Assembly (NCBI GenBank): GCA_017474515.1
Contig: JAFVHN010000049.1
Coordinates: 1-59,870, forward strand
DNA from: Prevotella sp.
Lineage (GTDB): Bacteria > Bacteroidota > Bacteroidia > Bacteroidales > Bacteroidaceae
Reading direction: 5' to 3'
DNA length: 59,870 bases
The translations under genes were made by a program, and so were the position numbers. The number at the start of each line of letters is the position of its first letter. Position 1 is the first letter of the stretch. The notes under the pieces were generated by a model, which saw only the letters and a list, made by a program, of their open reading frames with translations, did not search any database and was not told the origin of the DNA. Of the stretch, positions 1-59,870 are shown in pieces.

Positions 1-295
1 CCTCGACCGGCCCAAGGCTCTTCAGGACCGCGTGTTCGTCAAGCTCTTTGAACAGGCCGAAATCGCCAAATACTCCGAAGCCGAGCGCCGGCAGTACGAG
101 GAGAGCAAGAAAGACTACTGGGACTATTACAGCACCATGAAAACCGCAAGGCAAAAAGGCATTGAGGAAGGAATGGAAATGGGAATGGAAAAAGCCCGAC
201 GTGAAAATGCCCGCAAAATGAAGTCCGACGGCATGCCCGCCGCACTCATTGAAAAATACACAGGGCTGAGCGCAGACGACATCAACCGCCTCTAA
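1..295 (+). CDS. Rpn-family recombination-promoting nuclease / PD-(D/E)XK transposase-like protein, C-terminal part
   Basis: The reading frame is open from base 2 to the stop at 293-295, so only the C-terminal part (about 97 residues) lies in the window. The visible part has the features of the C-terminus of Rpn/PDDEXK_2 proteins, which are abundant in Bacteroidota: an LFEQAEIAKYSEAERRQYEES stretch, an aromatic-rich DYWDYYSTMKTA segment, a charged helix with repeated GMEMGMEKA turns, and a short end with LIEKYTGLSADDI. The nuclease core with its catalytic Asp/Glu/Lys residues is outside the window, so activity cannot be judged. A GTG at 32 could be mistaken for a start, but the frame clearly continues upstream. 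Family assignment is by recognition of the C-terminal pattern. Confidence 0.75.
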   Translation, partial: LDRPKALQDRVFVKLFEQAEIAKYSEAERRQYEESKKDYWDYYSTMKTARQKGIEEGMEMGMEKARRENARKMKSDGMPAALIEKYTGLSADDINRL

Positions 296-322
296 ACCAT
301 TAGCACCCCACACATCAGCATA

Positions 323-1867
323 ATGAGAAGAAAAAATCACCTTATTTTAATAATATGCACACTGTGGCCCCTTGCCACCTTGCAGGCACAAGACAGCGGA
401 ACCGCCCGCCTGACCCAGGGACTGGTATATGGCGCCGAGGCGCAGGTGTCGGCAAGCAATGGGCTGACGCCGCTATGGCTCAATGCCAACAAACACGGTC
501 TGAGCTCGCTCGAAGAAACCAACGGTTACCTCAGGGCCACCGTGGAAAGGCCGTTGCAGGCCGACTCACTCCGCCAGTGGGCACTGGGCTATGCGGCCGA
601 CGTGGCCGTGCCCTTCAACTACACCAGCCACCTCGTGGTGCAGCAGCTATATGCCGAGGCGAGGTGGAAACACGGAGTGCTCACCGTAGGAAGCAAGGAG
701 CAGCCTATGGAGCTGAAAAGCAACCTGTTGAGCAGCGGTTCACAAACACTGGGCATCAATGCAAGACCCGTGCCACAGGTGAGACTGGCGCTGCCCGACT
801 ACTGGACGGTGCCCGTCCTCGGAAGATGGTTCCACCTGAAAGGCCACATCGCCTACGGAATGATGACCGACGACAAATGGCAACACGACTTCACCCGCAT
901 GGAGTCGAAATATACCGACGACATTCTCTTCCACTCCAAGGCCGGTTACCTGAAAATAGGCAAAGACGACCACCCCTTCTCGGCGGAGTTCGGCGCCGAG
1001 CTGGCCATGCAATTCGGAGGCAAGACCTTCCGACAGGAGAACGGACAGACGGTGCTCTATGAGGGGAAACGCGGGTTGGGCGCCTTCATCGACGCACTCT
1101 TCCCCACCGAGGGCGAAAGCTATGGCGACGAGGTCTATAGTAACGTGGCCGGAAACAACCTCGGAAGCTGGATGGCACGACTCAACTACGACCGCCCGCA
1201 ATGGAGGCTGAGCGTATATGGCGAGCACTTCTTCGAAGACCATTCGGGAATGCTCCAGCTCGACTACGACGGCTACGGGCAAGGCGACGAATGGAACGTG
1301 AAGAAAGACAACCGCTACTTTCTCTACGACCTGAAAGACATCATGCTGGGTGCCGAGCTCAACCTCAAACAGTGCAGGTGGCTCAGCAGCGCCGTGGTGG
1401 AATACATCTACACCAAGTACCAAAGCGGACCCGTCTATCACGACCACTCACAACTTTCGGCCGACCACATCAGCGGCCGCGACGACTACTACAACCACGG
1501 CCATTATCCCGGATGGCAGCACTGGGGACAGGTGATGGGCAATCCCCTCTACCGCTCGCCAATCTACAACGACGACCACGAGGTGTGGGTGGCCGACAAC
1601 CGCTTCACGGCCTGGCACCTCGCCGCCATGGGAGCACCCACGGCCCGCCTGTCATACAGGGCCATGCTCACCTGGCAGACAGGACTGGGAACCTACAACT
1701 ACCCTTACACCCACCCGCGCCACAATTTCAGCATGATGGCCGAGGCCACCTGCCGCATCAGTCCGCAATGGGCGCTGCGCGCCGCTTACGGTATGGACCG
1801 CGGAAGCATCCTCGGCGACAACCAGGGCGCACAAATCACCGTCATCTACAAAACAAGAGGAAAATGA
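323..1867 (+). CDS. Capsule assembly Wzi family outer-membrane protein
   Basis: A 514-residue protein with an N-terminal signal peptide (about residues 1-22, ending LATLQAQ). The mature protein is rich in alternating aromatic/polar segments typical of an outer-membrane beta-barrel. It carries sequence typical of the Bacteroidota Wzi-like family: LTPLWLNANKHGLSS near residues 50-60, a VGSKEQPMELKSNLLSSG block near 115-130, and a LKGHIAYGMMTDD block near 170. In Escherichia coli Wzi is an 18-strand barrel that attaches capsule at the surface. Bacteroidota homologues are usually annotated by this family alone and their exact role is unproven. The stop overlaps the start of the next gene by 4 bp (ATGA at 1864-1867), so the two are translationally coupled. 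No clear promoter is seen in the 27 bp after the upstream gene. Confidence 0.88.
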   Translation: MRRKNHLILIICTLWPLATLQAQDSGTARLTQGLVYGAEAQVSASNGLTPLWLNANKHGLSSLEETNGYLRATVERPLQADSLRQWALGYAADVAVPFNYTSHLVVQQLYAEARWKHGVLTVGSKEQPMELKSNLLSSGSQTLGINARPVPQVRLALPDYWTVPVLGRWFHLKGHIAYGMMTDDKWQHDFTRMESKYTDDILFHSKAGYLKIGKDDHPFSAEFGAELAMQFGGKTFRQENGQTVLYEGKRGLGAFIDALFPTEGESYGDEVYSNVAGNNLGSWMARLNYDRPQWRLSVYGEHFFEDHSGMLQLDYDGYGQGDEWNVKKDNRYFLYDLKDIMLGAELNLKQCRWLSSAVVEYIYTKYQSGPVYHDHSQLSADHISGRDDYYNHGHYPGWQHWGQVMGNPLYRSPIYNDDHEVWVADNRFTAWHLAAMGAPTARLSYRAMLTWQTGLGTYNYPYTHPRHNFSMMAEATCRISPQWALRAAYGMDRGSILGDNQGAQITVIYKTRGK

Positions 1868-2295
1868 AGACCATAAAATATCTTTTGGCAACAGCACTGG
1901 CGACATGCCTCTGCGCCTGTGAAATGGAGCACTCGGAAAACGGACAGCTCGACGGCATGTGGCACCTGGTGCAGGCCGACACACTGGCAACAGGGGGAAA
2001 GGCCATGATGGGCGAAGGAAGCGTGTTTTGGCAGGTTCAGGGAAAACTGCTGTCGGCAAGGAAAGACCCCTACAACTATTTCCTGTTCCACTTCAACTAC
2101 CAAGACGGGGTGCTTGAACTCAAAGACGGGTTCAAGGCCGCCGACGGCGTGGACGAAAGAAAACTTGAGGCCGACGAAGAAATAGAGGGCATGGGCATCT
2201 GCACCCCCACCGACCGCTTCAACGTGAGCCACATCGGGAAAAACGACATGGTGCTGGAGTCAAAGAGGCTCCGCCTGGCCTTCAGAAGGCACTGA
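1864..2295 (+). CDS. Lipocalin-like lipoprotein
   Basis: 143 residues starting at the ATG that overlaps the stop of the Wzi-like gene (ATGA). The N-terminus is a lipoprotein signal with lipobox L-C-A-C (Cys19), so the mature protein is probably membrane-anchored. The rest resembles the small lipocalin-like proteins of Bacteroidota: LDGMWHLVQADTL near the start of the mature part, then short beta-strands such as VFWQVQGKLLSA and YNYFLFHFNYQDGVLEL. No catalytic motif is visible. Four-base coupling to the Wzi-like gene suggests a joint envelope role, but ligand and function are unknown. The family call rests on the D-G-x-W start and strand pattern, which is suggestive rather than decisive. Confidence 0.75.
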   Translation: MKTIKYLLATALATCLCACEMEHSENGQLDGMWHLVQADTLATGGKAMMGEGSVFWQVQGKLLSARKDPYNYFLFHFNYQDGVLELKDGFKAADGVDERKLEADEEIEGMGICTPTDRFNVSHIGKNDMVLESKRLRLAFRRH

Positions 2296-2374
2296 AAAAC
2301 CTTCTAACCCGCACGATTTTTGCCACATAGCAGAAAAAAGAGCGAAAATATTTGGTCAGATGCGGAATTCTTCG

Positions 2375-2382
2375 TAATTTTG
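2375..2382 (+). promoter_or_regulatory. Promoter -7 element for rpmE2
   Basis: TAATTTTG matches the Bacteroidota TAnnTTTG -7 consensus. A TTTGG at 2351-2355 lies at the expected -33 distance. The L31 start codon is about 50 bp downstream. Confidence 0.7.
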
Positions 2383-2432
2383 CAGCCCAAATCATTACGC
2401 AACAGTTTTACAATTACATATTTAACAAAGAA

Positions 2433-2690
2433 ATGAAAAAAGGTTTACATCCCGAAAACTATCGCCCCGTCGTGTTCAAGGACATGTCCAACGGCGATAT
2501 GTTCCTTACACGTTCCACATGCAAGGCTACAGATACAGTGGAATTTGAAGGTGAAACTTACCCCATGGTAAAAGTAGAAATCTCAAGCACCTCTCACCCG
2601 TTCTATACTGGTAAGAGCAAGCTCGTGGACACCGCAGGCCGCGTTGACCGCTTCATGAGCCGCTATGCTAAGAGCACCGGAAAGAAATAA
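2433..2690 (+). CDS. rpmE2: 50S ribosomal protein L31 type B
   Basis: 85 residues, the usual length for the zinc-free (type B) form of ribosomal protein L31. The sequence begins [19 protein letters not shown] and ends in the conserved [21 protein letters not shown] region that contacts the ribosome. The CxxC zinc motif of type A L31 is absent: only one Cys (in RSTCKATD) is present, which defines type B. The ATG at 2433 is chosen because it gives the family N-terminus and sits about 50 bp below a good TAnnTTTG promoter. An in-frame upstream extension to 2352 would run through the promoter and has no family support. The gene is probably monocistronic, with a hairpin terminator directly downstream. 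Confidence 0.97.
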
Positions 2691-2715
2691 AATATCTTTC
2701 ATATATTACCAGCCG

Positions 2716-2763
2716 AAAAGTGCGTCAGTGAGTAGTTGCATATACCCGCTAACGCACTTTTTG
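2716..2763 (+). terminator. Intrinsic terminator after rpmE2
   Basis: AAAAGTGCGT (2716-2725) pairs with ACGCACTTTT (2752-2761), followed by T residues. It lies 25 bp after the rpmE2 stop. Confidence 0.8.
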
Positions 2764-2810
2764 CTTTTATGGCCGATAATCTTCAACCCTCCCCCACCCT
2801 TTTTCACACC

Positions 2811-3686
2811 ATGAAACATCTCCTCACCGCCTTCCTGCTGCTTTTCCTCTTCGCCGCCTGCCACAGCGATGACGAAGAAATCACCGACTCCGGAAATGTC
2901 AACCGCAACGACATCTCGCTTTATCCCGATGCCGCCAGACTGGAATTTCCGAAGCTGAAGACCGAGAACAGCGTGCTCATCGTACACCGCACCGGCGGAG
3001 AGGTGAACTACAGCGTGGAGTGGGACTATAATCTCAAGTCGCAGCGATGGTCGTGCTACACCCTCAACCGGCAAAGCCTTGAACAGCACACCACCCGCTA
3101 CTACGGCAACCCCCAATATCCCCTCGACCCCGACCTGCCGGCTCAATATTATTTCGACAGGCCGTCGGCCGATTACACCACGGGCGACTATTTCTACGGT
3201 TCCGGCTTCGACCACGGGCACATCTGCCCCTCTGCCGACAGGCTCTATTCCAAGGAAGCCAATTATCAGACCTTCTACCTCACCAACATGCAGCCACAGT
3301 ACAAGGAGTTCAACGCCGGACTCTGGGCAAACATGGAGGGCCAGGTGAGGCAGTGGGCCAAGAGCTACAACACCGAGATGCTCTACGTCTGCAAGGGAAC
3401 AACCATCGACAGCGAAATGAACATCATCAAGCGCATACAGGGAAAGCTCATCGTGCCGAAATACTTCTACATGGCACTCCTGTTGAAAACGGCCTACGGC
3501 TACCGCGCCATCGCTTTCTGGGCAGAAAACGAGAAAGTGGACCGCGACGGCGACAAACTCTCCAAGTATGCCATCAGCATCGACGAACTGGAAAGGCGCA
3601 CCAGCATCGACTTCTTCTGCAACCTGCCCGACGACATCGAGGACGAAGTGGAGGCAGCCTTCTCGCCCAACGCCTGGGGTTTTTAA
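2811..3686 (+). CDS. DNA/RNA non-specific endonuclease, lipoprotein
   Basis: 291 residues. The start at 2811 gives a lipoprotein signal with lipobox F-A-A-C (Cys17); the longer in-frame start at 2736 overlaps the terminator region and spoils the signal. The body matches the sugar-non-specific nuclease family (His-Me finger, Serratia nuclease/NucA type): YYFDRPSADY, then GSGFDHGHICPSADRL around residues 131-146, and YLTNMQPQYKEFNAGLW, where the Asn after Thr would be the metal-ligand Asn. The catalytic His would be His137 in D134-H-G-H. The usual motif is D-R-G-H, so Arg is replaced by His here. It probably acts outside the inner membrane to degrade nucleic acids for nutrition or defence. It is followed by two secreted proteins with short spacing. 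Confidence 0.9.
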   Translation: MKHLLTAFLLLFLFAACHSDDEEITDSGNVNRNDISLYPDAARLEFPKLKTENSVLIVHRTGGEVNYSVEWDYNLKSQRWSCYTLNRQSLEQHTTRYYGNPQYPLDPDLPAQYYFDRPSADYTTGDYFYGSGFDHGHICPSADRLYSKEANYQTFYLTNMQPQYKEFNAGLWANMEGQVRQWAKSYNTEMLYVCKGTTIDSEMNIIKRIQGKLIVPKYFYMALLLKTAYGYRAIAFWAENEKVDRDGDKLSKYAISIDELERRTSIDFFCNLPDDIEDEVEAAFSPNAWGF

Positions 3687-3706
3687 ACAAGCCACTGACC
3701 CAAACG

Positions 3707-4636
3707 ATGAAACACGCCACAGCCATTCTTGCTCTCATAATGGCTTTCCTGCTGGCCGCCTGCACGTCAGACGGCGACCAACCTGCCAAGACGCGCTCCA
3801 TGTACTACTGGAGCACCACGTTCCGCATGGACTCCACAAAAACGAAATTCCTCAACGACCATCAGATTACAAGGCTCTACGTTCGCTACTTCGACGTGGT
3901 GAAAACCATCGGGGGTGACAACTCGCCCAACGCCACCATCTCCTTCGAAAGCCCCGTGCCCGAAGGTGTGGAGGTGGTGCCCGTGGTGTTCATTGTCAAC
4001 AACTGCCTGACGGGGAACAGCCAAGACCTGGCCGAGAAAATCTTCGCACGAGTGTTACAAATGAACGAAACCCACGACATCGGACAGGTGAAAGAGCTCC
4101 AGATAGACTGCGACTGGACCATGAAGACGCAAAAGGAATACTTCAACATGCTACGCCAAATGCGCGAAATGGCCCACCGGCGCGGCATCACGCTGAGCAC
4201 CACCATCCGCCTGCACCAGCTTTCGCAGACACCCCCGCCCGCCGACCGCGGAGTCCTCATGATGTACAACACCGGCGACCATACCGACTTCGACTGCCAG
4301 AAACCCATTCTCGACACAAAAACCACCTTGCCCTACCTGAAGAACCTGGCATCCTACAAACTCCCCCTTGCCACTGCTTATCCCCTCTACCGCTGGGACA
4401 TTCTGTTCCGCGACAAACGCTTCGTGGGCATCGTGCACTACGAAGGCGAATACCCCACCCTCCCCGGCGACACCATCGTAAGGCGCGAACCCACCTTTGA
4501 AGAAATCATGATGGCACGCCACGCCATCGGAAAGCGCCGGAACGACGCCAACGGAGAGATTATTCTTTTTGACCTGAACAACGCTAATATTCAACGTTTT
4601 AACCATAATAGCTATGAAAAAATTTTTGTTCCTTAG
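3707..4636 (+). CDS. Uncharacterised lipoprotein, possibly TIM-barrel glycosidase-like
   Basis: 309 residues from the ATG at 3707. It begins with a lipoprotein signal and lipobox L-A-A-C (Cys19). I do not recognise a named family with certainty. The pattern MYYWSTTFRMD ... ITRLYVRYFDVV near residues 30-60, then VPVVFIVNN, VKELQIDCDWT, ITLSTTIRLHQL and VLMMYNTGD, reads as successive beta-strand/helix units of a TIM barrel. Acidic residues at strand ends (D-C-D-W around 128-131) recall glycoside-hydrolase-like proteins. This fold call is inference. Its last 23 bp overlap the start of the next gene and it begins 20 bp after the endonuclease stop, so the three are probably one transcript. Confidence 0.8.
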   Translation: MKHATAILALIMAFLLAACTSDGDQPAKTRSMYYWSTTFRMDSTKTKFLNDHQITRLYVRYFDVVKTIGGDNSPNATISFESPVPEGVEVVPVVFIVNNCLTGNSQDLAEKIFARVLQMNETHDIGQVKELQIDCDWTMKTQKEYFNMLRQMREMAHRRGITLSTTIRLHQLSQTPPPADRGVLMMYNTGDHTDFDCQKPILDTKTTLPYLKNLASYKLPLATAYPLYRWDILFRDKRFVGIVHYEGEYPTLPGDTIVRREPTFEEIMMARHAIGKRRNDANGEIILFDLNNANIQRFNHNSYEKIFVP

Positions 4637-6755
4637 CCTCGTTTTCGCAGCCCTGGCCATAAAAGGCAGCGCCTGCGCATGGGAAGGCCCCACCTACAAT
4701 TACTACATGTTCCACGTCTTCAAAGACGGGAGCATAAATGCGGCTGCCGACATGTCAACCGACGATTTTTGGAAGAAATACATGAACAAGGGCAGCGACG
4801 AATACTATCACTACTACGGCGATGAAATTCTCGAAGCGGCAAAACAGCGCGGCGACAACGAGATGGTCGGCTACGTGGAGCGACTCAACAACTACCTGAA
4901 CATCTGCGACCAGCTACGCGAAACGTGGACCTACCCCACCAAGGAGGAACTCAGGCAGCGAACACTTCAGCTCAACGAAATGGTGAAAACGGGCACCGCC
5001 TACAAGGGCTCGCGCCTCCGCCAGCAATACGCATTGCTGGCCATGCGTGCCAACATGGTGCTCAAGAACCACCAGGCCAACGCCGACTACTGGACCTCCA
5101 CCGCCTCGAAATTCTCCAACGGCCCCTACAAGGAGCGCATGCGAAACATCTACGCCAACGCACTGCTCAACCTGGGGAAGATGCAGCAGGCATGGGACAT
5201 CTACGCCGAGCAGGGCGACCTGGAAAGCCTGCAATGGAGCGTACACAAGATGCGCGACGTGGCCGGCATCAGCGACGTTTATAAGAAAAACCCCAACGCC
5301 CAAGTGCTCAAATACCTCGTCGAACAGTTTGTAAACGACAGGCAGGAAACACTCGACTGGGGACACGAAGTCGATCCGGAGTGGATTGAAGAGATTGGCT
5401 CAAGGCTCGTGGACGACAAAGAAACGGCAATCTTCCTACAACTGGCCGACGAAGCAGCCGCCAACCCGAAGTCGGAGTGGCCGTGCATGTGGCGCACCGC
5501 CGCCGGCATGCTTAGGATCCTGCAAGGCGACAACGAACGCGCCATGCGCGACCTCAAGGAGGCCCAGACCATGAAAGGCACGCCGCGAATGCTCGACAAC
5601 GCACGTTGCATCAGCCTGCTGGCCTACACACGCTGCGCACCCCTGGACCAGCGCTTCACCGACCACCTCATGAGTGAATTGAACTGGCTCAACTCAAAAA
5701 TCACGCCCAACGATTACGAAGACACCTACTACGAGAACGCCAAGGCACGCATCCTGCACCAGGAACTCTACAACCGCCTGGAAAAGAGCGGCAACCACTA
5801 CGCCGCACTGGCACTGCTGAGCATGATCTACGAGGATGAATTCATCAACCAGCCCGACAACACGGACAACTACCGCTCGCCCAACTACGTGCCGTCGGAA
5901 AACACCTACAACAACGACTACTGTACCGATTTCGGCGCCGCCATCGACACGCTGAGCGCCAACGAAATCATCGACCTCTACAAATACCTCAACCAGAAGC
6001 ACGACAACGCCCTCGAGAACCTCCTCGTAAGCCGCGCATACCGCTCTGCCGACTATTTCAACGACCTCATCGGCACGCACCTCATGGCCGAGAACCGCTT
6101 CGAGGAAGCACTGCCCTACCTGAAGAAAGTGCCGCTGAAGTTCCTCGAAACCATGAACATCAGCTGGTATCTGGCCAACCGCGACTACAAGCGCCCGCGA
6201 TGGCTGGGAAGGCAGATTCCGCCGGAAGACAAATACATCGACGGACCACTCCTGGGCGGGCACTTCACCACCAACATGAAGCTCGACTTCTGCCAGGACA
6301 TCCTGCAGATGCAGGCACAATACCGCCTGACAAAGCCCGGAGAGCAGAAATGCGCACTGGCATACAAACTGGCCACGGCATACTATCAGGCTTCGCACCT
6401 CGGCGACTGCTGGTTCCTCACACACTACGGCGGAAGCTACTATTACGAACTCCACCCCAGCGACGTGGACCTGGCAGACATTGCCATCGAATACCTCAAG
6501 GAATGCAAGAAGACCAAGGACTCCAAGCTGAAGCAAGACGCCCTCTACGCCCTCGCATTCATTCCCAAAGACCCGTGGGCAGACTATGAGTGGTGGGAGG
6601 AAAAATGGAAATTCAACGAAAACAGCCGGCAGTTCCAGGCCATGAAGGAGCTCAACGACTACACCAAAGCCAACCCTGCGAAGCTCAGCCCATACGTCAC
6701 GAAGTGCGACATGCTCAAGCTGTTCCGCAAATACTCCTCCGGCCAACTGAAATAA
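4614..6755 (+). CDS. Large secreted or periplasmic protein of unknown function, helical-repeat-like
   Basis: 713 residues with a signal peptide (MKKFLFLSLVFAALAIKGSA, then CAWEGPTYNYYMF). I do not recognise a catalytic domain. Much of the chain looks like paired amphipathic helices of a TPR/SEL1-like solenoid, for example YANALLNLGKMQQAWDIYAE (about 180-200), RTAAGMLRILQGDNERAMRD (about 295-315) and CALAYKLATAYYQASHLGDC (about 580-600). That would suit a scaffold or protein-interaction role at the envelope. It overlaps the upstream lipoprotein by 23 bp, implying coupled translation and perhaps a complex with it. A perfect terminator hairpin follows. Function is not assigned. Confidence 0.85.
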   Translation: MKKFLFLSLVFAALAIKGSACAWEGPTYNYYMFHVFKDGSINAAADMSTDDFWKKYMNKGSDEYYHYYGDEILEAAKQRGDNEMVGYVERLNNYLNICDQLRETWTYPTKEELRQRTLQLNEMVKTGTAYKGSRLRQQYALLAMRANMVLKNHQANADYWTSTASKFSNGPYKERMRNIYANALLNLGKMQQAWDIYAEQGDLESLQWSVHKMRDVAGISDVYKKNPNAQVLKYLVEQFVNDRQETLDWGHEVDPEWIEEIGSRLVDDKETAIFLQLADEAAANPKSEWPCMWRTAAGMLRILQGDNERAMRDLKEAQTMKGTPRMLDNARCISLLAYTRCAPLDQRFTDHLMSELNWLNSKITPNDYEDTYYENAKARILHQELYNRLEKSGNHYAALALLSMIYEDEFINQPDNTDNYRSPNYVPSENTYNNDYCTDFGAAIDTLSANEIIDLYKYLNQKHDNALENLLVSRAYRSADYFNDLIGTHLMAENRFEEALPYLKKVPLKFLETMNISWYLANRDYKRPRWLGRQIPPEDKYIDGPLLGGHFTTNMKLDFCQDILQMQAQYRLTKPGEQKCALAYKLATAYYQASHLGDCWFLTHYGGSYYYELHPSDVDLADIAIEYLKECKKTKDSKLKQDALYALAFIPKDPWADYEWWEEKWKFNENSRQFQAMKELNDYTKANPAKLSPYVTKCDMLKLFRKYSSGQLK

Positions 6756-6796
6756 TCCCGCCTCCTCTCTCGAGAGCCAGAGGCAAACGCCCCTTC

Positions 6797-6841
6797 CTCC
6801 TTTGCTCCTTCCCTTTCCCCAAGGAGCAAAGGAGTTTTTTT
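6797..6841 (+). terminator. Intrinsic terminator with perfect 14-bp stem
   Basis: CTCCTTTGCTCCTT (6797-6810) pairs exactly with AAGGAGCAAAGGAG (6821-6834) and is followed by seven T residues. It closes the operon ending at 6755. The stem also belongs to the AAGGAG repeat family seen elsewhere in the window. Confidence 0.85.
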
Positions 6842-6960
6842 CTAAGGAGCAAATAACAATCTCTTAGGAGCATATTTATTTTTCTAAGGAGCTAAGGGAG
6901 CCAAGGAGTTTGTCTTTCTCCTTTACTCCCCACTCCTTAGAAAAAAATCCATGGGGAAAA
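6842..6960. repeat. CTAAGGAG-type inverted repeat cluster
   Basis: Several copies of CTAAGGAG and its complement CTCCTTAG, for example TTCTAAGGAG (6882-6891) facing CTCCTTAGAA (6933-6942). The same words recur at 9199-9315 and 43685-43909. No reading frame here looks coding. Confidence 0.6.
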
Positions 6961-7031
6961 AATATTCTCCAAGGAACTTCGGAGCCAAGGAATCTTTTCT
7001 CTTTTATACGAGGCATGCTTCCCGAAGAGTA

Positions 7032-7115
7032 GGGACATACTTTATGTATGTCCGAAAACTCACCGAAAAACGCCCTGACATGTGGAGGCTGGCAGACATA
7101 CATAAGGCATGTCCC
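7032..7115. repeat. GGGACATAC inverted repeat
   Basis: GGGACATACTTTATGTATGT starting at 7032 faces an inverted arm (GACATACATAAGGCATGTCC, from 7095) to form a long hairpin. Related copies lie at 24644-24786. Each arm is itself partly palindromic (GACATAC ... GTATGTC). Confidence 0.7.
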
Positions 7116-7148
7116 CACATGTGTTTTTGGGGGCGTTGCCTGCGGCAA

Positions 7149-7352
7149 TTTTGTCAAGATTTTTCATAAAAATTCAGTACGGGAAAAAGGCTTGACGGCA
7201 ATTTTCGAGGAGAGATTTGCCAATTTGAGGGGAGAGAATTGGCAAATCTCTCCCCTCAAATTGCCGTCAAACTTAGCGCAATTTGCAAAGTACTGATAAT
7301 CAACGGCTTAAGAAAAGGGCGCAAAAACGGTTGATTTTGTCAAGATTTTTCA
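7149..7352 (+). repeat. 205-bp intergenic hairpin element, copy A
   Basis: Bounded by two same-orientation copies of TTTTGTCAAGATTTTTCA (7149-7166 and 7335-7352). A long central hairpin at 7192-7270 has outer arms TTGACGGCAATTT / AAATTGCCGTCAA and an inner AGATTTGCCAATT / AATTGGCAAATCT stem. Downstream of the hairpin it has TTTGCAAAGTACTGATAATC. It lies between two convergent genes. Other copies: 14235-14439, 24181-24383, 42158-42363, 50893-51097. Confidence 0.85.
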
Positions 7353-7392
7353 ACGTTTTGCACCCTGTAAAAGAGAGGGATTTTTGCCGTTT

Positions 7393-8151
7393 TTACTGGT
7401 CGGGATTTTCCACGAATCCCTGGTGTCGTGGCGGCAGCGATGCCATGATTTGCCCATAGCTCTCGTCCATGCAGCGCTTGATGTTTTCGGGTCCCTGCCC
7501 CTGGGGCATGATGGGTGCGTGGAACACGAGGCGCAGGGGGTGCCACTCCACGAAATGGTAGTCGCGGAACCGCGGCATGATGTCGAAAGAGCCGTCGATG
7601 GTCAGCGGCACCACGGGGAGCTGCAACTCGTCGGCCAGCATGAACGCCCCGCGCTTGAAGGTTCCCATGTGGCCGGTGAAGGTGCGTGCCCCCTCGGGGA
7701 ACACGCAAAGCGAGGTGCCCCCGCGCAGGATGGCCCGCGCCTGGTCGTAGCTTTTCTTGATTTTCGCCGGTCCGCGCTTATCCACGAATATCTGGTGCGA
7801 CCGCTCGCAGGCGAAGCCCACGAAGGGCATCTTGCGCAGCTGGTGCTTCATCATCCACTTGAACGGCCGGCTCAGGTGCCCAAAGATGAGGAAGATGTCG
7901 AACATGCCCTGATGGTTGCTCACAAAGACGTATGACTGTCCGGCGCGAAGGTGCTGGCGCCCCTCCACGTGTACGGGGATGAGGAAAAGTTTCAGAATGA
8001 CCCAAGCCCATGCTTTTCCGGGATAGTAGCCGAACCAATGGCCTCCGCCCAGGGTGCAGCCGATGATAACGGTGAGCGAAATAAAAATGGTCCATACAAC
8101 AAGTATGGGCAGGGCAATGAAAAGCTGGTAGATGCGATAGAGAATTTTCAT
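7393..8151 (-). CDS. plsC: 1-acyl-sn-glycerol-3-phosphate acyltransferase (PlsC family)
   Basis: 252 residues. It transfers an acyl group to lysophosphatidic acid to give phosphatidic acid, the second acylation of phospholipid synthesis, at the inner membrane. An N-terminal hydrophobic segment (about residues 10-40, LFIALPILVVWTIFISLTVI) anchors it. Family motifs are all visible: NHQGMFD (H-x4-D catalytic motif I, about 79-85), a CERSHQIFVDKRG segment (motif II region), FPEGAR (motif III) and VPLTIDGSF (motif IV region). It is followed on the same strand by no close gene; upstream is the DPM1-like gene with a 146-bp gap of AT-rich simple repeats, so co-transcription is possible. Confidence 0.93.
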   Translation of the reverse strand: MKILYRIYQLFIALPILVVWTIFISLTVIIGCTLGGGHWFGYYPGKAWAWVILKLFLIPVHVEGRQHLRAGQSYVFVSNHQGMFDIFLIFGHLSRPFKWMMKHQLRKMPFVGFACERSHQIFVDKRGPAKIKKSYDQARAILRGGTSLCVFPEGARTFTGHMGTFKRGAFMLADELQLPVVPLTIDGSFDIMPRFRDYHFVEWHPLRLVFHAPIMPQGQGPENIKRCMDESYGQIMASLPPRHQGFVENPDQ

Positions 8152-8297
8152 AGAAGCGATTAAATTGAAAAGGGAAAGTGGACGGTGAAAAACGTGCTGC
8201 CGCCATTGAAAAATGAAAGGATGAAAGAGTGAAAAGGAGAAAAATATACTGCCACCTTTATCATTTTTAATTTATCATTTATCATTTAGCGTAGCGT

Positions 8298-9041
8298 TTA
8301 TGAAACCTTCGGATATTTTCGTGTCCATCCGTCCCATCGCAGCTTCATCACTCCGAAGAAAGCCTCGCCGAAGATGCCGCCCGACATCTTGCTGACTCCC
8401 TCGCGCCGGTTGACGAAGACCACGGGCACCTCCTTGATTTTGAACCCTATCTTATAGGCGGTGTATTTCATCTCTATCTGGAAGGCATAGCCCTTGAAGC
8501 GTATCTTGTCGAGTTCGATGGTCTCGAGCACGCGGCGGCGATAGCACTTGAAGCCGGCGGTGGTGTCGTGGACGCCGAAGCCCGTCACCAAGCGCACATA
8601 CCACGAAGCGAAATAGGACATGAGGACGCGGCCCATGGGCCAGTTCACCACGTTCACGCCGCTGATGTATCGTGAGCCGATGGCCAGGTCGTAGCCCTCG
8701 TTGGCGCAGGCATCGTAGAGCCGTGGCAGGTCGTTGGGGTCGTGGCTGAAGTCGGCATCCATCTCGAAGATGTAGCCGTAGGTGCGCTCCAAGGCCCATT
8801 TGAAGCCGGCGATGTAGGCGGTGCCCAGTCCCAGCTTTCCGCTTCGCTCCAGGAGGAAGAGGCGGTCGGCGAACTCGGCGGCCATGAGGTGCTTCACAAT
8901 CTGCGCCGTGCCGTCGGGGGAGCCGTCGTCGATGACGAGGATGTGGAAACATTTCTCCAGGCCGAAGACGGCGCGGATGATTTTCTCGATGTTCTCTTTT
9001 TCGTTGTAGGTCGGAATGATGACAATGCTGTCGCTGCTCAT
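8298..9041 (-). CDS. Polyprenol monophosphomannose synthase-like glycosyltransferase, family 2
   Basis: About 247 residues. It starts MSSDSIVIIPTYNEKENIEK, the typical N-terminus of the bacterial DPM1-like branch of GT2. An ATG at 9053, four codons upstream, is an alternative start. Motifs visible: VIDDGSPDGTA (nucleotide-sugar binding), FEMDADFSHDP (the DxD-type metal-binding region) and IGSRYISGVNVVNWP, and a C-terminal EIKMT-like / GVSKMSGGIFGEA segment. Such enzymes transfer mannose or a related sugar from a nucleotide donor to polyprenyl phosphate at the cytoplasmic face of the membrane. The true donor and acceptor are not known from sequence. A TAATTTCG at 9116-9123 (minus strand) could be its promoter. 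Confidence 0.9.
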   Translation of the reverse strand: MSSDSIVIIPTYNEKENIEKIIRAVFGLEKCFHILVIDDGSPDGTAQIVKHLMAAEFADRLFLLERSGKLGLGTAYIAGFKWALERTYGYIFEMDADFSHDPNDLPRLYDACANEGYDLAIGSRYISGVNVVNWPMGRVLMSYFASWYVRLVTGFGVHDTTAGFKCYRRRVLETIELDKIRFKGYAFQIEMKYTAYKIGFKIKEVPVVFVNRREGVSKMSGGIFGEAFFGVMKLRWDGWTRKYPKVS

Positions 9042-9115
9042 CGTAATCTGCATTTATGCTTTGAATGGATGGTGGGCGGCGGGACGCGGGGAGGGCGCTC
9101 GCCGTTCTACGGCTG

Positions 9116-9123
9116 CGAAATTA
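9116..9123 (-). promoter_or_regulatory. Possible -7 element for the DPM1-like gene
   Basis: On the minus strand this reads TAATTTCG, one mismatch from TAnnTTTG, about 75 bp upstream of the start codon. No convincing -33 element was found. Confidence 0.4.
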
Positions 9124-9198
9124 CGAATTTTTTTCCATATAAAAGCCTAAACGGGGCGATTTTTTGTTTAAGCTTCGCAAAAGTCCGTCGTTTTTTCT

Positions 9199-9315
9199 CT
9201 AAGGAATGGTTTTTTCTTAATATCTTTAAGGAGAAGAGGAGTACAGGAGAAAAACTCGTTGGCTCCATTACTCCTTAGAAAACAAGCTCTATGGGAAAAG
9301 AGAATAATGGGCTCC
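9199..9315. repeat. CTAAGGAG-type inverted repeat in the 9054-9384 intergenic region
   Basis: TCTAAGGAA, TTTAAGGAG (9226-9234) and the opposing CTCCTTAGA (9271-9279) form an imperfect hairpin related to the clusters at 6842 and 43685. The remainder of 9054-9384 is AT-rich and contains the possible promoter at 9116 but no gene. Confidence 0.55.
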
Positions 9316-9384
9316 TTGGCAAAAAAAGGCGGGGCCGTGCCGTGGGGATGGCATGGACCCGCCGTGGGGAATAAGTGTTTAGTG

Positions 9385-10419
9385 TCAGATGAACTGCGGG
9401 AGGAAGGAGCTGATAATGAGCACGATGATGCCCACAATGAGCACAACGATGGTGTTGCGCGAGCAGCCTTTCCACTCTTTCAGAATGATTCCCCAGACGT
9501 TTGAGAATACCACGTTGAGCGCCATGAGGATACAGAACGAGAGGGTGTCCATGGTTCCGCCGGCCTCGAAGAAGGAGCGGCCGAGCGACAATCCGAAGAA
9601 TTGCGAATACCACAATGCGCCGGCCAGCAGGCAGAACAGCAGGTTGTTGCCCCATACGTTGGTCTTGGCGTAGTCGCCCCAGGTGTGGTTCTTCTGGTTC
9701 TGGTAGAAGCAATAGACGGCGTTGGTGACAAATCCGCCCAGCGTCACAAGGAAGGTGGCGGGCAAGGTGCGGAACATCGGGTCGGTGAGTTCGCCGAAAT
9801 GGATGTCTTTGCCAAACTCCAGGCCCACGTTGAAACATCCGCTCATGAAGCCTGCCAGCAGGGCGATGACGATGCCCTTGGGAAAGTTGAAGTCCTTGAC
9901 GGCGGCCTTCTTCTCCTCCTCGGTGAGCGTTGCCGACTTCATGCTTCCTGCCACGCCGATGATGGCGATGCCAATGAGCGTGACCACCACGCCGATGATG
10001 ACGGCCAGTGTGAGCTTCGACAACGGGTCTTGCTCAGGAAAGAAGATATTGAGCAACACCGGGCCCATGATGGTGCCCAGGGCTGCACAGGTGCCCAGGG
10101 CGATGCTTTGGCCCAGGGCCACGCCAAGGTAGCGCATGGACAGGCCGAAGGTCAGTCCGCCCACGCCCCAGAGCACGCCGAAGAGGATGGTCATCCAGAT
10201 GTTGAACGAACTGCCCTGGGTGAACAACTCGCAAAGGGAATGTCCGGCGGGAACAGCCAGCAGGGCGCCCAGGAAGGGCAGGATGAGCCATGCAAACACG
10301 CCCTGCACAATCCAATAAGACTCCCACGACCAATCCTTTATCTTGTTGATGGGCACATAACAACTGGACTGGCAGAAGGCGCCGACGGCAATGATGAGTA
10401 ATCCTAATAGAATTTCCAT
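9385..10419 (-). CDS. rhaT: L-rhamnose/proton symporter RhaT
   Basis: 344 residues, the family's usual length, almost entirely hydrophobic with about ten membrane segments. The start MEILLGLLIIAVGAFCQSSC and the loop YVPINKIKDWSWESYW are typical of RhaT (drug/metabolite transporter superfamily). It imports L-rhamnose with protons across the inner membrane. It is the third gene of the rhamnose operon, 82 bp after rhaA. That gap holds a perfect 17-bp hairpin followed by a T-run, which may reduce rhaT expression relative to rhaB and rhaA. Confidence 0.96.
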   Translation of the reverse strand: MEILLGLLIIAVGAFCQSSCYVPINKIKDWSWESYWIVQGVFAWLILPFLGALLAVPAGHSLCELFTQGSSFNIWMTILFGVLWGVGGLTFGLSMRYLGVALGQSIALGTCAALGTIMGPVLLNIFFPEQDPLSKLTLAVIIGVVVTLIGIAIIGVAGSMKSATLTEEEKKAAVKDFNFPKGIVIALLAGFMSGCFNVGLEFGKDIHFGELTDPMFRTLPATFLVTLGGFVTNAVYCFYQNQKNHTWGDYAKTNVWGNNLLFCLLAGALWYSQFFGLSLGRSFFEAGGTMDTLSFCILMALNVVFSNVWGIILKEWKGCSRNTIVVLIVGIIVLIISSFLPQFI

Positions 10420-10426
10420 TTGATTG

Positions 10427-10489
10427 AAAAAAATTTGGACACAAAATCTTAAGTCATCAATGGCAATGATTTCTTAAGATTTTGTGTCC
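10427..10489 (-). terminator. Hairpin with T-run between rhaA and rhaT (partial terminator or processing site)
   Basis: On the minus strand GGACACAAAATCTTAAG (10489-10473) pairs perfectly with CTTAAGATTTTGTGTCC (10453-10437) around a 19-nt loop. Three A and then seven T residues follow. It lies inside the operon just upstream of rhaT, so it may be a leaky terminator or an RNA-stability element protecting the rhaA end. Confidence 0.65.
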
Positions 10490-10501
10490 TTAAAGAAAGA
10501 T

Positions 10502-11755
10502 TTAGTTGCGCTTGGAGGTCACTTCCTTTTCATACTGCTGGATGCAGGGGATGAATTCCTCGCCCACAGGCACGTTGTTCTTCATGTTGAAGTAGTCGAA
10601 CACGGCGCCGAAGGGCAGGCTCTTTGCCTCTTCGAGGAGAGCGAGGCGCTCGAAATGCTGTCCGTTGTCCTCGTATTCACGAAGCTTCTTCAGCGGCTCG
10701 AGGAGTGCCGAGAGCACGCATTTCTGGGTGGCCCTGGTTCCCACGATGTAGGCTCCGATGCGGTTGATGGCGGCGTCGAAGTAGTCGAGGCCGATGTGAG
10801 CGCGGTCGAGAGCGTCGGCGCGGATGAGCTCCTTGAAGAGGTCGAGCGTCTGATCGTTCATGATGGTCACATGGTCGCTGTCCCAGCGCACGGGGCGGCT
10901 GACGTGGAGCATGAGTTCGGGCACGAAGAGCAGCAGCGAAGCCACCATGTCGCTCACGTTCTCGGTCATTTCATAGTGTCCGGTGTCGAGGGTGTACATC
11001 AGCTTGCGTGTGGCGCAATAGCCGGCCACGAAGTCGTGCGAGCCCACGGTGTAGCTTTCCAGTCCGATGCCGAAGAGCTTGGCTTCCAGGCACGATTTCA
11101 TCCAGGGCAGTTCCTCCTTGAGGATTTCGTCGAGGCTCTCGGCAAAGATTTCGCGATAGCGTTTTCTCTCCACGGTGAGGTCTTTCGAGCCGTCGTGCAC
11201 CCAGATGTTCATGATGCAGGGGTCGCCCTGTGCCTCGCCCATGGCGTTGGCAATGCGGCGGCAGCGCTTGGTGTGCTCAATCCAGAACTCGCGGATGGCG
11301 GGGTCGGGGTTGCTCAATGTAAGCTCACCGCTCTTGGGGTGCGAGAAGGAAGTGGAATTGAAGTCGAGCTTCATGTTGTTTTCCTTTGCCCAGTCAATCC
11401 AGCTCTGGAAGTGCTTGGGCTCGCACTGGTCGCGGTCCACGAAGCCTTCCTTGAAATCGCCGTAGATTTCGTGGAGGTTCAGGCGGTGGTTGCCTGCGAG
11501 CAGGGTTTTCACAAATTCTATGTCCTGTCGTGTCTCGTCGATGTTGCGGGCACGTCCGGGATAGTTGCCGGTGGTCTGTATTCCGCCCGAGAGGGCCTCG
11601 TTGCGCTCATAGCCCACCACGTCGTCGGTTTGCCAGCAGTGCAAAGAGATAGGAGTTTTCTCCAGGGTTTCAATGGCCTTGTCGGTGTCAACGCCGATGG
11701 CGGCATAACGTTCTTTTGCAATCTCGTAGGATTTCAGTATCAGTTCTTCTTTCAT
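10502..11755 (-). CDS. rhaA: L-rhamnose isomerase
   Basis: 417 residues, full length for RhaA. It converts L-rhamnose to L-rhamnulose in the cytoplasm. Recognisable segments include PISLHCWQTDDVVGYE, GNYPGRARN, LNLHEIYGDF, MKLDFNSTSFSHPKSG, NIWVHDGSKDLTVERKRYRE and HVSRPVRWDSDHV, which carry the His, Asp and Glu residues of the metal-dependent TIM-barrel active site in this family. It lies 53 bp downstream of rhaB on the same strand, so it is the second gene of the operon. Confidence 0.97.
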   Translation of the reverse strand: MKEELILKSYEIAKERYAAIGVDTDKAIETLEKTPISLHCWQTDDVVGYERNEALSGGIQTTGNYPGRARNIDETRQDIEFVKTLLAGNHRLNLHEIYGDFKEGFVDRDQCEPKHFQSWIDWAKENNMKLDFNSTSFSHPKSGELTLSNPDPAIREFWIEHTKRCRRIANAMGEAQGDPCIMNIWVHDGSKDLTVERKRYREIFAESLDEILKEELPWMKSCLEAKLFGIGLESYTVGSHDFVAGYCATRKLMYTLDTGHYEMTENVSDMVASLLLFVPELMLHVSRPVRWDSDHVTIMNDQTLDLFKELIRADALDRAHIGLDYFDAAINRIGAYIVGTRATQKCVLSALLEPLKKLREYEDNGQHFERLALLEEAKSLPFGAVFDYFNMKNNVPVGEEFIPCIQQYEKEVTSKRN

Positions 11756-11808
11756 TTGTTTGTTGAATTATAATTATGGATGAATAATGCGAGTTGTTTT
11801 AGTAGGGA

Positions 11809-13290
11809 TTACTGCCTTTTTGCGGTGATTTCCTCAAAGCGTTCGAAGGCCTTGTTCCATTGTTCCTGGTCCTGTGGTTCAAAGTGCTTCAGCTCTATGG
11901 AGTCGGCAATGATGCGCCGCATGTGCCAGATGTCGTCCACGGCACCGGCGGCCTGTGCCTGCACCATGATGTTTCCAAGAGCTGTTCCCTCGGTGGGCCC
12001 GGCCGTCACATGTGCGCCGGTGGCGTTGGCCGTACACTGGTTGAGGTGGTCGTTTCTCGACCCTCCGCCGATGATGTGCAGCGTGTTGATGGGGAAGGTT
12101 GCCATTTCGGTGAGGTATCCGAACACCTGTTTGTAGCGCAGGGCCAGCGAATCGAAGATGCACCGCGTCAGCTCGGCATATCCCTCGGGCACCTTCTGCC
12201 CTGTCTGGCGGCAATAGTCCTTGATGGCCTGTTGCATGTTTGCGGGATTGGCAAACATGGGGTCGTCGGGGTTGATGATGCTTTCGAAGGGTTTCACCTT
12301 CATGGCGTCGGCGATGAGCTGTCCGTAGTCCTTGGGGGCGTCGGTCCATTCCTTGCGGCAGCGTTCCAGGAGCCACATGCCGCAAATGTTCTTCAGGAAG
12401 CGCGTGGTGCCCTCCAGTCCTCCTTCGTTGGTGAAGTTGCGCTCATAGCTTAGCGGGCTGATGATGGCGTCCTTGGTCTCAATGCCCATGAGGCTCCATG
12501 TGCCGCTTGAGAGGTAGGCGAAGTTCTCGTCCCTGGAGGGCACGGCAGCCACGGCTGAGCCGGTGTCGTGGCCGGCCACGGCATATACGGGCACGGCTGG
12601 CAGCCCTGTGATGCGCCTCACCTCTTCCGTCAGGCATCCGATGAGTTCTCCGGGGTTCACCATCTTGCCGAACTTCGAGCGGTTGAGCCCAATGCTCTGC
12701 AACAGCCGTTCGTCGAGCAGCCCCGTGCGGGGGTCGAGCAGCTGGGAGGTAGAGGCGATGGTGTATTCGCACACCTCGTTTCCCGTGAGCATCCAGCTCA
12801 GTGCATCGGGCACGAAGAGAATCTTGGCGGCATGCTCAAAGGCGCTGTTGCCCTCGCGCTTCATGGCGTAGAGCTGGAAGATGCTGTTGAAGTTCAGGAA
12901 CTGTATGCCGGTGATGTTGTAAACCTCCTCGCGGCTTACCACATGCTTGAGGTAATCGTCCATGGCGTCGAAGGTGACGGGGTCGCGATAGGCCCGCGGG
13001 TTGCGCAGGATGGCGCCGTCGGCCCCTATGAGCACGAAGTCCACGCCCCAGGTGTCGATGCCGATGCTCTCAATTTTCACCCCTCGGCGTGCCACGTCTT
13101 TCAGTCCTTGCAAGATTTCGTGGTAAAGGGCGAAGATGTCCCAATAGAAGTGTCCGCCCTGCTCAATGAGGTTGTTGGGGAAGCGTGTCACCTCCTCCAG
13201 TTCAATTTTCCCTTCAGCCAGTGTGCCGAGGATGGTTCTGCCGCTGGTGGCTCCCAGATCTACGGCAAAAAAGTATTTCCTGTTGTCCAT
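11809..13290 (-). CDS. rhaB: Rhamnulokinase
   Basis: 493 residues, FGGY carbohydrate kinase family. It phosphorylates L-rhamnulose to rhamnulose 1-phosphate. The N-terminal phosphate-binding loop FAVDLGATSGRTILG (residues 8-22) is clear, as are GIDTWGVDFVLI, the PVYAVAGHDTGSAVAAVP segment with the catalytic-type Asp, and LHIIGGGSRNDHLNQ near the C-terminus. It is the promoter-proximal gene of rhaB-rhaA-rhaT, with a TAATTTTG -7 element about 30 bp upstream. The aldolase and a rhamnose regulator are not in the window. Confidence 0.97.
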   Translation of the reverse strand: MDNRKYFFAVDLGATSGRTILGTLAEGKIELEEVTRFPNNLIEQGGHFYWDIFALYHEILQGLKDVARRGVKIESIGIDTWGVDFVLIGADGAILRNPRAYRDPVTFDAMDDYLKHVVSREEVYNITGIQFLNFNSIFQLYAMKREGNSAFEHAAKILFVPDALSWMLTGNEVCEYTIASTSQLLDPRTGLLDERLLQSIGLNRSKFGKMVNPGELIGCLTEEVRRITGLPAVPVYAVAGHDTGSAVAAVPSRDENFAYLSSGTWSLMGIETKDAIISPLSYERNFTNEGGLEGTTRFLKNICGMWLLERCRKEWTDAPKDYGQLIADAMKVKPFESIINPDDPMFANPANMQQAIKDYCRQTGQKVPEGYAELTRCIFDSLALRYKQVFGYLTEMATFPINTLHIIGGGSRNDHLNQCTANATGAHVTAGPTEGTALGNIMVQAQAAGAVDDIWHMRRIIADSIELKHFEPQDQEQWNKAFERFEEITAKRQ

Positions 13291-13318
13291 GTTTTGGTGA
13301 GATGTAGTTCGAATGCTG

Positions 13319-13326
13319 CAAAATTA
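13319..13326 (-). promoter_or_regulatory. Promoter -7 element of the rhamnose operon
   Basis: Minus-strand TAATTTTG about 30 bp upstream of rhaB. The -33 region is not a clear match, which is compatible with an activator-dependent promoter, but no operator could be defined. Confidence 0.65.
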
Positions 13327-13538
13327 CGGAAAAGGGCGATACGCTCACACGACTATTTGATTTTTTAGCCCAAATTTTTGTTTTAAATCAATTCTTTCTC
13401 GGTTCCTACCTTTTTTATTATACCCCCATGCATGCAACCTTCGCCCTTCTTTTTTTTATACACAACCGCCATCCCCGGCCTTGGTGGTGGCGGGGGATGG
13501 CGGAGGGGGTTGGAAGCGAAAAACCGCGGCGCCGTGGA

Positions 13539-13811
13539 CTACCTGTCGTCGTAATGCCCGTAGGCGGTGAGCACCAGCACGACGACCTCGGTGTCGTAGA
13601 TTTCATAAATCAGGCGGTGCTTCCTGGTGATGCGGCGGCTCCACTGGCCTGCGCGGTCGCCTTTCAGCGGCTCGGGCTTGCCGGTGCCGGTGCGCGGGTG
13701 CTCCATGAGTTCGTCCAACAACTTCCAAAGCTTAAGAAATGCCTTTGGCTCTTCGCGTTTCAGGCGATGCATACCATCTTTTGCCTGATCGGTATAGTCC
13801 AACTTGTACAT
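13539..13811 (-). CDS. YoeB-type (Txe/YoeB) mRNA endoribonuclease toxin
   Basis: 90 residues with the family's pattern: YKLDYTDQAKDGMHRLKREEP at the start, GTGKPEPLKGDRAGQWSRRITRKHRLIYEI in the middle and a C-terminal LTAYGHYDDR ending. The conserved Glu (EPLKG), Arg (SRRI, KHRLIY) and C-terminal His-Tyr of YoeB are all present, so it looks intact. YoeB toxins cleave mRNA at the ribosomal A site. It starts five bases after the stop of an 81-residue upstream ORF, the expected antitoxin-toxin order. Confidence 0.92.
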   Translation of the reverse strand: MYKLDYTDQAKDGMHRLKREEPKAFLKLWKLLDELMEHPRTGTGKPEPLKGDRAGQWSRRITRKHRLIYEIYDTEVVVLVLTAYGHYDDR

Positions 13812-13816
13812 GATGA

Positions 13817-14062
13817 TCAGAGGCTGTTCATGAACTGGTTCAGTTCTTCCTTTGTTTCAATGCGATGCACTTTTCCCTGCCGGGCCTGTTCCTTCGCCTC
13901 GTCCACACGCCGGAAAAACTCTTCCTTCGTCATCAGCGTAGGGTCTTCTTTTTTTGCAACCAGCTTTTTCAGATACTTGGCCAACTGCCTCATCAACGGC
14001 TCGCTGTCGGCAATCTCGGCCATGTCGCGCCATATCTGCGCGTTCAACTCAAACATTGTCAT
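13817..14062 (-). CDS. Putative antitoxin paired with the YoeB-type toxin
   Basis: 81 residues, mostly helical and charged (MTMFELNAQIWRDMAEIADS ... TKEELNQFMNSL). Position is the main evidence: it lies five bases upstream of the YoeB-type toxin on the same strand. It does not obviously show the Phd/YefM fold start (usually an M-x-x-x-N-xx-E-A-R pattern). It resembles short Bacteroidota antitoxins with a TKEEFFRRVDEAKEQARQG segment. An ATG two codons later is an alternative start. It probably binds the toxin through its C-terminal helix. DNA-binding capacity is unclear. Confidence 0.8.
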   Translation of the reverse strand: MTMFELNAQIWRDMAEIADSEPLMRQLAKYLKKLVAKKEDPTLMTKEEFFRRVDEAKEQARQGKVHRIETKEELNQFMNSL

Positions 14063-14090
14063 AATTCCAAATCTTTTTGTTTTCTGGCGG

Positions 14091-14098
14091 CGAAGTTA
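14091..14098 (-). promoter_or_regulatory. Possible -7 element of the toxin-antitoxin pair
   Basis: Minus-strand TAACTTCG, one mismatch from TAnnTTTG, about 30 bp upstream of the antitoxin start. Confidence 0.45.
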
Positions 14099-14234
14099 CG
14101 AATATTATCCGAAACCACAAAAAATAAGCAAAAGAAAATGTGATGACGAGTCAACGCGCCGGACTTCCCTTTTTCCATAAAAACAGACGCCCGTTTTTCG
14201 GAGCAAAAGCCGGATAGCGGCATGGGTGAAAATT

Positions 14235-14439
14235 GGTAAAAATATTTGACAAAACAGGCAATTTTTCACAGATTCCGTAAATCGCTGAATTTCAGCGATT
14301 TGCAAGCCACGCAAGGTTTGACCGCAAATTTCGGGGAGAGATTTTGAAGATTGAGGGGAGAAATCTTGAAGATTTCCACTTGAAATTTGCGGTCAAACTC
14401 TTTTGGGCGTCAAAAAAGCATTGAAAAATCTTGACAAAA
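14235..14439 (-). repeat. 205-bp intergenic hairpin element, copy B
   Basis: In minus orientation it begins TTTTGTCAAGATTTTTCA (14439-14422) and ends TTTTGTCAAATATTTTTACC (14254-14235). The central hairpin at 14317-14397 has arms TTTGACCGCAAATTT / AAATTTGCGGTCAAA enclosing two similar CTTCAAGAT...CTCCCC-type units. It occupies most of the gap between the toxin-antitoxin pair and nhaD. Confidence 0.85.
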
Positions 14440-14631
14440 TTTTGTTCGTGCAAACTGATTTCTTGGGGGCTGGTCGGGCATGGTGAAGGTGAAATTGAGG
14501 AAGAGCCACTCACACCTTTCTTCACTGCATTGGGATGTCAGGTCCACGGGTGTGCCGTCGGCGGCGGTCACCCTAATGCCGGTCACCCCTTCAACGGCGT
14601 TGTAGCGCACCCTCACGTGCGCACCGGGCAC
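14410..14631 (-). pseudogene. Possible C-terminal remnant of a secreted repeat protein
   Basis: A minus-strand open frame, starting only at a GTG and open further upstream without an ATG, encodes a protein-like stretch: VRYNAVEGVTGIRVTAADGT ... LFLNFTFTMPDQPP. The FTFTMPD ending recalls C-terminal beta-repeat domains of secreted Gram-positive/Bacteroidota proteins. It then runs into the 205-bp element. No start, signal or promoter is visible, so if real it is a decayed fragment. Confidence 0.25.
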
Positions 14632-14720
14632 GGCCTTCCCGAAAAGCGGGGAAAACGGCCTGAAGGTTAAAAAACTCGGAAATAATCCATCATAAAGGCA
14701 TGTAATTCGGAAAATATGCC

Positions 14721-14728
14721 TAATTTTG
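14721..14728 (+). promoter_or_regulatory. Promoter -7 element for nhaD
   Basis: TAATTTTG about 40 bp upstream of the nhaD start codon. Confidence 0.7.
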
Positions 14729-14768
14729 CACCGGAATTAACAATCATCTAAAACAAACAATTAAAAAA

Positions 14769-16103
14769 ATGACTACACTGACCCTTTGCATCGTCATTGC
14801 TTTCATTATCGGCTATGTGTGCATAGCCACCGAGAGCGTGCTCGAAATCAACAAGGCCGCCATTGCGCTGCTCATGTGCGTGGTTTGCTGGACATTGTTC
14901 ATGATTTCGCCCGAGAGCTATCTCAGCGGCGACAACATCCTGCTGGAGGTAGGGACGAAAATCAAGGAAAGTCTTGGCGACACCTCCGAGACGCTGTTCT
15001 TCCTCATGGGCGCCATGACCATCGTTGAGATTGTGGATGCCAACGGCGGCTTCAACTTCGTGCGCGACACGCTGAAGACGCGCTCCAAGCGCAAGCTGAT
15101 GTGGCGCATCGCATTCATGACCTTCGTCTTGTCGGCCATTCTCGACAACCTCACCACGTCAATCGTTATGATTATGGTGTTGCGCAAACTGGTGCAGGAG
15201 CGCCGCGACCGCGTCATCTATGCCGCACTGGTCATCATCTCGGCCAACTCGGGCGGCGCCTTCTCGCCCATTGGCGACGTCACCACCATCATGCTGTGGA
15301 TTAAGGGCGTCATCACCACGCAGGGCGTCATCACCGAAATACTGATTCCCTCGCTGGTGTCGATGCTCATTCCCGCTTTTTTCTTCCAATATCAGCTCAG
15401 CGGCAAGTTCGACAAGAGCCAGAACCTGCCGAAGGCCGAGGTGAGCGCGTTCACCAAGGCGCAGCGCAACGTCATCTTCTGGCTGGGCGTGGGCGGCCTG
15501 TGCTTCGTGCCGGTGTTCCGCAGCCTTACCAGCCTGCCCCCGTTCATGGGCATCCTGCTGGTGCTGGGCATTTTGTGGACGGTGACGGAAATTTTCCACC
15601 GCAGCGTGCATAAGGAGAACGAGGAGGACACGATGGCCAAGCGCGTCACCGACCTGCTTTCGCGCATCGACCTGAGCACCATCCTGTTCTTCCTGGGCAT
15701 TCTGATGGCCGTGGCGTGCCTGGAGCATGTGGGTGTGCTCAAGGCCCTGGGCGAATGGCTCAACGACGTGTCGGGCGGCAACCATTACCTTGTGACGGGC
15801 ATCATCGGCGTGTTGTCGAGCATTGTCGATAATGTGCCTCTTGTGGCCGGAGCCATGGGCATGTATCCGGTGGCACCGACCGGCGACATGGCCGTTGACG
15901 GCATCTTCTGGCAGCTGCTGGCCTACTGCGCCGGCGTGGGCGGCTCCATGCTCATCATCGGGTCGGCAGCCGGCGTGGTGGTCATGGGCCTGGAGAAAAT
16001 CACCTTCGGATGGTATCTGAAACGGGTGACGTGGATTGCATTCGTGGGCTATCTTTCCGGCATGCTCTGCTACTGGTTTGAAAAGGCTATCATCGGGCTG
16101 TAA
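14769..16103 (+). CDS. nhaD: NhaD-type sodium/proton antiporter
   Basis: 444 residues, about 11-12 membrane segments, ion-transporter superfamily. The sequence shows NhaD hallmarks: LFFLMGAMTIVEIVDANGGF (about 75-95), FVLSAILDNLTTSIVMIMVL (about 117-137), SANSGGAFSPIGDVTTIMLW (about 158-178) and a second inverted-repeat-like block SIVDNVPLVAGAMGMYP near 350-370. The DN-T/V and SPIGDVTT segments hold polar residues expected in the ion path. It would export Na+ in exchange for H+ at the inner membrane. It has its own promoter and is closed by a strong hairpin terminator shared with the convergent gene. Confidence 0.95.
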   Translation: MTTLTLCIVIAFIIGYVCIATESVLEINKAAIALLMCVVCWTLFMISPESYLSGDNILLEVGTKIKESLGDTSETLFFLMGAMTIVEIVDANGGFNFVRDTLKTRSKRKLMWRIAFMTFVLSAILDNLTTSIVMIMVLRKLVQERRDRVIYAALVIISANSGGAFSPIGDVTTIMLWIKGVITTQGVITEILIPSLVSMLIPAFFFQYQLSGKFDKSQNLPKAEVSAFTKAQRNVIFWLGVGGLCFVPVFRSLTSLPPFMGILLVLGILWTVTEIFHRSVHKENEEDTMAKRVTDLLSRIDLSTILFFLGILMAVACLEHVGVLKALGEWLNDVSGGNHYLVTGIIGVLSSIVDNVPLVAGAMGMYPVAPTGDMAVDGIFWQLLAYCAGVGGSMLIIGSAAGVVVMGLEKITFGWYLKRVTWIAFVGYLSGMLCYWFEKAIIGL

Positions 16104-16149
16104 TCATTTTGCCTAGGAAGTCCTAGGAAAACCTAGGAAAACCTAAGAC

Positions 16150-16187
16150 AAAAAGGCCGGAGCCCTCGCGGGGACTCCGGCCTTTTT
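16150..16187. terminator. Bidirectional intrinsic terminator
   Basis: AAAAAGGCCGGAG (16150-16162) and CTCCGGCCTTTTT (16175-16187) form a perfect 13-bp stem with A and T tracts on both sides. It serves nhaD (+) and the convergent gene ending at 16207 (-). Just before it, at 16113-16146, CCTAGGAAAA-like words are repeated. Confidence 0.92.
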
Positions 16188-16206
16188 CATGCTTTTTCCA
16201 AAGCGG

Positions 16207-17163
16207 TTATTTTGAGAGAATCTTGCGCACCGTGCCGTCGGCCATCTTTACGAGATTGATGCCGCGCACCGTGCCGCTAAGGCGCTGGCCCGAAAGATTG
16301 TAGCTGGCGGATTGTGCGGCCGTGGATGCCGCAACGGGCCGGATGGCCGTGGGCGTGTCGTAGGTGAACTCGTAGAGGGTGGTGATGCCGTCGTCTTCGG
16401 TGAATGTCATTTTTGTCACGTTGCCCTCGGCGTCCTGCTCATAATCTACGGTGGTGAAGAAGGTTGGGCCTCCCGATTGCTTCGACGTTATCAGCACTGG
16501 CAACAACGCCGTGCGCTTGCCACGAAGAATGGCCGTGCCCAGTCCGAAATGGGTATCTATCAGCTTGATGCCGCTGGCCATGATGGGGTTGAGGAAGATG
16601 TTCGAAGGCGGATTGACCACGCTGCCGTAGGCGTAGGTGACGGTCATCGACCGCCTGCCGACGTTCAGTTCCTGCTTTGTGATGTTGTCGCCGTCCCATT
16701 CGGTGTTGAATGTTCCGTTGTAGGTCTTGCTCTCCGTTTTCAGCAACACGTCGGCGCCGGTGAGCCTTGCCTCCCCGTCGTAGGTGTAGTCCATGGTCAG
16801 GTCGATGAGCATGTCCTCAAAATAGCCGTGGTAGTCGTCGGTGGCGATGAGTTGGCCGTCGGTGTGCGACAACATTCTGTAGGCATCCTCTTCCGAAGCC
16901 GCCTCAGTGGGCTGCGTGAGGATGGTGCCGGCCGCGGCGTCGTGCACCAGTTCCAATGTGCGCGTGGCGCCGTCGCTGTAGGTGGTAATCATGTTCACAA
17001 TGTCGCCCTGCTCGTTATAAACCAGGGAGGTGGTGTAGGGCAGTTCGCCATTTTCGGTCACCGTCATGGTGGCCATCCGCTTGTCCTGTGCCGCTGTGGT
17101 GCCGCACACGGTGAGCAGTAACAAGCTCATAGTCACTGCCTTCGCCGATTTCTTTACTTTCAT
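16207..17163 (-). CDS. Secreted DUF4595-like protein with Prevotella-type C-terminal tail
   Basis: 318 residues from the ATG at 17163, which directly gives a signal peptide (MKVKKSAKAVTMSLLLLTVC, cleavage near TTAAQ). The longer in-frame start would cross the promoter. The mature part is rich in short beta-strands such as TYDGEARLTGADVLLKTESK, WDGDNITKQELNVG and EGNVTKMTFTEDDG. These recall the D-G-N-I/V-T-K repeats of DUF4595/YD-like secreted proteins of Bacteroidota. The C-terminus (ASYNLSGQRLSGTVRGINLV ... KILSK) is a variant of the tail seen on four other proteins of the window. Function is unknown. It is divergent from the GH3 gene. Confidence 0.85.
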   Translation of the reverse strand: MKVKKSAKAVTMSLLLLTVCGTTAAQDKRMATMTVTENGELPYTTSLVYNEQGDIVNMITTYSDGATRTLELVHDAAAGTILTQPTEAASEEDAYRMLSHTDGQLIATDDYHGYFEDMLIDLTMDYTYDGEARLTGADVLLKTESKTYNGTFNTEWDGDNITKQELNVGRRSMTVTYAYGSVVNPPSNIFLNPIMASGIKLIDTHFGLGTAILRGKRTALLPVLITSKQSGGPTFFTTVDYEQDAEGNVTKMTFTEDDGITTLYEFTYDTPTAIRPVAASTAAQSASYNLSGQRLSGTVRGINLVKMADGTVRKILSK

Positions 17164-17200
17164 TTTCTTAAAATATAAAATACAACTTAAAAATCGTTGG

Positions 17201-17208
17201 CAAAAGTA
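17201..17208 (-). promoter_or_regulatory. Promoter -7 element for the DUF4595-like gene
   Basis: Minus-strand TACTTTTG with TTG 20 bp further upstream (17231-17229), a canonical Bacteroidota arrangement. It is divergent from the GH3 promoter. Confidence 0.75.
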
Positions 17209-17270
17209 CACTATTTCTGCCAATTGTGCAAGTTTTGGTGCAGAAAGGTTGAAAATTAAAATTTAATGTG

Positions 17271-17278
17271 TATCTTTG
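17271..17278 (+). promoter_or_regulatory. Promoter -7 element for the GH3 gene
   Basis: TATCTTTG with TTG at 17249-17251, spacer 19 bp. The start codon is about 33 bp downstream. Confidence 0.8.
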
Positions 17279-17311
17279 CACCATAATATAAACCTATAAG
17301 ACTGGAAGAAA

Positions 17312-19651
17312 ATGAAAAAAGCTACACAACTCATGATGGTGGCCACGGTTGCCGCCACCAGTGCTTCGGCTCAGCTGAAGCTGACACCCCAGAACATTGA
17401 CCGCGTGGTAAAGGAGATGACCCTTGAGGAAAAGGCCACCCTCCTGGTGGGCTACACCACCAGTGAGACCTATTCCGGCATTCCCTCCAACCCCGACCCC
17501 AACGCCAAGGAAATGGTGCTGGGTGCCGCCGGCAACACTGCTCCCATCGCCCGCCTGGGCATTCCGCAGACGGTGCTCACCGACGGCCCGGCCGGCGTGC
17601 GCATCTCGGCCAAGCGGCCCGGCGACACCAATACTTATTATTGCACGGGATTCCCCATCGGCACCTTGCTCGCCTCGACGTGGAACACACCGCTGGTGCA
17701 GCGCGTGGGCGAAGCCATCGGCAACGAGACGCTGGAATATGGCTGCGACGTGCTGCTGGGACCGGGCATGAACATCATGCGCTCGCCACTCTGCGGCCGC
17801 AACTTCGAGTATTATTCCGAAGACCCCTTTCTCACAGGATACATCGCCGCGGCCATGGTAAACGGAATTCAGAGCCAGGGCGTGGGCGTGAGTGCCAAGC
17901 ACTTTGCCGGCAATAACCAAGAGTCGAACCGACTCTACAACAACAGCGTGGTGTCGCAACGGGCATTGCGCGAAATCTATCTCAAGGGCTTTGAAATCAT
18001 GGTGAGGAAAAGCGACCCCTGGACCATTATGAGCTCCTACAACTACCTGAACGGTCCGTGGACGCAGGAAAACTACGAACTGCTCACTACCATCCTGCGC
18101 GACGAATGGGGATTTAAGGGCATCGTGATGACCGACTGGACCAACACGCGCCACACCGACCGCCAGGTGGCTGCCGGCAACGACCTCATGGAACCCGGCA
18201 ACGGCCGGCAGGTGCAGGACATCATCAACGGCGTGAAAAACGGCACCATCAAGCAGGCCGATGTGGACCGCAACGTGCGCCGCGTGCTGCAATATATCGT
18301 AAAGACGCCGCATTTCAGGGGTTATCCGTTCAGCAACAAGCCCGACATTGCCGCCCATGCCCGCCTTACCCGCGAAACTGCTCCCGAGGGCATGGTGCTG
18401 CTGAAGAACGAGCCGTTGGCCGGCGCGGCATCAGCGAAGCCCGTGCTGCCCCTCGACCCCGCCATCAAGCGCGTGGCACTTTTCGGCATCACCTCTTATA
18501 AGTTCTATGCCGGAGGCACTGGGTCGGGCGACGTCAACAAGCCCTACGTGGTGGACCTCTGCCAGGGACTGGGCAATGCCGGCCTGCAGGTGGACGACAC
18601 GCTGACCGCAGTCTTCACCAAGTACAACGAATATGGCAAGGTGGAGGTGGAAGCCGAAATGGGGCACCTTTCCACCAACTGGTTCTTCCCCCGTCCGCGT
18701 CTTCGCGAACCGCAGCTGGGACCCAAGACCTATCAATTTGCAGCCAAGAACAACGACATGGCCATTGTCACCATCGGCCGCAGCAGCGGTGAGGGCGGCG
18801 ACCGCGCATGGAGCGACTTCAACGTGAACGCCGACGAGGTGGAATTGCTGAAAAACACCGTGCAGGCCTTCCACCGCGTGGGCAAGCCCGTGGTGGTCAT
18901 CCTCAACGTGGGTGGAGTGGTGGAAACAGAGTCGTGGAGCCACCTGGCCGACGCCATCCTGCTGGCATGGCAGCCCGGCATGGAGGGCGGAAACTCCGTG
19001 GCCGACGTACTGACGGGCAAGACCTATCCTTCAGGGCGACTGCCGGTCACGTTCCCCTGCTCGCTCGAAGACGTGCCTTCCACGAAGAATTTCCCGAAGA
19101 ACTACACTTACTGGGACGACATGGAACTGAACGACGCGCAGAAAGCCCAGTGGCCCTGCATCAACGAAACCTCCTACGAGGAGGGCATCAACGTGGGCTA
19201 CCGCTATTTCCTCACCAACCATAAGGCCGTGAGCTTCCCCTTCGGTTTCGGACTGGGCTACACCACCTTCGCCTACAGCCAGGCCAAGGTTGCCAAGAAA
19301 GGCAAGGAATATGTGGCCACGGTGACCGTGAAAAACACCGGCGACAGGGCCGGAAAGGAAGTTGTGCAGCTCTATGTGGCAGCACCCAGGGGAACGCTGG
19401 AGAAACCCGCCTGCGAACTGAGGGCGTTTGCCAAGACGCGAGAACTGAACCCCGGCGAGAGCCAGACGCTGCAGATGACGTTCACCGGCTACGACCTGGC
19501 CTCCTACGACGAAAGCCAGCAGGCATGGGTGACCGACGGCGGCGACTATGAGGCGCGCTTCTCGGCAAGTGCCGAGGACTGCCGACAAAGCGTCAGTTTC
19601 AAGGTGAAGGCCGAGAAGGTGAAAGCCCACGACGTCATGCGCAAACCATGA
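17312..19651 (+). CDS. Glycoside hydrolase family 3 (beta-glucosidase-like), secreted
   Basis: 779 residues with a signal peptide (MKKATQLMMVATVAATSASA). The layout is that of a complete GH3 enzyme: N-terminal TIM barrel with TDGPAGVRIS, GPGMNIMRSPLCGRNFEYYS, SAKHFAGNNQESNR and FKGIVMTDWTNT (the Asp of M-T-D-W near residue 274 is the expected nucleophile); a middle alpha/beta sandwich (VVILNVGGVVETESW, LPVTFP); and a C-terminal fibronectin-III-like domain (about 650-760, VTVKNTGDRAGKEVVQLYVA). It would release sugars from the non-reducing ends of beta-glucosides or xylosides in the periplasm or outside. The substrate cannot be told from sequence. It has its own promoter and no polysaccharide-utilisation (SusCD) genes next to it. 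Confidence 0.95.
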   Translation: MKKATQLMMVATVAATSASAQLKLTPQNIDRVVKEMTLEEKATLLVGYTTSETYSGIPSNPDPNAKEMVLGAAGNTAPIARLGIPQTVLTDGPAGVRISAKRPGDTNTYYCTGFPIGTLLASTWNTPLVQRVGEAIGNETLEYGCDVLLGPGMNIMRSPLCGRNFEYYSEDPFLTGYIAAAMVNGIQSQGVGVSAKHFAGNNQESNRLYNNSVVSQRALREIYLKGFEIMVRKSDPWTIMSSYNYLNGPWTQENYELLTTILRDEWGFKGIVMTDWTNTRHTDRQVAAGNDLMEPGNGRQVQDIINGVKNGTIKQADVDRNVRRVLQYIVKTPHFRGYPFSNKPDIAAHARLTRETAPEGMVLLKNEPLAGAASAKPVLPLDPAIKRVALFGITSYKFYAGGTGSGDVNKPYVVDLCQGLGNAGLQVDDTLTAVFTKYNEYGKVEVEAEMGHLSTNWFFPRPRLREPQLGPKTYQFAAKNNDMAIVTIGRSSGEGGDRAWSDFNVNADEVELLKNTVQAFHRVGKPVVVILNVGGVVETESWSHLADAILLAWQPGMEGGNSVADVLTGKTYPSGRLPVTFPCSLEDVPSTKNFPKNYTYWDDMELNDAQKAQWPCINETSYEEGINVGYRYFLTNHKAVSFPFGFGLGYTTFAYSQAKVAKKGKEYVATVTVKNTGDRAGKEVVQLYVAAPRGTLEKPACELRAFAKTRELNPGESQTLQMTFTGYDLASYDESQQAWVTDGGDYEARFSASAEDCRQSVSFKVKAEKVKAHDVMRKP

Positions 19652-19700
19652 CAAAAAGCGGTTTTTCGCCAAAAACGTGCGAAATGTAATTCTTTCTTCG

Positions 19701-19708
19701 TACCTTTG
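19701..19708 (+). promoter_or_regulatory. Promoter -7 element for the outer-membrane protein gene
   Basis: TACCTTTG about 38 bp upstream of the start at 19744. Confidence 0.75.
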
Positions 19709-19743
19709 CAGCCACTTCAATAAAAGGTAACAAAAATCAGAGC

Positions 19744-20520
19744 ATGATGAAAAAGTTTTTTAGGACAATGGGCCTCGCCATGTTGATGGCGGCCTTGTGC
19801 CCGGCAGCTGTTGCTGCACAGGATGACGTGGAAGCCGATGTTCAGCTGGACCTTACGAGCAAGAACCTGTGGCGCGGACAAGACTATGGCGGACCGGCCC
19901 TGCAGCCACGCATGGAAGTGCGCTGGCAGGGACTGTATGTAAACGCCGAGGGTGCCACCACCTTCGACCGCGACGACACCAGCCGCATGGGCCTGCAACT
20001 GGGCTACCGCGCACCCTTCGGGCTGAACGTCGGCGTGGGCACACAATGGACCAGCGGCATCGACCCGCTCAACCGCTTCCTCTTCTTCGACGAGAAGGAA
20101 ACCGGCCACCGCTTTGAGGCCAACCTCGGCTACACCCACCGCCTGTTCTCCTTGCAGGCTTACACCATCTTCGGCGGCAACGACTTCAAGGAGGAGGGCG
20201 ACCGCGCCTTCTCCACCTACGTAGAGCTGCAGGTGCCCTTCCGCCTCGGCGGACTGGACTGGACGGCCACGGCAGCCATCACGCCCATGGAGTCGGGCTC
20301 CTGGCGCGAGACAGTGGTTTACGACGGAAGCACCGAACGCCTCAAGCAGTATCTCTATGGCGACGGCTTCACTTGTGTGCAGGCCTGCCTCAGGGCCACC
20401 AAGAACCTGAACCTGAACGGCTTCTGCCTGCCCGTCTATGTGGAACTGAACACCAACCCCTACGCCGAGAAGGCTTCTCTCATGGCCGGCATCTCGCTGC
20501 GCCCTTTCAGTAAAAAATAA
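19744..20520 (+). CDS. Small outer-membrane beta-barrel protein
   Basis: 258 residues (an ATG one codon later is an alternative start) with a signal peptide ending about CPAAVAAQ. The mature part has the LTSKNLWRGQDYGGPALQP block near residue 40. An S-x-x-L/Y-W-R-G motif of this kind occurs at the start of several small Bacteroidota porin-like proteins and of Proteobacterial TorF-like channels. It is followed by alternating strands such as MGLQLGYRAPFGLNVGVG and HRFEANLGYTHRLFSLQAYT, and it ends in a strand (ASLMAGISLRPFSKK). The substrate is unknown. It lies 78 bp upstream of mfd but has no obvious functional link to it. Confidence 0.8.
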   Translation: MMKKFFRTMGLAMLMAALCPAAVAAQDDVEADVQLDLTSKNLWRGQDYGGPALQPRMEVRWQGLYVNAEGATTFDRDDTSRMGLQLGYRAPFGLNVGVGTQWTSGIDPLNRFLFFDEKETGHRFEANLGYTHRLFSLQAYTIFGGNDFKEEGDRAFSTYVELQVPFRLGGLDWTATAAITPMESGSWRETVVYDGSTERLKQYLYGDGFTCVQACLRATKNLNLNGFCLPVYVELNTNPYAEKASLMAGISLRPFSKK

Positions 20521-20598
20521 TCATCCGGCAATAAAAAGCCGCACAACAGGGACATGGACGCAACCTTGCACAGGCCGCCCATGTCCCCTTTCACAATA

Positions 20599-23500
20599 AT
20601 GACGATAGAGGACTTTTTGCTGCTCTACGGCCAAAGCCCGCAGGTGGAGGCATTGACAAGTTTGATGGCCGACACCACCGTGGCCAGTGCCAACCTGAAG
20701 GGATTAGTGGGCTCGTCAACGCCCATGCTCTTTGCCGCAGCTCTTAAAAGAAAGGGTGAGAAAGGCGTGCTGCCACCCGTTCTTTTTATTCTTAACGATG
20801 CCGAAGAGGCCGGTTATTTCTACAACGACCTGGTGCAGATGTTGGGACAACACGCCGTGTTTTTCTTCCCCTCAAGTTACAAACGTTCCGTGAAATACGG
20901 GCAGAAGGATGCCTCGAGCGAGATTCTGCGCACCGAGGTCCTGGGCCGGCTCGCCGGACTGGGACAAAAGGCCGCGCAAAGCATCTTCGTGGTGACGCAC
21001 CCCGAGGCCGTGGCCGAGCTGGTGGTGTCGAAAAAGAAGCTCGACGAGCAGTCGCTGCGCCTCAAGGTGGGCGACGTTCAGGACATCACGCTGTTGCAGA
21101 AGCAGCTCCGCACGCTGGGATTCCGAATGGTTGACTACGTCTATGAGCCCGGACAGTTCGCCGTGAGGGGAAGCATTGTCGATGTATTCTCCTTCAGCTC
21201 GGAATATCCTTTCCGCCTCGACTTCTTCGGTGACGAGGTTGACAGCATACGCACCTTCGAGGTGCTCACACAGTTGTCGAAGGAAAAGCGGCAGGAGGTG
21301 GAAATCATTCCCGAACTGGCCGACACCACCGAGCGGGTGCCTTTCCTCAACTTCCTGCCCGCCAATGCCGTCATTGCCGCCAAGAACGTGGAGCTGGTGC
21401 GGCAACGGGTGGAAAAAACCTTCGACGACGGTTTCTCGGCGCAGGCCCTCACCGAAATGACCGAGGGAATGACCGAAATGGAGCGCCGCGACACCCTTCG
21501 CGACCTCCAGTCGGACCGCCTCTTCGTAGGGAAAAGCCAGTTCGACGCCCTGCTCACACAATTCCGCCTCATGGAGTTCGGCGTGCAGCCTTCCCTCCAG
21601 CCGCAGGCCACCCTGGCCTTCCGCACGGAAATGCAACCCCTCTTCCACAAGAACTTCGAACTGCTGGCCCAGACCCTTCACGACTATCAGTCGCGCGGAT
21701 ACCGCCTCTACATGCTCGCCGACTCGAAGAAGCAGCAGGAGCGACTGCGCGACATCTTCGACAACCTCTCGGAAGACATCATAATGCAGCCCGTGGACAA
21801 GACCGTCCACGAGGGATTTGTTGACAACGCCCTGAAGCTCTGCATCTTCACCGACCACCAGATTTTCGACCGATTCCACAAGTACAGCCTGCGCTCCGAC
21901 ACCGCACGCTCCGGAAAAATGGCGCTCACCATGAAAGAGCTGCAGGAACTGGAGGTGGGCGACTTTGTGGTCCACGTGGACCTGGGCATCGGGAAATTTG
22001 CAGGACTCGTCAGGGTGCCCATCCCGCGGCCCGTCAATCAAAACCGCCTTCAGCGCAACCTGCCGGAAGATGCCTACCAGGAGGTCATCAGGATTGTATA
22101 TGCCAACAACGACAAGGTGGACGTGAGCATCCACTCGCTCTACAAGATTTCCAAATACAAACGCAAGGACAGCGATGCCCCGCCGCGCCTCTCCACCATC
22201 GGCACCGGAGCCTGGGAACGCCTGAAGGAGCGCGCCAAGAAGCGCATCAAGGACATTGCCCGCGACCTCATCAAACTCTATGCCGCACGCCGGCGCCAGA
22301 AAGGCTTCGCCTACAGCCCCGACGGGTACATGCAACACGAGCTGGAGGCCAGCTTCATGTATGAGGACACCCCCGACCAGCTGAAGGCCACCAACGACGT
22401 AAAGGCCGACATGGAAAGCAACCGGCCCATGGACCGCCTCGTTTGCGGCGACGTGGGATTCGGGAAAACCGAGGTGGCCATACGCGCCGCATTCAAAGCA
22501 GCCTGCGACGGAAAGCAGGTGGCTGTCATGGTGCCCACCACGGTGCTCGCATACCAGCACTACCAGACCTTCCGCGAAAGGCTGAAGGACATGCCCGTCA
22601 CCATCGACTACCTGTCGAGGGCCAGAAGCGCCAAGCAGGTGAAGGAGGTGCTACAGAACCTGAAAGACGGGAAAATAGACATCATCATCGGAACCCACAA
22701 ACTCATTGGGAAGACCGTCGTCTTCCGCGACCTGGGACTGCTCATCATCGACGAGGAGCAGAAGTTCGGCGTCGCCGTAAAGGAGAAACTGCGGCAGATG
22801 AAGGTCAACGTAGATACCCTCACCATGACGGCAACGCCCATTCCGCGAACCCTGCAGTTCTCGCTCATGGGGGCACGCGACATGAGCGTCATCAAGACGC
22901 CGCCGCCCAACCGCTACCCCATACAGACCGAAATCCACACCTTCGGAAGCGACGTCATTGCCGACGCCATTAACTTCGAGATGAGCCGAAACGGGCAGGT
23001 GTTCTTCGTCAGCAACCGCATTTCCAGCCTGACAGAGCTCCACAGGCTCATCCTCAAGCACGTGCCCGACGCCAGGGTGGCCATAGGCCACGGGCAGATG
23101 AAGCCCGAGGAGCTGGAGAAAATCATCATGGGATTCATCAACTACGACTACGACGTGCTCCTCTCGACCACCATCGTGGAGAACGGCGTGGACATTCCCA
23201 ACGCCAACACCATCATCATCAACGATGCCCACCGCTTCGGGCTGAGCGACCTGCACCAGATGCGCGGGCGCGTGGGGCGAAGCAACCGCAAGGCATTCTG
23301 CTACCTGCTGGCACCCCCTTTGTCGGCACTCAACCACGAGGCGCAGAAACGCCTCGAGGCACTCGAGACCTTCTCAGAGCTGGGCAGCGGATTCAACCTC
23401 TCCATGCAGGACCTCGACATACGAGGGGCCGGAAACCTGCTCGGCGCCGAGCAGAGCGGATTCATGGAGGACCTGGGCTACGAAACCTATCAGAAAATAC

Positions 23501-24096
23501 TCAACCAGGCCGTCACCGAGCTGAAAAACGACGAGTTCGCGCAGCTCTACGGCACCGAAACGCCCAATCGCCAGAACGCCCACCCGGCCAGACGCAACGC
23601 CGTGCAATCGCTCATCGACCAGACCGACTTCGTGGACGACTGCGCCGTGGAAAGTGACCTCGAAATCTATTTCCCCGACCTCTATGTGCCCACCAGCAGC
23701 GAGCGCATGCTCCTCTACCGCGAACTGGAAACCATCAAGAACGACCGCGACCTGGAAGCCTATAAACAGCGGCTCCGCGACCGATTCGGAGAAATACCCT
23801 ACGAGGGCGAGGAACTCCTCCAGGTGGTGCCCCTGCGGAGGATGGGAAAGCAGCTGGGATGCGTGAAAATAATGCTCAAGCAGGGGCAGATGGCACTCTT
23901 CTTCGTGGAAAACCCCGACAGCCCCTACTACCAGAGCCGCGCATTCGGACGAATCATCGACTACCTCTCCCTGCACCCCCGCGATTGCAACCTGCGCGAG
24001 GTGAACGGCAAGCGAAGCATGGTTGTCAGGAACGTCAACACCGTGGCCGGCGCCGTAGCCATCATGCGCGAGATATTACAGGAAAAAGGAAAATAG
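20599..24096 (+). CDS. mfd: Transcription-repair coupling factor
   Basis: 1165 residues. It removes RNA polymerase stalled at DNA lesions and recruits UvrA. The start at 20599 (MTIEDFLLLYGQSPQ) matches Bacteroidota Mfd N-termini; an earlier in-frame ATG at 20554 adds 15 residues without family support. Domains: UvrB-like N-terminal module, RNA-polymerase-interacting domain with LEVGDFVVHVDLGIGKFAGL (about 450-470), helicase core with Walker A GDVGFGKTEVAIRA (about 615) and the DEEQ box in IIDEEQKFGV (about 716), TATPIPRTL, the relay region MRGRVGRSNRKAFCY (about 890-905), and a C-terminal TRCF domain. Housekeeping gene, full length and intact. Confidence 0.98.
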   Translation: MTIEDFLLLYGQSPQVEALTSLMADTTVASANLKGLVGSSTPMLFAAALKRKGEKGVLPPVLFILNDAEEAGYFYNDLVQMLGQHAVFFFPSSYKRSVKYGQKDASSEILRTEVLGRLAGLGQKAAQSIFVVTHPEAVAELVVSKKKLDEQSLRLKVGDVQDITLLQKQLRTLGFRMVDYVYEPGQFAVRGSIVDVFSFSSEYPFRLDFFGDEVDSIRTFEVLTQLSKEKRQEVEIIPELADTTERVPFLNFLPANAVIAAKNVELVRQRVEKTFDDGFSAQALTEMTEGMTEMERRDTLRDLQSDRLFVGKSQFDALLTQFRLMEFGVQPSLQPQATLAFRTEMQPLFHKNFELLAQTLHDYQSRGYRLYMLADSKKQQERLRDIFDNLSEDIIMQPVDKTVHEGFVDNALKLCIFTDHQIFDRFHKYSLRSDTARSGKMALTMKELQELEVGDFVVHVDLGIGKFAGLVRVPIPRPVNQNRLQRNLPEDAYQEVIRIVYANNDKVDVSIHSLYKISKYKRKDSDAPPRLSTIGTGAWERLKERAKKRIKDIARDLIKLYAARRRQKGFAYSPDGYMQHELEASFMYEDTPDQLKATNDVKADMESNRPMDRLVCGDVGFGKTEVAIRAAFKAACDGKQVAVMVPTTVLAYQHYQTFRERLKDMPVTIDYLSRARSAKQVKEVLQNLKDGKIDIIIGTHKLIGKTVVFRDLGLLIIDEEQKFGVAVKEKLRQMKVNVDTLTMTATPIPRTLQFSLMGARDMSVIKTPPPNRYPIQTEIHTFGSDVIADAINFEMSRNGQVFFVSNRISSLTELHRLILKHVPDARVAIGHGQMKPEELEKIIMGFINYDYDVLLSTTIVENGVDIPNANTIIINDAHRFGLSDLHQMRGRVGRSNRKAFCYLLAPPLSALNHEAQKRLEALETFSELGSGFNLSMQDLDIRGAGNLLGAEQSGFMEDLGYETYQKILNQAVTELKNDEFAQLYGTETPNRQNAHPARRNAVQSLIDQTDFVDDCAVESDLEIYFPDLYVPTSSERMLLYRELETIKNDRDLEAYKQRLRDRFGEIPYEGEELLQVVPLRRMGKQLGCVKIMLKQGQMALFFVENPDSPYYQSRAFGRIIDYLSLHPRDCNLREVNGKRSMVVRNVNTVAGAVAIMREILQEKGK

Positions 24097-24180
24097 AAAC
24101 GGGGAGGGATGAGTTTTGAGTCATGAATTATGAAAGAATTTTGGCCGAAAAAAGGTGGATAGCTACAGGGTGAAAAATTT

Positions 24181-24383
24181 TGAAAAATCTTGACAAAATT
24201 GTCCGTTTTTCACCGTTTTTATAAGTCGCTGAATATCAAAGGCTTGCAAATCACCCCAAGTTTGACCGCAAATTTCGGGGAGAAATCTTCAAAATTTCAC
24301 TTCTCAATCTTCAAGATCTCTCCCCAAAATTTGCGGTCAAACTATTTTGGGCACCGAAAAATCCATGAAAAATCTTGACAAAA
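24181..24383 (-). repeat. 205-bp intergenic hairpin element, copy C
   Basis: Minus orientation, flanked by TGAAAAATCTTGACAAAA at 24181-24198 and 24366-24383. The central hairpin at 24261-24341 has arms TTTGACCGCAAATTT / AAATTTGCGGTCAAA. It starts 84 bp after the mfd stop. Confidence 0.85.
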
Positions 24384-24395
24384 TTTCAAGCGGCG

Positions 24396-24930
24396 AATTT
24401 TAGGAGCCGACACTTTAGGAGCCGACGCTTTAGGAGCCGACGCTTCCAAGCGTCGGACTAACTTTGAAATCTTGCTTGGCTGAAATTATAGTTACTCCGA
24501 CTTTAGGAGCCGACGCTTCCAAGCGTCGGACTAACTTTGAAATCTTGCTCGGCTGGATATAGTTACTCCGACGCTCGGAGGCGTCGGCTCCTAAAGCATC
24601 CATTCAGGTGAATTTGCAAATTCGGCAGTTCACCCCGACTGTAGGGACATACTTCATGTATGTCCGCCCGCCGAAGCCCATCGTCGCGTTGTTCACCCCG
24701 TGTGTAGGGACATACTTCATGTATGTCCGCCCGCCGCATCATGCCAGTTCTTCGGACATACATAAAGTATGTCCCTACAATGCAAGAACCCACTCAGTAG
24801 GAGCCGATGCTATAGGAGCCGACGCTTCCAAGCGTCGGAGTAACTTTGAAATCTTGTTCGGCTGGATATAGTTACTCCGACGCTCGGAGGCGTCGGCTCC
24901 TAAAGCGTCGGCTCCTACAGCGTCCATTCA
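24396..24930. repeat. Array of CCGACGCTT palindromic repeats
   Basis: At least five hairpins of the form GCCGACGCTTCCAAGCGTCGG joined by TTAGGAG and AGTTACTCCGA words (about 24396-24460, 24501-24537, 24560-24598, 24800-24845, 24874-24930). Some are separated by the copied segment TAACTTTGAAATCTTG. A second array lies at 28150-28470 and single copies at 31550-31580 and 31805-31835. No gene is seen in 24097-25210. Confidence 0.8.
24644..24786. repeat. GGGACATAC hairpin repeats nested in the palindrome array
   Basis: Two direct copies of a unit beginning GTAGGGACATACTTCATGTA and continuing TGTCCGCCCGCCG, followed by an inverted copy (GGACATACATAAAGTATGTC). This is the same family as 7032-7115. 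Confidence 0.75.
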
Positions 24931-25153
24931 GGTGCCTTTGCAATTTCAGCAGAACGGGCAAGAACTATCGTCTAAACTCCTAAACTCCTAAACTCCTCCC
25001 ATTCATGTGCCTTTGCAATTTCAGCAGAACAGGCAAGAACTATCGTCTAAACTCCTAAACTCCTAAACTCCCAAACTCCTCCCGTTCAAACAAATTTTCC
25101 AACGAAACGCCACATTTTTCCACCTTTTTCTATGCTATATAAAATAAATATTG

Positions 25154-25161
25154 TATATTTG
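25154..25161 (+). promoter_or_regulatory. Promoter -7 element for LRR gene 1
   Basis: TATATTTG in an AT-rich stretch about 50 bp upstream of the start. The same promoter sequence is found before LRR gene 2. Confidence 0.7.
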
Positions 25162-25210
25162 CAAGCGATAACTATACAAAAATGTCAAACATTATAAAAT
25201 TCAAACAATC

Positions 25211-28114
25211 ATGAAGACTAAAATCTTAACCTTATCTTACGCAGGGAGCAAATTCTTCTTCCTGTTGACCATCCTCCTCTGGATGGCTGGAACAATGAGC
25301 GTGCAGGCCACCGACTACGACCTTTGGGTGGGCGGCAAGCGAGTAACAAGCAGCAATGCCAACAACATCACCAACTCGACCATCGACGGAGCGACAGGCG
25401 CGGTGACTTACAATGCCTCCCAAAAAGCCCTGTACCTCAGGGATGTCTCCATCGAATGCGTTGGTAGCAACAGCACCAAACAAGGCATCTATAACAAAGG
25501 CATTGAGGGTTTGAGGATTTTCTGCTCTGGTGAAACCAACATTCATTCCGATGACAACGCCGGGCTGCAGTGCGACGTAGAAACCAAAGTGTTTGTAGAT
25601 GACGGCATCACATGGATTGATAGCGACAACTCAAGGGCCGTGTACATCAACGGAACCTCGTGCTCGCTGTTTTGCGAGGGGAAACTTTACATCACCGGCT
25701 ACCAATGCCCGGCCATAGAAGGGGTGAGCTCATCCAGCGGAAAAGTAAATTTTTATGGAAAAAACATTGACGTTGAGGGGAAAAAGGGAGACCTGGTCAA
25801 CTTGTACTCGGCATCTTTCAAGGGATTATACCATCATACCTCAACGATTACTTGGACGTATGGCTGCGACGTGACACTTGAAAAAACCGGCAGCAGCACT
25901 TATCCCTGTGTAAAAAACGTGAGCAAATTTTACGGAACAAAATCGAACTTTTCGGCTGAGGACCTGGTGGAGCGTTATGCCATTGTGACATACCCTGCGA
26001 GCGCCGACTTTAATTCATCGAAAAAGAGCGTCTGCGACACCTCTGCCAACCCCATCTATGTAAGCGACATCCATGTCAACGAGGACTTTGCGACGGTGGT
26101 GAATAACTATTTCTTCCCCGACACCAACTTCCGCAACTACCTTAAGAATTCTTTCGGAACATTCGTCTCGAAAAGCCAGATGAACAACACCACGACGCTG
26201 AATTTGGCAAACAAGAGCATCGCCGACCTCACGGGCATCCAGTTCTTCACCGAGCTGAAGGAACTCTACCTCTATAACAACCAGCTGACGCAACTCGACT
26301 TGAGCAAAAACACCAAACTCACCCGGCTGGAATGTCCATACAACCGCCTGACCACCCTCGACGTAAGCCTCAACACGCAGCTCATCGGAGTGATTTGCGA
26401 CGACAACCAGCTGACATCGCTCAAAGTCCCACACAATAATCTGCAATGGCTTTCGTGCAACAACAACCAGCTGGGCTACTGCCTCACCAATAACACGCAT
26501 ACCAAACTGAAGGAGCTTTATTGCGCCTACAACACCGGCATGACCAGTTTGGGCGCGTTCCTCAACGATTTGCCGGAATTGGAGAAATTCGACTGCTCTG
26601 GCACCTCGATTCTTGACAACGTGAACCTCATCATGCTCAAAAAACTAAAGGAGCTGACTTGCGAGAACATGCCAAATCTGTGGGCTCTCCAGTGTTCCAA
26701 CACTGCGCTGACAAAACTCTCCGTATCGGGGTGCTCTAATCTGCGTTATCTCACCTGCAACGACAACAAGCTGACGTATCTCAACGTGTACGGGTGCACA
26801 GCACTGAGTGACCTGCATTGCGAAAACAATCTGCTTGCCAACATCGCCTATTTGTCGAGTTGTCAGTTATTGAAGAGCCTTTACATCTCTTCCAACAAGC
26901 TCACAAGCCTCGACGTGTCGGGCCTCGAAAAACTTACCGAGCTCTATTGCAACAACAACCAGCTGACCAGCCTTGCCGGTCTGACGAACAGAGGGTATTT
27001 GCAGAAAGTGGACTGCTCCGGCAATCAGCTGACCAGCCTTAGTATGGGAAACAATGATTTGCGAGAGCTCAAATGCAACAATAACCGACTGAGCACGCTG
27101 ACCCTGTCAAACCACATGCTTCTTTCGACTCTGGATTGCTCGTACAACCCGACATTGACAAGTCTGGACTTAAGCACAGGTCTTTCCACCCTCTCGGAGG
27201 TGAACTGCTCGCATTGCGACCTCAGGAGCATTAACTGGAAAAACCTCAAATTTACAACAATTGACTGCAGCTACAATTCAAATCTGACTTCGCTTAACAA
27301 CTCCCGTGATGACAACACGGTAAGACCATTATCTTCGCTCAATGTCAAGGGATGTACCAAGCTGGAAGAATTAAGGGTTTGGAACAATCAATTGACCGCC
27401 ATCGACTTAAGCTCTTGCGTCAAACTTTGGTATTTAGATTTAGATGGAAACGCATTAACCTCACTCAATGTTGACGCCTGCACAGATTTGAAATATTTGT
27501 ATTGTATAAGTAACCAATTAACCACTCTCAATTTGAGCAATAACAGGAAACTTTGTTATCTGAGTTGCTCGGACAATAACCTTTCCTCGCTGAATGTGAA
27601 AAACTTCACAGATTTGCGATCTCTTAATTGTAGTTATAATCAATTGACTTCACTCGACTTGAGGGGTTGCAACGCCTTGGAGCATCTTGATTGCAGCGAC
27701 AACCAGATTTCCTCACTCATTTTGCCACAAGAGAACACAACCCTCAATGAAATAATATGTTATACAAACTGTCTGGACGGGCCCTTAATGGACGTCATGA
27801 TAGGCAGCCTGCCCGACAGGAAAAACCTGGAGCAGGGACAAATCTCTATGTTAACAGACTTTAATTCTGAAGGTAATGTCTGCACTTGGCAAAATGTAAG
27901 AGATGCCAGAAGTAAGAATTGGAATGTTCTTTATTGGAATACCGACTACGGGGAATGGGTTCCGTACTCCGGCTCCGGCGTTCCCACCGCCATCACCACG
28001 GCGGAGGCCGACAACGACGGCGACGCACCGCGATACAACATGAGCGGACAGCGCGTGGGACACGACTACAAGGGCGTGGTCATCGTCAACGGGAAAAAGA
28101 AAGTGGTGAAGTAA
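25211..28114 (+). CDS. Secreted leucine-rich-repeat protein 1
   Basis: 967 residues with a signal peptide (about residues 1-34, ending GTMSVQA). The N-terminal third (about 35-260) begins YDLWVGGKRVTSSNANNITN and consists of short beta-strand turns resembling the beta-helical, carbohydrate-binding-like domain found with this start in other gut bacteria. From about residue 300 to 880 it carries many repeats of about 21 residues with the pattern L-x-x-L-x-C-x-x-N-x-L-T-x-L-D-L-S, the internalin-like LRR type of Bacteroidota, not the BspA/TpLRR type. The tail YNMSGQRVGHDY ... VNGKKKVVK matches four other proteins here. It is probably surface-exposed and adhesive. It is a paralogue of the next gene. 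Confidence 0.92.
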   Translation: MKTKILTLSYAGSKFFFLLTILLWMAGTMSVQATDYDLWVGGKRVTSSNANNITNSTIDGATGAVTYNASQKALYLRDVSIECVGSNSTKQGIYNKGIEGLRIFCSGETNIHSDDNAGLQCDVETKVFVDDGITWIDSDNSRAVYINGTSCSLFCEGKLYITGYQCPAIEGVSSSSGKVNFYGKNIDVEGKKGDLVNLYSASFKGLYHHTSTITWTYGCDVTLEKTGSSTYPCVKNVSKFYGTKSNFSAEDLVERYAIVTYPASADFNSSKKSVCDTSANPIYVSDIHVNEDFATVVNNYFFPDTNFRNYLKNSFGTFVSKSQMNNTTTLNLANKSIADLTGIQFFTELKELYLYNNQLTQLDLSKNTKLTRLECPYNRLTTLDVSLNTQLIGVICDDNQLTSLKVPHNNLQWLSCNNNQLGYCLTNNTHTKLKELYCAYNTGMTSLGAFLNDLPELEKFDCSGTSILDNVNLIMLKKLKELTCENMPNLWALQCSNTALTKLSVSGCSNLRYLTCNDNKLTYLNVYGCTALSDLHCENNLLANIAYLSSCQLLKSLYISSNKLTSLDVSGLEKLTELYCNNNQLTSLAGLTNRGYLQKVDCSGNQLTSLSMGNNDLRELKCNNNRLSTLTLSNHMLLSTLDCSYNPTLTSLDLSTGLSTLSEVNCSHCDLRSINWKNLKFTTIDCSYNSNLTSLNNSRDDNTVRPLSSLNVKGCTKLEELRVWNNQLTAIDLSSCVKLWYLDLDGNALTSLNVDACTDLKYLYCISNQLTTLNLSNNRKLCYLSCSDNNLSSLNVKNFTDLRSLNCSYNQLTSLDLRGCNALEHLDCSDNQISSLILPQENTTLNEIICYTNCLDGPLMDVMIGSLPDRKNLEQGQISMLTDFNSEGNVCTWQNVRDARSKNWNVLYWNTDYGEWVPYSGSGVPTAITTAEADNDGDAPRYNMSGQRVGHDYKGVVIVNGKKKVVK

Positions 28115-28149
28115 GACAAATTCGCCAGAACAGGAGTAATTATATATCG

Positions 28150-28470
28150 CCAACAAGAAAAAGCTACTCCGACGCCGTAGGAGCCGACGCTTTAGGAGCC
28201 GACGCTTCCAAGCGTCGGAGTAACTATATATCAAAAAGTTAGTCCGACGCTATAGGAGCCGACACTTTAGGAGCCGACGCTTTAGGAGCCGACGCTTCCA
28301 AGCGTCGGACTAACTTTTATATATTGTTCGCCAGAAATTATAGTTACTCCGACGCTTTAGGAGCCGACGCTTCCAAGCGTCGGACTAACTTTATATATTG
28401 TTCGCCAGAAATTATAGTTACTCCGACGCTCGGAGGCGTCGGCTCCTAAAGCGTCGGCTCTTAAAGCGTC
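28150..28470. repeat. Second CCGACGCTT palindrome array between the LRR genes
   Basis: Four or more copies of GCCGACGCTTCCAAGCGTCGG-type hairpins with TTAGGAG linkers and copied AGTTACTCCGACGCT words. It fills the 549-bp gap between the two LRR genes together with the duplicated flank and promoter. No gene is seen in the gap. Confidence 0.8.
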
Positions 28471-28607
28471 CATTCAGGTGCCTTTGCAATTTCAGCAGAA
28501 CGGGCAAGAACTATCGTCTAAACTCCTAAACACCTTCCATTCAAACAAATTTTCCAACGAAACGCTACATTTTCCACCTTTTTCTATGCTATATAAAATA
28601 AATATTG

Positions 28608-28615
28608 TATATTTG
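28608..28615 (+). promoter_or_regulatory. Promoter -7 element for LRR gene 2
   Basis: TATATTTG, in the same context as the element at 25154, about 50 bp upstream of the start. Confidence 0.7.
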
Positions 28616-28663
28616 CAAACGGTAATTTTACAAATAGTCAAACATCATAAAATTCAAACAATC

Positions 28664-31498
28664 ATGAAAACTAACATCATAACCTTATCTTATGCAGGGA
28701 GCAAATTTTTCTTCCTGTTGACCATCCTCCTTTGGATGGCTGGAACAATGAGCGTGCAGGCCACCGACTACGACCTTTGGGTGGGCGGCAAGCGAGTGAC
28801 AAGCAGCAATGCCAACAACATCACCAACTCGACCATCGACGGATTGGTCACTTACAACCACAGCACCAAAACGCTGACGCTGAACAATGCAGATATCGAC
28901 TGCTCGGGTAACAACAACACCAAACAAGGCATCTATAACAAAGGCATTACGGGTTTGAGGATTTTCTGCTATGGTGAAACCAGCATTCATTCTGATGACA
29001 ACGCCGGGCTGCAGTGCGACGTAGAGACCAACGTGTATGTAAAAAGCGGCATCACATGGATTGAAAGCGACAACTCAAGGGCCGTGTACATCAACAACGG
29101 AACCTCATGCGCTCTGATTTGCGAGGGGAAACTTTACATCACCGGCAACGAATGCCCGGCCATAGAAGGGGTGAGCTCCTCCAGCGGCATAGTATATTTT
29201 TATGGGAAAAACATTGACGTTGAGGGGGAAAAAGGAGACCTGGTCAACTTGTACTCTGCGTCTTTCAAGGGACGATTATCTTCTTCAAATATGGTTTATG
29301 AGTATGGCTGCGACGTGACACTTGAAAAAACCGGCAACAGCAGTTATCCCTGTGTGAGAAACGTGGGGAATTTTTACGGAACAAAATCGAGCTTAACGCC
29401 ATCAGAGCAGAATCTGCGTTATGCCATCGTGACATACCCTGCAAGCGCCGACTTTAATTCATCGAAAAAGAGTGTATGCGACAGTTATGCCAACCCCATC
29501 TATGCAAGCGACATCAGTGTCAACGAGAACTATGCGGCGGTAGTGAATAACTATTTCTTCCCCGACACCAACTTCCGCAACTACCTTAAGAATTCTTTCG
29601 GAACATTCATCTCGACAAGCCAGAGGAACAACACCACGACGCTGAATTTGATCAACAAGAACATCGCCGACCTGACGGGCATCAAGTACTTCACCGAGCT
29701 GAAGGTGCTCCAACTTTACAACAACCGGCTGACCACGCTCGACTTGAGCAACAACACCAAGCTCACACGGGTGGAATGTGTTTACAACCAGCTGACGCAA
29801 CTCAACTTGAGCAACACCTCCAATCTCATCCAACTGGAATGTGACAATAACCGCCTGACCGGGCTCGACTTGAGCGACAGCCCGCAGCTCACCTGGTTGA
29901 CTTGCGACAACAACCAACTGACATTGCTCAGAGTCCCACACAACAATCTGCAGGGGCTTTCGTGCAATGGCAACAAGCTGACCCGCTGCCTTTACACGAG
30001 CGAAACGTACTCATACCTGAAGGAGCTTTATTGCGCCGACAACCCCAACATGGCCACCTTGGGCGTGGACTTCAGCTATTTGCCGGCGTTGGAGAATTTC
30101 GACTGCTCTGGCACGAAGTTCAGCGCCCTGCTCCTCGACCAAAACACCAAACTGAAAGAGCTGACCTGCGAGAATATGCCCTCGCTGACAAGGATTGGGT
30201 GTTATAACACCGCGCTGACAAGGCTTTCCGCGTCCGGATGCTCAGCCGTGGAACAAATCCTATGCTACGACAACAAGCTGACGTATCTCAACGTGAACGG
30301 GTGCACATCGCTGCGACTTATAAATTGTAAAAACAATCAGCTTTCCGGCATCGCCAATATGTCGAGCTGCAAAGCGGCATTGCAGGGCCTTTTCATCAAT
30401 TCCAACAAGTTCACAAGCCTCGACTTGACGGGCTTCAGCAATCTTAACGACCTCAATTGCAGCAACAACCAGCTGACCACGCTCAACCTGACCGGCCTTT
30501 CCAACCTGCAGACGCTGAATTGCTCAAACAACCCGCTGACAAGCCTGGATTTGACCGCGAATGCTTTTCCCAATCTGCACGAAGTGAACTGCTCATATTG
30601 CAACCTCACGAGCATTGCCTGGGAAAACCTCAGATTGACAACGCTTGATTGCAGCTACAATTCAAATCTAACCACTCTTTTCAATTACCGTTATACAAAT
30701 AACACGGTAAGACCGTTGTCATCGCTCAATGTCAAGGGATGCACCAATCTGCAATACTTAAATGTCAATAACAATCAATTGTCCACCATCGACTTAAGTT
30801 CTTGCAGCAATCTTTCGAATTTAGATTGTGGTTCAAACCAATTAACCACTCTCAATGTTGACGCCTGCACAAATTTGTCACAGTTGGATTGTCAAAAGAA
30901 CCAATTAACCACTCTCAATATGAGCAATAACAGAAAACTTAAAAACCTGTCTTGCTCCGACAATAACATTTACTCGCTGAATGTGAGAGACTTCACATAT
31001 TTGAAAAATTTAGAATGTCAAGACAATCAACTGATTTCACTCGACTTGAGGGGTTGCAAAGTCTTGGAGTTGCTGGCTTGCTTCAACAACCAAATTTCCT
31101 CACTCATTCTGCCGCAAGAGAGCACTGCCCTCAATTTAATACGATGTCAAAACAACCGCCTGAACGGGACCTTTATGGACGTCATGATAGGCAGCCTGCC
31201 CGACAGGAAAGACTTGTCGGATGGACAACTCTATATGATAAACGGATCTTATGGTGATGAAAATGACTGCACATGGCAAAATGTAAAAGATGCCAGAAGT
31301 AAGAATTGGAATGTTTGGATTTATGATTGGACTGAGGGATGGATTCCGTACTCCGGATCCGGCGTTTCCACCGCCATCGGCACGGCGGAGGCTGACGACG
31401 ACGGCGACGCACCGCGATACGACATGAGCGGACAGCGCGTGGGACGCGACTACAAGGGCGTGGTCATCGTCAACGGGAAAAAGAAAGTGGTGAAGTAA
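28664..31498 (+). CDS. Secreted leucine-rich-repeat protein 2
   Basis: 944 residues from the ATG at 28664, which gives the same signal peptide as LRR protein 1 (ITLSYAGSKFFFLLTILLWM). A longer open frame back to 28478 runs through the promoter and copied flank. Domain order equals that of its neighbour: beta-strand-rich N-terminal domain starting YDLWVGGKRVTSSNANNITN, a central block of about 21-residue L-x-C-x-x-N-x-L-T repeats, and the tail YDMSGQRVGRDY ... VNGKKKVVK. The two proteins are nearly identical at both ends but differ in repeat number and sequence in the middle, which suggests duplication followed by repeat divergence or recombination. Confidence 0.92.
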   Translation: MKTNIITLSYAGSKFFFLLTILLWMAGTMSVQATDYDLWVGGKRVTSSNANNITNSTIDGLVTYNHSTKTLTLNNADIDCSGNNNTKQGIYNKGITGLRIFCYGETSIHSDDNAGLQCDVETNVYVKSGITWIESDNSRAVYINNGTSCALICEGKLYITGNECPAIEGVSSSSGIVYFYGKNIDVEGEKGDLVNLYSASFKGRLSSSNMVYEYGCDVTLEKTGNSSYPCVRNVGNFYGTKSSLTPSEQNLRYAIVTYPASADFNSSKKSVCDSYANPIYASDISVNENYAAVVNNYFFPDTNFRNYLKNSFGTFISTSQRNNTTTLNLINKNIADLTGIKYFTELKVLQLYNNRLTTLDLSNNTKLTRVECVYNQLTQLNLSNTSNLIQLECDNNRLTGLDLSDSPQLTWLTCDNNQLTLLRVPHNNLQGLSCNGNKLTRCLYTSETYSYLKELYCADNPNMATLGVDFSYLPALENFDCSGTKFSALLLDQNTKLKELTCENMPSLTRIGCYNTALTRLSASGCSAVEQILCYDNKLTYLNVNGCTSLRLINCKNNQLSGIANMSSCKAALQGLFINSNKFTSLDLTGFSNLNDLNCSNNQLTTLNLTGLSNLQTLNCSNNPLTSLDLTANAFPNLHEVNCSYCNLTSIAWENLRLTTLDCSYNSNLTTLFNYRYTNNTVRPLSSLNVKGCTNLQYLNVNNNQLSTIDLSSCSNLSNLDCGSNQLTTLNVDACTNLSQLDCQKNQLTTLNMSNNRKLKNLSCSDNNIYSLNVRDFTYLKNLECQDNQLISLDLRGCKVLELLACFNNQISSLILPQESTALNLIRCQNNRLNGTFMDVMIGSLPDRKDLSDGQLYMINGSYGDENDCTWQNVKDARSKNWNVWIYDWTEGWIPYSGSGVSTAIGTAEADDDGDAPRYDMSGQRVGRDYKGVVIVNGKKKVVK

Positions 31499-31974
31499 GA
31501 CAAATTCGCCAGAACAGGAGTAATTATATATCGCCAACAAGAAAAAGCTACTCCGACGCCGTAGGAGCCGACGCCTCCGTTCTGCCGAATTTCAATTCAG
31601 CAGAACGGAGTTTTTTGTTGTTGAGAGTTTAGACAATAGTTATTGCGCCGGCTCCTAAATCGGCAACAACTATTGTTCTGCCGAATTTGCAATTCGGCAG
31701 CAGTGAATATAAGCATTTATAATGCGAGATAATGTCATGAATTGCGAATTACAAATTCTTATATTCACGGCAGGCGAATTGCAAATTCGCCTGAACGGGA
31801 TTAGTCCGACGCTTGGAAACGTCGGTTCCTATTGCAGTTCCTACTATGTCGGAGTAACTATATTTCGCAAAAAAGAAAATTGGAATAATTCGCGCGAATT
31901 ATTCCAATTTTCTTTTCATTCTTATTGATTGTCAATGTGTTTCCCCAAGGGAATGATTGTTTCGCGGGGGGACA
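31499..31974. repeat. Repeat-filled intergenic region after the LRR genes
   Basis: No gene is seen. It holds the copied LRR tail to 31574, the words GTTTAGACAATAGTTATTG / CAACAACTATTGTTCTGCCG (31628-31686), several GAATTTGCAATTCGGCAG-type inverted words, a degenerate CCGACGCTTGGAAACGTCGG hairpin at 31805-31835 and a GAATAATTCGCGCGAATTAT palindrome near 31882-31907. Confidence 0.6.
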
Positions 31975-32496
31975 TCATTTCACGCTGTCGGTGAGCAGGT
32001 CGTCGTCATCGGCCCACACGTCGCCCTTCTTAATGTAGTAGTAGCGGTTGTCCCATCCGCTGTAGTCGCGCTCCAGGTTGAACGAAGCGAGGTAGCGGCC
32101 GTTGTAGGCGTCGTGGAATTCTCCGCGGAACTCATTTCCGAAGAGCGAATAGCGGTGGATGGCGATGCGCGAGCCGTCGTCGTAGTAGAGATAGATGATT
32201 CCGTCCACCACCTCGTAGTCGAAGCGTGCCACGTCGGAAACATAGCGGCCGTAGTAGTCCACCTCGCGCCCCCGGCCGCTGGCATAGCTGTAGTTGTCGG
32301 ACCAAAACTCAAACATCACGTCGGTGTATTCCGTCACGCCGCCGTAGCGGTAGGTGAAATATTCGCTGGCAATCTGGCCGTACCACACGCCGTCGAGGCG
32401 GTAGGCAATGCTCTCGTCGTCTTCCTCGCAAGAGGTGAACACCATGGGCAGTGCTGCCAGCAGCACCATTGTCAGTATGGAAGTAAACTTTTTCAT
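31975..32496 (-). CDS. Small lipoprotein of unknown function
   Basis: 173 residues. The signal MKKFTSILTMVLLAALPMVF is followed by lipobox F-T-S-C (Cys23) and an acidic stretch EEDDES. The mature part is Tyr/Asp-rich with lipocalin-like short strands: LDGVWYGQIASEYF, YTDVMFEFWSDN, DGIIYLYYDDGS. The L-D-G-x-W-x-G start recalls small lipocalin-like proteins of Bacteroidota, such as the one at 1864, but similarity beyond that is weak. It has its own promoter. Function is not assigned. Confidence 0.82.
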   Translation of the reverse strand: MKKFTSILTMVLLAALPMVFTSCEEDDESIAYRLDGVWYGQIASEYFTYRYGGVTEYTDVMFEFWSDNYSYASGRGREVDYYGRYVSDVARFDYEVVDGIIYLYYDDGSRIAIHRYSLFGNEFRGEFHDAYNGRYLASFNLERDYSGWDNRYYYIKKGDVWADDDDLLTDSVK

Positions 32497-32542
32497 AACT
32501 GTATTTTTTTAGAAGGTTCGTAATTCTTTTCTTTTTCTGTTG

Positions 32543-32550
32543 CAAAGGTA
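32543..32550 (-). promoter_or_regulatory. Promoter -7 element for the small lipoprotein
   Basis: Minus-strand TACCTTTG, about 47 bp upstream of the start at 32496. Confidence 0.75.
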
Positions 32551-32722
32551 GTGTTTTTTGGTGAACCCACCAATACTATTTCCATAAAAAAGCGTATGGA
32601 TTTCCCTACCGCGAGGGGGGAAAAGCCCTCAAGGGCATTGCCCTATTGGTTAAAAATGAATAAAACGAAAGGCTCGGGGCAAAAAAAATATCACTTAGGG
32701 ACACGATTTCAATAATAATTCG

Positions 32723-32730
32723 TATCTTTG
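32723..32730 (+). promoter_or_regulatory. Promoter -7 element for the glutathione peroxidase / trxB operon
   Basis: TATCTTTG, about 34 bp upstream of the start codon at 32764. Confidence 0.75.
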
Positions 32731-32763
32731 TGGCAAAGATTATTTTTTTATTACACCAAAGAA

Positions 32764-33315
32764 ATGAAAACAATCTACGATTTCAGCGTCAAAGACCGCA
32801 AAGGCAAGGACGTGAAGCTGAAAGAGTATGCCAACGAGGTCATACTCATTGTCAACACCGCCACCAAGTGCGGGTTCACCCCTCAATACGAAGAACTGGA
32901 AAAACTCTATGAGCAGTACCACAGCCAGGGCTTCACCATCCTGGACTTCCCCTGCAACCAGTTCGGGCAGCAGGCACCGGGCACCGACGAGAGCATCCAC
33001 GAGTTCTGCAAGCTCAACTACGGCACTGAGTTCCCCCGCTTCAAGAAGATCAAGGTGAACGGCCCCGACGCCGAACCCCTCTACCAGTTCCTCACCGAGC
33101 AGAAGGGCTTTGCCGGCTGGGACATGGAGCACCCCATCGCCCACATCCTCGACGACATGCTCTCGAAGGCCGACCCTGACTACAGGGAGAAGCCCGACAT
33201 TAAGTGGAACTTCACCAAGTTCCTCATCAACAAGCGCGGACAGGTGGTGGCACGTTTCGAGCCCACCACGAAGATGGAAGTCATTGCCAAAGAAATTGAA
33301 GAACAGCTGAAATAA
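32764..33315 (+). CDS. Glutathione peroxidase family thiol peroxidase
   Basis: 183 residues. The start at 32764 gives MKTIYDFSVKDRKGKDV, the usual N-terminus; an upstream in-frame start overlaps the promoter. The catalytic tetrad is visible: Cys36 in NTATKCGFT (cysteine in place of selenocysteine), Gln in DFPCNQFGQQ, and Trp-Asn in IKWNFTKFLI. Bacterial members of this type generally use thioredoxin rather than glutathione. The gene lies 28 bp upstream of thioredoxin reductase, which supports a thioredoxin-fed peroxide-reducing pathway in the cytoplasm. Confidence 0.96.
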   Translation: MKTIYDFSVKDRKGKDVKLKEYANEVILIVNTATKCGFTPQYEELEKLYEQYHSQGFTILDFPCNQFGQQAPGTDESIHEFCKLNYGTEFPRFKKIKVNGPDAEPLYQFLTEQKGFAGWDMEHPIAHILDDMLSKADPDYREKPDIKWNFTKFLINKRGQVVARFEPTTKMEVIAKEIEEQLK

Positions 33316-33343
33316 AAAAGCACCCCCGACAGCACTTTTTCAG

Positions 33344-34279
33344 ATGGAACATATCCGATTACTTATTATTGGCAGCGGTCCCGCAGGGTTTACCGCTGCC
33401 ATTTACGCTGCCCGCGCCAACCTGAGCCCGGTGCTCTATTGCGGCATGCAATCGGGCGGACAGCTCACGCAGACCACCGAGGTGGAAAATTTCCCCGGCT
33501 ACCCGCAAGGCGTTGACGGCAACCAGATGATGATGGACTTGCGGCAGCAGGCCGAGCGCTTCGGCACCGACATCCGCGACGGCATTGTCACGGCGTGCGA
33601 CTTTTCAGGAAAGCCCCACCGGCTGACCATCGACGGCGAGGTGGAGGTGGAGGCCGACGCCGTCATCATTGCCACCGGCGCGTCGGCCAAGTACCTTGGA
33701 CTGGCCGATGAAGAGAAATATCGCGGACAGGGCGTGTCGGCCTGTGCCACCTGCGACGGATTCTTCTACCGCCGGCGCACCGTGGCCGTGGTGGGCGGCG
33801 GCGACACCGCCTGCGAGGACGCACTCTACCTCTCGGGGCTGGCAAAAAAGGTTTACATGGTGGTGCGCAAGCCTTTCCTGCGTGCATCGAAAGTGATGCA
33901 GGACAGGGTGATGGGCGCCGAGAACATTGAAATTCTCTTTGAACACAATGCCACGGGACTCTATGGCGACAACGGCGTGGAGGGCATGCACGTCGTGAAG
34001 CGCAAGGGCGAGGCCGACGAAACGCACTACGACGTGCCCGTTGACGGCTTCTTCCTCGCCATCGGCCACAAGCCCAACAGCGACGTGTTCAAGCCTTGGC
34101 TCGACACCGACGAAATGGGGTACATCGTTACGCGGGGCAACTCGCAACAGACGAACGTGCCCGGCGTGTTTGCCGCCGGCGACGTCTGCGACCCCGTTTA
34201 CCGCCAGGCCATCGTGGCCGCCGGCACCGGTTGCAAGGCCGCCCTCGAGGCCGAACGCTTCCTCATGACAAGCAAATAA
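33344..34279 (+). CDS. trxB: Thioredoxin-disulfide reductase
   Basis: 311 residues, standard length. It reduces thioredoxin with NADPH through FAD and a redox-active disulfide. FAD-binding IIGSGPAGFTAAIYAARA is at residues 7-24, the redox motif C134-A-T-C137 sits in SACATCDGFF, the NADPH-binding site is VAVVGGGDTACEDALYLS, and the C-terminal FAD motif is VFAAGDVCDP. It is co-transcribed with the upstream peroxidase (28-bp gap) and its stop abuts that of the convergent symporter gene with no terminator between them. Confidence 0.97.
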   Translation: MEHIRLLIIGSGPAGFTAAIYAARANLSPVLYCGMQSGGQLTQTTEVENFPGYPQGVDGNQMMMDLRQQAERFGTDIRDGIVTACDFSGKPHRLTIDGEVEVEADAVIIATGASAKYLGLADEEKYRGQGVSACATCDGFFYRRRTVAVVGGGDTACEDALYLSGLAKKVYMVVRKPFLRASKVMQDRVMGAENIEILFEHNATGLYGDNGVEGMHVVKRKGEADETHYDVPVDGFFLAIGHKPNSDVFKPWLDTDEMGYIVTRGNSQQTNVPGVFAAGDVCDPVYRQAIVAAGTGCKAALEAERFLMTSK

Positions 34280-35701
34280 CTATTTTCTCTCGCTCACCAT
34301 CCACAAACCGAGGAAAGTGAGCAGGCCGTTGAGCATCAGCAGCTCGTAGCCGAACTGATAATGAAGGAAATGGCTGAAAACAAGGTTCAGCAAATAGCAA
34401 AGCAACGGTGAGGCAACGGCAATGACGGGCACAAAACGATGACGGCAGATGCCCCTGCGGGTAAGCAGCGCAAAGGCAAAAAGCCCCAGCAGCGGACCGT
34501 AGGTGTAGGAGCAGAGAATGTAGATGGCATCGATGACGCTCGAGGAATTGACCGCCTCCACCAGCAGGATGATGACCATGAACACCGCAGCCATGGCCAC
34601 ATGCACGCGCTTGCGCAGCGACTCGTCGCCGGGCTTGCCCTGAATATCAACGCAGTAGGTGGTGGTCATGGCCGTCAATGCCGAGTCGGCACTGCTGAAA
34701 CATGCCGCCACGATGCCGAGCGAGAAAAGCACCACGACGGCCTGCCCCAGGCGCCCCGTGGCAGCAAACATGGGCAGCAGCTCGTCGCCTTTCTGCGGCA
34801 GCGGCTGCCCTTCTTTTTGCGCCAGAAGCACCAGCAGCACGCCCAATGAAAGAAACAGCAAGTTGGCCGGCACGAAGGCCACGCCATAGCTGCACATATC
34901 TTTCTGAGCGTCGCGCAAGGTTTTGCAAGTCAGGTTCTTCTGCATCATGTCCTGGTCAAGGCCGGTCATGACGATGACAATGAAAATGCCGCTGAGGAAC
35001 TGTTTCCAGAAATTCTGCCGCGACACCCAGTCGTCCATGACAAACATGCGCGAATGGCTGTCGGCGGCAATGGCTTTGACCGCCTCGGGCACCGACAATC
35101 CCAATTCCCCAATTACATTATATATAATAAGCAGCAGGGCGGCAAACATGCAGACGGTCTGCAAGGTGTCGGTCCACACCAGGGTGCGTATGCCGCCGCG
35201 CCGCGTGTAAAGCCAGATAAGGGCTGTCAGGGCCACCACGGTCAGGGGGAAAGGCAGGCCGAAGTCGTCGAACACAAAGCGTTGCAGGATGATGCACACC
35301 ACATAGAAGCGCACGGCGGCCCCCGTCATCTTGGACAGCAGGAAGAACCACGCCCCCGTCTGATAGGCATGATGTCCGAGTCGCCGCTGAAGGAAGGTGT
35401 AGATGGTGGTCATGTCCCACCGGTAATAAACGGGCAGCAGGATGAACGCCACGGCCACATAACCCAGGATGAAGCCCAGGCAGGTCTGCATATACGTCAT
35501 TCCCGACTGCAGCACCATGCCGGGCACACTGACAAAAGTGACGCCCGAGATGCTGGCCCCCACCATTCCGAAGGCCACCATGTACCACGGGCTCTGCCGG
35601 TTGCCACGGTAAAAGGCATCGTTGCCGCCGCGGTGCGCCGTCAGGCGGCTCAGCAGCAGCAGAAGGCCGAAATAGGCCGCTATGGTCAGTAAAATCGTCA
35701 T
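34280..35701 (-). CDS. Sodium:solute symporter family transporter
   Basis: 473 residues with about 12-13 membrane segments, SSS family (LeuT fold). The family block is seen as GMVGASISGVTFVSVPGMVL near residues 48-68, GFILGYVAVAFILLPVYYR, and the Na+-site segment FSLGIVAACFSSADSALTAM near 325-345. The substrate (sugar, amino acid, pantothenate or other) cannot be told. The gene converges on trxB with no gap between the stops. Its promoter is divergent from the trpB2 leader. Confidence 0.92.
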   Translation of the reverse strand: MTILLTIAAYFGLLLLLSRLTAHRGGNDAFYRGNRQSPWYMVAFGMVGASISGVTFVSVPGMVLQSGMTYMQTCLGFILGYVAVAFILLPVYYRWDMTTIYTFLQRRLGHHAYQTGAWFFLLSKMTGAAVRFYVVCIILQRFVFDDFGLPFPLTVVALTALIWLYTRRGGIRTLVWTDTLQTVCMFAALLLIIYNVIGELGLSVPEAVKAIAADSHSRMFVMDDWVSRQNFWKQFLSGIFIVIVMTGLDQDMMQKNLTCKTLRDAQKDMCSYGVAFVPANLLFLSLGVLLVLLAQKEGQPLPQKGDELLPMFAATGRLGQAVVVLFSLGIVAACFSSADSALTAMTTTYCVDIQGKPGDESLRKRVHVAMAAVFMVIILLVEAVNSSSVIDAIYILCSYTYGPLLGLFAFALLTRRGICRHRFVPVIAVASPLLCYLLNLVFSHFLHYQFGYELLMLNGLLTFLGLWMVSERK

Positions 35702-35709
35702 TGCGGGTG

Positions 35710-35717
35710 CAAAATTA
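35710..35717 (-). promoter_or_regulatory. Promoter -7 element for the sodium:solute symporter
   Basis: Minus-strand TAATTTTG nine bases upstream of the start codon at 35701, so the leader would be very short or the mRNA leaderless. Confidence 0.55.
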
Positions 35718-35791
35718 CTACTTTTAACCTACAAAAAGCTGTTTTTCAGAATATTTCTTACAATTTATTTGGCCGTTTCGCAGATTATCTA

Positions 35792-35799
35792 TAATTTTG
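35792..35799 (+). promoter_or_regulatory. Promoter of the trpB2 leader transcript
   Basis: TAATTTTG -7 element, with a TTTGG -33 element at 35768-35772 about 20 bp upstream. Transcription would start near 35805, leaving a leader of roughly 190 nt before trpB2. Confidence 0.8.
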
Positions 35800-35827
35800 C
35801 AGCCGTAAAATGTAAAAAAGTAACAAT

Positions 35828-35872
35828 ATGACATTCCGTTTCTTCGCATTTTGGTGGCGCTGCTCAGGATGA
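35828..35872 (+). CDS. Tryptophan-rich leader peptide of trpB2
   Basis: A 14-codon ORF, MTFRFFAFWWRCSG followed by TGA. It begins about 23 nt after the expected transcription start and has two consecutive TGG Trp codons at 35852-35857. It also has four Phe codons. Its position between a good promoter and an intrinsic terminator upstream of a tryptophan synthase gene is the evidence that it is a regulatory leader peptide, not a random ORF. Tandem Trp codons are very unlikely by chance at this spot. Confidence 0.8.
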   Translation: MTFRFFAFWWRCSG

Positions 35873-35953
35873 AACCGTCGTGAGTCGCCATGCCTGTGTG
35901 TGGAAAACAATATGCACAAAGAGGCCTGCCGTTCTTACGACAGGCCTCTTTTC
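35852..35953 (+). promoter_or_regulatory. Predicted tryptophan attenuator (alternative hairpins)
   Basis: Folding by eye gives three mutually exclusive helices. Helix 1:2 pairs TGGCG (35855-35859) with CGCCA (35886-35890) and CTCA (35863-35866) with TGAG (35881-35884). Antiterminator 2:3 pairs GCCT/TGTG (35892-35900) with CACA/AGGC (35915-35925). Terminator 3:4 pairs AGAGGCCTG (35920-35928) with CAGGCCTCT (35941-35949), followed by TTTTCTTATT. A ribosome stalled on the Trp codons would cover part of helix 1:2, free segment 2 to pair with segment 3, and so prevent termination when charged tRNA-Trp is scarce. Confidence 0.75.
35918..35953 (+). terminator. Intrinsic terminator of the trpB2 attenuator
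   Basis: A stem of nine to eleven base pairs (AAAGAGGCCTG / CAGGCCTCTTT) with a T-rich tail, 45 bp upstream of the trpB2 start codon. Confidence 0.85.
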
Positions 35954-35997
35954 TTATTCAAAAACATAATTATTCATCACATAACACATTACACATC

Positions 35998-37359
35998 ATG
36001 AAACAAAAGAAATTCATCTTGCAGGAAAGCGAGATCCCCACGCAGTGGTACAACATCCAGGCCGACATGAAGACCAAGCCCATGCCTCCGCTGAACCCTC
36101 AGACGCACGAGCCGATGAAGGCCGAGGACCTGTTCCCCATCTTCGCCGAAGAATGCGCACGCCAGGAGGTTGACATGGAGCACCCATGGATTGACATTCC
36201 CGAGGAAGTGCTCGACAAGTACAAGTTCTACCGCTCCACGCCCCTGGTGCGTGCCTACGCCCTTGAGGAAGCCCTGGGCACGCCGGCACACATCTACTTC
36301 AAGAACGAGAGCACCAACCCGCTGGGCTCGCACAAAATCAACACCGCCCTGCCGCAGTGCTACTACCTGAAGAAGGAGGGCATCACCAACGTCACCACCG
36401 AGACGGGTGCCGGACAATGGGGCATGGCCCTGAGCTACGCCGCCAAGCTGTTCGGCCTGGAAACCGCCGTCTATCAGGTGAAGATTACGCTCCAGCAGAA
36501 GCCCTACCGCAGCATTGCCATGCGCACCTTCGGTGCCACCGTGACGGGTTCGCCGTCCATGTCAACGCGCGCCGGCAAGGACATCATCACCCGCGACCCC
36601 AACCATCCCGGCTCGCTGGGCACGGCCATCTCGGAAGCCCTGGAACTGGCCATGACCACGCCCAACTGCAAATACTCGCTGGGCTCGGTGCTCAGCCACG
36701 TCAGCCTGCACCAGACCATCATCGGCCTGGAAGCCGAGAAGCAGATGGCCATGGCCGGCGAATATCCCGACATGGTGATTGCCTGCTTTGGCGGCGGAAG
36801 CAACTTCAGCGGAATTGCATATCCCTTCATGCGCCACAACATCCTGGAAGGAAAGAACACCGAGTTCATTGCCGCCGAGCCGAACAGCTGTCCGAAGCTG
36901 ACTCGCGGCAAGTTTGCCTACGACTTCGGCGACGCCTCGGGCTATACGCCGTTGCTGCCCATGTACACCCTTGGCCACGACTTCAAGCCGGCCAACATCC
37001 ACGCCGGCGGCCTGCGCTACCACGGTGCCGGCACTATTGTCAGCCAGCTGCTCAAGGACGGACTGATGCGCGGCGTTGACATTCCGCAACTGGAGTCGTT
37101 CGACGCAGGAATGCTCTTCGCACGCACCGAGGGCATCATTCCCGCACCCGAGAGCTGCCACGCCATCGCTGCCACCATCCGCGAGGCCAAGAAGTGCAAG
37201 GAGAGCGGCGAGCAGAAGGTCATTCTGTTCAACCTCTCGGGCCACGGTCTCATCGACATGCCCAGCTACGACCAGTACATCAACGGCGACCTGCGCAACT
37301 ACAGCGTGAGCGATGAGGAAATCAGCCACTTCCTCGAGAATGTGCCGAAGGTGTTCTGA
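35998..37359 (+). CDS. TrpB2-type tryptophan synthase beta chain (PLP-dependent)
   Basis: 453 residues, longer than classic TrpB (about 400) and of the TrpB2/TrpB-like class. The start at 35998 (MKQKKFILQESEIPTQWYNI) matches the class N-terminus; a longer frame back to 35890 crosses the attenuator. Lys113 in NPLGSHKINTALPQ is the expected PLP lysine. TETGAGQWGMALSYAAKLFG and the phosphate-binding CFGGGSNFSGIAYP are conserved. It condenses indole with serine to tryptophan. TrpB2 enzymes often lack the usual TrpA contacts and may salvage free indole. No other trp gene is in the window; its leader carries a Trp attenuator. Confidence 0.95.
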   Translation: MKQKKFILQESEIPTQWYNIQADMKTKPMPPLNPQTHEPMKAEDLFPIFAEECARQEVDMEHPWIDIPEEVLDKYKFYRSTPLVRAYALEEALGTPAHIYFKNESTNPLGSHKINTALPQCYYLKKEGITNVTTETGAGQWGMALSYAAKLFGLETAVYQVKITLQQKPYRSIAMRTFGATVTGSPSMSTRAGKDIITRDPNHPGSLGTAISEALELAMTTPNCKYSLGSVLSHVSLHQTIIGLEAEKQMAMAGEYPDMVIACFGGGSNFSGIAYPFMRHNILEGKNTEFIAAEPNSCPKLTRGKFAYDFGDASGYTPLLPMYTLGHDFKPANIHAGGLRYHGAGTIVSQLLKDGLMRGVDIPQLESFDAGMLFARTEGIIPAPESCHAIAATIREAKKCKESGEQKVILFNLSGHGLIDMPSYDQYINGDLRNYSVSDEEISHFLENVPKVF

Positions 37360-37369
37360 ATGAAAACAA

Positions 37370-37431
37370 GGGAAGACAGGCTCCGAAACCCGGAAAAGTT
37401 CGGGCAATAGCGGTTAATGCGCTGTCTTCCC
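37370..37431 (+). other. Long hairpin after trpB2
   Basis: GGGAAGACAG (37370-37379) pairs with CTGTCTTCCC (37422-37431), with a nested CCCG ... CGGG hairpin inside. There is no T-run, so it is not a typical terminator; it may be an RNA 3'-end or regulatory structure. Confidence 0.5.
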
Positions 37432-37460
37432 ATGCTTTCGAAGATGGTATTCTTCAAATT

Positions 37461-37625
37461 CGCTCCAGTCCAGACCGCAAAAAACTCCAGTCGTTTTGCG
37501 GTTTGGACTGGAGTTTTTTGCGGTTTGGACTGGAGTCGTTTGCGGTCCGGACTGGAGTCGTTTGCGGTTTGGACTGGAGTCGTTTGCGGTTTGGACTGGA
37601 GTCGTTTGCGGTCCGGACTGATTTG
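37461..37625. repeat. 22-bp tandem repeat with inverted first copy
   Basis: About six contiguous copies of a 22-bp unit containing TTTGCGGTTTGGACTGGAGT, with GGTCCGGACTGG variants. They are preceded by an inverted partial copy (CTCCAGTCCAGACCGCAAAA), so the left end can form a hairpin with the next copy. No spacers separate the copies. It lies between trpB2 and the convergent phosphoesterase gene. Confidence 0.85.
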
Positions 37626-37645
37626 CCGCTTTGAAAAAATGCCGC

Positions 37646-38824
37646 TTATCGTTTTTTCCTCAGCGTAATCACTACAATCTCGGGCGGCACGCCAAGTCGG
37701 AAAGGCACCACCCCGCTGACGCCCGAGCTAACAAACATTGCCCTGTCGCCCTCGTAGAACATTCCGGCGTCGTATTTCGACACGAAGAGATAGGGCGAAA
37801 GCCCGAAGAGACGCACCTGCCCGCCGTGGGTGTGCCCGGCCAGGGTGAGCTGGGCGTGCGACTGGGGCAGGATGGAGTCGGGCCACACAATGGGCGCATG
37901 CTGCAACATGAGGAGGAAAGAGCGCTTGTCGATGCCCTCCACCGCCTTGGGCACGTCGCAGCGCACGGGATAGCCCTTTTCGTAAATGGCTCCGCACACG
38001 TCCTCGGTTCCGGCCACCACAATGCTGTCGCGTCCGCGCCTTATCTTGCGGTTTTCGTTCATCAGCAACTGCCACCCCATGCTTCGTATGCGCGTCTGCG
38101 TCTGCAATTCGTTCAGTTCGCGGGTGGCGGCATCCACCTTCACATATTTGGCATAGTCGTGGTTGCCCAAGACGGCCATCACGCCGTCCTTGGCACCAAT
38201 GCGCGAAAGGCGGCCCTGCACGCGGTCGAGTTCCTCGGGCCACATGTTTTGCAGGTCGCCCACGAACACAACCAAGTCGGCCTTCTGCGCGTTGATGCTG
38301 TCAACCATCTTGTCGATAAGGGGGTCGCGAAAGTCGATGAGCGTGCCGGCATGAACGTCGCTGAACTCCACGATGCGGTAACCGTCGAAGGCTTCCGGCA
38401 AGTCGGCGGAGGCATATTCCACCTGCCTCACTTTCAGCTGCATTACTCCAGTGGTGCTGCCATAGATGATGCCGACCACCGACAAAATGGCCAGCAGCAA
38501 GCCAATGGCATTGCCCCAGTTGTGGCGTTTATGGAACAGGCGGCGCCAGAGGCTGCCCAAAGCGCTGCACAGGGCATAAATGGCCTTGGGCACCACCAGC
38601 AGCCCCAAGAGGAAGAGGAAAAGGAAAAGGTAATTGATTTCGCGAGGGGCGAAATGGTCAACGGCCGACAGGGCCAGCGCGTAGCACACCAGTGCCACGG
38701 CAGGTATCCAAAACAAGGTGCGCCACAGTCGGCGGAGCGGACGGCGGCCAAGGTGTCGGCGATAGAACCACACGTCGGGCAGCACGATGAGCGCCACAAG
38801 CAGTGCTATGATACGAGAAATCAT
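37646..38824 (-). CDS. Membrane-anchored metallophosphoesterase
   Basis: 392 residues. The N-terminal part (about 1-125) has four hydrophobic segments (RIIALLVALIVLPDVWF, LFWIPAVALVCYALALSAV, YLFLFLFLLGLLVV, AIGLLLAILSVVGIIYG). The C-terminal part is a calcineurin-like phosphoesterase domain with all metal-binding motifs: FSDVHAG, FVGDLQN, VLGNHDY and AGHTHGGQVRLFG. This layout matches the YkuE/YaeI-like integral-membrane phosphoesterases, which may act on phospholipid or nucleotide-lipid substrates. The true substrate is unknown. It starts 29 bp after the dihydroorotase gene on the same strand, so they may share a transcript. Confidence 0.93.
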   Translation of the reverse strand: MISRIIALLVALIVLPDVWFYRRHLGRRPLRRLWRTLFWIPAVALVCYALALSAVDHFAPREINYLFLFLFLLGLLVVPKAIYALCSALGSLWRRLFHKRHNWGNAIGLLLAILSVVGIIYGSTTGVMQLKVRQVEYASADLPEAFDGYRIVEFSDVHAGTLIDFRDPLIDKMVDSINAQKADLVVFVGDLQNMWPEELDRVQGRLSRIGAKDGVMAVLGNHDYAKYVKVDAATRELNELQTQTRIRSMGWQLLMNENRKIRRGRDSIVVAGTEDVCGAIYEKGYPVRCDVPKAVEGIDKRSFLLMLQHAPIVWPDSILPQSHAQLTLAGHTHGGQVRLFGLSPYLFVSKYDAGMFYEGDRAMFVSSGVSGVVPFRLGVPPEIVVITLRKKR

Positions 38825-38853
38825 TGTCTATAAGCGTGTTAGTTCTCTTCTTT

Positions 38854-40176
38854 TCATCCAAAAGCCAGCGGCTCGCCACGGCTGTTGTCGTCGAAGAGAC
38901 CATTGTTGAAAATTCTTTGGCCGTTGCAGAAGGTCTGCTCCACTTTCCAGTTGAAGCGCATGCCCTCCAGGGGGCTCCACCGGCAGCGGCTTTGTATCAA
39001 TGAGGGAGTGACGGTCCACGGCGCCGAGGGCCTCACCACCACAAGGTCGGCCTTATAGCCATTGCGTATGAAGCCGCGCCGGCTAATGCGGAAGAGGCGG
39101 GCCGGGGCGTGGCACATCAGTTCCACCACACGTTCCACGGTGAGCACGCCCTGGTCGGCCAGCTGCAACATGGCGGCCAGCGAGAATTGCACCATGGGCA
39201 TGCCCGAGGCGGCCCGTGCGGCTCCGCCCTGTTTGTCGGCAAGCAGGTGCGGCGCATGGTCGGTGGCCACGGTGGCAATGCGGCCGTCGGTGAGGGCTTG
39301 GCGAAGGGCCGCACGGTCGGCGGCGGTCTTCACGCTGGGGTTGCACTTGATGCGGGTGCCCAGACGGGCGTAGTCGGCATCGGTGAACAGAAGGTGGGCA
39401 ATGACGGCCTCGGCGGTGATGCCCGGGGCATCCTCCAGCAAGTCAAGCTCGCGAGCGGTGGACACATGGGCCAGGTGAAGGCGTGCGCCGTGCTTTTTTG
39501 CCAGTTCCACGGCCAACGTGCTCGACTTCAGGCAGGCCTCGGCGCTACGTATCAGCGGGTGGAGTTCCACCGGCGGGTCGTCGCCCCTGAGTTCCTTCAT
39601 GCGGCTCATGTTGCGGTTGATAAGGGCCGTGTCCTCACAATGGGCCACGATGGGCAACGGTGAACGGGCGAAAATGGTGTCGAGCACCTCGCGGCGGTCC
39701 ACGAGCATGTTGCCGGTGCTGCTTCCCATGAACAACTTGACTGCGGGCACGCGGCCCGGGTCGAGCCTGTCAAGGAGCGGGGCATTGTCGTTGGTGGCGC
39801 CGAAGAGGAAACTATAGTTGACGTGGCTCTTTTCCCGCGCCAGCCCGTGTTTCTGTTCCAACGCCTCCAGGGTGGTGGTTTGCGGCACGGTATTGGGCAT
39901 GTCGAAGAACGACGTCACGCCGCCCCATGCCGCCGCACGGCTCTCGCTCTCCATGTCGGCTTTTGCGGTGAGGCCGGGCTCGCGGAAGTGTACGTGGGTG
40001 TCGATGACCCCCGGCAACACAAAGCACCCCGAAGCATCGACGCAGAGGTCGGCATGCTCCGGGGTGCTGTGTTGCGGTTCAATGATGTCGGAAATGAGGT
40101 CGCGCTCGATAATGATGGTGGCGGCCTGCCGCCTGCCCTCATTCACTACGACCGCATTCTTGATGATGGTTGTCAA
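38854..40176 (-). CDS. pyrC: Dihydroorotase
   Basis: 440 residues, class I-type dihydroorotase of the amidohydrolase superfamily (third step of pyrimidine synthesis, cyclising carbamoyl-aspartate). Metal-binding GVIDTHVHFREPG (about 56-68), the carbamylated-lysine segment VPAVKLFMGSSTGN (about 142-155), HCEDTALI, HLAHVST and VATDHAPHLL are all present. The frame begins with TTG at 40176 (TTG-ACA-ACC); there is no in-frame ATG before the active site, so TTG is the likely start. It lies 45 bp after the DUF4369 lipoprotein gene and 29 bp before the phosphoesterase gene. Confidence 0.95.
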   Translation of the reverse strand: MTTIIKNAVVVNEGRRQAATIIIERDLISDIIEPQHSTPEHADLCVDASGCFVLPGVIDTHVHFREPGLTAKADMESESRAAAWGGVTSFFDMPNTVPQTTTLEALEQKHGLAREKSHVNYSFLFGATNDNAPLLDRLDPGRVPAVKLFMGSSTGNMLVDRREVLDTIFARSPLPIVAHCEDTALINRNMSRMKELRGDDPPVELHPLIRSAEACLKSSTLAVELAKKHGARLHLAHVSTARELDLLEDAPGITAEAVIAHLLFTDADYARLGTRIKCNPSVKTAADRAALRQALTDGRIATVATDHAPHLLADKQGGAARAASGMPMVQFSLAAMLQLADQGVLTVERVVELMCHAPARLFRISRRGFIRNGYKADLVVVRPSAPWTVTPSLIQSRCRWSPLEGMRFNWKVEQTFCNGQRIFNNGLFDDNSRGEPLAFG

Positions 40177-40221
40177 TGTTGCTGTGGTTAAGGGGTGGTG
40201 ATGTGGATGTCCGCACCCGGG

Positions 40222-41028
40222 TCATTGCGCCACGGCACTGGCCGAGTCGGCGGGCATGGCCATCTGGTTGGGCGTGGGCACGCTGGGAAGGTGCTGGCCG
40301 GCAGGCGGTTGCGGAGCGGCAGAGGGCTGGTCGGCCATGCCGTTCATGATGGCTTCGTTCTGGCGTGCTTTCTCCATATAATCCTTCACGTAGGCATCGT
40401 TCTTGAAATTGTCGGTGGCCTTCGACATGAGGGCCTCAATCCACGGCTGAAGCTCGGGATAGGGCGACGAGGCCGTCATGATGAAGAAGATGCCCGGGCC
40501 GAGCGCATTGTCGAAATTCTCTTCAATGAACGAGGTTACAAAGCGGTCGCTGTTCTCATTGATTACGGCATATTCCTTGTTGAGCCGCTGGGCCGTTTCG
40601 GCCTCGTCCTCGCCGTTCATGATGGCCTGGCTATGCTGGTGGCTGAGGTCGGCCACCTGGTCTTGCAAGTGGCCCATGCTGTCGAGGAACTCGGTGAGGC
40701 GGTCGTTAAGCGGGGTGCCGCTGACCGTGGTGCGACGGTTGTCAATCTTCACGGTGATTTCTCCGCTTTCAATCACGAGCGGCATGATGCCGTCCTCACC
40801 CATGAAGAGCGTTGCCAGGCGCGCGCTGTCCACCGTTCCGGCAAAGTGGAAACGGCCATGCACGATGTCGCACGAGTCAACGTTTTTCAGGTCGTTATTG
40901 TTGTAAACCTTGAGATACAGCATGCGCCCGTCGAACACCTGCACGTCCGACGTGCCCTTGATGTTGTAGCTGTTGGCGCATGATGTGAACGCTGCGAGAA
41001 CAAGCAATGCGTAAAAAATCCGATTCAT
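40222..41028 (-). CDS. DUF4369-type lipoprotein
   Basis: 268 residues with lipobox F-T-S-C (Cys17). The N-terminal part (about 20-130) has the DUF4369 pattern: VQVFDGRMLYLKVYNNNDLKNVDSC, GRFHFAGTVDSARLATLF and LVIESGEITVKIDN. DUF4369 is often fused to a thioredoxin-like domain, but here the CxxC domain is missing. Instead a helical region and a Pro/Ala/Gln-rich tail (QPSAAPQPPAGQHLPSVPTP) follow. It may be a shortened version of the thioredoxin-fused family; its role is unknown. A promoter lies upstream. Confidence 0.9.
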   Translation of the reverse strand: MNRIFYALLVLAAFTSCANSYNIKGTSDVQVFDGRMLYLKVYNNNDLKNVDSCDIVHGRFHFAGTVDSARLATLFMGEDGIMPLVIESGEITVKIDNRRTTVSGTPLNDRLTEFLDSMGHLQDQVADLSHQHSQAIMNGEDEAETAQRLNKEYAVINENSDRFVTSFIEENFDNALGPGIFFIMTASSPYPELQPWIEALMSKATDNFKNDAYVKDYMEKARQNEAIMNGMADQPSAAPQPPAGQHLPSVPTPNQMAMPADSASAVAQ

Positions 41029-41069
41029 AAATATTATATTACACTTGCGGTGCCTTGAGAAAGGCCTTG

Positions 41070-41077
41070 CAAAAGTA
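41070..41077 (-). promoter_or_regulatory. Promoter -7 element for the DUF4369 gene
   Basis: Minus-strand TACTTTTG, about 42 bp upstream of the start at 41028. The -33 region is weak. Confidence 0.6.
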
Positions 41078-41135
41078 CAATGTATAGTTGAACTTAGGAA
41101 AAATTTTCATGCTATTTAAACAAAAGCCGTATCTT

Positions 41136-41564
41136 TTAGCGTTTTTTTGCCTCTTTTTCCAGTTCATTCGATATACGGTGGGTGGTATAGACCTCCAGCA
41201 GGGCGGCCACCAGGAGCAGCACCACCCATTTGTTGTAGATGTAGGTAATGTAGTTGATGCTGCCGTTTTCCACATGTTGCAGGAACCAGGGCCTGATGAA
41301 TCCGAAAGCACTCTCGGCCATGACCAGGCCGGCGAGCACGAAGAACACGTCGGCCAGAATCATGATGCGCCGCAACCTGCGCACCACGAAATTGTTGCCC
41401 TCATAGCGTTGCTGAAGTTGCATGGCGGCAAAGAGCAGGGCTCCGCACAAAAACACCCACGGGGCCACGCTGACGAAGCCCGTCACCATCATTCCGGCAC
41501 CCACCACCATGAGGGCGCCGCCCACGAGCAGCACAATGGTTTGAATCTTACTGAGCTGTTTCAT
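41136..41564 (-). CDS. Integral membrane protein of unknown function
   Basis: 142 residues from the ATG at 41564, which gives MKQLSKIQTIVLLVGGALMV; a longer in-frame start lies deeper within the upstream gene. Four hydrophobic segments (about 8-30, 35-55, 70-92, 105-127) and a charged C-terminus (SNELEKEAKKR). It has no catalytic motif I can identify. Its first 17 bp overlap the end of the FtsB/DivIC-like gene, implying translational coupling and perhaps a link to cell division or the envelope. Confidence 0.82.
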   Translation of the reverse strand: MKQLSKIQTIVLLVGGALMVVGAGMMVTGFVSVAPWVFLCGALLFAAMQLQQRYEGNNFVVRRLRRIMILADVFFVLAGLVMAESAFGFIRPWFLQHVENGSINYITYIYNKWVVLLLVAALLEVYTTHRISNELEKEAKKR

Positions 41565-41886
41565 GCGGCAACGGCGTTTGCGTGTCCATTTCATCACTCA
41601 GCACGAAGATGTCCTCGTCGTCGGCCTTCATGAAATAGCGCTCGCGGGCTATCTTCGTGATGGCCTTCGGGTTGCGGCGCAGCTCCTTCAGCTGCGTCTG
41701 GTCGCGGTCATACTGAGCGTTGTATTTGTCTATCTGCTCTTGCAGTTCCTTGATTTGCATCTCATATTTCACGCGCTGCACAAAACTGTTCTCGTCGAAA
41801 ATGCCCACCACGAGCACGCCGAAAATCAGCACAATCCAGTATTTGTTCTGGCTGAGAAACGTATAAATGGGGTTCGATTTGCTCAT
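41548..41886 (-). CDS. FtsB/DivIC-family septum formation protein
   Basis: 112 residues: a short cytoplasmic N-terminus, one membrane segment (about 17-34, YWIVLIFGVLVVGIFDE), a coiled coil (about 40-72, QRVKYEMQIKELQEQIDKYN ... QTQLKELRRN) and the conserved membrane-distal PKAITKIARERYFMKADDED motif of the family. Such proteins join FtsL and FtsQ/DivIB in the divisome. It has its own promoter and is coupled by overlap to a small membrane protein. Confidence 0.93.
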   Translation of the reverse strand: MSKSNPIYTFLSQNKYWIVLIFGVLVVGIFDENSFVQRVKYEMQIKELQEQIDKYNAQYDRDQTQLKELRRNPKAITKIARERYFMKADDEDIFVLSDEMDTQTPLPHETAQ

Positions 41887-41924
41887 TTCTGTCTTTCCAA
41901 AAGCCCTTTTTTGCTTTTAGCTTA

Positions 41925-41932
41925 CAAAAGTA
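41925..41932 (-). promoter_or_regulatory. Promoter -7 element for the FtsB-like gene
   Basis: Minus-strand TACTTTTG with TTG 20 bp further upstream (41955-41953). Confidence 0.75.
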
Positions 41933-42157
41933 CACCTTTCCAATGACTTGTGCAACACTTCCCCCACCCCATCGCGTTTTTTTAATGTTTTTTGTCATTC
42001 TGAAAACCAAGGAAGGGGGGGAGCCCCCCTCTCATCCCCCCAAAAGGGGGAGGACGTACGGCACTCATAACTCCTCCTTCATAACTATTATTACCTTTAA
42101 GGGGGGAGAACGTACGGCCGGGGTGGGCATTTAACTTCGCGCTACGCGAAGCGCCAG

Positions 42158-42363
42158 TTTTGTCAAGATTTTTCAACAGATTTTTGGTTCCCAAAAGAGT
42201 TTGACGGCAATTTGAAGGGAGAGAATTGGCAAATCTCTCACCGAAAATTGGCAAATTTCTCACCGAGATTTGCCGTCAGACAAAAAGGGATTTGCAAACC
42301 GCTGACATTCAACAACTTACAAAAACCGGATAAAAACAACCTGTTTTGTCAAATATTTTTACC
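42158..42363 (+). repeat. 205-bp intergenic hairpin element, copy D
   Basis: Begins TTTTGTCAAGATTTTTCA (42158) and ends TTTTGTCAAATATTTTTACC (42344-42363). The hairpin at 42201-42279 has arms TTGACGGCAA / TTTGCCGTCA and encloses two tandem AATTGGCAAATCTCTCACCG-like units. It then has TTTGCAAACCGCTGACATTC. The rest of 41933-42566 holds only AT-rich and C/G-run sequence (CCCCCC/GGGGGG words at 42015-42105) and no gene. Confidence 0.85.
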
Positions 42364-42566
42364 AATTTTAACCTATGTTGCTATCCACCCCAAAGAGCAA
42401 TGAAAATAAAGGCAAATGTAGTTATCCAACCAGGCGGCAACGGTTTTTTCACTTTTCACCTTAACCTTTTCACTTTACACAATACTTTTTGGCAGTAAAA
42501 CGGGCAAAAATGTTGACAAAATGCACATTTTTCAACATTTTTGCTTGCACATTAACAAGAAATGTG

Positions 42567-42574
42567 TAACTTTG
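42567..42574 (+). promoter_or_regulatory. Promoter -7 element for asnA
   Basis: TAACTTTG with TTG at 42545-42547 (19-bp spacer), about 40 bp upstream of the start. Confidence 0.75.
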
Positions 42575-42614
42575 CACGCAATTTTGTAAAAAGGTAAAAA
42601 GAAAAGAAGGAAAC

Positions 42615-43652
42615 ATGAGTAAAATCATCCCACCAATAAACTACCACAACGCGCTCGACATGCGCCAGACCGAACAAGGCATCAAACTCATCAAGGAGTT
42701 TTTCCAGCAGAACCTAAGCACCGAGCTACGGCTCAGAAGGGTCACCGCACCGTTGTTTGTGCTGAAGGGCCTGGGCATCAACGACGACCTGAACGGCGTG
42801 GAGCGCCCTGTCACCTTCCCCATCAAGGACCTCGACGAGGCAAAGGCCGAGGTGGTTCACTCGCTGGCAAAATGGAAGCGCCTCACCCTGGCGGAATACG
42901 ACGTGGAGCCCGGCTACGGCATCTACACCGACATGAATGCCATCCGCGCCGACGAGGAACTCGACAACCTCCACTCGCTCTACGTGGACCAATGGGACTG
43001 GGAAGCCGTCATCACGCCCGAGCAACGCAACATCGCCTTCCTGAAAGACGTGGTAAAGCGCATCTATGCCGCCATATTGCGCACGGAATTTCTGGTCTGC
43101 GAGCGCTATCGCGAACTGAAGCCATTCCTGCCGCCGGCCATTCATTTCATTCATAGTGAGGAACTTCTGCAGATGTATCCCGACAAGTCGGTGAAGGAAC
43201 GCGAGGACCTCATCGCACAGAAATACGGCGCCGTGTTCATCATCGGCATCGGCGGGAAGCTCTCCAACGGCGAACCGCACGACGGGCGGGCTCCCGACTA
43301 CGACGACTGGACCACGCCCGGCGAAAACGGCCTGGAGGGGCTCAATGGCGACATCCTCATCTGGTATCCGGTGCTCGGCCGCTCAGTGGAATTGTCGTCA
43401 ATGGGCATACGCGTGAACCAGGAAAGTCTGCTCAAACAGCTGAAAATCACGGGGAAGGAAGACCGCCTGCAACTCTATTTCCACAAAAAAATGATGGCCG
43501 GCGAGCTGCCACTGAGCGTGGGCGGCGGCATCGGGCAAAGCCGACTCTGCATGGTGCTCCTGCAAAAAGGGCACCTCGGCGAGATACAATCGAGCATCTG
43601 GCCCGACGCCATGCGGCGCCAATGCCGCGAAATGGGCATGCCCCTCATCTGA
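42615..43652 (+). CDS. asnA: Aspartate--ammonia ligase (asparagine synthetase A)
   Basis: 345 residues, slightly longer than the E. coli enzyme (330). It makes asparagine from aspartate, ammonia and ATP; the fold is that of class II aminoacyl-tRNA synthetases. Recognisable family segments are LRRVTAPLFV near residue 40, RPVTFPIKD, EVVHSLAKWKRLTL, GYGIYTDMNAIRADE, VDQWDWEAVI, DDWTTPGENGLEGLNGDILI and GGGIGQSRLCMVLLQKGHLG near the C-terminus. It is monocistronic with its own promoter; CTAAGGAG-type hairpins follow. Confidence 0.97.
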   Translation: MSKIIPPINYHNALDMRQTEQGIKLIKEFFQQNLSTELRLRRVTAPLFVLKGLGINDDLNGVERPVTFPIKDLDEAKAEVVHSLAKWKRLTLAEYDVEPGYGIYTDMNAIRADEELDNLHSLYVDQWDWEAVITPEQRNIAFLKDVVKRIYAAILRTEFLVCERYRELKPFLPPAIHFIHSEELLQMYPDKSVKEREDLIAQKYGAVFIIGIGGKLSNGEPHDGRAPDYDDWTTPGENGLEGLNGDILIWYPVLGRSVELSSMGIRVNQESLLKQLKITGKEDRLQLYFHKKMMAGELPLSVGGGIGQSRLCMVLLQKGHLGEIQSSIWPDAMRRQCREMGMPLI

Positions 43653-43684
43653 GTTTTTCCTGGGAGCTCTTTTTATATTCTATT

Positions 43685-43909
43685 CTAAGGAGAGAGAAGT
43701 TTTTATGTTCTAAGGAGAGAAGGAGTAAAGGAGCATTTCTCCATGGCTCCTTCTCTCCTTAGATTTTATCTGCGCCTTTTACATTCTGACTTTTTATAAT
43801 CTAAGGAGAGCAGGACCCAAGGAGATTTTTCTCCTTTACTCCTGCTCTCCTTAGACTTATTTTACCCCCTTAGAAAAAAAAACTCCTTGGCTCCCAAACT
43901 CCTTAGAAA
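43685..43909. repeat. CTAAGGAG hairpin cluster between asnA and dnaX
   Basis: Two strong hairpins: TCTAAGGAGAGAAGGAG (43709-43725) with CTCCTTCTCTCCTTAGA (43747-43763), and CTAAGGAGAGCAGGA (43801-43815) with TCCTGCTCTCCTTAG (43840-43854). More CTCCTTAG words extend to the dnaX stop. Located between convergent genes, they could act as terminators. Confidence 0.75.
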
Positions 43910-45667
43910 TCAAGCGAGTTCGAGGTCGAGGGCCTGGCAGAGGCGGTCGAGGGCAGCGTTTTTCTTCCGCATCTCGTCGAAGAGTTCGCGCCGAGTGAGG
44001 GCGCGGGCCATCTCCTCAGTACGGGCAAGGCGCAGCTCAAGCGTTATTGACGAGTTGTGCAGATCCCTGACGAGCGTGTTGCGCACCTTGTTCTTAATGC
44101 TTTTCATCTGGTCCAGCAGCAACTGGTTGTCCACCGCCACGACGACGTTGGGGAACTGTTCGATGTGCGGAGTCATGTTTTTCATCCTTGCAGCAAGGCC
44201 GGCCATCTGTTGCGGCATGCGGTTGCACATGCTCATCCATTGAAGCAATAGCTGGTCGTCGTCGAAAGGCTGCTGCTCGCCGGTTTCGCGCGGCTCTTCC
44301 TCCTTGACATACTGCGTTTTCTCGGGCGTTTTCCTCATGTTGGCGAAGGTGGACCCGATGTTCGAGAGCTTCAGCGCAGGCCGTGCCGAGGGAGCCTTGG
44401 CGGCTGGTGGAGTGGCCACGGGCTGGGCATCCTGATGCTGAGAAGCGGGGCGCACGGGGGGCTGGGGGCGTTCGGCGGCACCCTGAGAAGCCGCTTTTTG
44501 CTGAACGCCCATCATCTTATGAAACAGGGATTTTAATCGCTTAGGGCTGCGCCCCGCCGCGGGCGTGTCTTCCTCCTGGGTGAGCTGGGCAATCTGAATG
44601 AGCGTCAGCTCCACAAGCAGCCGTTTGTTGGAACTCTGGCGATAGTTGATGTCGCACTGGTTGCACAACTTGAGGGCCTCATACACGAAGGGCGCCTTGC
44701 ATCGCTTGGCCTGCTCGCGGTATTTCTCGCGTTGCCGCTCGCTGACCTCCAGCAGGGGCAGCGTCATTTCGTCGCGCGCCATGAGCACGTTGCGCAAGTG
44801 GGCGGCCAGCCCTCCTATGAGGTGCCCGCCGTCGAAGCCGTTGTTGATGACGGTGTTCAGCAGCACCATGATTTCGGCCACCTGGTTCTTCAACGACAGG
44901 TCCACAATGCGGAAATAGTTCTCTGAGTCGAGCACGTTGAGGTCCTCAATAACCTTTTCGTAGGTGATGTTTCCCTGACAGAAGGAAACGGCCTGGTCGA
45001 AGATGCTCAGTGCGTCGCGCATGCCGCCGTCGGCTTTCTCGGCAATCACGGCCAGCGCCTCGTCGTCGTAGGTGATGCCCTCTTTTCCGGCCACCATCTT
45101 CAAGTGGTCCACGATGTTGCGCACCGTCATTCGTTCGAAGTCATAGATTTGGCACCGGCTGATGATGGTGGGCAGGATTTTGTGTTTCTCGGTGGTGGCC
45201 AGGATGAAGATGACGTGTGCGGGCGGCTCTTCCAGCGTCTTGAGGAAGGCATTGAAGGCAGCCGTTGAGAGCATGTGCACCTCGTCGATGATGAACACCT
45301 TGTATTTTCCTACCTGGGGCGGAATGCGCGTCTGCTCCATCAGCGTCTTGATGTTCTCCACCGAGTTGTTCGACGCGGCGTCGAGCTCAAAGATGTTAAA
45401 CGACCGCTGCTCGTTGAAGGCCTGGCAGCTTTCACACTCGTTGCACGCCTCGCCCTCCTGGGTGGGCGACAGGCAGTTGATGGCCTTGGCAAAGATGCGG
45501 GCGCAGGTGGTCTTGCCCACGCCGCGCGGACCGCAGAACAGGTAGGCATGGGCCAGCTTGCCGCTCACCACGGCGTTTTTCAGGGTGGTGGTGAGCGCCG
45601 TCTGCCCCACCACGCTGTCGAAGGTCATGGGGCGGTACTTTCGTGCCGAAACAATATATTCTTTCAT
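43910..45667 (-). CDS. dnaX: DNA polymerase III subunit gamma/tau
   Basis: 585 residues. It is the clamp-loader ATPase. The N-terminal AAA+ domain is intact: RPMTFDSVVGQTALTTTLKN, Walker A FCGPRGVGKTTCARIFAKA (about 41-59), a zinc-binding cluster with Cys in NCLSPTQEGEACNECESCQA (about 64-83), Walker B VFIIDEVHMLS and the sensor ILATTEKHKI. A linker (about 385-460) is rich in Ala, Pro and Gln, and a helical C-terminal domain follows (about 470-585) of the tau-like kind. No internal frameshift signal was noticed. It has a promoter 20 bp upstream of the start. Confidence 0.97.
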   Translation of the reverse strand: MKEYIVSARKYRPMTFDSVVGQTALTTTLKNAVVSGKLAHAYLFCGPRGVGKTTCARIFAKAINCLSPTQEGEACNECESCQAFNEQRSFNIFELDAASNNSVENIKTLMEQTRIPPQVGKYKVFIIDEVHMLSTAAFNAFLKTLEEPPAHVIFILATTEKHKILPTIISRCQIYDFERMTVRNIVDHLKMVAGKEGITYDDEALAVIAEKADGGMRDALSIFDQAVSFCQGNITYEKVIEDLNVLDSENYFRIVDLSLKNQVAEIMVLLNTVINNGFDGGHLIGGLAAHLRNVLMARDEMTLPLLEVSERQREKYREQAKRCKAPFVYEALKLCNQCDINYRQSSNKRLLVELTLIQIAQLTQEEDTPAAGRSPKRLKSLFHKMMGVQQKAASQGAAERPQPPVRPASQHQDAQPVATPPAAKAPSARPALKLSNIGSTFANMRKTPEKTQYVKEEEPRETGEQQPFDDDQLLLQWMSMCNRMPQQMAGLAARMKNMTPHIEQFPNVVVAVDNQLLLDQMKSIKNKVRNTLVRDLHNSSITLELRLARTEEMARALTRRELFDEMRKKNAALDRLCQALDLELA

Positions 45668-45686
45668 GTTTTTTCAAATTACCGCA

Positions 45687-45694
45687 CAAAGATA
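45687..45694 (-). promoter_or_regulatory. Promoter -7 element for dnaX
   Basis: Minus-strand TATCTTTG, about 20 bp upstream of the dnaX start at 45667. Confidence 0.7.
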
Positions 45695-45816
45695 CGGAGA
45701 AATACGTGAAAAGAGGAAAGTGAAAAGTGAAAAATTGTTTTTCTTTGCATAATTGTCGTTTTGTGAAGGCGCCGGGGCGTGGCCGCAATGGTTCCCCATC
45801 TTGCATTATTTTGTAG

Positions 45817-45864
45817 AAAAAAGGCAGGGCCTCATGGTTTCTGCCGTCGCCATGAAGCCCTGCC
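45817..45864 (-). terminator. Intrinsic terminator of the triple-repeat gene
   Basis: On the minus strand GGCAGGGCTTCATGG (45864-45850) pairs with CCATGAGGCCCTGCC (45837-45823), followed by six T residues. Confidence 0.88.
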
Positions 45865-45889
45865 GAGAGTGGTTGGGGTGAAGCGTGGA

Positions 45890-47632
45890 TTATTTCACCA
45901 CCTTCTTTCCGTCTTGGATGTAGATGCCGTGGCGCGGAGCGGTCACTCGAACACCCTGCAGGTTGTAAACAGCTGAGCTGGAGGCCTTTGCGCTTTCCAC
46001 TTCCTCAATGGCCGTGGGCGTTGTAATCGGCGTGGGAATAATCTGCACGCTGGCCTCGTCGATGATGAGGTGTCCGCCTTCCACGGTGAGGAACGAGCGC
46101 ACGACCTGTGTGCCGTCGCCCACCTCGGGAATGGTCAGCGTTTCGTTGTAGGAAGCTCCATCCACGGTGGTGATGTCGGCAGAGATGACCACCTGCTTGC
46201 CGCTTCGTGCCACGCTGAGGTCAACATTTGCGCCGTCCATGTACTGCTTGAAGGCTTCCCAGTCGATGCCTTCCTCGTTGGTCAGGTAGTTCTGCGTTAT
46301 CGTGGCCGTGGAGTAGAGGTCGCCCCAGCCGTAGTTGTCGGCCCTGAGCACTGCATATTCGGCATAGCCGTCGGCCTGGCGGTCGGCATCGGTGGTAAGC
46401 ACGGCAATCCAGTTGTTGAAGTTGGCGGCCCTGTTGGTGTAGTTCTTGAAGCTGAGCTTGAGGGTGTGGTCAGGCTCAATGGTGTAATAGGGCGAGAACT
46501 CGCTGAAGAACGGCGTGGTGTTGTCCATCAGGCCCACGAGTCCGGGAACTTCAATCTCCTGGTATTCCACGTTGTAGATGACGAGCTGCGCTTTCTCGGC
46601 GGTGAGGAATGCGCGGATGGTCTGTTCGCCGTCGCCGCAATCGCAGAAATAATCTTCGGTGTAGGTGTCGCCGGCAACGGTTTCAATATTAGCCGTCACA
46701 TAGACCGTGGCACCGTCGCGGCTGATGGTGAGTTCCACCAGTGCGCCGTCCATGTCGTCCTGGAAGGTGTCCCAGTTGTAGTCGTTGCTCAGGTTGGCGG
46801 CATTCCAGTTGTCGCCCCATCCATAAGCGTCGGCCCTGAGAATGAAATACTCGCTATAGGCCGTTTCGCCGCGGTTGGCGTTGTTGCACAGGCCGAGCAC
46901 CCAGTTGGTGTAGTTGCCGCCCTTGCTGGAGTCGTTGCGGAAGGTGATGGTGACCGACTGGTCCGGAGCCAGGGTGAAATAGTCGGAAAAGTCGCTCCAC
47001 CAAGGCAATGAGAGGTCGGGAGTGCCCACCACGGGACCGTTTTCATCCGGCACCTGCGTGGTGGTGGTCTGGTCGTTGTCGATGACCAGGTGGCCGTTTT
47101 GCGTGGACAGGAACAGGCCCATGTCCTGTGTGCCGTCGTCGCAATTCAGGGTGAAATGCTCAAAATAAGTGGTATTGGCCGTGGTGGTGACGTCGGCATG
47201 CACCGTCACGTGGGCACCCTGGCGCGTAATGCTGAGGTCCACGTGGGCACCGTTCATGTCGGCGGCAAAGGTTCCCCAGTTGTAGTTATTGCTCAAAGCC
47301 ACGAACCACGACTTGTCGTCGTTGGTGTTTCCCTTCGGTCCCCAGCCGTAGGAGTCGGCCCTAAGCACGGCATATTCGGCGTAGCCATCGGCCCCGCGCT
47401 CCTTTCCGTTGGTGAGCACGGCGAGGAAGTTGTCCCAGTTGTTCACACAGTCGGTGTAGTTGGTGAACGAGAGTTTCAAGGTTTGGTTGGGCTCCAGCGT
47501 GTAGTAGTCGGAGAAGGCCGACCACCAGGGCGTGGTGTTGTCCGGGCTGCCCACCACAGAGGTGTCGGCAACGGCATTGGCACTGCCCAGAATCAGCAGG
47601 CATGCCACCATGAAAGAATAGATTTTCTTCAT
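45890..47632 (-). CDS. Secreted protein with three tandem repeat domains and Prevotella-type tail
   Basis: 580 residues with a signal peptide (MKKIYSFMVACLLILGSANA). I do not recognise a named family. The mature part is three domains of about 165-180 residues (about 25-190, 205-370, 375-540). Each contains T-P-W/F-W/F-S-x-F-S-x-Y-Y/F-T-L/I-x-P, then L-K-L-S-F-x-N-Y-T, then Y-A/S-E-Y-A/F-V/I-L-R-A-D-x-Y-G-W-G, then a strand of L-S-x-x-R-x-G-x-x-V, and ends with Q-x-x-x-x-F-L-T-x-x-x-x-x-L-V-I. This reads as a beta-sandwich such as a carbohydrate-binding module. The tail YNLQGVRVTAPRHGIYIQDG ... VVK matches other secreted proteins here. It lies next to a GH43 enzyme, so a polysaccharide-binding role is plausible. 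Confidence 0.88.
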   Translation of the reverse strand: MKKIYSFMVACLLILGSANAVADTSVVGSPDNTTPWWSAFSDYYTLEPNQTLKLSFTNYTDCVNNWDNFLAVLTNGKERGADGYAEYAVLRADSYGWGPKGNTNDDKSWFVALSNNYNWGTFAADMNGAHVDLSITRQGAHVTVHADVTTTANTTYFEHFTLNCDDGTQDMGLFLSTQNGHLVIDNDQTTTTQVPDENGPVVGTPDLSLPWWSDFSDYFTLAPDQSVTITFRNDSSKGGNYTNWVLGLCNNANRGETAYSEYFILRADAYGWGDNWNAANLSNDYNWDTFQDDMDGALVELTISRDGATVYVTANIETVAGDTYTEDYFCDCGDGEQTIRAFLTAEKAQLVIYNVEYQEIEVPGLVGLMDNTTPFFSEFSPYYTIEPDHTLKLSFKNYTNRAANFNNWIAVLTTDADRQADGYAEYAVLRADNYGWGDLYSTATITQNYLTNEEGIDWEAFKQYMDGANVDLSVARSGKQVVISADITTVDGASYNETLTIPEVGDGTQVVRSFLTVEGGHLIIDEASVQIIPTPITTPTAIEEVESAKASSSAVYNLQGVRVTAPRHGIYIQDGKKVVK

Positions 47633-47696
47633 AATTGTTGAATTTAAAAGTTAATGGATTTGATATTTTATTCAAGTTTCGTATTCGCTCAACTTC

Positions 47697-47830
47697 ATGG
47701 AGTTGCAGGAGTTCAGGAGTTACAGGAGTTCAGACAATAGTTCTGAAAGCTCCCCTTTCGTCAGTTTGCAGAGGTTGGAAGTGTTGTCTGAACTCCTGAA
47801 CTCCTGAACTCCTGTAACTCCTGAACTACA
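47697..47830. repeat. GTTCAGGAGTT inverted repeat
   Basis: Arms of AGGAGTTCAGGAGTTACAGG and onward (47708-47738) face the inverse (starting TTGTCTGAACTCCTGAACTC, 47784-47827). A shorter relative lies at 57349-57401, and related ACTATCGTCTAAACTCC words lie near 24965, 25042 and 28512. Confidence 0.75.
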
Positions 47831-47849
47831 TCAACTTGCAAAAGTCGAG

Positions 47850-50711
47850 TTATTTTACAATTATTTTCTTTCCGTTATGAATATAGATGGCCGGCGGCAG
47901 GGCGGCACCGCTTTTCATGCGTCGTCCGCTGATAGTGTACCACGCGCCGTCGTCCCTGCGCCCTGTGCCAATGGTTTCCACCATGGTGGGTGCCGACTGA
48001 GGCCTGAAGTCATATACGCGGTTGGCCATGGTATAGAGGGCGGCGGCATCGGCGGCGGTCAGCGCGCGGTTGTGCACGAAGAGGTCGTCGAAGCACGCGT
48101 CGGCACTGCCCCAGAACGACCCTTTGCCCAGGCAGAACGTCGTGCAGCCGCACACCATCTGGGTGATGAGCGAGCAGTCGAAGGCCGAGGCCGAGGTCAC
48201 GTCGTTCCCGTTCAGGCTGCCATTGGCCTTCTGGAACGTTTTTGCCACGCCGTTCACATAGAGGGCCAGCCCGCTTTCGGCCGACACGGCAAGTGTTACG
48301 AAGTTCCACTGCCCCACGCCGATGACGTCGGTCACCACGTCGTTGGGATAATTGCAGTCAATCCAGTTGCCGTCCATGCCGTTGTAGCCCAGGTATGCGT
48401 TTCCCGTCAGGAAGAAGCGGGCATCGGTGGCGTCATGCTGGAAGCCGAAGAGCGCGTCCCAGGCGTTGTCGTCGCCGCGCTTGCACCAGAAGGAAATGGT
48501 GAACCCGTCGGTTGAGGCGCCGTAGAGGGGGTTGTCCACCTCGGTATAGCTGCTGTTGCCGTTCCATCCGAACCACTGGTGCACATAGCTTCCCAGCCGC
48601 TCGTGGTCGCTCTCCTGGGTGGGTGCCAGCGCCGAGCCTTCACTCCCGCAGGTGGCGCCCTCGGCATTGTTCAGCTGGTTGGTGTAGGGCAGTTGGTCGA
48701 AGTTGTACCACGCCGCCATGCCGCCCATGAAGTCGCCGGCGGGCATGGTCTCCTTGGCGGCCTTCACCGTGGTCGTCACCGTATAATAATAATGTAAGGT
48801 CTGAAGGCGAAGGGTCAGCTTCACGTCGGTGGCCTCCGTCAGCCCCGAGGGGTTGTAGTGGCCATCGGGCGAGATGATTTCGGGCTTGTCAGAGGTCCAT
48901 ATCGCCTCCACGTTGGGCAGCAGGTTGAGGTCATAGAGGTTGATGTTCTGGCTGATTACCTGGTTTTTCTTTATCGGCAACACCAGGTCGCGGATGGTGT
49001 AGGCCAGGTCGTAGCCGTCCTTGAGCTTATAACCCCACACGTTGGCACCGCCGGCGCCACAGGCGGTGAAACACAGGGCCTTTGCCGTGGTGGGGTCGGC
49101 CTGCTGCTCCACCACCACGCCCTTGTAGAGGGTGCCGCCCAGGGTGAGGTTGATATACGACGTTCCGGCCACCGTCTGCCATGTTCCCTGCTGGTCGCCG
49201 CTGATGGTGCCGTCGGTGCCGAGGACGATGGTCACCGGCTCCACCTGCTCCATGGCGGCATGGTCCATGCTGTATTTGTGGACCAGCAACTCGTATTGTC
49301 CGGCAATGTCGGCATCGGGGAAGGCGGCACTTGTAGAAAGGTCGGCGTCGGTGGCCTGCTCGCCGGTATATTCAAACGGCGCGGCCACCAGCCACCCGTC
49401 TTGGTTCTGAAAGAGCTGGTGTACACGCACTTCGTGACCCTCGCCACGGTTGTGGAAACGGGTGTGGTAAACCAGGAACACGCGGCCCTCGTCGTCGGTG
49501 ATGACGGAATTGTGGCCCTGGGCAGTTTCGCCAAAATCGCCCACGGCCGCGCCGCCCCATTCGCCGTAGGAGCCAAAGAGCTTCTCGCCGTGGTGGTCGT
49601 TGCCGGTGCCGAAGTTCAGCACATAGTTGTCGAAGGTGGCCTTCTGGCCCGACGGGTCGGTGTAGGGCCCGTCAACATTGGCCGAGCGGAACACGCGCAT
49701 CTGATAGCCGCCGTTGGCGTTCAGACCGCCGTAGGTAACGAACAGGTAGTACCAGTCGCCGATGTGCTCTATGTAGGAAGCCTCGCCCGACACATAGCAA
49801 CCGCCGGCGATGCGCTTGCCGAAATAGGCGTCGGTGGTCATGCGCTGCTTGCGGCTGTCGTAGTCGCTGCCATAGGAAACGTTGTAGTCACGAAGGCCGT
49901 CCTGCTCGTTCAGGCGAAGCATCCAGATGCCGCCCGACCACGAGCCGTAGGTCATCCACAGGAGCCCCTCCTCGTCGTAGAACACGCAGGGGTCGATGGC
50001 GTTGGGCCAGTAGCTGCCCCAGCTGTTGCCCTGGTTATAGCGGGCGGGGAGCGCCGACAGGTGGCCCATCACCAGCTGCATGTCGGTCTTGGTGTACGAC
50101 ACGCCGGCGTTGGTGGTGTTGCGGAAACCGGAAAACACCACGGGGCCCTGATAGGTGTAGGGGCCCTCAATGTTGTCGGAGGTGAGCAGAATGATGCTCG
50201 ACGCCCAATTGTCGCCGTTGACGCTCAAGTACATACACCATTTCTGCATGACTTTGTTCCAAATAACGTCGGGGGCCCACATGTTGCCGTCGATGCTGTA
50301 CGACGAAGGCTGGGCACTGCCGGCTGCCGCCCATGCCATGGCGTTGTAGTTGCCGAAGGCCACCGACTGGCCGCCAATGGTGACCGTCTGCGTCTGGTTG
50401 CTCACGAAGGCTTGGCTGTTGGCGGCATCGTCGCTGACACCGGGCACACGCCACGGGGCCGTGAACGGTGTCCACACGGCAAGGTCGCCAGTGCGCGCGG
50501 CGGCACGGTGGCTGCCGAACACATAGTATTTCTGGCTCTGGGGCTCCCACACCACGGAGGGGTCGTGAACCGACACGCGGCGCATCGTGGCATTGCCAAT
50601 CATCGACAGCGCCTTGGCACGCGTCATCTGCTGGCGGTCGTCGGCCAGGCTCCAGGGGGCCAACAGCAGCTGCACTAACAGCACAACAAATCCTACAAAA
50701 ATTCGTTTCAT
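47850..50711 (-). CDS. Family 43 glycoside hydrolase with LamG-like domain, secreted
   Basis: 953 residues from the ATG at 50711, giving a signal peptide (MKRIFVGFVVLLVQLLLAPW, cleavage near SLADD). The GH43 five-bladed propeller (about 35-440) starts at MRRVSVHDPSVVWEPQSQKY, whose Asp in HDPS is the expected catalytic base, and includes NMWAPDVIWNKVMQKWCMYL and AIDPCVFYDEEGLLWMTYGS. A beta-domain follows (about 455-580), then an atrophied Ig-like segment (ISQNINLYDLNLLPNVEAIW), a LamG/concanavalin-like jelly roll (about 690-880, NPLYGASTDGFTISFWCKRG) and the tail YTISGRRMKSG ... IHNGKKIIVK. Likely an arabinan- or arabinoxylan-degrading enzyme; the linkage is inferred from the family only. 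Confidence 0.94.
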   Translation of the reverse strand: MKRIFVGFVVLLVQLLLAPWSLADDRQQMTRAKALSMIGNATMRRVSVHDPSVVWEPQSQKYYVFGSHRAAARTGDLAVWTPFTAPWRVPGVSDDAANSQAFVSNQTQTVTIGGQSVAFGNYNAMAWAAAGSAQPSSYSIDGNMWAPDVIWNKVMQKWCMYLSVNGDNWASSIILLTSDNIEGPYTYQGPVVFSGFRNTTNAGVSYTKTDMQLVMGHLSALPARYNQGNSWGSYWPNAIDPCVFYDEEGLLWMTYGSWSGGIWMLRLNEQDGLRDYNVSYGSDYDSRKQRMTTDAYFGKRIAGGCYVSGEASYIEHIGDWYYLFVTYGGLNANGGYQMRVFRSANVDGPYTDPSGQKATFDNYVLNFGTGNDHHGEKLFGSYGEWGGAAVGDFGETAQGHNSVITDDEGRVFLVYHTRFHNRGEGHEVRVHQLFQNQDGWLVAAPFEYTGEQATDADLSTSAAFPDADIAGQYELLVHKYSMDHAAMEQVEPVTIVLGTDGTISGDQQGTWQTVAGTSYINLTLGGTLYKGVVVEQQADPTTAKALCFTACGAGGANVWGYKLKDGYDLAYTIRDLVLPIKKNQVISQNINLYDLNLLPNVEAIWTSDKPEIISPDGHYNPSGLTEATDVKLTLRLQTLHYYYTVTTTVKAAKETMPAGDFMGGMAAWYNFDQLPYTNQLNNAEGATCGSEGSALAPTQESDHERLGSYVHQWFGWNGNSSYTEVDNPLYGASTDGFTISFWCKRGDDNAWDALFGFQHDATDARFFLTGNAYLGYNGMDGNWIDCNYPNDVVTDVIGVGQWNFVTLAVSAESGLALYVNGVAKTFQKANGSLNGNDVTSASAFDCSLITQMVCGCTTFCLGKGSFWGSADACFDDLFVHNRALTAADAAALYTMANRVYDFRPQSAPTMVETIGTGRRDDGAWYTISGRRMKSGAALPPAIYIHNGKKIIVK

Positions 50712-50747
50712 GGGTCGTTTTCTGTAATAGTAAATTAGTTCCGGCTG

Positions 50748-50755
50748 CAAAATTA
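50748..50755 (-). promoter_or_regulatory. Promoter -7 element for the GH43 gene
   Basis: Minus-strand TAATTTTG, with TTTG 20 bp further upstream (50779-50776), about 37 bp before the start codon. Confidence 0.8.
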
Positions 50756-50892
50756 GAAAAAAAACTTCAAACGAACAAACTTTTAGTGTTATATTTACAC
50801 TCTCATCCCGTTTTTCTTTCCATCATAGCCATTCCCGGGGATAAAGAGCCATTGCTCACCACCTCATGGAAGCAGTCTTGTCGCACCCACAC

Positions 50893-51097
50893 TTTTGTCA
50901 AGATTTTTCATAACTTTTCCACCCCCACAAAGAGTTTGACCGCAAATTTCAAGTGGAAAACTTCAAGATTTCTCTCCTCAATCTTCAAGATCTCTCCCCG
51001 AAATTTGCGGTCAAACTCCAGCCAATTTTAAACCCATTGATTATCAACGCGTTACAAATCCACCAATTTTTCCGCAATTTTGTCAAATATTTTTACC
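50893..51097 (+). repeat. 205-bp intergenic hairpin element, copy E
   Basis: Begins TTTTGTCAAGATTTTTCA (50893) and ends TTTTGTCAAATATTTTTACC (51078-51097). The hairpin at 50935-51015 has arms TTTGACCGCAAATTT / AAATTTGCGGTCAAA and encloses two CTTCAAGAT...CTCTCC units. A CATTGATTATCAACGCGTTA segment follows. The rest of 50756-51360 shows no gene. Confidence 0.85.
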
Positions 51098-51360
51098 AAT
51101 TCTGACCTATCCCCCTACCCACCATATTACGACGAAAAACCATTTGCCTTTCATGACATGAAATAGAAAAAGATGGCAGAGTTGAAAAGAACAGCTCTCC
51201 TATTATTACAGAACTCTCATACAATTGTAACTGCATGATTATTATCGCCAGTTCACTCACAGGAACGTGTGCAAAGCATTATTTTGAAATTTAAGGCTAA
51301 ATACAAGAGTGAAGTGTTCCAGCATCAGCAGGACAATCAAAAGAAGGCAGAATCATCAAT

Positions 51361-51403
51361 CAAAAGAAGTGGGCAGTGTCGGATCTTAGGCCGAAGACTG
51401 CCC
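51361..51403 (-). terminator. Probable terminator of the sigma / receptor operon
   Basis: On the minus strand GGGCAGT (51403-51397) pairs with ACTGCCC (51377-51371), with an inner CGG/CCG pairing. The tail CTTCTTTTG is T-rich but interrupted. It lies 48 bp beyond the stop at 51451. Confidence 0.65.
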
Positions 51404-51450
51404 GCTATCAACAAGAGAGAGTTTATAATCTGTTCTTTTCATCATAACAT

Positions 51451-53961
51451 TTAATATCCCATACGCGAGGTGTCCACTTCCTTCTTCTTCTTCTCCTTGA
51501 AGTTGCCGATGCGGGCAATGGCGGTGAGCGAGGCACTGGCGTAGTTCATCCAGACGCGCATGGTGTAGTCCTGATTGGCGACCTGGGAACGGGTCTTGGC
51601 GTAGCAGTTGAAGATGTTGTTGGCTTTGGCTACGATGCTCCACTTGCCGTTGCCGGAAGTCCAGCGCAGCGAGGCGTTCAGATAGAACAGGGGACTGATG
51701 TCGTAAACTCCCTGGATGGCCTTCGACTGGAAGAACGGATTGAGGATGAACTGGATGTTGTGCCGCTGGGACAGCTTGGCGACAGTCGTGCCGCCGAGGA
51801 TAGCCGAAAGGCGAGTTCGGTCGAAGGGAAGATCGAAGAAACAACAGCTCTTGTCGTGACGGTAGAGGCCCGTGGCGTTGACAGTACCGTTAAGCCACTG
51901 GCCTACATGGAACTGGGCCGAGGCTTGCAGGCCGAAGTAGTTGGAGTAGTCGAAATTGGTCTCCTTCATGATGACGGCCATTCGGTCGGAGGTCTGATAG
52001 GGTAGCTGCACGAAGTAGTCAGGTTCAAACTGCGCAAAGGCCAAGAAAGTGTATTTGTGGTTCAGTTGCCACATGAGGTTCACCTCATATTTCGACATGG
52101 GCTTCAGGTCGGGATTGCCCCAAATCTCAGTATATGCTGAGGCGTAGTAGATGCTGCTCATCGTGCTCCAGTAGGAGGGATAGACGGCCTCGCTGCTGAA
52201 CGAGAGATTGAGCATGTTCTTCGGGTTGATGTTCCACATCGCGTTGAACTGCGGATAGACGTGCCACTCGTTCCACTTGGTGGCATGGTATTGCTCCATC
52301 GTCACGGAGGCATCGAGGCTCAGTTGCTTGCCTATCTGCTTGCTCACCCCGGCGTAGGCGTTCAATATGCGCTCGTCGTAATCCACATGGCTGGTGGCAT
52401 CGGGCAGCTCATGGCGGTTCTGGTCGAGGGTGGTCTGATAGCTGTTGTTGTTTGTGAACTGCGCCTTTGCTCCATAGTTCAGCTCCCAGTTCTTTGGCAG
52501 CGCATGGGTCTGGTCGGCAGTGATGAGCCACTTGCTGACCTTCTGTCGACTGTCAACCGACAGGTCTCGGTTGATGTCGTATAGTTCGCCCTCCAGGCTC
52601 TGTGTGCGAGGCTCCTGATAGTTGGTGTATGACATGCCAAGCTTCAGGCCGAATGGGGCTGCATAGCTGGCATCGACATTGTGCAGGTAGGTGTGCTGAC
52701 GGGAATGTTGCGTGGACTGAGCCGTGCCCGTGGTGGTATTGGTGGAGCGGGTGGAGTTCCACTGCCCCGTATAGGCCAGGCCAAGGCGATGGTCCTCGCT
52801 GATGGCATAGTCCATGCCGATGCGGTACTCATTGTCGATGCCGTCACTGCGGTTGCGTGTCTTGTCTTCGTAAGCCATGCGCTGGCCATCCAGCGGGTGA
52901 TGAGCTTCGTGCTCCACTTGACCATAGCCGCTGCCTTTAGTGTAAGCGTAAGACAGGTCCATGCTCAGCTTGCCATGATTATAGACGACGCTGGGCATCC
53001 AGTATCCCTTGCCATATTTGCCCTGTGTCCATCCCCATTTGTTCTGTCCTGAGAGTTGGTTAGTTCCTGTGAAGTCCTTTGTGACAATATTGATGGCCAT
53101 GCCCCGGACATGATATTTCGCAGGAGCCGACGGCATCACCTCAGCCTTGGCCAACATGTCGGGGGGCATCTGCTTCAGCCGTTCCACCACCTTGTCGGCA
53201 CTCAGCGTCGTCACCTTGCCGTTGATGATGAGCGTCACCGACTGTCCGCAGAACGACAGGCTTTCACCCATGTCAATCACACCCGGAATACGCGTCAGAG
53301 CCTCGTACGCGTCATCGGCAGGATAGACTTCAAGAAGCATTGGCATGTTATAGGTTAGATGTCCGTTTTCTGCCTTTGAGAAAATGCGGTCGCCAGCCAC
53401 CTTCACACCATTCAGCATAATGGTTTCAGGCTTGAGGCGGATACTTCTGGCATTACGTGAATCAAGCAAGACGAATTCCGTTTTATATCCTACGAATGAT
53501 ATTCGTGCGAGGACTGGCTGCTGTTCACAGGGAATGACGAAGAGGCCTCTTTCATTAGAGACTCCGCCGGTGATAAGTGCGGAATCCTGTGGCGAGAGCA
53601 GGGCAATGTTGGCGTAGGCCACGGGCTGACCTTGCTCGTCAATGATAGTCCCTTTGTATCGAGGGGCTGTCTTCTGCGGACATTCCACGATGATTTCCCT
53701 GTCCTCAATGGTCATACGGATGGGATAGAAGCCTATCATCTGACGGATGGCGTCGGGCACGGTCTTACGATAAACGGAGGTGGTGATGCGGAAGTCCTCC
53801 AGTTCGTTGTAGATGAAACTGATGGTGTATTCATCAGTCTGCTCGTTCAGCTGGCGCAGGGCCTCGCTAAGTGATACGTTATTATATGCGCGCGTGATAC
53901 GCTGAGCCTGCACTCCGGCAAAGATAAGGCAGCAGACAAGCACAGATATGATTCTCTTCAT
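51451..53961 (-). CDS. TonB-dependent-receptor-like outer-membrane protein with STN signalling domain
   Basis: 836 residues. A signal peptide (about 1-19, ending GVQAQ) is followed by an STN (secretin/TonB short N-terminal) domain at about 25-95 (VSLSEALRQLNEQTDEYTIS ... IEDREIIVECP), a carboxypeptidase-regulatory-like beta domain (about 103-180, YKGTIIDEQGQPVAYANIAL), a plug-like region (about 205-290, ALTRIPGVIDMGESLSFCGQ), and a large C-terminal barrel ending in KKEVDTSRMGY. It matches the outer-membrane beta-barrel family (OMP_b-brl_3 type). No classical TonB box is evident. The STN domain and the sigma/anti-sigma genes immediately upstream indicate cell-surface signalling. The ligand is unknown. 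Confidence 0.93.
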   Translation of the reverse strand: MKRIISVLVCCLIFAGVQAQRITRAYNNVSLSEALRQLNEQTDEYTISFIYNELEDFRITTSVYRKTVPDAIRQMIGFYPIRMTIEDREIIVECPQKTAPRYKGTIIDEQGQPVAYANIALLSPQDSALITGGVSNERGLFVIPCEQQPVLARISFVGYKTEFVLLDSRNARSIRLKPETIMLNGVKVAGDRIFSKAENGHLTYNMPMLLEVYPADDAYEALTRIPGVIDMGESLSFCGQSVTLIINGKVTTLSADKVVERLKQMPPDMLAKAEVMPSAPAKYHVRGMAINIVTKDFTGTNQLSGQNKWGWTQGKYGKGYWMPSVVYNHGKLSMDLSYAYTKGSGYGQVEHEAHHPLDGQRMAYEDKTRNRSDGIDNEYRIGMDYAISEDHRLGLAYTGQWNSTRSTNTTTGTAQSTQHSRQHTYLHNVDASYAAPFGLKLGMSYTNYQEPRTQSLEGELYDINRDLSVDSRQKVSKWLITADQTHALPKNWELNYGAKAQFTNNNSYQTTLDQNRHELPDATSHVDYDERILNAYAGVSKQIGKQLSLDASVTMEQYHATKWNEWHVYPQFNAMWNINPKNMLNLSFSSEAVYPSYWSTMSSIYYASAYTEIWGNPDLKPMSKYEVNLMWQLNHKYTFLAFAQFEPDYFVQLPYQTSDRMAVIMKETNFDYSNYFGLQASAQFHVGQWLNGTVNATGLYRHDKSCCFFDLPFDRTRLSAILGGTTVAKLSQRHNIQFILNPFFQSKAIQGVYDISPLFYLNASLRWTSGNGKWSIVAKANNIFNCYAKTRSQVANQDYTMRVWMNYASASLTAIARIGNFKEKKKKEVDTSRMGY

Positions 53962-53964
53962 AGC

Positions 53965-54627
53965 TTATTCTACTACTATCTTGTTCGACTTCTGTTCTAC
54001 GGTGATGCTCTCAAAGAGGTTGAGACGATGCAGCACGACGTCGAGCGTCTCATCCTGTTTCCATACGAAATAGAAACGGAACTGACGGGCATCTTCGTTC
54101 TGGAACTCCACCTCCTTATTATAATAGGCTGCTATCTGTGGCAACATCTTATCCAATGCTACATTGTCGAATACAATGGGCATTGTTGTGGTTATTGTGT
54201 CTGTTTTGATGGTATCTGTCGGTAATGCCGGAGTAGGGTTGGTAGATATAGCTTGTTCTGCCTGCTTGTTCTGCGGTTTGGGATTGCTAACCATGCGCAC
54301 GATGTGGATGGCTGCAAATGCCACTCCTGCCGTAAAAAGTATGCCGATAATGCATGCTGCAACCTTATGAAGTGAAGAGTGAAAAGTGAAAAGTGAAAAA
54401 TGCCGAAGGTATCGCGAGCGATTAGCGAGAACGAAGTGGCAATTTGCTGCCGCCTTATGGTCGAGTGCTTCTAATTCATCAGCGTGTTCCGCTGCGAACT
54501 TTTCCCACTCCTCGTCAACGGGGACGGATTCCTTTTCGACTTCACGCTTCACAAAGGCTTGCTTCGTCAAGGCGAGCAGTTCCAGGTTCTCTGCTACCAA
54601 CTGATCCAATTTGTCTTGCTGTTCCAT
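53965..54627 (-). CDS. FecR-like anti-sigma factor with DUF4974 domain
   Basis: 220 residues. A cytoplasmic N-terminal part (about 1-85), one membrane segment (about 89-112, VAACIIGILFTAGVAFAAIH) and a periplasmic C-terminal DUF4974 domain (about 150-220, IVFDNVALDKMLPQIAAYYN ... VVLHRLNLFESITVEQKSNK) are visible. This is the FecR-type regulator that relays a signal from the receptor STN domain to the sigma factor. The central FecR beta domain is missing, so it is a short form. Residues about 69-87 (ANRSRYLRHFSLFTFHSSLH) are encoded by a GTGAAAAGTGAAAA simple repeat that looks inserted. It starts six bases after the sigma gene stop, and the receptor starts three bases after its stop. Confidence 0.9.
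   Translation of the reverse strand: MEQQDKLDQLVAENLELLALTKQAFVKREVEKESVPVDEEWEKFAAEHADELEALDHKAAANCHFVLANRSRYLRHFSLFTFHSSLHKVAACIIGILFTAGVAFAAIHIVRMVSNPKPQNKQAEQAISTNPTPALPTDTIKTDTITTTMPIVFDNVALDKMLPQIAAYYNKEVEFQNEDARQFRFYFVWKQDETLDVVLHRLNLFESITVEQKSNKIVVE
54370..54440 (-). repeat. GTGAAAAGTGAAAA repeat absorbed into the anti-sigma gene
   Basis: The plus strand reads GAAGTGAAGAGTGAAAAGTG then AAAAGTGAAAAATG and GCGAGCGATTAGCGAGAACG. Similar GTGAAAA-rich words occur in non-coding DNA at 8175-8250, 42450-42480 (complement) and 45706-45735. Here the repeat is in frame and encodes a HFSLFTFHSSLH-type peptide. Confidence 0.6.
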
Positions 54628-54632
54628 ACCGT

Positions 54633-55133
54633 TTATCGTTTTGCTGTTTGTTGCTGAAAATACACTTTGATTCGCTGTAGCGACTGTGACAGATGGTTAT
54701 AAACTGTCACTTTGCTCACGCCTGTGGCCTGTGCCACTTCCTCATAACTCATCTCGCTGAGGAACCGCAGTTGAAATATCTGCTGACTGAGCGGTGGCAG
54801 TTCCGACTCGATGAATTGCATCAGCCGCTCCAGACGGTCATCATCATTCATCGAAACGATCTGGCACTGCATCGACTCCTGCAAGAAGAGCTTTTCCACT
54901 CGTTCTTGCATCGACTTGTGACTAAGCACGTCGCGACAGCGGTTGCATACGGCAGTCATCAAGTAGCCTTCCATCTTGTCCTTCTGTGGTCCGTCACAAT
55001 CTCGTAGCAGTCGGGCGAAGATGTCGCTCACCACATCCTTGCTTTCGTCGGCATCATAGAGCATCGTCCTTGCCAGGCGGTACATCTTGGCATAATGCTG
55101 ACGGTATATGTTTTCAAATTCTTCTCTGGTCAT
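54633..55133 (-). CDS. ECF RNA polymerase sigma factor (FecI-like)
   Basis: 166 residues, the usual size of an extracytoplasmic-function sigma factor. Region 2 is visible at about 5-75 (FENIYRQHYAKMYRLARTML, DVVSDIFARLLRDC), which binds core polymerase and the -10 element. Region 4 at about 110-160 (LPPLSQQIFQLRFLSEMSYE, EVAQATGVSKVTVYNHLSQS) has the helix-turn-helix. It is the first gene of the sigma / anti-sigma / receptor operon, with a promoter about 120 bp upstream. Expected target is at least this operon. Confidence 0.95.
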   Translation of the reverse strand: MTREEFENIYRQHYAKMYRLARTMLYDADESKDVVSDIFARLLRDCDGPQKDKMEGYLMTAVCNRCRDVLSHKSMQERVEKLFLQESMQCQIVSMNDDDRLERLMQFIESELPPLSQQIFQLRFLSEMSYEEVAQATGVSKVTVYNHLSQSLQRIKVYFQQQTAKR

Positions 55134-55253
55134 AAACAGACTTTTTATCAGTCATACACTACAAGGACGATTCAGCGAACCGAAAAACTAAGCAAAACAA
55201 CAACTTATTTCATTTTTCCTTCATTTTTCTTGTTGTTGAAACCATTTTGGGTG

Positions 55254-55261
55254 CAAAGGTA
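55254..55261 (-). promoter_or_regulatory. Promoter -7 element for the sigma-factor operon
   Basis: Minus-strand TACCTTTG, the housekeeping-type element, about 120 bp upstream of the sigma gene start. The leader between them is AT-rich and shows no obvious riboswitch. Confidence 0.65.
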
Positions 55262-55414
55262 CGAATTATGACTAATAACAATTGTAAATCATTTATAATT
55301 CGAACAAAACGTTGTCTTTTTGCCCAAAAACATATTAGAAAAATATACATCCGTATAAGTTCAAGACTCTAAAGTGGAGATGGCACGCCACAGTATAATT
55401 TGCGTAATGTACGA

Positions 55415-55448
55415 AAAATCCCTGCAAACCTCGATTTGCAGGGATTTT
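55415..55448 (-). terminator. Intrinsic terminator after tRNA-Arg
   Basis: AAAATCCCTGCAAA (55415-55428) and TTTGCAGGGATTTT (55435-55448) form a perfect 14-bp stem just downstream of the tRNA on the minus strand, ending in a T tract. Confidence 0.88.
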
Positions 55449-55451
55449 CGG

Positions 55452-55528
55452 TGGTGATCCCGTTGGGATTCAAACCCAAGACCTTCAGAACCGGAATCTG
55501 ACGCTCTATTCAGCTAAGCTACGGGACC
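55452..55528 (-). tRNA. tRNA-Arg (anticodon CCG)
   Basis: 77 nt including an encoded CCA. Acceptor GGTCCCG pairs with CGGGATC (one G-T wobble), D stem GCTT/GAGC, anticodon stem TCAGA/TCTGA with loop TTCCGGT giving anticodon CCG (reads CGG, Arg), and T stem TTGGG/CCCAA with loop TTTGAAT. The discriminator is A, then CCA. A TACCTTTG promoter lies about 20 bp upstream and a hairpin terminator follows. Confidence 0.96.
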
Positions 55529-55546
55529 ATTGTTGTGATTTGCGTG

Positions 55547-55554
55547 CAAAGGTA
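55547..55554 (-). promoter_or_regulatory. Promoter -7 element for tRNA-Arg
   Basis: Minus-strand TACCTTTG, 18 bp upstream of the mature 5' end of the tRNA. Confidence 0.75.
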
Positions 55555-55632
55555 CAACTATTTTTGTGGCTGGCAAAAAAAATCTTGTCTTTTTTTGAAA
55601 ATGGTGTGCCGGGGGCGGGCTGCTTGAGGCCG

Positions 55633-56463
55633 TCAGCGTGTGGTGATGTGGAAGCATCCCTGCTTCACCTCGTACTTGATGTGGCATCGGCGGTTGTTGC
55701 GCATATCGTTGAGCACCTCGGTGAGCACCCATTTCAAGGTGTCGTTGCCCACCTGGCGGCGATGCTCGCCGGGGGGCTGCACGGTGACGTAGCGGTTGTA
55801 GGAAATGTCGAAGGTGGTGCCGTAGAGGTGGCAGCTGTTCTCGGTGGCGTTCTTGTTGTAGTTGCGCAGCTTGGCCACGTCGTCCTTGGTGCGCAACACG
55901 CTGGTAACGATGAAACGATGGAGGGGCACGCCCTTCACCTGCAGGCTGTCGAAGAAATTGCGGCCGATGTCGTGGAGCAACACGGCGGCACGGGGCACCA
56001 AATAGGGGATGCTCTGGCGCATGGGATCGACATGATAGAATGGCGATGCGCCGACGAACACCAGTTCCTGCTTGCGATGCTCGGCCTCGTTGCGGTCTTG
56101 CACGGGCGACACTCCCCATTCCCTGGCCGAGGCTATCTGAACATAGTTGCTGTCGGGGAATGCTTCTTTGTAGGAAGGCACGCTGAGAATGCGGCGGCAG
56201 ACGGGTCGCCCCTCCGCATCAAAGAACACGGGCCCGTGAGCATCGGCCGCCACCACGGTACGTTCGGGAGCCACCACGGGCGGCTCTTCGGCAACGGCAT
56301 CGTGCTCGGGAACCGGCTCCTTCTCCTCGACTTCTTGGGCCGCCTCGCGGTCAACAGAGGCGTGGCGAGGAGCGGCCACACCGGGGAACAGGAGGCGGAC
56401 AACGGCCAACACTGCCACGATGATGGCGAAAAGTGTCAGGTATCTGTTCTTGCTGATTTTCAT
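55633..56463 (-). CDS. DUF5715 family protein (M15-peptidase-like)
   Basis: 276 residues. An N-terminal membrane anchor (about 8-28, YLTLFAIIVAVLAVVRLLFP) is followed by a Glu/Pro/Val-rich linker and a C-terminal domain. The latter has IVTSVLRTKDDVAKLRNYNK and ENSCHLYGTTFDISYNRYVT, which resemble the S-x-H-x-x-G-x-A-x-D metal-binding motif of M15 (DD-carboxypeptidase-like) peptidases. A C-terminal HIKYEVKQGCFHITTR could provide the second His. It may act on cell-wall peptides in the periplasm, by inference from motif only. The start overlaps the ispE stop by 4 bp, so they are coupled. Confidence 0.9.
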   Translation of the reverse strand: MKISKNRYLTLFAIIVAVLAVVRLLFPGVAAPRHASVDREAAQEVEEKEPVPEHDAVAEEPPVVAPERTVVAADAHGPVFFDAEGRPVCRRILSVPSYKEAFPDSNYVQIASAREWGVSPVQDRNEAEHRKQELVFVGASPFYHVDPMRQSIPYLVPRAAVLLHDIGRNFFDSLQVKGVPLHRFIVTSVLRTKDDVAKLRNYNKNATENSCHLYGTTFDISYNRYVTVQPPGEHRRQVGNDTLKWVLTEVLNDMRNNRRCHIKYEVKQGCFHITTR

Positions 56464-57305
56464 GATGTTATCAATGAACTGGGACGCGAAAGGGCCGGAA
56501 GGACTGTCGTGAAAGCGTTTGTGAAACGTTCGGCAAGGCCTGCCACCCGGTGGGGGAAAAGGCCGAAGACGGCGCTGCCACTGCCGCTCATGGCCGCATA
56601 GAGAGCGCCCATGTCATAGAGTTCGTTCTTCACCTCGCCGATAACGGGATATTGCGGGAAGATACTGTCCTCGAAGTCGTTATGCAATTCATCCTTCCAG
56701 GTTTCCACGGGCTGCGCCACGACTTGCCGGCAGTTCTTGAGGGGCTGGCGGGGCACCACCCGCGAAAAGGCCTCGCGGGTGCTCACGGCAACCGGCGGCT
56801 TGACAATGGCCAGCCACAGCGTTCCCAGGTCGAGGTCCACGGGGGTCAGTCGCTCGCCAATGCCCTCGGCGTATGCCGGCCGTGACTCGATGAAGAAGGG
56901 GCAGTCGGCTCCCAGACTTGCCGACAGGTTTTGCAACTGTGCGACGGAAAGCCCCAGGGCGAACATCTTGTTGAGCATGAGCAAGGTATAGGCGGCATCG
57001 GCCGAGCCTCCGCCCATTCCGGCCTGCATGGGCACGCGCTTGTCTAAACGGATGGTGACGCCCGGGAGCCGGAACTGCGCATCGAGCAGTTGCCATGCCC
57101 TCACCACGAGGTTTTTCGCAGGGTCGCCGTCGATGGGCATGCCGCCGACGGTGAGTTGGCAACCACGGCCGCCGTTCTCGGTAATCTCTATCTCGTCGCC
57201 GAGGCCTACGGGGTAGAACACCGTCTGAAGGTCGTGATAACCATCGGGCCGACGCGCCACGATGTTAAGCCCCAGGTTGATTTTTGAGCAAGTCTGTGTT
57301 TTCAA
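56460..57305 (-). CDS. ispE: 4-diphosphocytidyl-2-C-methyl-D-erythritol kinase
   Basis: 281 residues, GHMP kinase family. It phosphorylates the 2-hydroxyl of CDP-methylerythritol in the MEP isoprenoid pathway. CSKINLGLNIVARRPDGYHD (residues 6-25), the ATP-binding glycine loop PMQAGMGGGSADAAYTLLML (about 91-110), GADCPFFIESRPAYAEGIGE and AMSGSGSAVFGLFP are all present. The frame starts with TTG at 57305 (TTG-AAA-ACA); an in-frame stop lies about 15 bases upstream and there is no suitable ATG. Its stop overlaps the DUF5715 start by 4 bp. Confidence 0.96.
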   Translation of the reverse strand: MKTQTCSKINLGLNIVARRPDGYHDLQTVFYPVGLGDEIEITENGGRGCQLTVGGMPIDGDPAKNLVVRAWQLLDAQFRLPGVTIRLDKRVPMQAGMGGGSADAAYTLLMLNKMFALGLSVAQLQNLSASLGADCPFFIESRPAYAEGIGERLTPVDLDLGTLWLAIVKPPVAVSTREAFSRVVPRQPLKNCRQVVAQPVETWKDELHNDFEDSIFPQYPVIGEVKNELYDMGALYAAMSGSGSAVFGLFPHRVAGLAERFTNAFTTVLPALSRPSSLITS

Positions 57306-57348
57306 AAACAGGAGGAATTAAAAATGATTTTGATTGATTAAAATTGTA

Positions 57349-57401
57349 GTTCAGGAGTTCAGACAATTGCTTTGGCATATTGACTGTCTGAACTTCTGAA
57401 C
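57349..57401. repeat. Short GTTCAGGAGTTCAGACA inverted repeat
   Basis: GTTCAGGAGTTCAGACA (57349-57365) faces TGTCTGAACTTCTGAAC (57385-57401). Related to the larger repeat at 47697-47830. It sits upstream of ispE and downstream of the SGNH gene, so it may be a terminator or a mobile repeat. Confidence 0.65.
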
Positions 57402-57428
57402 TTCTTCAATGCGAGATAGATGAGCGTG

Positions 57429-58112
57429 TTATTCCAAAAGTGCGGCTTTCACCTGTTCGGCTATCTGCGCCATGCCCTTGATGGAGGGATGCCCGCTTTT
57501 CTTGTCAATATCGACAAGCTGCACATACTTCACTCCGTAGTGGTCGCAGATGGTCTTGGTGGAAGCTGTCAGCTCGTCGCTCAGCTCCGAGTTGATGATG
57601 AAATAAAGCTCCACGTTGGGGTATCGCTTCTGCATCTGGCTCAAGAGGAAGGCCAGTGCGGGCCTGTATGAGAAGAAGTCATCCTGCCGCAGGTTGTCGT
57701 ACTTGAACTGGCCCATGGGCGCCCCTGCCCAACTGTCGTTGGTTCCGCCGAAAATGAGGATGATGTCGGGGTTGCCCAAGTTGTTGAGACGGCGTATGAA
57801 AGAGCGCTCGGAATAGTCGTTGCCGCTATAACCGTAATAGGAAATAGTGGCCCCGCTCCACGAGTTGTTGATACAGAGTTTAAACCCGTTTTCACTGATA
57901 AACTTGTGCCACCATGTCTGGGTGACATCGTTCACGTCGGTGGTATTGCGGTTTTCCTCGTAGTACCACATTTCGTTGGTGGAGGGTGTGACGAAGCCGT
58001 CGAAAGTGGAATAGCTGTCGCCCAAAATCGACACCGACTTCCTGACTTGTGCCGATGCCGACAGGCAGAGCACCATGAGGGCAGCTGCCATGAAAAAGCG
58101 TTGTGGTTTCAT
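57429..58112 (-). CDS. SGNH/GDSL-family hydrolase, secreted
   Basis: 227 residues from the ATG at 58112, giving a signal peptide (MKPQRFFMAAALMVLCLSAS, cleavage after ASA). Block I ILGDSYSTFDGF holds the nucleophile Ser, block II has the Gly in NNSWSGATISY, block III has Asn in FGGTNDSWAGAP, and block V has the D-x-x-H-like KSGHPSIKGM with the catalytic His. Such enzymes de-esterify sugars, lipids or polysaccharides; the substrate is unknown. It lies 45 bp after dnaB on the same strand, probably in the same transcript. Confidence 0.92.
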   Translation of the reverse strand: MKPQRFFMAAALMVLCLSASAQVRKSVSILGDSYSTFDGFVTPSTNEMWYYEENRNTTDVNDVTQTWWHKFISENGFKLCINNSWSGATISYYGYSGNDYSERSFIRRLNNLGNPDIILIFGGTNDSWAGAPMGQFKYDNLRQDDFFSYRPALAFLLSQMQKRYPNVELYFIINSELSDELTASTKTICDHYGVKYVQLVDIDKKSGHPSIKGMAQIAEQVKAALLE

Positions 58113-58157
58113 TTTATTAAAGTGCATGTGGTGTTTTTTTGACTTTTCAAGAGAAAG

Positions 58158-59639
58158 TCAGAACGGGGGATTGAAGTCTTCGGGGGGCGGTGGCGTCATG
58201 GGGTCGTTCATTCTTGAGCCTATGTATTCGCCTCCTCCGTCTTGCAAGGGCATATTCGACTCGCCGGGGTTCTGGAAGCGTGTGAACTCTCCCCTGAAGT
58301 TGAGCAACACGTCGCCCGTGGCACCTTTTCTGTGCTTGGCAATAATGATTTGCGCCATGCCGTGCAGGTCGTTTCCCTTCTCGTCTTGGTAGATGTGATA
58401 GTATTCGGGCCTGTGAACGAAGAGCACCATGTCGGCGTCCTGCTCAATGGCTCCCGACTCTCGCAGGTCGCTCAGCTGAGGCCGCTTGCCGTCGATGCCC
58501 TCGCGGCTTTCCACCGTTCGGTTGAGCTGGCTGAGTGCGAGCACCGGTATGTCGAGCTCCTTGGCCAATCCCTTCAGCGACCGGCTGATGGTTGACACCT
58601 CCTCTTGTCGGCTTCCAAACTTTGCCCCGTTGGCGTTCATCAGCTGCAAATAGTCTATCATAATGATTTTCACGCCTTTTTCCCTAACAAGCCTTCTGGC
58701 CTTTGTTCTCAGCTCGAAGATGCTCATGCCGGGGGTGTCGTCGATATAGATGGGGGTTCCCTGAAGTTTGGCCAGGTTGCGGTCAAGGCGCTGCCACTCC
58801 TCTTTGTCGAGCTGTCCGCTCAGGATTTTCTTTCCGCTGATTTCGCAAACGTTGGAAATCAGCCTGTTCACCAGCTGCACGTTGTTCATTTCGAGCGAGA
58901 AGAAGGCGATAGGCTCTTTGTAGTCCACAGCGATGTTCTTGGCCAGCGAGAGGGCGAACGACGTTTTTCCCATGGCGGGGCGGCCGGCAATGATGACGAG
59001 GTCGGAGTTCTGCCATCCGCTGGTCATGTCGTCCAGTTTGTCGAAGCCGGTGGGAATGCCGGTAAGACCGCCCTGGTTGGCGGCAGCTTTCTGCAAGATG
59101 TCCACGGCTTGCAATAGCACGGGGTCTATCTGCGTATAGTCCTTGCGCATGTTGTTTTGCGAGAGTTCAAAGAGCGAACCCTCGGCTTCCTGCATGAGCT
59201 CGTCCACATCTACGGTTTCGTCGAAAGCCTTTGTTTCTATGACGCTACAAAACGAAATGAGCTGCCGTGCAAGGAATTTCTGGGCAAGAATCCTTACATG
59301 GTATTCAATGTGGGCCGACGATGCCACGTGGGAGCTCAGTTCCAATATATAGGCCGGCCCTCCCACCATTTCGAGTGTCCCTTGGCGTTTCAGTTCCTCG
59401 GTAACGGTCATGATGTCCACCGGGCGCTCGTTGAAGTTGAGGGCCTGTATGGCGGCATAGATTTTCTGGTTCCTCGGTTCGTAGAAGGTCTCGGGCTTCA
59501 GCATTTCGCTGACCACCGAGAAGGCATCCTTGTCAATCATCAACGCCCCGAGCACGGCCCGCTCAATGTCGGTGGCCTGCGGTTGCAGATGGCCGTAAGT
59601 ATTGTCGATGGGGGCTGTTTTCCGTTTTTGTTCTGGCAT
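58158..59639 (-). CDS. dnaB: Replicative DNA helicase
   Basis: 493 residues. It unwinds DNA at the replication fork as a hexamer. An N-terminal primase-binding helical domain (about 15-150, ATDIERAVLGALMIDKDAFS) and a RecA-like domain are present: Walker A IIAGRPAMGKTSFALSLA, Walker B IIMIDYLQLMN, ALSQLNRTVESR and the C-terminal RKGATGDVLLNFRGEFTRF. A Shine-Dalgarno-like AAGGAGG ends 7 bases before the ATG at 59639 but only 1 base before the ATG at 59645, so I chose 59639. It follows the Bcp gene with about a 12-bp gap. Confidence 0.97.
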   Translation of the reverse strand: MPEQKRKTAPIDNTYGHLQPQATDIERAVLGALMIDKDAFSVVSEMLKPETFYEPRNQKIYAAIQALNFNERPVDIMTVTEELKRQGTLEMVGGPAYILELSSHVASSAHIEYHVRILAQKFLARQLISFCSVIETKAFDETVDVDELMQEAEGSLFELSQNNMRKDYTQIDPVLLQAVDILQKAAANQGGLTGIPTGFDKLDDMTSGWQNSDLVIIAGRPAMGKTSFALSLAKNIAVDYKEPIAFFSLEMNNVQLVNRLISNVCEISGKKILSGQLDKEEWQRLDRNLAKLQGTPIYIDDTPGMSIFELRTKARRLVREKGVKIIMIDYLQLMNANGAKFGSRQEEVSTISRSLKGLAKELDIPVLALSQLNRTVESREGIDGKRPQLSDLRESGAIEQDADMVLFVHRPEYYHIYQDEKGNDLHGMAQIIIAKHRKGATGDVLLNFRGEFTRFQNPGESNMPLQDGGGEYIGSRMNDPMTPPPPEDFNPPF

Positions 59640-59651
59640 TGGCATTCCTCC

Positions 59652-59870
59652 TTATTCCATTGCCAGAATCTGCTCGGCGTGAACCTTTGTCTTTATCTCC
59701 TTGGGAGTGAAGATTTTCTCCACGGTGCCGTCTTCACCAATGATGAATGTAGTGCGCAACGTTCCCATGTATTTCCTTCCGTACATGGATTTTTCGCCCC
59801 ATGCGCCCATCTGTTGTGTAAGCGCCATTTCCGTGTCGGCAATAAGGGGGAAGGGCAAGCTGTTCTTTTC
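59652..59870 (-). CDS. Bcp-type peroxiredoxin (thioredoxin-dependent thiol peroxidase), C-terminal part
   Basis: The reading frame is open to the window edge at 59870, giving the last 72 residues. The segment KNSLPFPLIADTEMALTQQM, then GAWGEKSMYGRKYMGTLRTT and FIIGEDGTVEKIFTPKEIKT, is the typical C-terminal half of bacterioferritin comigratory protein (BCP/PrxQ) peroxiredoxins. The peroxidatic Cys lies outside the window. A TTG at 59858 is not the true start. It reduces hydroperoxides with thioredoxin. It lies a few bases upstream of dnaB in the same direction, so co-transcription is likely. Confidence 0.92.
   Translation of the reverse strand, partial: EKNSLPFPLIADTEMALTQQMGAWGEKSMYGRKYMGTLRTTFIIGEDGTVEKIFTPKEIKTKVHAEQILAME

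Follow-up and report, generated by a model that had tools for sequence, protein, structure and literature searches.

A putative ribosome-mediated tryptophan attenuator of the Bacteroid-trp family before a stand-alone trpB2 gene in Prevotella sp.

In the trp leader attenuator of Escherichia coli, tandem Trp codons lie in a short leader reading frame, the RNA strands can pair as 1:2, 2:3 or 3:4, and a terminator precedes the first gene. A second type of leader control, exemplified by TnaC, relies on a nascent-peptide stall and is used here for comparison. The gene considered in this work, trpB2, codes for an additional TrpB, the function of which is under debate.

Within Bacteroidota, a Trp attenuator is already known before trp operons. 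Bacteroid-trp RNA (Rfam RF01692, Bacteroidete tryptophan peptide leader) is described as a conserved element upstream of the Flavobacterium psychrophilum trp operon (PMC6414381), and is named in a table of a 2010 survey (PMC2864571) and in PMC4977773. For a flavobacterium, amino-acid operons were reported to show strong signs of attenuation by leader peptides (PMC9723704), and the long 5' UTRs of B. thetaiotaomicron contain short ORFs reminiscent of leader peptides (PMC7366714). In Corynebacterium diphtheriae, attenuators were predicted for two units, trpB1EDGC and trpB2A (PMC1262725). PMC4833913 offered nothing on this leader element. Among the open-licence papers listed, no account of a trpB2 attenuator in Bacteroidota was found, nor of the stand-alone trpB2 context in this phylum.

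The locus described here lies in a 59,870-base stretch of Prevotella sp. DNA, hereafter the window. With Bacteroid-trp it shares Trp leader codons, a hairpin between them and the downstream strand, and the phylum; it differs in scoring below the 49-bit cut-off, in preceding a stand-alone trpB2, in stopping early and in having Trp codons to the number of two. With the E. coli trp leader it shares tandem Trp in a short leader, three alternative helices and a terminator before the first gene, but phylum and sequence are different, and the window has a Bacteroidota promoter and an A-rich start region. As in C. diphtheriae, two transcription units of one genome contain a trpB and each is preceded by a putative Trp attenuator; in that actinobacterium, however, trpA follows trpB2. 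Our reading, to which we assign a probability of about 0.88, is that the region constitutes a ribosome-mediated transcription attenuator through which the stand-alone trpB2 responds to charged tRNA-Trp; its parts, its kinship and its co-varying alternative helices are established below by sequence and computation.

The trpB2 locus and the parts of its leader

The first-pass annotation had described a promoter, a 14-codon leader with tandem TGG codons, alternative pairings and a terminator with a T tail in front of trpB2, and all of these were located (Table 1), the promoter being of the Bacteroidota type. Its boxes match TTTG and TAnnTTTG, which we take to be the -33 and -7 elements of Bacteroidota-type promoters; TAnnTTTG or TnnnTTTGC occurs at most 60 nt upstream in 69 of 76 leaders; in this window, one strand carries about 0.015 TAnnTTTG per 60 nt. 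A generic scan of positions 35500-36200, which does not cover this promoter type, listed no sigma-70 promoter and no terminator.

Table 1. Features of the trpB2 leader region, in window coordinates
Feature	Position	Strand	Remark
Sodium:solute symporter gene	34280..35701	minus	divergent from trpB2
-33 promoter element TTTG	35768..35771	+	assigned by consensus
-7 promoter element TAATTTTG	35792..35799	+	consensus TAnnTTTG
Leader ORF MTFRFFAFWWRCSG	35828..35872	+	14 codons, stop TGA 35870-35872
Tandem Trp codons TGG TGG	35852..35857	+	control codons
Strand 1, TGGCG	35855..35859	+	partner of strand 2
Hairpin P1, CTCAGGA / TCGTGAG	35863..35884	+	conserved
Strand 2	35886..35900	+	CGCCA (35886-35890, to strand 1) and GCCTGTGTG (35892-35900, to strand 3)
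Strand 3	35915..35928	+	pairs in the antiterminator; 5' arm of the terminator
Intrinsic terminator hairpin, strands 3:4	35918..35951	+	T-rich stretch 35949-35959
trpB2	35998..37359	+	TrpB-like PLP enzyme; TIGR01415 trpB_rel, PF00291

The start region of the leader shows, by eye, no evident Shine-Dalgarno sequence. Strand 2 holds both CGCCA, complementary to the TGGCG of strand 1, and GCCTGTGTG, for which CACAAAGAGGC (35915-35925) is a possible pairing partner. The terminator hairpin has a folding energy of -21.5 kcal/mol and a modest T tail, TTTTCTTATTC; because the flanking genes, trpB2 and the symporter gene 296 bases away, are read divergently, it would act on the trpB2 transcript. Three Trp codons are found in 34 of 44 trpB2 leaders, compared with two in the window leader, where a one-base alignment gap coincides with premature termination of the ORF relative to the other leaders listed: the stop falls 8 bases before the 3' strand of P1, and at most 6 before it in those leaders. 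A ribosome waiting at this early stop would leave strand 2 free for strand 3, and termination would therefore need quick release. The four Phe codons of the leader had also suggested an added response to phenylalanine, a proposal that was rejected since these codons are not conserved: three or more occur in 3 of the 44 trpB2 leaders (window included) and in none of 32 operon leaders.

Folding of the 146 nt from 35815 to 35960 gives z = -5.6, none of 200 shuffles being as stable. Furthermore, both strands of the window together contain five ATG-started ORFs of 8-30 codons with tandem Trp, and the leader ORF is the only one of them with a strong terminator-like hairpin within 110 nt. These fold shuffles and this survey, together with the strand-swap test given below, lead us to reject a chance origin of the leader.

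Regarding the tryptophan genes, the trpB2 product is of the TrpB2 type (TIGR01415, 581 bits, cut-off 518.85), and the other trpB of the genome, of the TrpB1 type (TIGR00263, 568 bits, cut-off 392.45), heads a trpBEGDCFA operon on contig C42, in which trpEGDCFA were assigned by Pfam domains and gene order, TrpE being under its NCBIfam cut-off. No gene for TRAP (PF02081) or the Trp repressor (PF01371) was found in this genome, which is 88% complete; the controls were positive, B. subtilis for the former search and both E. coli and B. subtilis for the latter. Directly 3' of trpB2, the translation of a frame at 37417-37668 is a repeated protein motif (CGLDWSRLRSGLESFAVWTGV), which suggests that the DNA itself contains short tandem repeats.

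Kinship with Bacteroid-trp RNA

RF01692 covers positions 35803-35930 at 29 bits, without reaching its gathering score of 49, and the match stops just past the terminator 5' arm; in agreement with the placement of this RNA, the leader precedes a tryptophan gene that lies above the TIGR01415 cut-off. Genome-wide, two matches were obtained at E<=1 (150 of 188 candidates scored), one before trpB1 (33.1 bits) and the one before trpB2. We also built a model of our own, R1, from 26 leaders, 18 before trpB2 (window included) and 8 before trp operons, both leaders of this genome being among the 26. R1 scored these two at 110.8 bits (operon) and 100 bits (trpB2), and everything else in the genome at 26.5 bits or less (150 of 875 candidates scored), so that two strong leader copies, before trpBEGDCFA and before trpB2, are present in this 88% complete assembly. 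Further copies were rejected: the next R1 matches were these two terminators read on the reverse strand, and weak ones on contigs C25, C15, C58, C107 and C112, with terminator-like stretches and no Trp ORF on C25, C15 and C107. Outside its training set, R1 recovered eight of eight operon leaders (L119, L120, L121, L123, L127, L133, L138 and L143), all above the RF01692 cut-off, at 51.6 to 94.8 bits. Judging from these matches, the window element is a diverged form of Bacteroid-trp, the leader also found before trpBEGDCFA in the same genome; it belongs to a Bacteroidota family, with no sign of an enteric origin. The operon leader itself (L117:1324-1506) begins about 100 bases past its nearest promoter-like box, and is entered in phase by a TTG-started frame of 60 codons.

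Across the family, RF01692 matched 89 of 201 genomes under stricter search filters, which missed the window's own leader; 11 matches in 10 of these genomes, none above the cut-off, lie directly before trpB2, as established by comparing places. All 30 RF01692 loci retrieved contain a Trp-run ORF, the model itself including Trp codons, and the next gene is trpB1 in 27 (821 bases on at L142), trpD in one and not resolved in two. At E<=1e-5, R1 matched at least 259 of 399 family genomes, and among the matches listed 29 new loci, the best-scoring one per genome and some of which had served in building R1, all precede trp genes (16 trpB1, 6 trpD, 7 trpB2), in further support of Trp attenuation. In three genomes (G069 contig C6, G087 contig C1 and G202 contig C39), two leader matches share a contig at a distance of about 5 to 6.6 kb, as though a single trp region carried two attenuators.

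Terminator and antiterminator helices alone are compatible with any attenuator, including one in which tryptophan is sensed directly by a protein or a tRNA (TRAP, T-box, riboswitch) and the ORF is incidental. Nevertheless, besides the TRAP and TrpR searches described above, the only element of the window to reach an Rfam cut-off is one tRNA elsewhere, and a relaxed Rfam scan of the leader region returned nine weak matches with no T-box or riboswitch among them, which renders direct sensing highly improbable.

Alternative folds and their covariation

Leader folding was modelled with a ribosome occupying the last Trp codon, the readout being the mean probability with which the 5' arm of the terminator pairs upstream. 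For the window, this value was 0.66 with the stalled ribosome and 0.07 ribosome-free; with strand 2 shuffled it was 0.46 and 0.42, respectively, and one in ten shuffles (0.10) did as well as the window's own stalled pairing. Over 40 trpB2 leaders the means were 0.59 stalled and 0.32 free (0.47 and 0.55 with strand 2 shuffled), and over 32 operon leaders 0.51 and 0.24 (0.44 and 0.50 shuffled). A stalled value more than 0.2 above the free one was seen in 27 of the 40 trpB2 leaders, the window's among them, and in 22 of the 32 operon leaders, and one more than 0.2 below it in 2 of 40 and 1 of 32; taken individually, only 7 of 40 and 3 of 32 had a stalled pairing that no more than 5% of strand 2 shuffles equalled. 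The nearest kin of the window leader, L045, was reversed (0.19 stalled, 0.75 free), and the operon leader of the genome was weak in this model (0.35 stalled, 0.26 free).

Strands 1:2 and 2:3 co-vary across 27 non-redundant relatives, as seen in a swap test that carries more weight than the leader-by-leader folds. Own strands paired better than swapped ones by 3.8 kcal/mol for 1:2 and by 1.4 kcal/mol for 2:3, in each case with 0 of 5000 derangements as good, a result that was retained for both pairs in 20 trpB2 leaders alone. Since the model does not pair strands 1 and 3, these served as negative control, and here own strands were 0.11 kcal/mol worse than swapped (3124 of 5000 derangements). 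In 26 leaders, 98.9% of P1 cells were paired, with both sides changed at 2 of 7 pairs, and 97.4% of terminator cells, with both sides changed at 8 of 12; for the two combined, 98% of cells were paired and double changes occurred at 10 of 19 pairs (0 of 500 shuffles), on a structure derived from the same alignment as the count. Leaders L242, L252, L258 and L260 were excluded from the pairing tests, in which terminators were sought between leader stop and gene, those of the window and L156 being placed by hand; a first terminator finder called 136 of 227 regions, many of them weak hairpins without a leader, and that count was set aside. The mutually exclusive helices 1:2, 2:3 and 3:4 are thus a property of the group, and of the window leader by folding.

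This covariation bears on a simpler explanation, namely that the hairpin is a constitutive terminator or 5' stem-loop that merely dampens transcription or protects the mRNA, the Trp-rich ORF being unused. Hairpins without a leader ORF do exist in nature before trpB2 (L047, L065 and, doubtfully, L095, see below), but a plain hairpin has no need of strands 1:2 and 2:3 co-varying while 1 and 3 do not, and the Trp-run ORF recurs at every retrieved RF01692 locus, with the reservation made above on the model; we therefore regard this explanation as unlikely. Even less probable is a nascent-peptide stall of the TnaC kind, sensing free tryptophan rather than uncharged tRNA. Residues do recur beside the Trp run, with Y or F preceding it and R and then S or L following, yet they vary by lineage (WWWRCS, WWWLSI, WWWQNS), and the constant part of the aligned core overlaps hairpin P1, so that RNA pairing can explain its constancy.

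Ribosome-mediated Trp attenuation, as the first-pass annotation had it, is thus supported by the fold-switch model, the strand swaps and the kinship to the operon leader and RF01692, and from the modelled folds we infer how stalling, termination and induction would proceed in the cell. RNA polymerase would start just downstream of 35799 and a ribosome would translate the leader. With ample Trp-tRNA, the ribosome would finish and leave, strand 1, which contains Trp codons, would pair with strand 2, and strand 3 would be free for strand 4, ending transcription near 35951. With scarce Trp-tRNA, the ribosome would stall on TGG TGG and cover strand 1, allowing strand 2 to pair with strand 3; no terminator would then form and trpB2 would be transcribed.

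Patchy occurrence before trpB2 and its significance

The gene trpB2 was found in 161 of 201 family genomes. The DNA before it was examined at 146 listed places besides the window (29 and 117 loci from two retrievals, three fragmentary places being skipped) and on 80 named contigs, two of them with fewer than 200 bases upstream; the sets overlap. A leader was present at 35 of the 146 places, in other family genomes, and on 8 of the 80 contigs; as leaders were picked by Trp runs and by eye, their Trp content does not constitute independent evidence. Conservation in orthologous leaders, which the earlier annotation had made a check, held in part: the leader occurs before trpB2 in several other genera and is absent at all 11 same-genus trpB2 places examined. 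Two same-genus genomes, G005 and G393, each have a second R1 match, among the matches listed without place, and the trpB2 of G393 is outside those 11.

Tandem Trp and a terminator were observed in 31 of the 35 leaders, L242 being uncertain. The remaining three, L252, L258 and L260, present leader-like peptides with spaced Trp (e.g., MFTFRWNNDWQAWRWRGAAFQFHLQK) ahead of a T-tailed stretch that resembles a hairpin; they may represent a third form of leader. At L047, L065 and, more doubtfully, L095, promoter and terminator are kept before trpB2 and the Trp ORF is gone; these seem to be decayed attenuators. A check of the same DNA with R1 brought in L265 as well as these three remnants, L095 at a weak E of 0.02; L252, L258 and L260 were not recovered at E<=1, and E-values were weak for L221 (0.48), L242 (0.013) and L226 (0.0018). 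At L265 (G123 contig C18; 31.6 bits with R1), left out of the 35, a leader with Trp codons, P1 and terminator still stands upstream of a trpB2 with one in-frame stop, and G123 has a second trpB2 at a contig edge.

The same divergent symporter lies beside trpB2 at 41 of 109 loci. The gap between both genes measures 334-450 bases in the three leader-bearing loci among them, 296 in the window, and a median of 127 in leaderless loci (mostly 90 to 285; odd values of -3325, dropped from the median, 1055 and 2274). On the trpB2 protein tree, a fast tree with leader rows chosen on purpose and the misread row L315 excluded, the leader requires 17 changes of state across 166 rows, and for the 37 tandem-Trp rows 10 changes are forced by well-supported branches. 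In the leader tree, where most branches are weak and the bootstrap did not settle, operon and trpB2 leaders are intermixed; a single operon clade was rejected (AU p 0.012), and exchange between both kinds of leader is possible. From these trees, we read the patchy spread as an old leader with many losses and possible operon exchange, regain also being conceivable. More tentatively, and with rather less than even confidence, the leader may behave as a mobile cassette, repeatedly gained and lost before trpB2 (17 changes), decaying ORF first and exchanged between operon and trpB2, such that the two trp units of this genome carry leaders from two sequence classes and may differ in the degree of Trp shortage they answer.

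If the proposed attenuation holds, trpB2 would be tied to tryptophan supply in common gut and rumen bacteria. Transcription-translation coupling has been little studied in Bacteroidota, and a working attenuator, if true, would imply a ribosome closely trailing RNA polymerase. The natural variants (intact, WW, WCW, spaced-Trp and ORF-less), some of them at one syntenic site, would allow attenuation to be tested in this phylum.
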